From NCBI GenBank assembly GCA_030622395.1, contig JAUXGF010000032.1, positions 1 through 11,418 on the forward strand: a stretch of DNA of 11,418 nucleotides. Reading direction: 5' to 3'. Source of the stretch: Calditrichaceae bacterium. GTDB taxonomy: Bacteria > Calditrichota > Calditrichia > Calditrichales > Calditrichaceae. The notes beneath the pieces are model-generated. The model saw nothing but the letters and a program-made list of their open reading frames with translations. It had not been told where the DNA came from and made no database searches. The translations under genes and the position numbers were made by a program. Below, in pieces: positions 1 to 11,418 of this stretch (positions are counted from its first letter, which is position 1; the number at the start of each line of letters is the position of its first letter).

Positions 1-9
1 CTTCGGGAT

Positions 10-27
10 ATGAATTTCACAATTCAT
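10..27. repeat. Small perfect hairpin at the window edge
   Basis: ATGAATT at 10-16 pairs perfectly with AATTCAT at 21-27 across a four-base loop. No T-run follows, so it is not a clear intrinsic terminator. It may be the end of a dispersed repeat or belong to the 3' region of a gene left of the window. Confidence 0.4.
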
Positions 28-44
28 TAATCTAACGGCTAACT

Positions 45-188
45 AGTGCCTGAACGAAAACTAGCCAAAACTGTCATTTCGAAGCGGAGCGAGAAATCTA
101 TTAACGTTATAAATATTGAAGTTAAAGATTTCTCACCCGATAAATCGGGATTCGAAATGACAAAAAAGCGCTTTTTCGTTCAGACACT
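45..188. repeat. Nested palindromic dispersed repeat upstream of purM (TGTCATTTCGA family, copy 1)
   Basis: The outer arms AGTGCCTGAACGAAAA (45-60) and TTTTCGTTCAGACACT (173-188) are inverted repeats with one mismatch. Inside them is a second palindrome: TGTCATTTCGAA (72-83) against TTCGAAATGACA (151-162), then GAGAAATCT (91-99) against AGATTTCTC (126-134). A third small hairpin, CCCGAT/ATCGGG, lies at 137-149. The inner palindrome recurs in the purL-purQ gap at 4660-4739, so it is a dispersed, MITE-like family. It ends 27 bases before purM, so any purM promoter upstream must lie within it or further left. No transposase is encoded. Confidence 0.8.
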
Positions 189-215
189 AACTAACATCTA
201 ACCAGGAATAATCCA

Positions 216-1376
216 ATGAAAAATGAAAAGAAAAGCGGCATAGATATTGATTTAGGAAACGATTGCTCACAGATCGCCTTTGCCTGGGCTAAAAAAACTT
301 TTGCTAACCGCAGCAGGGGACAGGGCGGTCCGCTTATGACCGTTGACGGAGCTTTTTCCAATATTATGGATTTCAACGGCGTTAAGATCGGCGTTTCCTC
401 TGACGGGATCGGGACGAAAATTGAAATTGCCGAGCGCACAGGCATTTATGATACATTAGGATTTGACCTCATCGCCATGGCTGCGGACGATCTTGCCGCT
501 AACGGCATTGAAACGGTCAACCTATCAAATATACTTGATGTGGATTATCTTGACTCGGATATCGTTAATCAATTAATGAAGGGTTTACACGACGCCGCAA
601 AATTTGCCGGATTAGTCATAACAGGCGGAGAGATTGCCGAGCTGGGGAACAGGATCGGCGGATATGGCGGGCGTATGCATTTTAACTGGTGCTCAACGGC
701 AATCGGAATACTCGCAGCCGGGCGGGAGATTATTGACGGGCAAAATATTAAACCCGGCGATGCGGTTATTTCATTACAAAGCCGCGGTTTTAGAAGCAAC
801 GGATTTTCTTTACTGCGCAAAATCATGGAAAAGCAATTCGGCTCAAAATGGCATGAGCAGCCCTATAATAATGAGAAATCGTGGGGTGAGATCCTACTGA
901 CTCCTTCGCTTATTTATACTCCGTTAATTGTAAAGCTAATCAAACATAATTTTAATATTAATGGGATTGTCCATATTACCGGCGGCGGTATTATTGATAA
1001 TTTTTCACGGGTATTGAAAAACAATAAAGTAGGGGCAAATTTAGATAATTTATTTGAGCCGCTGGATTTTATGAAAAAGATTCAGGAATTGGGCAGTGTG
1101 GATGAAGAGACAGCTTACAGATTATGGAATATGGGAAACGGAATGCTGCTAATTGTTGATAAGAATCAGGCAAACGAAATTCTTGATTTTATCAAAACTC
1201 AGGATTACAAAGCGCAGACCGCCGGTAAAATTATTAGTGAACCGGTTATAACAATCCAAACAAAGGGGCTAAAGCCTCAAGAAATTTCAGCGGATGCTGG
1301 GGATGGAGTTAGAGATATTGTAAAAAATGAAAAGTATGAACCCACCCCTAACCCATCCCAAGAGGGGAATAGTTAA
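216..1376 (+). CDS. purM: Phosphoribosylformylglycinamidine cyclo-ligase (AIR synthase)
   Basis: PurM closes the imidazole ring in the cytoplasm, converting FGAM plus ATP to AIR, step 5 of de novo purine synthesis. The 386-residue product carries the family motifs in order: SGIDIDLGN (7-15), SSDGIGTK (61-68, the usual TDGVGTK), DLIAMAADDLAANG (84-97), ITGGEIAE (135-142), SRGFRSNGFSLLRK (189-202), HITGGG (253-258) and NMGNGM (305-310). It is about 40 residues longer than E. coli PurM, similar to long PurM forms I associate with Bacteroidota. The ATG is supported by AGGAA at 204-208, seven bases upstream. The last dozen codons lie in a CCCTAACCC-type repeat, giving a low-complexity tail (PTPNPSQEGNS) that is probably not part of the fold. 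purL follows after 166 bases and probably shares transcription. Identity is secure. Confidence 0.96.
   Translation: MKNEKKSGIDIDLGNDCSQIAFAWAKKTFANRSRGQGGPLMTVDGAFSNIMDFNGVKIGVSSDGIGTKIEIAERTGIYDTLGFDLIAMAADDLAANGIETVNLSNILDVDYLDSDIVNQLMKGLHDAAKFAGLVITGGEIAELGNRIGGYGGRMHFNWCSTAIGILAAGREIIDGQNIKPGDAVISLQSRGFRSNGFSLLRKIMEKQFGSKWHEQPYNNEKSWGEILLTPSLIYTPLIVKLIKHNFNINGIVHITGGGIIDNFSRVLKNNKVGANLDNLFEPLDFMKKIQELGSVDEETAYRLWNMGNGMLLIVDKNQANEILDFIKTQDYKAQTAGKIISEPVITIQTKGLKPQEISADAGDGVRDIVKNEKYEPTPNPSQEGNS
1340..1371. repeat. CCCTAACCC-type repeat overlapping the purM 3' end
   Basis: CCCACCCCTAACCCATCCCA (1341-1360) is followed by AGAGGGGAAT (1361-1370). The C-rich arm can pair loosely with the G-rich end. 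In the purM frame it reads PTPNPSQEGN. A related C-rich/G-rich hairpin lies before purQ at 4904-4942. The repeat appears to have landed in, or to have extended, the purM reading frame. Confidence 0.65.
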
Positions 1377-1388
1377 TTTGAAATTACA

Positions 1389-1468
1389 TTGCCACGAAGG
1401 CATGAAGACACAAAGGCACAAAGAATAAAGTAATTAAAAAACTTTGAGTCTTTGAGTCTTTGTGGCAA
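1389..1468. repeat. Inverted repeat made of tandem CACAAAGG-like 8-mers, between purM and purL
   Basis: The left arm (1389-1423) begins TTGCCAC and reads as four degenerate 8-mers of the form CACRAAGR. The right arm (1442-1468) ends GTGGCAA and, read on the other strand, contains three such 8-mers. The arms can fold into an imperfect hairpin with slipped pairings. It fills about half of the 166-base purM-purL gap. Without a following U-tract it is probably not a classical terminator, but as RNA it could affect purL expression or message stability. Confidence 0.7.
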
Positions 1469-1542
1469 AAATAAACATCCTAAAAAGTTCTGAGTTTGAA
1501 GAATATAGAAATCTAACAGCTATTACATAAAGGAAAACACAG

Positions 1543-4542
1543 GTGGAAAGCGGAAACGTTAATCATATCCAATTAATATTTAAAGATCATATTCCCGATA
1601 CAGCGGGTGCGCAGCTTCACAGGGATGCAAAAAAGTATTTCCATATTGATACGGGAAAAGTAAAGACAGGAAAAATATATTCTATCCTTTATGATTTGAA
1701 CAAGCGGCAGGTTTCCGATTTCGCTAACTGCGCCCTTAAAGATACTGTGATCAATGACGTTTATATTAATAATTTGTACAACAGCCCGGCGTTCAAATCC
1801 TGTATTCTCATTTCAAAGCTGCCCGGAGTTACGGATGACGAGGGAATATCCGCTCAAAAAACGCTCGGCGACTTTTTTAATATTTCTTTGGAAACCGGGG
1901 CTCAATGGATATTTACCCAGGAAATATTTTACATTGAAAATGAACTGCCGGACGAATCACTTAAAAAGATAGCAGAAGACCTGCTCGGAAATCCATTAAT
2001 CAATCATTTTGAATACGGCGCGTTTCAGGGAAAAATCACCTACATTCCCGAAGTGCATGTTTCATCAAATGCGCAAATCAAAACAGTCAATATTTTTATT
2101 CCCGATAATGAACTTTTGGATTTATCAAAAAAAATGCTGCTTTCGCTTGATTTGAACGAGATGAAAGCGATCCAAAATCATTACCAAAATCCTGAGGTTA
2201 AAAAGCACCGAAAAGAAGCGGGTCTTTCCGAACTGCCGACAGATTGTGAAATTGAAATACTTGCCCAGACCTGGTCGGAGCATTGCAAACACAAAGAGTT
2301 TAACGCAGCAATTACCTATACAGACCTTGAAACAGGCGAAGAAAAAAAGATTGATTCGCTTTTCAAAACTTTCATTAAACAATCGACGGATATTATTCAA
2401 AAGCGATTTGAGGCGGGCGGGAATAACTGGCTTTTAAAGGTTTTTAACGATAACGCCGGGGTTGTGCGTATTGACGATAAGCGTGTTTTTATCTGGAAGG
2501 TGGAAACGCATAACAGCCCCTCGGCGCTTGATCCTTATGGCGGGGCGCTGACCGGAATAGTAGGCGTTAACCGCGATCCGCTCGGTACGGGGATCGGAGG
2601 CGGGAAGATTCTTTTCAATACTAATGTTCTGTGTTTTGGTTCGCCTTATTACGAGGGTAAATTATTAAAAGGGCAGCTTCATCCGCGGCGTATTCTTTCG
2701 GGCGTGGTCAAGGGTATCGAAGACGGCGGCAACAAGTCGGGCATTCCCACGGTAAACGGATCGGTTATTTTTGACGACCGCTACAGGGGAAAACCGCTGG
2801 TTTTTTGCGGCACAGGCGCGGTTATGCCCGCAGAATTCAACGGTAAAAAATCATGGGATAAAGTAATCGAAGACGGCGACCGCATTATTTCGGCTGGCGG
2901 CAGGGTAGGGAAGGACGGCATACACGGCGCTACTTTCTCATCGCTTGAGATCGACGAGCATTCCCCGCGTTCCGCAGTGCAGATAGGCAGTCCGATCACG
3001 CAGAAAAATCTTTCCGACTTTATGCAGAGAGCGTCTGAAAAAGGCTGGATAAAATGTTCGACCGATATGGGAGCCGGCGGGCTTTCCTCATCAATCGGCG
3101 AGCTGGCGACGATCAGCGGCGGGGCGGTCGTGCATTTGGAAAAGGCGGCGCTTAAATATTCCGGATTGCAGCCCTGGGAAATATTTGTCTCCGAATCACA
3201 GGAGCGGATGACCTTTGTGGTGGAAGAAAAAAATATTAAACCGTTGTTTGATTTAGCGCAGGATTTTGAAGTTGAGCTTTCCGATATCGGCTGTTTCACT
3301 TCCAGCGGCATGCTTGACGTGCGTTACGAAAATAAAAATGCCGCTTATATTGATCTTGATTTCCTGCATAACGGAATTCCCAAAAAATATCTTTCCGCAG
3401 AGTGGAAGGCGCCGCAATGCAGCGAGCCGGAGCTTCCCCAAAAAATAGATTATAATCAAATTTTACTGCGCCTGATGGGCAGCCTGAATGTATGTTCGCG
3501 AGAATTAATTATTCGCAGATATGATCATGAAGTTAAAGGGAAATCAGTTATTAAACCTTTAATGGGAGCGCAGGGTTTTGCGCCGCAGGATGCAGCGGTC
3601 ATGCGGCTTGGATTTGATTCTTATGAGGGAATTGCCGTATCGAACGGCATTATCCCGCGCTATGGCGATATTGACGCCTACGAAATGTCCGCCGGTTCAT
3701 TTGATGAAGCCATCAGGGGAATCATTGCCGTGGGCGGAAAACTGCCTGATCCGCATAATGCGGATAATAGATTTTGGACTGTAAACGATAATTTTTGCCT
3801 TCCCGATTCCGCTTTTAATGAAAAGTCTAATCCCGACGGAAAATACAAACTGGCTCAGCTTGTCAGAATGAATCAGGCGCTGTTCGATATGGCTGTTTAT
3901 TTTAATATCCCGATGACTTCGGGCAAGGACAGTATGAAAAACGACTTTATTAAAGAAGGCGTAAAAATTTCTGTTCCGCCGACTATATTATATTCCATAG
4001 TCGCAAAAATAGACGATGTGCGCGAAACGGTTACCGCGGAATTTAAAAAGGAAGGTGATCTTGTTTATCTGGTGGGTAAAACATATAATGAAATGGGCGG
4101 CTCGGAATTTTACAATCTTTTTAAAGAGCTTGGCGCTAATGTGCCTGTGGTCAGAAAAGAGCGGGCTAAACGGCTTTATCAAAAAATGACACAGGCAAAT
4201 AATAATAGATTGATCGCTTCCTGCCATGATCTTTCCGACGGAGGATTGGCTGCGGCTTTAACGGAATCCGCTTTTGGCGGCGGGCTTGGCGCGGATATAA
4301 ATTTTAACGGACGGGAAATAGGTTTAAATGCGGCGCTTTTCTCCGAATCGCATTCCAGATTTATTGTGTCGGTCGATCCCAAATTAAAGTCCGGTTTCGA
4401 ATCAATTATGGGCGGCGACTGCGCGCTTTTAGGACGGATTACTCAGGATAAGCGCCTTAAAATTGGTTGGAATGGAACTGAAGTTATAAATGTAGAAATA
4501 GATAAACTTTTAAATGCTTGGCGGAGCGGGTTGTCAATTTAG
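1543..4542 (+). CDS. purL: Phosphoribosylformylglycinamidine synthase, synthetase subunit
   Basis: PurL makes FGAM from FGAR, ATP and ammonia delivered by the PurQ glutaminase (step 4, the substrate for PurM). The 999-residue protein shows QTWSEHC (242-248), VETHNSPSA starting at 320, GIPTVNGS, GRVGKDGIHGATFSS, STDMGAGGL, SESQERM, GKDSM (794-798) and HDLSDGGL starting at 895. This covers both AIRS-like halves. It is larger than small PurL (about 740) and smaller than fused PurL (about 1,300). The first 230 residues look like PurS-like modules, which fits the absence of a separate purS here, and the C-terminal glutaminase is missing and supplied by purQ downstream. The start is GTG at 1543 with AAAGGA at 1529-1534, well spaced. 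The reading frame is intact. GC content is visibly higher than in the downstream accessory genes. Confidence 0.96.
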   Translation: MESGNVNHIQLIFKDHIPDTAGAQLHRDAKKYFHIDTGKVKTGKIYSILYDLNKRQVSDFANCALKDTVINDVYINNLYNSPAFKSCILISKLPGVTDDEGISAQKTLGDFFNISLETGAQWIFTQEIFYIENELPDESLKKIAEDLLGNPLINHFEYGAFQGKITYIPEVHVSSNAQIKTVNIFIPDNELLDLSKKMLLSLDLNEMKAIQNHYQNPEVKKHRKEAGLSELPTDCEIEILAQTWSEHCKHKEFNAAITYTDLETGEEKKIDSLFKTFIKQSTDIIQKRFEAGGNNWLLKVFNDNAGVVRIDDKRVFIWKVETHNSPSALDPYGGALTGIVGVNRDPLGTGIGGGKILFNTNVLCFGSPYYEGKLLKGQLHPRRILSGVVKGIEDGGNKSGIPTVNGSVIFDDRYRGKPLVFCGTGAVMPAEFNGKKSWDKVIEDGDRIISAGGRVGKDGIHGATFSSLEIDEHSPRSAVQIGSPITQKNLSDFMQRASEKGWIKCSTDMGAGGLSSSIGELATISGGAVVHLEKAALKYSGLQPWEIFVSESQERMTFVVEEKNIKPLFDLAQDFEVELSDIGCFTSSGMLDVRYENKNAAYIDLDFLHNGIPKKYLSAEWKAPQCSEPELPQKIDYNQILLRLMGSLNVCSRELIIRRYDHEVKGKSVIKPLMGAQGFAPQDAAVMRLGFDSYEGIAVSNGIIPRYGDIDAYEMSAGSFDEAIRGIIAVGGKLPDPHNADNRFWTVNDNFCLPDSAFNEKSNPDGKYKLAQLVRMNQALFDMAVYFNIPMTSGKDSMKNDFIKEGVKISVPPTILYSIVAKIDDVRETVTAEFKKEGDLVYLVGKTYNEMGGSEFYNLFKELGANVPVVRKERAKRLYQKMTQANNNRLIASCHDLSDGGLAAALTESAFGGGLGADINFNGREIGLNAALFSESHSRFIVSVDPKLKSGFESIMGGDCALLGRITQDKRLKIGWNGTEVINVEIDKLLNAWRSGLSI

Positions 4543-4553
4543 AAGAGGATGAG

Positions 4554-4625
4554 CACGGATAACACTGATAACACGGATTTTCACGGATTATAAAACATAA
4601 AGTAATCTTATCTGTGAAAATCCGT
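4554..4625. repeat. CACGGAT / ATCCGTG hairpin repeat after purL
   Basis: Just after the purL stop is a run of CACGGATAACACTGATAACA-type units. ACGGATTTTCACGGAT (4573-4588) then pairs with ATCTGTGAAAATCCGT (4610-4625) with one mismatch. This resembles a dispersed hairpin repeat common in environmental genomes. Transcript folding here could attenuate read-through into purQ, but there is no U-tract. Confidence 0.7.
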
Positions 4626-4775
4626 CCCGACTGTCAGGGTGTTGCTCTAGTATTTTTTCTGTCATTTCGAGGATCTTTTAACGAGAAATCTATTGTTATT
4701 ATTGACGTTATAAGATTTCTCACTCCGTTCGAAATGACATTTTGGGTGTTCTGCAACAGCCTGCTATTCGGGATC
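4626..4775. repeat. Nested palindromic element between purL and purQ, apparently inserted in the preceding repeat
   Basis: The terminal inverted repeats are 20 bases at 4626-4645 (starting CCCGACTG, ending GTTGC) and 4753-4772 (starting GCAAC, ending ATTCGGG), matching at 16 of 20 positions. They enclose a copy of the TGTCATTTCGA palindrome. The hexamer ATCCGT stands on both sides (4620-4625 and 4776-4781), which could be a target-site duplication. However, ATCCGT is itself part of the surrounding repeat family, so this is only suggestive. Confidence 0.6.
4660..4739. repeat. TGTCATTTCGA-family palindrome, copy 2
   Basis: TGTCATTTCGA (4660-4670) and TCGAAATGACA (4729-4739) are perfect inverted repeats. 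Inside, GAGAAATCT (4683-4691) pairs with AGATTTCTC (4713-4721). Both pairs match the copy upstream of purM (72-162), while the spacers differ. This supports an old dispersed family whose stem, not its loop, is conserved. Confidence 0.8.
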
Positions 4776-4903
4776 ATCCGTGTTCTATTATAATTTGCAA
4801 CGGATCAACTGACCATGGTTTTTAAATAAAACTCACACGACTAGTTTAGCGACGAATGATGCACGAATGTGTCACCATTGGGAAAAGTTTTGGGTTTTTT
4901 CTT

Positions 4904-4942
4904 ACCCATCCCTAACCCTTCCCTAACAAGAATAGGGAAGGG
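4904..4942. repeat. CCCTAACCC-type repeat with perfect 10-bp hairpin upstream of purQ
   Basis: CCCTTCCCTA (4916-4925) pairs perfectly with TAGGGAAGGG (4933-4942) across a seven-base loop. The preceding ACCCATCCCTAACCC is similar to the repeat at the purM 3' end. The next bases are AAAATAAGG and then five T, so it is not a canonical terminator. It sits 88 bases before the purQ start and could act as an RNA structure in the leader. The rest of the gap (about 4790-4900) shows nothing I can name. Confidence 0.6.
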
Positions 4943-4970
4943 AAAATAAGGTTTTTAAAATTTAAAATTT

Positions 4971-5000
4971 TTTCGGTGTTAATCGGTGTTTTCGGCGGCT
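4971..5000. repeat. Short tandem TCGGTGTT repeat upstream of purQ
   Basis: Three related decamers lie head to tail: TTTCGGTGTT, AATCGGTGTT and TTCGGCGGCT. The second contains the in-frame GTG at 4986 that could be mistaken for the purQ start. The run resembles the TCCGTGTTAATC-type dispersed repeats of the same region. Confidence 0.5.
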
Positions 5001-5020
5001 AACTTTTATACAAAATTATT

Positions 5021-5033
5021 GGAAATTAAAATG
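5021..5033 (+). promoter_or_regulatory. Ribosome binding site deciding the purQ start
   Basis: GGA (5021-5023, in TTGGAAATT) lies seven bases before the ATG at 5031. The translation from there begins MKKVRSLVLTG, the expected PurQ N-terminus. The upstream GTG at 4986 lies inside a repeat and would add 15 residues that do not resemble the family. Confidence 0.6.
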
Positions 5034-5852
5034 AAAAAAGTTCGTTCACTTGTTCTTACGGGACTCGGTATCAACTGCGAAGAGGAGATGGCTGCGGCTT
5101 ACCGCCTGACCGGGGCGGAGGCTCAGATCGTCCATCTTAATGAAGTTTTTAAGGGCGGAATATCGATTCATGATTTTGATATATTAAACTTCCCCGGCGG
5201 GTTTTCCTTTGGCGACGATCTTGGATCCGCTAAGGTGTTGGCTAATAAATTCAAATATAAACAAATGGCGTCGGGCGGAACATTTTTAGATGAACTGCGC
5301 AAATTTTTGGATAATGGAAAATATATCCTCGGCGTGTGCAACGGTTTTCAGGCTTTGGTCAAAATGGGACTGCTGCCTAATATCAGCGGGAAGTTTGAAC
5401 AGGAAGTCACTCTTACTTACAATGATTCCGGTAGGTTTGAAGACCGCTGGATTACCTGCAAAACAAATGAAAATTCTAAAACGCCGTTTGTAAAAGGGAT
5501 TGATTTGATCGACTTACCCGTGCGTCACGGCGAGGGCAAATTGCTGATTAAAGATCAAGCGATCAAAGAAGATATTATCAAACATGCCTTGAACTGTTTT
5601 AGTTATACAGACAAAGACGGCAATATCACTAAAGAATATCCGTTTAATCCAAATGGTTCGGAATTGAACTGCGCCGCTTTAACGGACAAGTCAGGGCAGA
5701 TTTTAGGCATGATGCCTCATCCTGAAGCCTTTCTTTCCATGTACAACCATCCCAATTGGGGGAAGCTAAAAAGAGAAAATCCGCTGCTGGCAGAAGAGGG
5801 CATGGGGTTGAGAATATTTAAGAATATTGTGGAGTATGTTTTGGGGGGATAA
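5031..5852 (+). CDS. purQ: Phosphoribosylformylglycinamidine synthase, glutaminase subunit
   Basis: PurQ hydrolyses glutamine and passes ammonia to PurL for FGAM synthesis. From the ATG at 5031 the protein has 273 residues, a class I glutamine amidotransferase. It shows the PGGFSFGDDLGSAK segment, the nucleophile Cys103 in GVCNGFQ, and the His230/Glu232 pair in MMPHPEAF, so the Cys-His-Glu triad is complete. RHGEGK is also present. Length matches the longer PurQ type that partners mid-size PurL; no purS is seen. It is separated from purL by a repeat-filled gap of nearly 490 bases, so it may depend on its own promoter or on read-through. Just 18 bases after its stop begins a cassette array, making purQ the likely transcriptional source for the cassette genes. 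Identity is secure; only the start is a choice (alternative GTG at 4986). Confidence 0.95.
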   Translation: MKKVRSLVLTGLGINCEEEMAAAYRLTGAEAQIVHLNEVFKGGISIHDFDILNFPGGFSFGDDLGSAKVLANKFKYKQMASGGTFLDELRKFLDNGKYILGVCNGFQALVKMGLLPNISGKFEQEVTLTYNDSGRFEDRWITCKTNENSKTPFVKGIDLIDLPVRHGEGKLLIKDQAIKEDIIKHALNCFSYTDKDGNITKEYPFNPNGSELNCAALTDKSGQILGMMPHPEAFLSMYNHPNWGKLKRENPLLAEEGMGLRIFKNIVEYVLGG

Positions 5853-5870
5853 AACTGCTAATACTACTAT

Positions 5871-5877
5871 GTTATGC
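5871..5877 (+). other. Integron-type core site (R') marking the left end of the cassette array
   Basis: GTTATGC fits the core consensus GTTRRRY with one deviation. It is the exact reverse complement of GCATAAC at 7251-7257, the first core of the element after the next gene. By integron logic, crossover occurs between G5871 and T5872. No L box, attI-like repeats or full attC fold are visible to its left, where only 18 bases separate it from the purQ stop. It may be a secondary insertion site. Confidence 0.7.
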
Positions 5878-7375
5878 TCACTTGGATATTTTGAATGGAT
5901 GTTATTAAAATAAATAAGTTTACAGAATCAGATTTTGACCAAATCATATTTGAATCTGGTGGTAAAAGATATGTTCAAGATTCAAGTATCCAAAAAAAAT
6001 CTAATGCTGATTATATTGTTAATGAAGTTATTATCGAACTTAAATTATTAGATGAGGAAGCATTAGAAAAGGGTATAAGACAAAAGAAAATTGCTGCACT
6101 CTTTAAAGAGGTTCAACCCGAAAGACCAGTTGTAATAATTGATCCATCAATTTTAACAGAAGAGCAAAAAAGAAAATATTATAATTTATGTGAAGGTCCG
6201 ATCAAAACAGGTGTAAAAAAAGCAGCAAAGCAACTTGATCAAGTTTACACTGATACAGGAAAAAATAAACTTCGTGTATTACTCATAGTTAATAATGGCT
6301 ATTCTTCTCTTAGTATGGATGAATTCAAAAATATTGTTCTTAAATGTGTAAGGAATGACACATCGAAAATAGATTTTGTTATCTTATGTGGTTTGTATTG
6401 GTATGGCGACGGATATGATAACTATGCTTTTACTCCTTTTGAATTAGTACCTATAAATATTTCAAAATCTTTTTTATCATTTGATTTATTGCAGAAATCA
6501 TGGAATCAATTTATTAATTACTTTATGACAAAGTTTATAAGAGAGAAGAATCTAGAAGGTCATAGTAAACTACCTCAAATGGATATAGTATTTGACCTTG
6601 ATGGAACAACTTTTATTAAACCAGCGAGGAAACTTGGAAAAAGTTCATGGTTTTGGAAAGAAGGAGAAAGAGGTCGAAAAAATACTACAGGCATTTCAGA
6701 GTGTCCACCTGTAGCAAGGACTTTGCCTTATTCTACAGAAGCTGATTGGATTAAATTTAAAAAACTACTTCCATATGAAAAGTTTTTTCGTAATACATAC
6801 ACTGAATGGAAGTCTTGGGCTGAAGAAAGAAAAACAATGAACAATGATATTTTAATACCATTTCTTTTTATAAATATTGAGTTTGAACCTTGTGTTAAAT
6901 GGTGTGAACATAATTACCATTCTCTTGGATTCCATGAAATTTCTAATTATGCTGTTCATATTTTCGATACAAATGTTAAAGAAATAATTAATAAGGCAGT
7001 AGAAATAAAGTCAAATGATATCAGGCCAGCAAGATATCTTCTTCTGAAAACGGAGGAGATTGGACAAGATAAAAAATACGATATTTCACATCTATTTTAC
7101 ATTTCACTGTTTCCTGGATTCGAAAGAGAAGAAAAGGTCTTTATGAATGAACAATTATTTTTTGAATATGCTTTGTCTCTTGCAGGTGCATATGCTATTA
7201 AATACAATATTAATAGTATTTATTACAATATTGATGGTCGTTATTCGTGGGCATAACAATGGTATGAAAGGGAATTTAAACACGTCCTTTTCTCCCACAG
7301 TTGATTCAATCCGAGCAAGTTTCTTAGCTCACAAAGGATACTGGCCGCTGTGCGTTTAAATCCCCTGATACCCAG
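5872..7375 (+). mobile_element. Gene cassette 1 (nuclease-like protein gene plus attC1)
   Basis: This 1,504-base unit is bounded by the crossover points in GTTATGC (5871) and GTTATAC (7375). It contains one gene on the + strand with a short leader and a 3' palindromic recombination element, the standard cassette design. On circularisation its outer cores would be GCATAAC and GTTATGC, perfect complements. It is markedly more AT-rich than purL; for example, the 60 bases from 6001 contain 15 G/C, against 39 in the 60 bases from 3061. Confidence 0.75.
5895..7256 (+). CDS. Cassette-borne protein of unknown function with a nuclease-like N-terminus
   Basis: I do not recognise this 453-residue family with certainty. 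Residues 38-70 read as Asp39-x8-Glu48-Leu-Lys50 followed by an amphipathic helix with Arg62, Lys64 and Lys65. This fits the D-Xn-(D/E)-X-K pattern of PD-(D/E)XK nuclease folds. Residues about 105-165 (KQL, a VLLIVNNG strand at 128-135, an IDFVILCG strand at 159-166) are compatible with the rest of such an alpha/beta core. The C-terminal half is rich in Trp, Tyr and Phe and has no motif I can name. There is no signal peptide or membrane segment. The ATG has no convincing Shine-Dalgarno sequence. The start lies 17 bases after the core site and the stop TAA lies within the next core site, as in compact integron cassettes. A defence role is an inference from the fold and the restriction gene next door. 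Confidence 0.8.
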   Translation: MDVIKINKFTESDFDQIIFESGGKRYVQDSSIQKKSNADYIVNEVIIELKLLDEEALEKGIRQKKIAALFKEVQPERPVVIIDPSILTEEQKRKYYNLCEGPIKTGVKKAAKQLDQVYTDTGKNKLRVLLIVNNGYSSLSMDEFKNIVLKCVRNDTSKIDFVILCGLYWYGDGYDNYAFTPFELVPINISKSFLSFDLLQKSWNQFINYFMTKFIREKNLEGHSKLPQMDIVFDLDGTTFIKPARKLGKSSWFWKEGERGRKNTTGISECPPVARTLPYSTEADWIKFKKLLPYEKFFRNTYTEWKSWAEERKTMNNDILIPFLFINIEFEPCVKWCEHNYHSLGFHEISNYAVHIFDTNVKEIINKAVEIKSNDIRPARYLLLKTEEIGQDKKYDISHLFYISLFPGFEREEKVFMNEQLFFEYALSLAGAYAIKYNINSIYYNIDGRYSWA

Positions 7376-7381
7376 TTATAC
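7251..7381 (+). other. attC site 1 (long, divergent)
   Basis: It runs from core R'' GCATAAC (7251-7257) to R' GTTATAC (7375-7381), 131 bases. Five-base spacers AATGG and ACCCA separate the cores from imperfectly paired L-like segments (7263-7272 and 7362-7369). The arms then continue with ATTTAAAC (7274-7281) against GTTTAAAT (7354-7361) and TCCTTT (7285-7290) against AAAGGA (7333-7338). A distal GAGC/GCTC hairpin lies at 7313-7330. R'' overlaps the stop codon of the preceding gene. R' is the exact complement of the first core of attC2, and R'' is the complement of the core at 5871. The stem is less regular than attC2, so the call rests mainly on core identity and position. Confidence 0.7.
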
Positions 7382-7395
7382 AACTAAAATTAGTT
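7382..7395. promoter_or_regulatory. Small palindrome in the leader of the restriction-modification gene
   Basis: AACTAA-AA-TTAGTT is a perfect 14-base palindrome 31 bases before the ATG of the MmeI-like gene and immediately after the cassette's leading core site. It could be an operator or part of a promoter region. No controller-protein gene is visible, so this is a weak candidate. Confidence 0.25.
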
Positions 7396-7426
7396 TAACG
7401 TCATACTGAAAGGATGGAATTCAATA

Positions 7427-10168
7427 ATGGCATTAAGTTGGAATGAAATAAAAGACCGAGCATTAAAATTTGCAAAAGAATGGGAAGGTGAAAGCCGTGA
7501 AAGGGCTGAGAAAGATACTTTTTGGAACGACTTTTTTAATGTTTTCGGAATTACAAGAAGGCGTTTAGCAACCTTTGAAGAACCTGTAAAAAAACTAAAC
7601 AACAAACAAGGGTTCATTGACCTATTTTGGAAAGGAACTTTGCTAGTAGAACATAAATCCAAGGGAAAAAACCTTGATGCAGCTTTTGAACAAGCAACCG
7701 ACTATTTTAATGGAATAAAAGAACACGAATTACCAAAATATGTATTAGTTTCAGACTTTGAAAGGTTCAAATTATATGACCTTGATGATAAAAAAGAGTA
7801 TGAATTTCAAACAAGTGAACTACATAAAAATATCAAACTGTTTGGCTTCATTGCAGGCTATCAAAAAAGAACTTTCAGAGATGAAGACCCTGTAAACATT
7901 AGAGCAGCGGAATTAATGGGAAAACTTCATGACCAGTTAGAAGAAAGCGGTTATAAAAGCCACCCTTTAGAAGTATTCTTGGTTCGTCTATTATTTTGCA
8001 TATTTGCAGATGACACAGGAATTTTTGAAAAGGACACTTTCAAAGAATTTATTGAAGTAAAAACAAATGAAGATGGAAGCGATTTGGGTGCATGGTTAGC
8101 CCAATTTTTTCAAGTGTTGAATACCCCGCCTGATATAAGACTTAAAAACCTTGATGAACACTTAAATGCTTTTCCCTATGTAAATGGCAAACTTTTTGAA
8201 GAAGCATTACCAATTGCTGCTTTCAATTCAAAAATGCGTGAAATACTTTTGGAATGTAGTGCGTTAGATTGGGGTAAAATTTCTCCTGCAATTTTTGGCA
8301 GCATGTTCCAAAGTGTAATGAACTATGAAGAACGTAGAAATTTAGGAGCACACTACACGTCTGAAAAGAATATTTTAAAACTTATAAAGCCGCTTTTTTT
8401 AGATGAACTAAAAGAAGAATTCAACAAGGTCAAAAGCAATAAGAATAAACTCACAGAATTTCATCAGAAATTAGGAACGCTTAAATTTCTTGACCCTGCC
8501 TGCGGCTGTGGAAACTTCTTAATTATAACTTACCGGGAACTTCGACTTCTTGAGTTGGATGTTTTAAAAGAACTGTACGGAGCTCAACAGGTATTTGGCA
8601 TTGACCAAATCATGAATGTTGATGTTGATCAATTCTATGGTGTTGAATATGACGAATTTCCAGCAAGAATAGCAGAGGTAGCCTTATGGTTGATGGATCA
8701 TCAAATGAACTTAAGAGTATCTGAAGAATTTGGGCGATATTATGCACGATTGCCACTTAAAAAAGCAGCAACTATTTTTCATGGCAACGCTTTGAGAATT
8801 GATTGGGAAGAAGTAGTGCCAAAAAACGAGTTGGACTATATATTAGGCAATCCTCCTTTCTATGGAAAACAACTGCAAACCACTGAACAGAAAGAAGATA
8901 TGAAGCTCATATATGCAGGTGTAAAAGGAGCAGGAGTAATGGACTATGTTTCTGCTTGGTATATGCGGGCAGCTCAATACATACAGGATACCAATATTAA
9001 AGTTGCTTTTGTTTCTACTAATTCAATTGCGCAGGGTGAACAAGTAGGTATTTTGTGGAATGAAATGTTCACTAAATATGAAATTAAAATTCATTTTGCT
9101 CATAGAACTTTTAACTGGAAAAACGAGGCTAAGGGAAATGCAGCCGTTCATGTAGTAATTATAGGCTTTGCAAATTTTGATGCCAAAAACAAATCCATAT
9201 TTGATTACGAAGACATAAAAGGCGAACCGCATAAAATAAAAGCAAAAAACATAAGTCCTTACTTGGTTGATACGGGTGATTTGGCTATTTTAAAAAGAAG
9301 AAAACCCATCTGCAATGTATCAGAAATATCGTTTGGCAGCATGCCAAATGATGGAGGTAATTTTTTGTTTACTAATGATGAAAAAAATGAATTTTTAAAA
9401 TTAGAACCAATCGCAAAACCTTTCATTAAATCTTTATTAAGTGCTCATGAATTTTTGAATGGTAAAAAAAGGTGGTGCTTATGGTTGGAAAATATAAAGC
9501 CGAATGAATTAAGAAGTTTGAAAGAAGTCCAAAAAAGAATTCAGGATGTAAAGGAACTTCGAGAGAGCAGTACCAGAGCAGCTACTCAAAAATTAGCTGC
9601 TTTTCCCGCATTGTTTGGAGAAATAAGACAGCCAAAATCAGAGTATATTTTGATTCCAAGACATTCATCTGAGAATAGGAAATACATTCCAATGGGATTT
9701 TTTCCTCCAAGTTATATTGCAAGTGATAGTTGCTTAGCTATTGACAATGCAACTTTATATGACTTTGGCATTCTTCATTCGGGAATGCACATGACTTGGG
9801 TAAAATATACCTGTGGAAGAATAAAAAGTGATTACAGATATTCTAATGAAATGGTCTATAATAATTACCCTTGGCCGAAAGCCCCAAGTGATAAAAACAA
9901 AAAAGCGGTAGAAGCAAAAGCCCAAAAAGTGATAGATGTACGGGCAGAATTTCCTGATAGCAGCCTAGCAGATTTGTATGACCCATTAGCCATGCCACCT
10001 AAATTGGTTAAAGCGCATCAAGAATTAGATAAAGCAGTTGATTTGTGTTACCGACCACAAGCTTTTACGAATGAAACAGCTCGGATAGAATTTTTATTTG
10101 AATTGTACAACGAGTATATATTCCCATTATTGAAAAAAGAAAAGAAAACAAAAAAGATAAAAGTATGA
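7427..10168 (+). CDS. MmeI-like type IIG/IIL restriction-modification enzyme (fused endonuclease and adenine methyltransferase)
   Basis: This 913-residue protein is the length of MmeI (about 919) and has its architecture. An N-terminal PD-(D/E)XK nuclease (Asp65-x9-Glu75-His-Lys77) comes first, then a helical spacer to about 300. A gamma-type N6-adenine methyltransferase follows, with motif X region GAHYTSEKNI (307-316), SAM-binding DPACGCGNF (356-364) and catalytic NPPF (475-478). A target-recognition region spans about 610-820, ending YNNYPWPKAP, with a C-terminal helical tail. One polypeptide in this family recognises DNA, methylates one strand and cuts at a fixed distance, so no partner subunit is needed. 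All catalytic motifs are intact. The specificity cannot be read by eye. The ATG follows AAAGGATGG (7409-7417). It sits between two attC elements, so it is a cassette gene. A methyltransferase-only relative is unlikely given the nuclease motif. Confidence 0.9.
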   Translation: MALSWNEIKDRALKFAKEWEGESRERAEKDTFWNDFFNVFGITRRRLATFEEPVKKLNNKQGFIDLFWKGTLLVEHKSKGKNLDAAFEQATDYFNGIKEHELPKYVLVSDFERFKLYDLDDKKEYEFQTSELHKNIKLFGFIAGYQKRTFRDEDPVNIRAAELMGKLHDQLEESGYKSHPLEVFLVRLLFCIFADDTGIFEKDTFKEFIEVKTNEDGSDLGAWLAQFFQVLNTPPDIRLKNLDEHLNAFPYVNGKLFEEALPIAAFNSKMREILLECSALDWGKISPAIFGSMFQSVMNYEERRNLGAHYTSEKNILKLIKPLFLDELKEEFNKVKSNKNKLTEFHQKLGTLKFLDPACGCGNFLIITYRELRLLELDVLKELYGAQQVFGIDQIMNVDVDQFYGVEYDEFPARIAEVALWLMDHQMNLRVSEEFGRYYARLPLKKAATIFHGNALRIDWEEVVPKNELDYILGNPPFYGKQLQTTEQKEDMKLIYAGVKGAGVMDYVSAWYMRAAQYIQDTNIKVAFVSTNSIAQGEQVGILWNEMFTKYEIKIHFAHRTFNWKNEAKGNAAVHVVIIGFANFDAKNKSIFDYEDIKGEPHKIKAKNISPYLVDTGDLAILKRRKPICNVSEISFGSMPNDGGNFLFTNDEKNEFLKLEPIAKPFIKSLLSAHEFLNGKKRWCLWLENIKPNELRSLKEVQKRIQDVKELRESSTRAATQKLAAFPALFGEIRQPKSEYILIPRHSSENRKYIPMGFFPPSYIASDSCLAIDNATLYDFGILHSGMHMTWVKYTCGRIKSDYRYSNEMVYNNYPWPKAPSDKNKKAVEAKAQKVIDVRAEFPDSSLADLYDPLAMPPKLVKAHQELDKAVDLCYRPQAFTNETARIEFLFELYNEYIFPLLKKEKKTKKIKV

Positions 10169-10188
10169 ACGCCAGACAATGTTTACTT

Positions 10189-10266
10189 GTATAACAAGCG
10201 GCTGCACATCGACCGCTTTTCCGCTGCTTCGCAGCTCCAAAGCGGCGAGTGAGCAGAATGTTGGGC
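10189..10266 (+). other. attC site 2 (canonical integron recombination site)
   Basis: This 78-base element has every attC part. R'' is GTATAAC (10189-10195), followed by spacer AAGCG and L'' GCTGCAC (10201-10207). The central stem pairs CCGCTTT (10213-10219) with AAAGCGG (10239-10245), with a top hairpin GCTGC-TTC-GCAGC (10223-10235). L' is GTGAGC (10249-10254), followed by spacer AGAAT and R' GTTGGGC (10260-10266, a perfect GTTRRRY). L'' has one extra base relative to L' (GCT-G-CAC), the extrahelical base that orients IntI on the bottom strand. R'' lies 20 bases after the stop of the MmeI-like gene. R' belongs to whatever follows the array. Confidence 0.92.
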
Positions 10267-10275
10267 GGCATGTAA

Positions 10276-10290
10276 TAAGTCCCTGACTTA
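10276..10290. promoter_or_regulatory. Palindrome upstream of mntP, candidate operator
   Basis: TAAGTC-CCT-GACTTA is a perfect 6-base inverted repeat with a three-base centre, 58 bases before the mntP start and nine bases after attC2. Size and position would suit a dimeric metal-responsive repressor, but it does not clearly match a known MntR/DtxR box. No yybP-ykoY riboswitch fold is evident in the 82 bases before mntP. Confidence 0.35.
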
Positions 10291-10311
10291 ATTTAAAATA
10301 AGTTTGGTTTT

Positions 10312-10344
10312 TAATTACTTATATTTGGAAGCGCAAAGTAATTA
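10312..10344 (+). promoter_or_regulatory. Inverted repeat at the mntP translation start
   Basis: TAATTACTT (10312-10320) and AAGTAATTA (10336-10344) are perfect 9-base inverted repeats with a 15-base spacer, ending four bases before the mntP ATG. The spacer holds the only Shine-Dalgarno-like sequence (GGAAG, 10327-10331), so an RNA hairpin would place it in the loop. TATATTTG at 10320-10327 matches the Bacteroidota -7 box TAnnTTTG, but no -33 TTTG sits at the usual spacing. It may be a protein operator, a leader hairpin or chance. Confidence 0.4.
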
Positions 10345-10348
10345 GTAT

Positions 10349-10909
10349 ATGGATATTATAGAAATTATTATAATAGCCTTGGGGTTGGCTATGGATGCTT
10401 CCGCTGTTTCACTTGTCGCAGCGGCTTCCGGTTATGCAAGGGATTCACGGGCAACTTTCCGTTTGTCATTTCATTTCGGTCTTTTTCAATTTTTAATGCC
10501 TATTCTCGGTTGGTTTTTAGGTGTAAGTTTCATTTCATATTTTGCATCTTTTGACCATTGGGTTGCTTTTGGATTGTTGACTTTTGTAGGCGGTAAAATG
10601 ATTCTTTCCGGAATGAATCCATCTGTAAAGAGCTATACAAATGACCCGTCACGCGGTCTTACATTAATAATGTTAAGTATTGCTACAAGTATTGACGCTT
10701 TGGCAATCGGCTTGAGTCTGGCAATGTTAAAAGTAAATATCTGGTATCCGAGCGTCATTATAGGAGTTGTGACAGCTTGTCTTTCTCTTTTAGCAATACG
10801 GCTTGGGAAACGGTTAGGACTTTTATTCGGTAAACGTATGGAAATCTTTGGGGGCGCAATTTTAATATCAATTGGCATTCGCATTTTGTTGTCCCATTTA
10901 TTATCATAG
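10349..10909 (+). CDS. mntP: Manganese efflux pump MntP
   Basis: MntP (DUF204/YebN family) exports Mn2+ across the inner membrane and protects against manganese excess. The 186 residues match the usual length. The protein is hydrophobic throughout, with about six membrane helices in two related halves. GLAMDASAVSL (12-22, Asp16) in the first helix is mirrored by ATSIDALAIGLSLA (112-125, Asp116) in the fourth. These paired aspartates are hallmark residues of the family, and GLFQ (44-47) and GKRMEIFGG (161-169) are also typical. The ATG at 10349 gives the right N-terminus, although the Shine-Dalgarno sequence is weak and distant. The gene follows attC2 by 82 bases with a leader containing two inverted repeats. 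No matching attC follows the gene in this window, so it is probably chromosomal flank and not a third cassette. Confidence 0.93.
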   Translation: MDIIEIIIIALGLAMDASAVSLVAAASGYARDSRATFRLSFHFGLFQFLMPILGWFLGVSFISYFASFDHWVAFGLLTFVGGKMILSGMNPSVKSYTNDPSRGLTLIMLSIATSIDALAIGLSLAMLKVNIWYPSVIIGVVTACLSLLAIRLGKRLGLLFGKRMEIFGGAILISIGIRILLSHLLS

Positions 10910-10973
10910 GTTAGCGATATGAAGTGTATTTTTTAGAACATAGTTGTGCAAATTAATGTTGGTATTAAAAAGT

Positions 10974-11121
10974 ACAAATAACAAATCACAAATAATAAAT
11001 TTCAAATAAATAACAATGTTCAAAATTCAAATTACAAAAACTGATGGTTTTCTATGTTTGGGTCATTGAAATTTGTAAATTGAGATTTATTTGTATTTTG
11101 GTTTTTGTGTTTTGTGATTTT
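10974..11121. repeat. Long AT-rich imperfect inverted repeat after mntP
   Basis: The left arm (about 10974-11040) is rich in ACAAAT units and contains AAATCACAAA and CAAATAAAT. The right arm (about 11046-11121) contains the reverse complements ATTTATTTG and TTTTGTGATTTT. The arms pair imperfectly over about 65 bases. It resembles a dispersed ACAAATTACAAAT-type repeat seen in environmental genomes. It fills the middle of the 331-base gap between mntP and the next gene. The bases on either side (10910-10970 and 11122-11228) show no gene and no clear terminator. Confidence 0.6.
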
Positions 11122-11240
11122 AAGCTGATAATTTATCATTACTTTTCCTGACCAGAGACTATACAAAAATAAAAAGCTTTAAACGTATAATAAGGCTAAC
11201 ATTATAAAGAAGTTTGCCATCTAATGTTGGGGAATATAAA

Positions 11241-11418
11241 TTGAAAAAAAGTTATTATTATATTTTTATCATTTTTTTATTAAAAATTCTATCAGCTCAA
11301 GCAAGCGACATCAAAGTTGCTTTAAATGAAAGAACTGTTTTAGATAATGTTTTTTATTTTCTAACCGTATTTCATGATAAACCAAAAGAAAAGTTAATAT
11401 TGCCAAATAATTTTTCGA
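11241..11418 (+). CDS. N-terminal fragment of a secreted protein, cut by the window end
   Basis: An open frame starts at TTG 11241, preceded seven bases upstream by a strong GGGGA (11229-11233), and runs without a stop to the window end (59 codons). The product starts with KKSYYYIFIIFLLKIL followed by SAQAS, a signal peptide with Lys residues, a hydrophobic core and a probable AQA/S cleavage site. The mature part begins SDIKVALNERTVLDNVFYFL. This is vaguely like the start of a beta-sandwich domain, such as those in BatD-type exported proteins, but too little is visible to name it. It is probably exported to the periplasm or outer surface. Confidence 0.65.
   Translation, partial: MKKSYYYIFIIFLLKILSAQASDIKVALNERTVLDNVFYFLTVFHDKPKEKLILPNNFS

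Follow-up and report, generated by a model that had tools for sequence, protein, structure and literature searches.

Clusters of attC sites lacking an integrase (CALINs) are the described elements closest to the locus reported here. IntegronFinder 2 by default calls a CALIN where at least two attC sites lie close together, and known CALINs average almost 6 attC sites, according to the excerpt of PMC9024848 consulted. Caldithrix abyssi is entered in Table 1 of PMC10295459 with a CALIN and no integrase, in a row that, as extracted, gives neither genes nor coordinates. Judging from the names of PurQ relatives, Caldithrix abyssi may belong to the same family as our host; integron remains in the host group are, on the evidence of that table row, therefore not wholly new. 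Our literature search returned no paper treating integrons together with attC sites under Calditrich- names. In Xanthomonas, about half of the genomes carry CALINs away from the intI locus (excerpt of PMC12444791). Two further phenomena are relevant: insertion at secondary attG sites (Loot et al. 2024, as cited in excerpts of PMC12444791 and PMC12901181) and the use of integron cassettes as antiphage gene stores (Darracq et al. 2025 and Getz et al. 2025, as cited in the excerpt of PMC12444791).

The DNA analysed here (the window; 11,418 nt) is the entire contig C366 of a Calditrichaceae bacterium genome (GCA_030622395.1) of 3.05 Mb in 522 contigs, 76.6% complete. It contains two attC sites with matching cores and two foreign genes in attC orientation, with no integrase at the locus. 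The two sites (7251-7381 and 10189-10266) are matched by all three of our covariance models, and genes other than an integrase stand on both sides. As an earlier note on this DNA had proposed, a true two-cassette CALIN stands behind the purine operon. Its kind is ordinary; its defence-type cargo and its location are new. We consider it highly probable that an integron integrase captured both cassettes, which at present lie behind the operon without one. With the CALINs in the excerpt of PMC9024848 it shares two attC sites, the lack of an adjacent integrase and cassettes in one orientation; relative to the average given there it is small, and unlike known CALINs it has one long 2.9 kb cassette. 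As in attG insertions, in the cited excerpts, the left core is a bare GTT without an attC and sites are spread over the genome. As in the antiphage stores, to judge from the titles of those two papers, defence-type genes occupy cassettes, but the array is not large and the defence role here is a predicted one. The features are as follows.

216-1376, + strand: purM, left flank
1543-4542, + strand: purL, left flank
5031-5852, + strand: purQ, left flank
5871-5877, + strand: left core GTTATGC, 5' end of cassette 1, with no attC to its left
5872-7375, + strand: cassette 1, 1504 bp, GC 0.306, from core pair and composition
5895-7256, + strand: ORF1, 453 aa, family without a name, probable PD-(D/E)XK nuclease by invariant motif
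7251-7381, + strand: attC1, 131 nt, R'' GCATAAC, R' GTTATAC, long variable middle, from model R3 and bottom-strand fold
7376-10260, + strand: cassette 2, 2885 bp, GC 0.349, from core pair and composition
7427-10168, + strand: ORF2, 913 aa, MmeI-like (PADLOC type IIG) restriction-modification fusion by Pfam and PADLOC
10189-10266, + strand: attC2, 78 nt, R'' GTATAAC, R' GTTGGGC, from model R3 and plasmid attC homology
10349-10909, + strand: mntP, manganese efflux pump, right flank, Pfam Mntp 169.7 bits

All genes lie on the + strand in the order purM, purL, purQ, ORF1, ORF2 and mntP. The left-flank purine genes exceed the Pfam cut-offs for AIRS, AIRS_C, FGAR-AT_linker and GATase_5, and the NCBIfam PurQ models match below theirs; the first named PurQ relatives among the matches listed, at ~70% identity, come from Cloacimonadota and Calditrichaceae, and a PurQ with 95% identity is encoded on a 1.3 kb metagenome contig (P0241). 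The conserved housekeeping flanks described in the earlier note hold for purQ, with relatives in 53 of 60 genomes (own counted), and not for mntP, which occurs in 14 of the 60 (own counted) and is not universal. In genome G006, mntP is also close to this purine cluster, but on the opposite side (genes named by eye). The PurL N-terminus includes a weak PurS-like stretch (E 3e-4, below the Pfam cut-off), PurQ being a separate gene. A palindromic repeat of ~110 bases spans window positions 70-180, with a similar stretch recognised by eye at ~4659-4741. It has at least 45 matches in the own genome, itself counted (40 of 185 candidates scored), and six of them begin at contig base 1; the repeat therefore probably broke the assembly. 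An Rfam scan of the window yielded nothing reaching the gathering score.

Core heptamers at 5871 (GTTATGC), 7251 (GCATAAC), 7375 (GTTATAC), 10189 (GTATAAC) and 10260 (GTTGGGC) bear out the three core sites that the earlier note had placed around the two genes. The pairs match as expected of cassettes: GTTATGC (5871) and GCATAAC (7251) are exact complements, as are GTTATAC (7375) and GTATAAC (10189), such that in both cassettes the 5' core exactly complements the R'' box of its own attC. For an exact match over the four free bases, base composition gives a post hoc chance estimate of ~0.004 in cassette 1 and ~0.005 in cassette 2. The heptamers are not unique on the + strand of the window, where GTTATGC occurs three times in all and GTTATAC twice; the GTT at 5871 is the only one from the purQ stop to the ORF1 ATG. 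The right border is the R' box of attC2. The cut points, G|TT at 5871 and 7375, are assumed from cassette biology.

attC sites have the consensus boxes RYYYAAC (R'') and GTTRRRY (R'). Both elements carry such boxes (GCATAAC/GTTATAC and GTATAAC/GTTGGGC), departing from the consensus by an A as third base of both R'' boxes, seen also in 5 of the 9 rows of our seed alignment, and by a T in the fifth place of the attC1 R' box. The inner L-box helix with extrahelical bases forms at both sites in the bottom strand through the model pairs, two of which are non-standard in attC1. Bottom-strand folding, which the earlier note had proposed as a check, gave -16.6 kcal/mol for attC1 (equally low in 15/500 shuffles) and -18.7 kcal/mol for attC2 (3/500). 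attC1 forms 17 end-to-end pairs, a number reached in 4/500 interior shuffles; the 10 end-to-end pairs of attC2 are reached in 137/500 shuffles because its outer boxes pair poorly.

Covariance models were seeded with attC sites near integron integrases of relatives, nine of them in register (alignment A6, from G004, G017 and L085). Model R1, built from A6 with 16 pairs and no window sequence, was run on the window with filters off; its best match is 10189-10266 (20.7 bits, E 0.0022), followed by 7251-7381 (10.3 bits, E 1.2). The third place has 10.2 bits, and attC1 is at chance level with this model. R2 was built from 38 matches with the window left out, and gives attC2 an E-value of 0.0067. 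R3 was built from 59 matches, again leaving out the window and including other contigs of the own genome; it scores both sites at 21.8 bits (attC2, E 0.0040), with the third place at 10.3 bits and attC1 on the reverse strand at 8.6 bits. The attC1 E-value fell from 1.2 with R1 to 0.063 with R2 and 0.0041 with R3 as more divergent attC sites joined the models. In all three models the top match is 10189-10266 and the runner-up 7251-7381, each on the + strand; a covariance search of the kind suggested in the earlier note, with these models, returned both of its predicted elements.

Across 40 sources (476 kb), R1 produced 41 matches at E <=1, the nine seeds included. Only window 10189-10266 and one match in L085 lie outside integrase loci or adjoining arrays; the others fall in loci fetched for an integron integrase or an adjoining array (L061, L064, L069, L070, L076, L078 and L081). 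Across 32 mostly non-integron sources (258 kb), the two window sites, both at E 0.09, were the sole R3 matches with E under 3. Such values, ~0.004 in 11 kb and 0.09 in 258 kb, are modest, and all model E-values are rough owing to short calibration. The pairs covary among 58 distinct attC sites: changes on both sides of a pair were counted in 146 cells, compared with 54.6 in shuffles (0/500 as high), in an alignment that was fitted to the structure and so leans toward covariation. The class 1 integron attC in L084 escapes the models, and R1 at E 1 finds nothing in 11 of 19 fetched integrase loci; the models are accordingly not a general attC detector. Mixed attC sites aligned with MAFFT (A1, A4 and A5) did not stay in register, and these alignments were excluded from the models. 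A box-and-fold scanner also matches non-integron DNA and missed attC2 in one run, and was therefore used only for finding seeds.

For attC2, further evidence comes from BLASTN against plasmids, which returned 24 records. Twenty-two of these (21 from Pseudomonas and one uncultured) align along 63 bases at 88.9% identity, with E 7e-14; the two weak matches are from Marinobacter (E 0.06) and Halomonas (E 0.8). In pYKCS045 (LC623929), the one plasmid record examined, the match stands between two genes, directly after a cupin gene downstream of IntI1 and ahead of a GES-type beta-lactamase gene; at this position the first cassette of a class 1 integron ends. The two elements share their stem, within which a compensatory change (CCGC/GCGG in attC2, CCGG/CCGG in pYKCS045) is found; the cassette gene and host group differ. 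By this alignment, attC2 is homologous to the attC of a class 1 integron, which identifies the second element as an attC of the proteobacterial mobile integron type. Among phages, attC2 had a single match, 21 bases long (E 0.3). For attC1, BLASTN found no match in plasmids, and the identification of this element is drawn from models R2 and R3, the fold and the boxes.

Cassette 2 carries ORF2, in which five MmeI Pfam domains (PF20464, PF20465, PF20473, PF20466 and PF20467; N, helical spacer, methyltransferase, TRD and C) exceed their cut-offs in one chain. PADLOC REase_MTase_IIG covers residues 2-898 at 1260.8 bits, and the closest relative among the matches listed is 83% identical. ORF2 contains DLFWKGTLLVEHK, LDPACG and NPPF, which we take to be catalytic. 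Enzymes of the MmeI type methylate their own site and cut unmethylated DNA. From its domains, ORF2 is an MmeI-type restriction-modification fusion of predicted activity. It has all five domains in common with known MmeI-type (PADLOC type IIG) enzymes, but sits in a gene cassette, unlike these. No MmeI restriction-modification integron cassette was recognised by title or start of abstract among the literature matches listed.

Cassette 1 carries ORF1, whose TAA stop falls within the core (R'' box) of attC1. D39, E48 and K50 (D-x8-E-x-K) are invariant in 38/38 aligned relatives chosen from the best 120 of 138, and D...ExK is presumably the catalytic motif of a PD-(D/E)XK nuclease; ORF1 is therefore probably such an enzyme. 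An ORF1 profile had 0 matches to PDB sequences, Pfam over the 38 relatives hit six families with one member apiece (best E 0.018), and the C-terminal part folded alone at pLDDT 37. A relative with 43% identity over 453 aa lies in Neomarinimicrobiota JAGLWX010000302.1 (L085). Model matches at 402-534 and 1163-1235 (the latter a seed) stand upstream of this gene, an attC-like site at 2616-2673, recognised by eye only, stands behind it, and its stop is inside a core-like site, as in ORF1; the surrounding cassettes differ from those of the window. L085 402-2673 holds a short run of attC-like sites in which one cassette carries the ORF1 relative. Of the 14 named-genome loci with ORF1 relatives, L085 alone showed model matches; the remaining 13, of which L094 is truncated by a contig end, had none.

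ORF1 (at E 1e-10) and ORF2 (at E 1e-100) were each found in one of 40 class genomes, the own one, the ORF2 limit being such that more distant relatives would be hidden. Vertically inherited neighbours, which the earlier note had set against its proposal, were accordingly not found. Both are AT-rich, with GC3 lower in ORF1 (0.178) and ORF2 (0.268) than in the purine genes (0.426-0.471) or mntP (0.321). By distribution and composition, the cassette genes are foreign. Only 42 bp separate purQ from the start of ORF1, which has the same orientation, and this gap has no terminator-like site on the + strand, making expression of ORF1 and ORF2 by read-through from the purine operon plausible.

attC sites also occur elsewhere in this genome. 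An R2 scan found four further attC sites at E <=0.01, on C38, C89, C425 and C172; since 150 of 1192 candidates were scored and the window's own sites were absent, this is a lower bound. On fetched contigs, R2 found an attC at E 0.00056 on C137; its match on C425 was weak (E 0.062). The sites on other contigs, single or paired, lie at L105 5762-5887, L106 761-858, L107 1918-2049 and 2892-2996, L108 780-912, and L110 2933-3034; L107 1918-2049 is weak, and one site has a decayed R'' box (L106; C89, with the AAC lost). One cassette on C425 has an exactly matching 5' core, the only exact nearby match among the other own-genome sites. A candidate at C215:1676-1784 (E 9.15, poor boxes) was rejected.

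attC sites at E 0.01 were found in 11 of 14 genomes searched (own counted). The one-contig genome G004 has 33 attC matches, 25 of them at 4.866-4.891 Mb beside intI and 8 distant from this array, at 1.10-1.11, 1.90, 2.78 and 3.53 Mb; short arrays far from intI are therefore real in the family and not only a product of contig breakage. The main array lies 3' of intI, and its cassette genes point the same way. The integron integrase frame (L061 9742-10824) is broken by TGA despite the large array. Among three same-genus genomes, a search for the empty site of one scattered G004 array returned only attC-like matches and one 152-base flank piece. Large cassettes of defence-like type recur in the family: those of G004 (L114, G004:C1:1099000-1118000; L061) encode a Ppl-like protein of 934 aa and another of 790 aa that matches TIR weakly. 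The 934-aa protein was considered as an ORF2 relative; it is unrelated and matches Ppl.

The left border, a bare core without an attC, allows for both an insertion at a secondary site and a degraded integron. We give roughly even chances to insertion at a secondary, attG-like site. An IntI encoded elsewhere in the genome or in an ancestor would have recombined the folded bottom-strand attC of free cassettes with a GTT-containing site between purQ and mntP, whose pre-insertion sequence would have read ...ACTACTATG|TTGGGCGGC... No empty-site counterpart of the borders was found behind purQ (10 family loci, of which L048 contributes 94 bases only) or before mntP (6 loci), where the comparison gave matches of 10-16 bases only (best, 15 bases, reversed, in L013, E 6e-4); an attG at this position is to that extent inferred. 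Alternatively, a complete integron behind purQ may have lost intI and attI while two cassettes stayed, which we regard as possible though somewhat doubtful. IntI is common in the family, being above cut-off in 9 of 14 relatives and in 18 of 40 class genomes (own among the 40), and 2 of the 9 family matches (G004 and G013) hold an internal stop. But C366 has no IntI match, the 18 bases from the purQ stop to the left core leave little space for attI, and the attC sites scattered over several contigs here, and over one chromosome in G004, are unlike the remains of one lost integron.

Compatible with either origin, an intact integron in the unassembled quarter of the genome could still serve the array, which would then be a CALIN only locally; we put this at slightly under an even chance. 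The incompleteness and fragmentation of the assembly and the frequency of IntI among family relatives speak for it. The best own-genome match, however, reaches 129.5 bits against a family cut-off of 265, the best matches all skip model positions ~190-237, and below-cut-off matches to the same model occur in 14/14 control genomes. The strongest match (TIGR02249) is moreover a tyrosine recombinase on C137 that skips 185-237 and is followed by a zinc-cluster transposase-like ORF, recognised by eye; we rejected it as a diverged IntI. In that region (L110 2933-4474), an attC adjoins the recombinase gene, which the transposase-like ORF follows; recombinase and ORF perhaps form an IS91-type element. 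The absence of an integrase reported in the earlier note thus stands for the locus and cannot be extended to the organism, whose genome is 76.6% complete. That ORF1 and ORF2 are ordinary horizontally acquired genes with chance hairpins is very improbable: the chance-level R1 score of attC1 and the shuffles that fold as low as attC1 would fit such a reading, but three models rank both sites as the top two, attC2 is homologous to a class 1 attC and both core pairs are exact.

The cassettes would supply DNA defence through the MmeI-type enzyme and the probable PD-(D/E)XK nuclease, and an IntI could still mobilise them in trans. A wider reading, which we hold to be unlikely, is that the integron of this lineage scatters its cargo: cassettes carrying large defence genes would be dropped by IntI across the chromosome, at numerous secondary sites, and sites at the ends of housekeeping operons would be kept because the operon promoter replaces the missing integron promoter. 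If so, the pair between purQ and mntP would be a two-enzyme defence island expressed with nucleotide synthesis.

The locus provides a record of cassette biology in a bacterial family of which few members have been sampled. It combines an attC of class 1 integron type with a 2.9 kb restriction-modification cassette, and a nuclease-like family without a name is now seen as cassette cargo. If these are insertions at secondary sites, the family would offer a natural setting in which to test how cassettes get out of integrons and become established behind host promoters.
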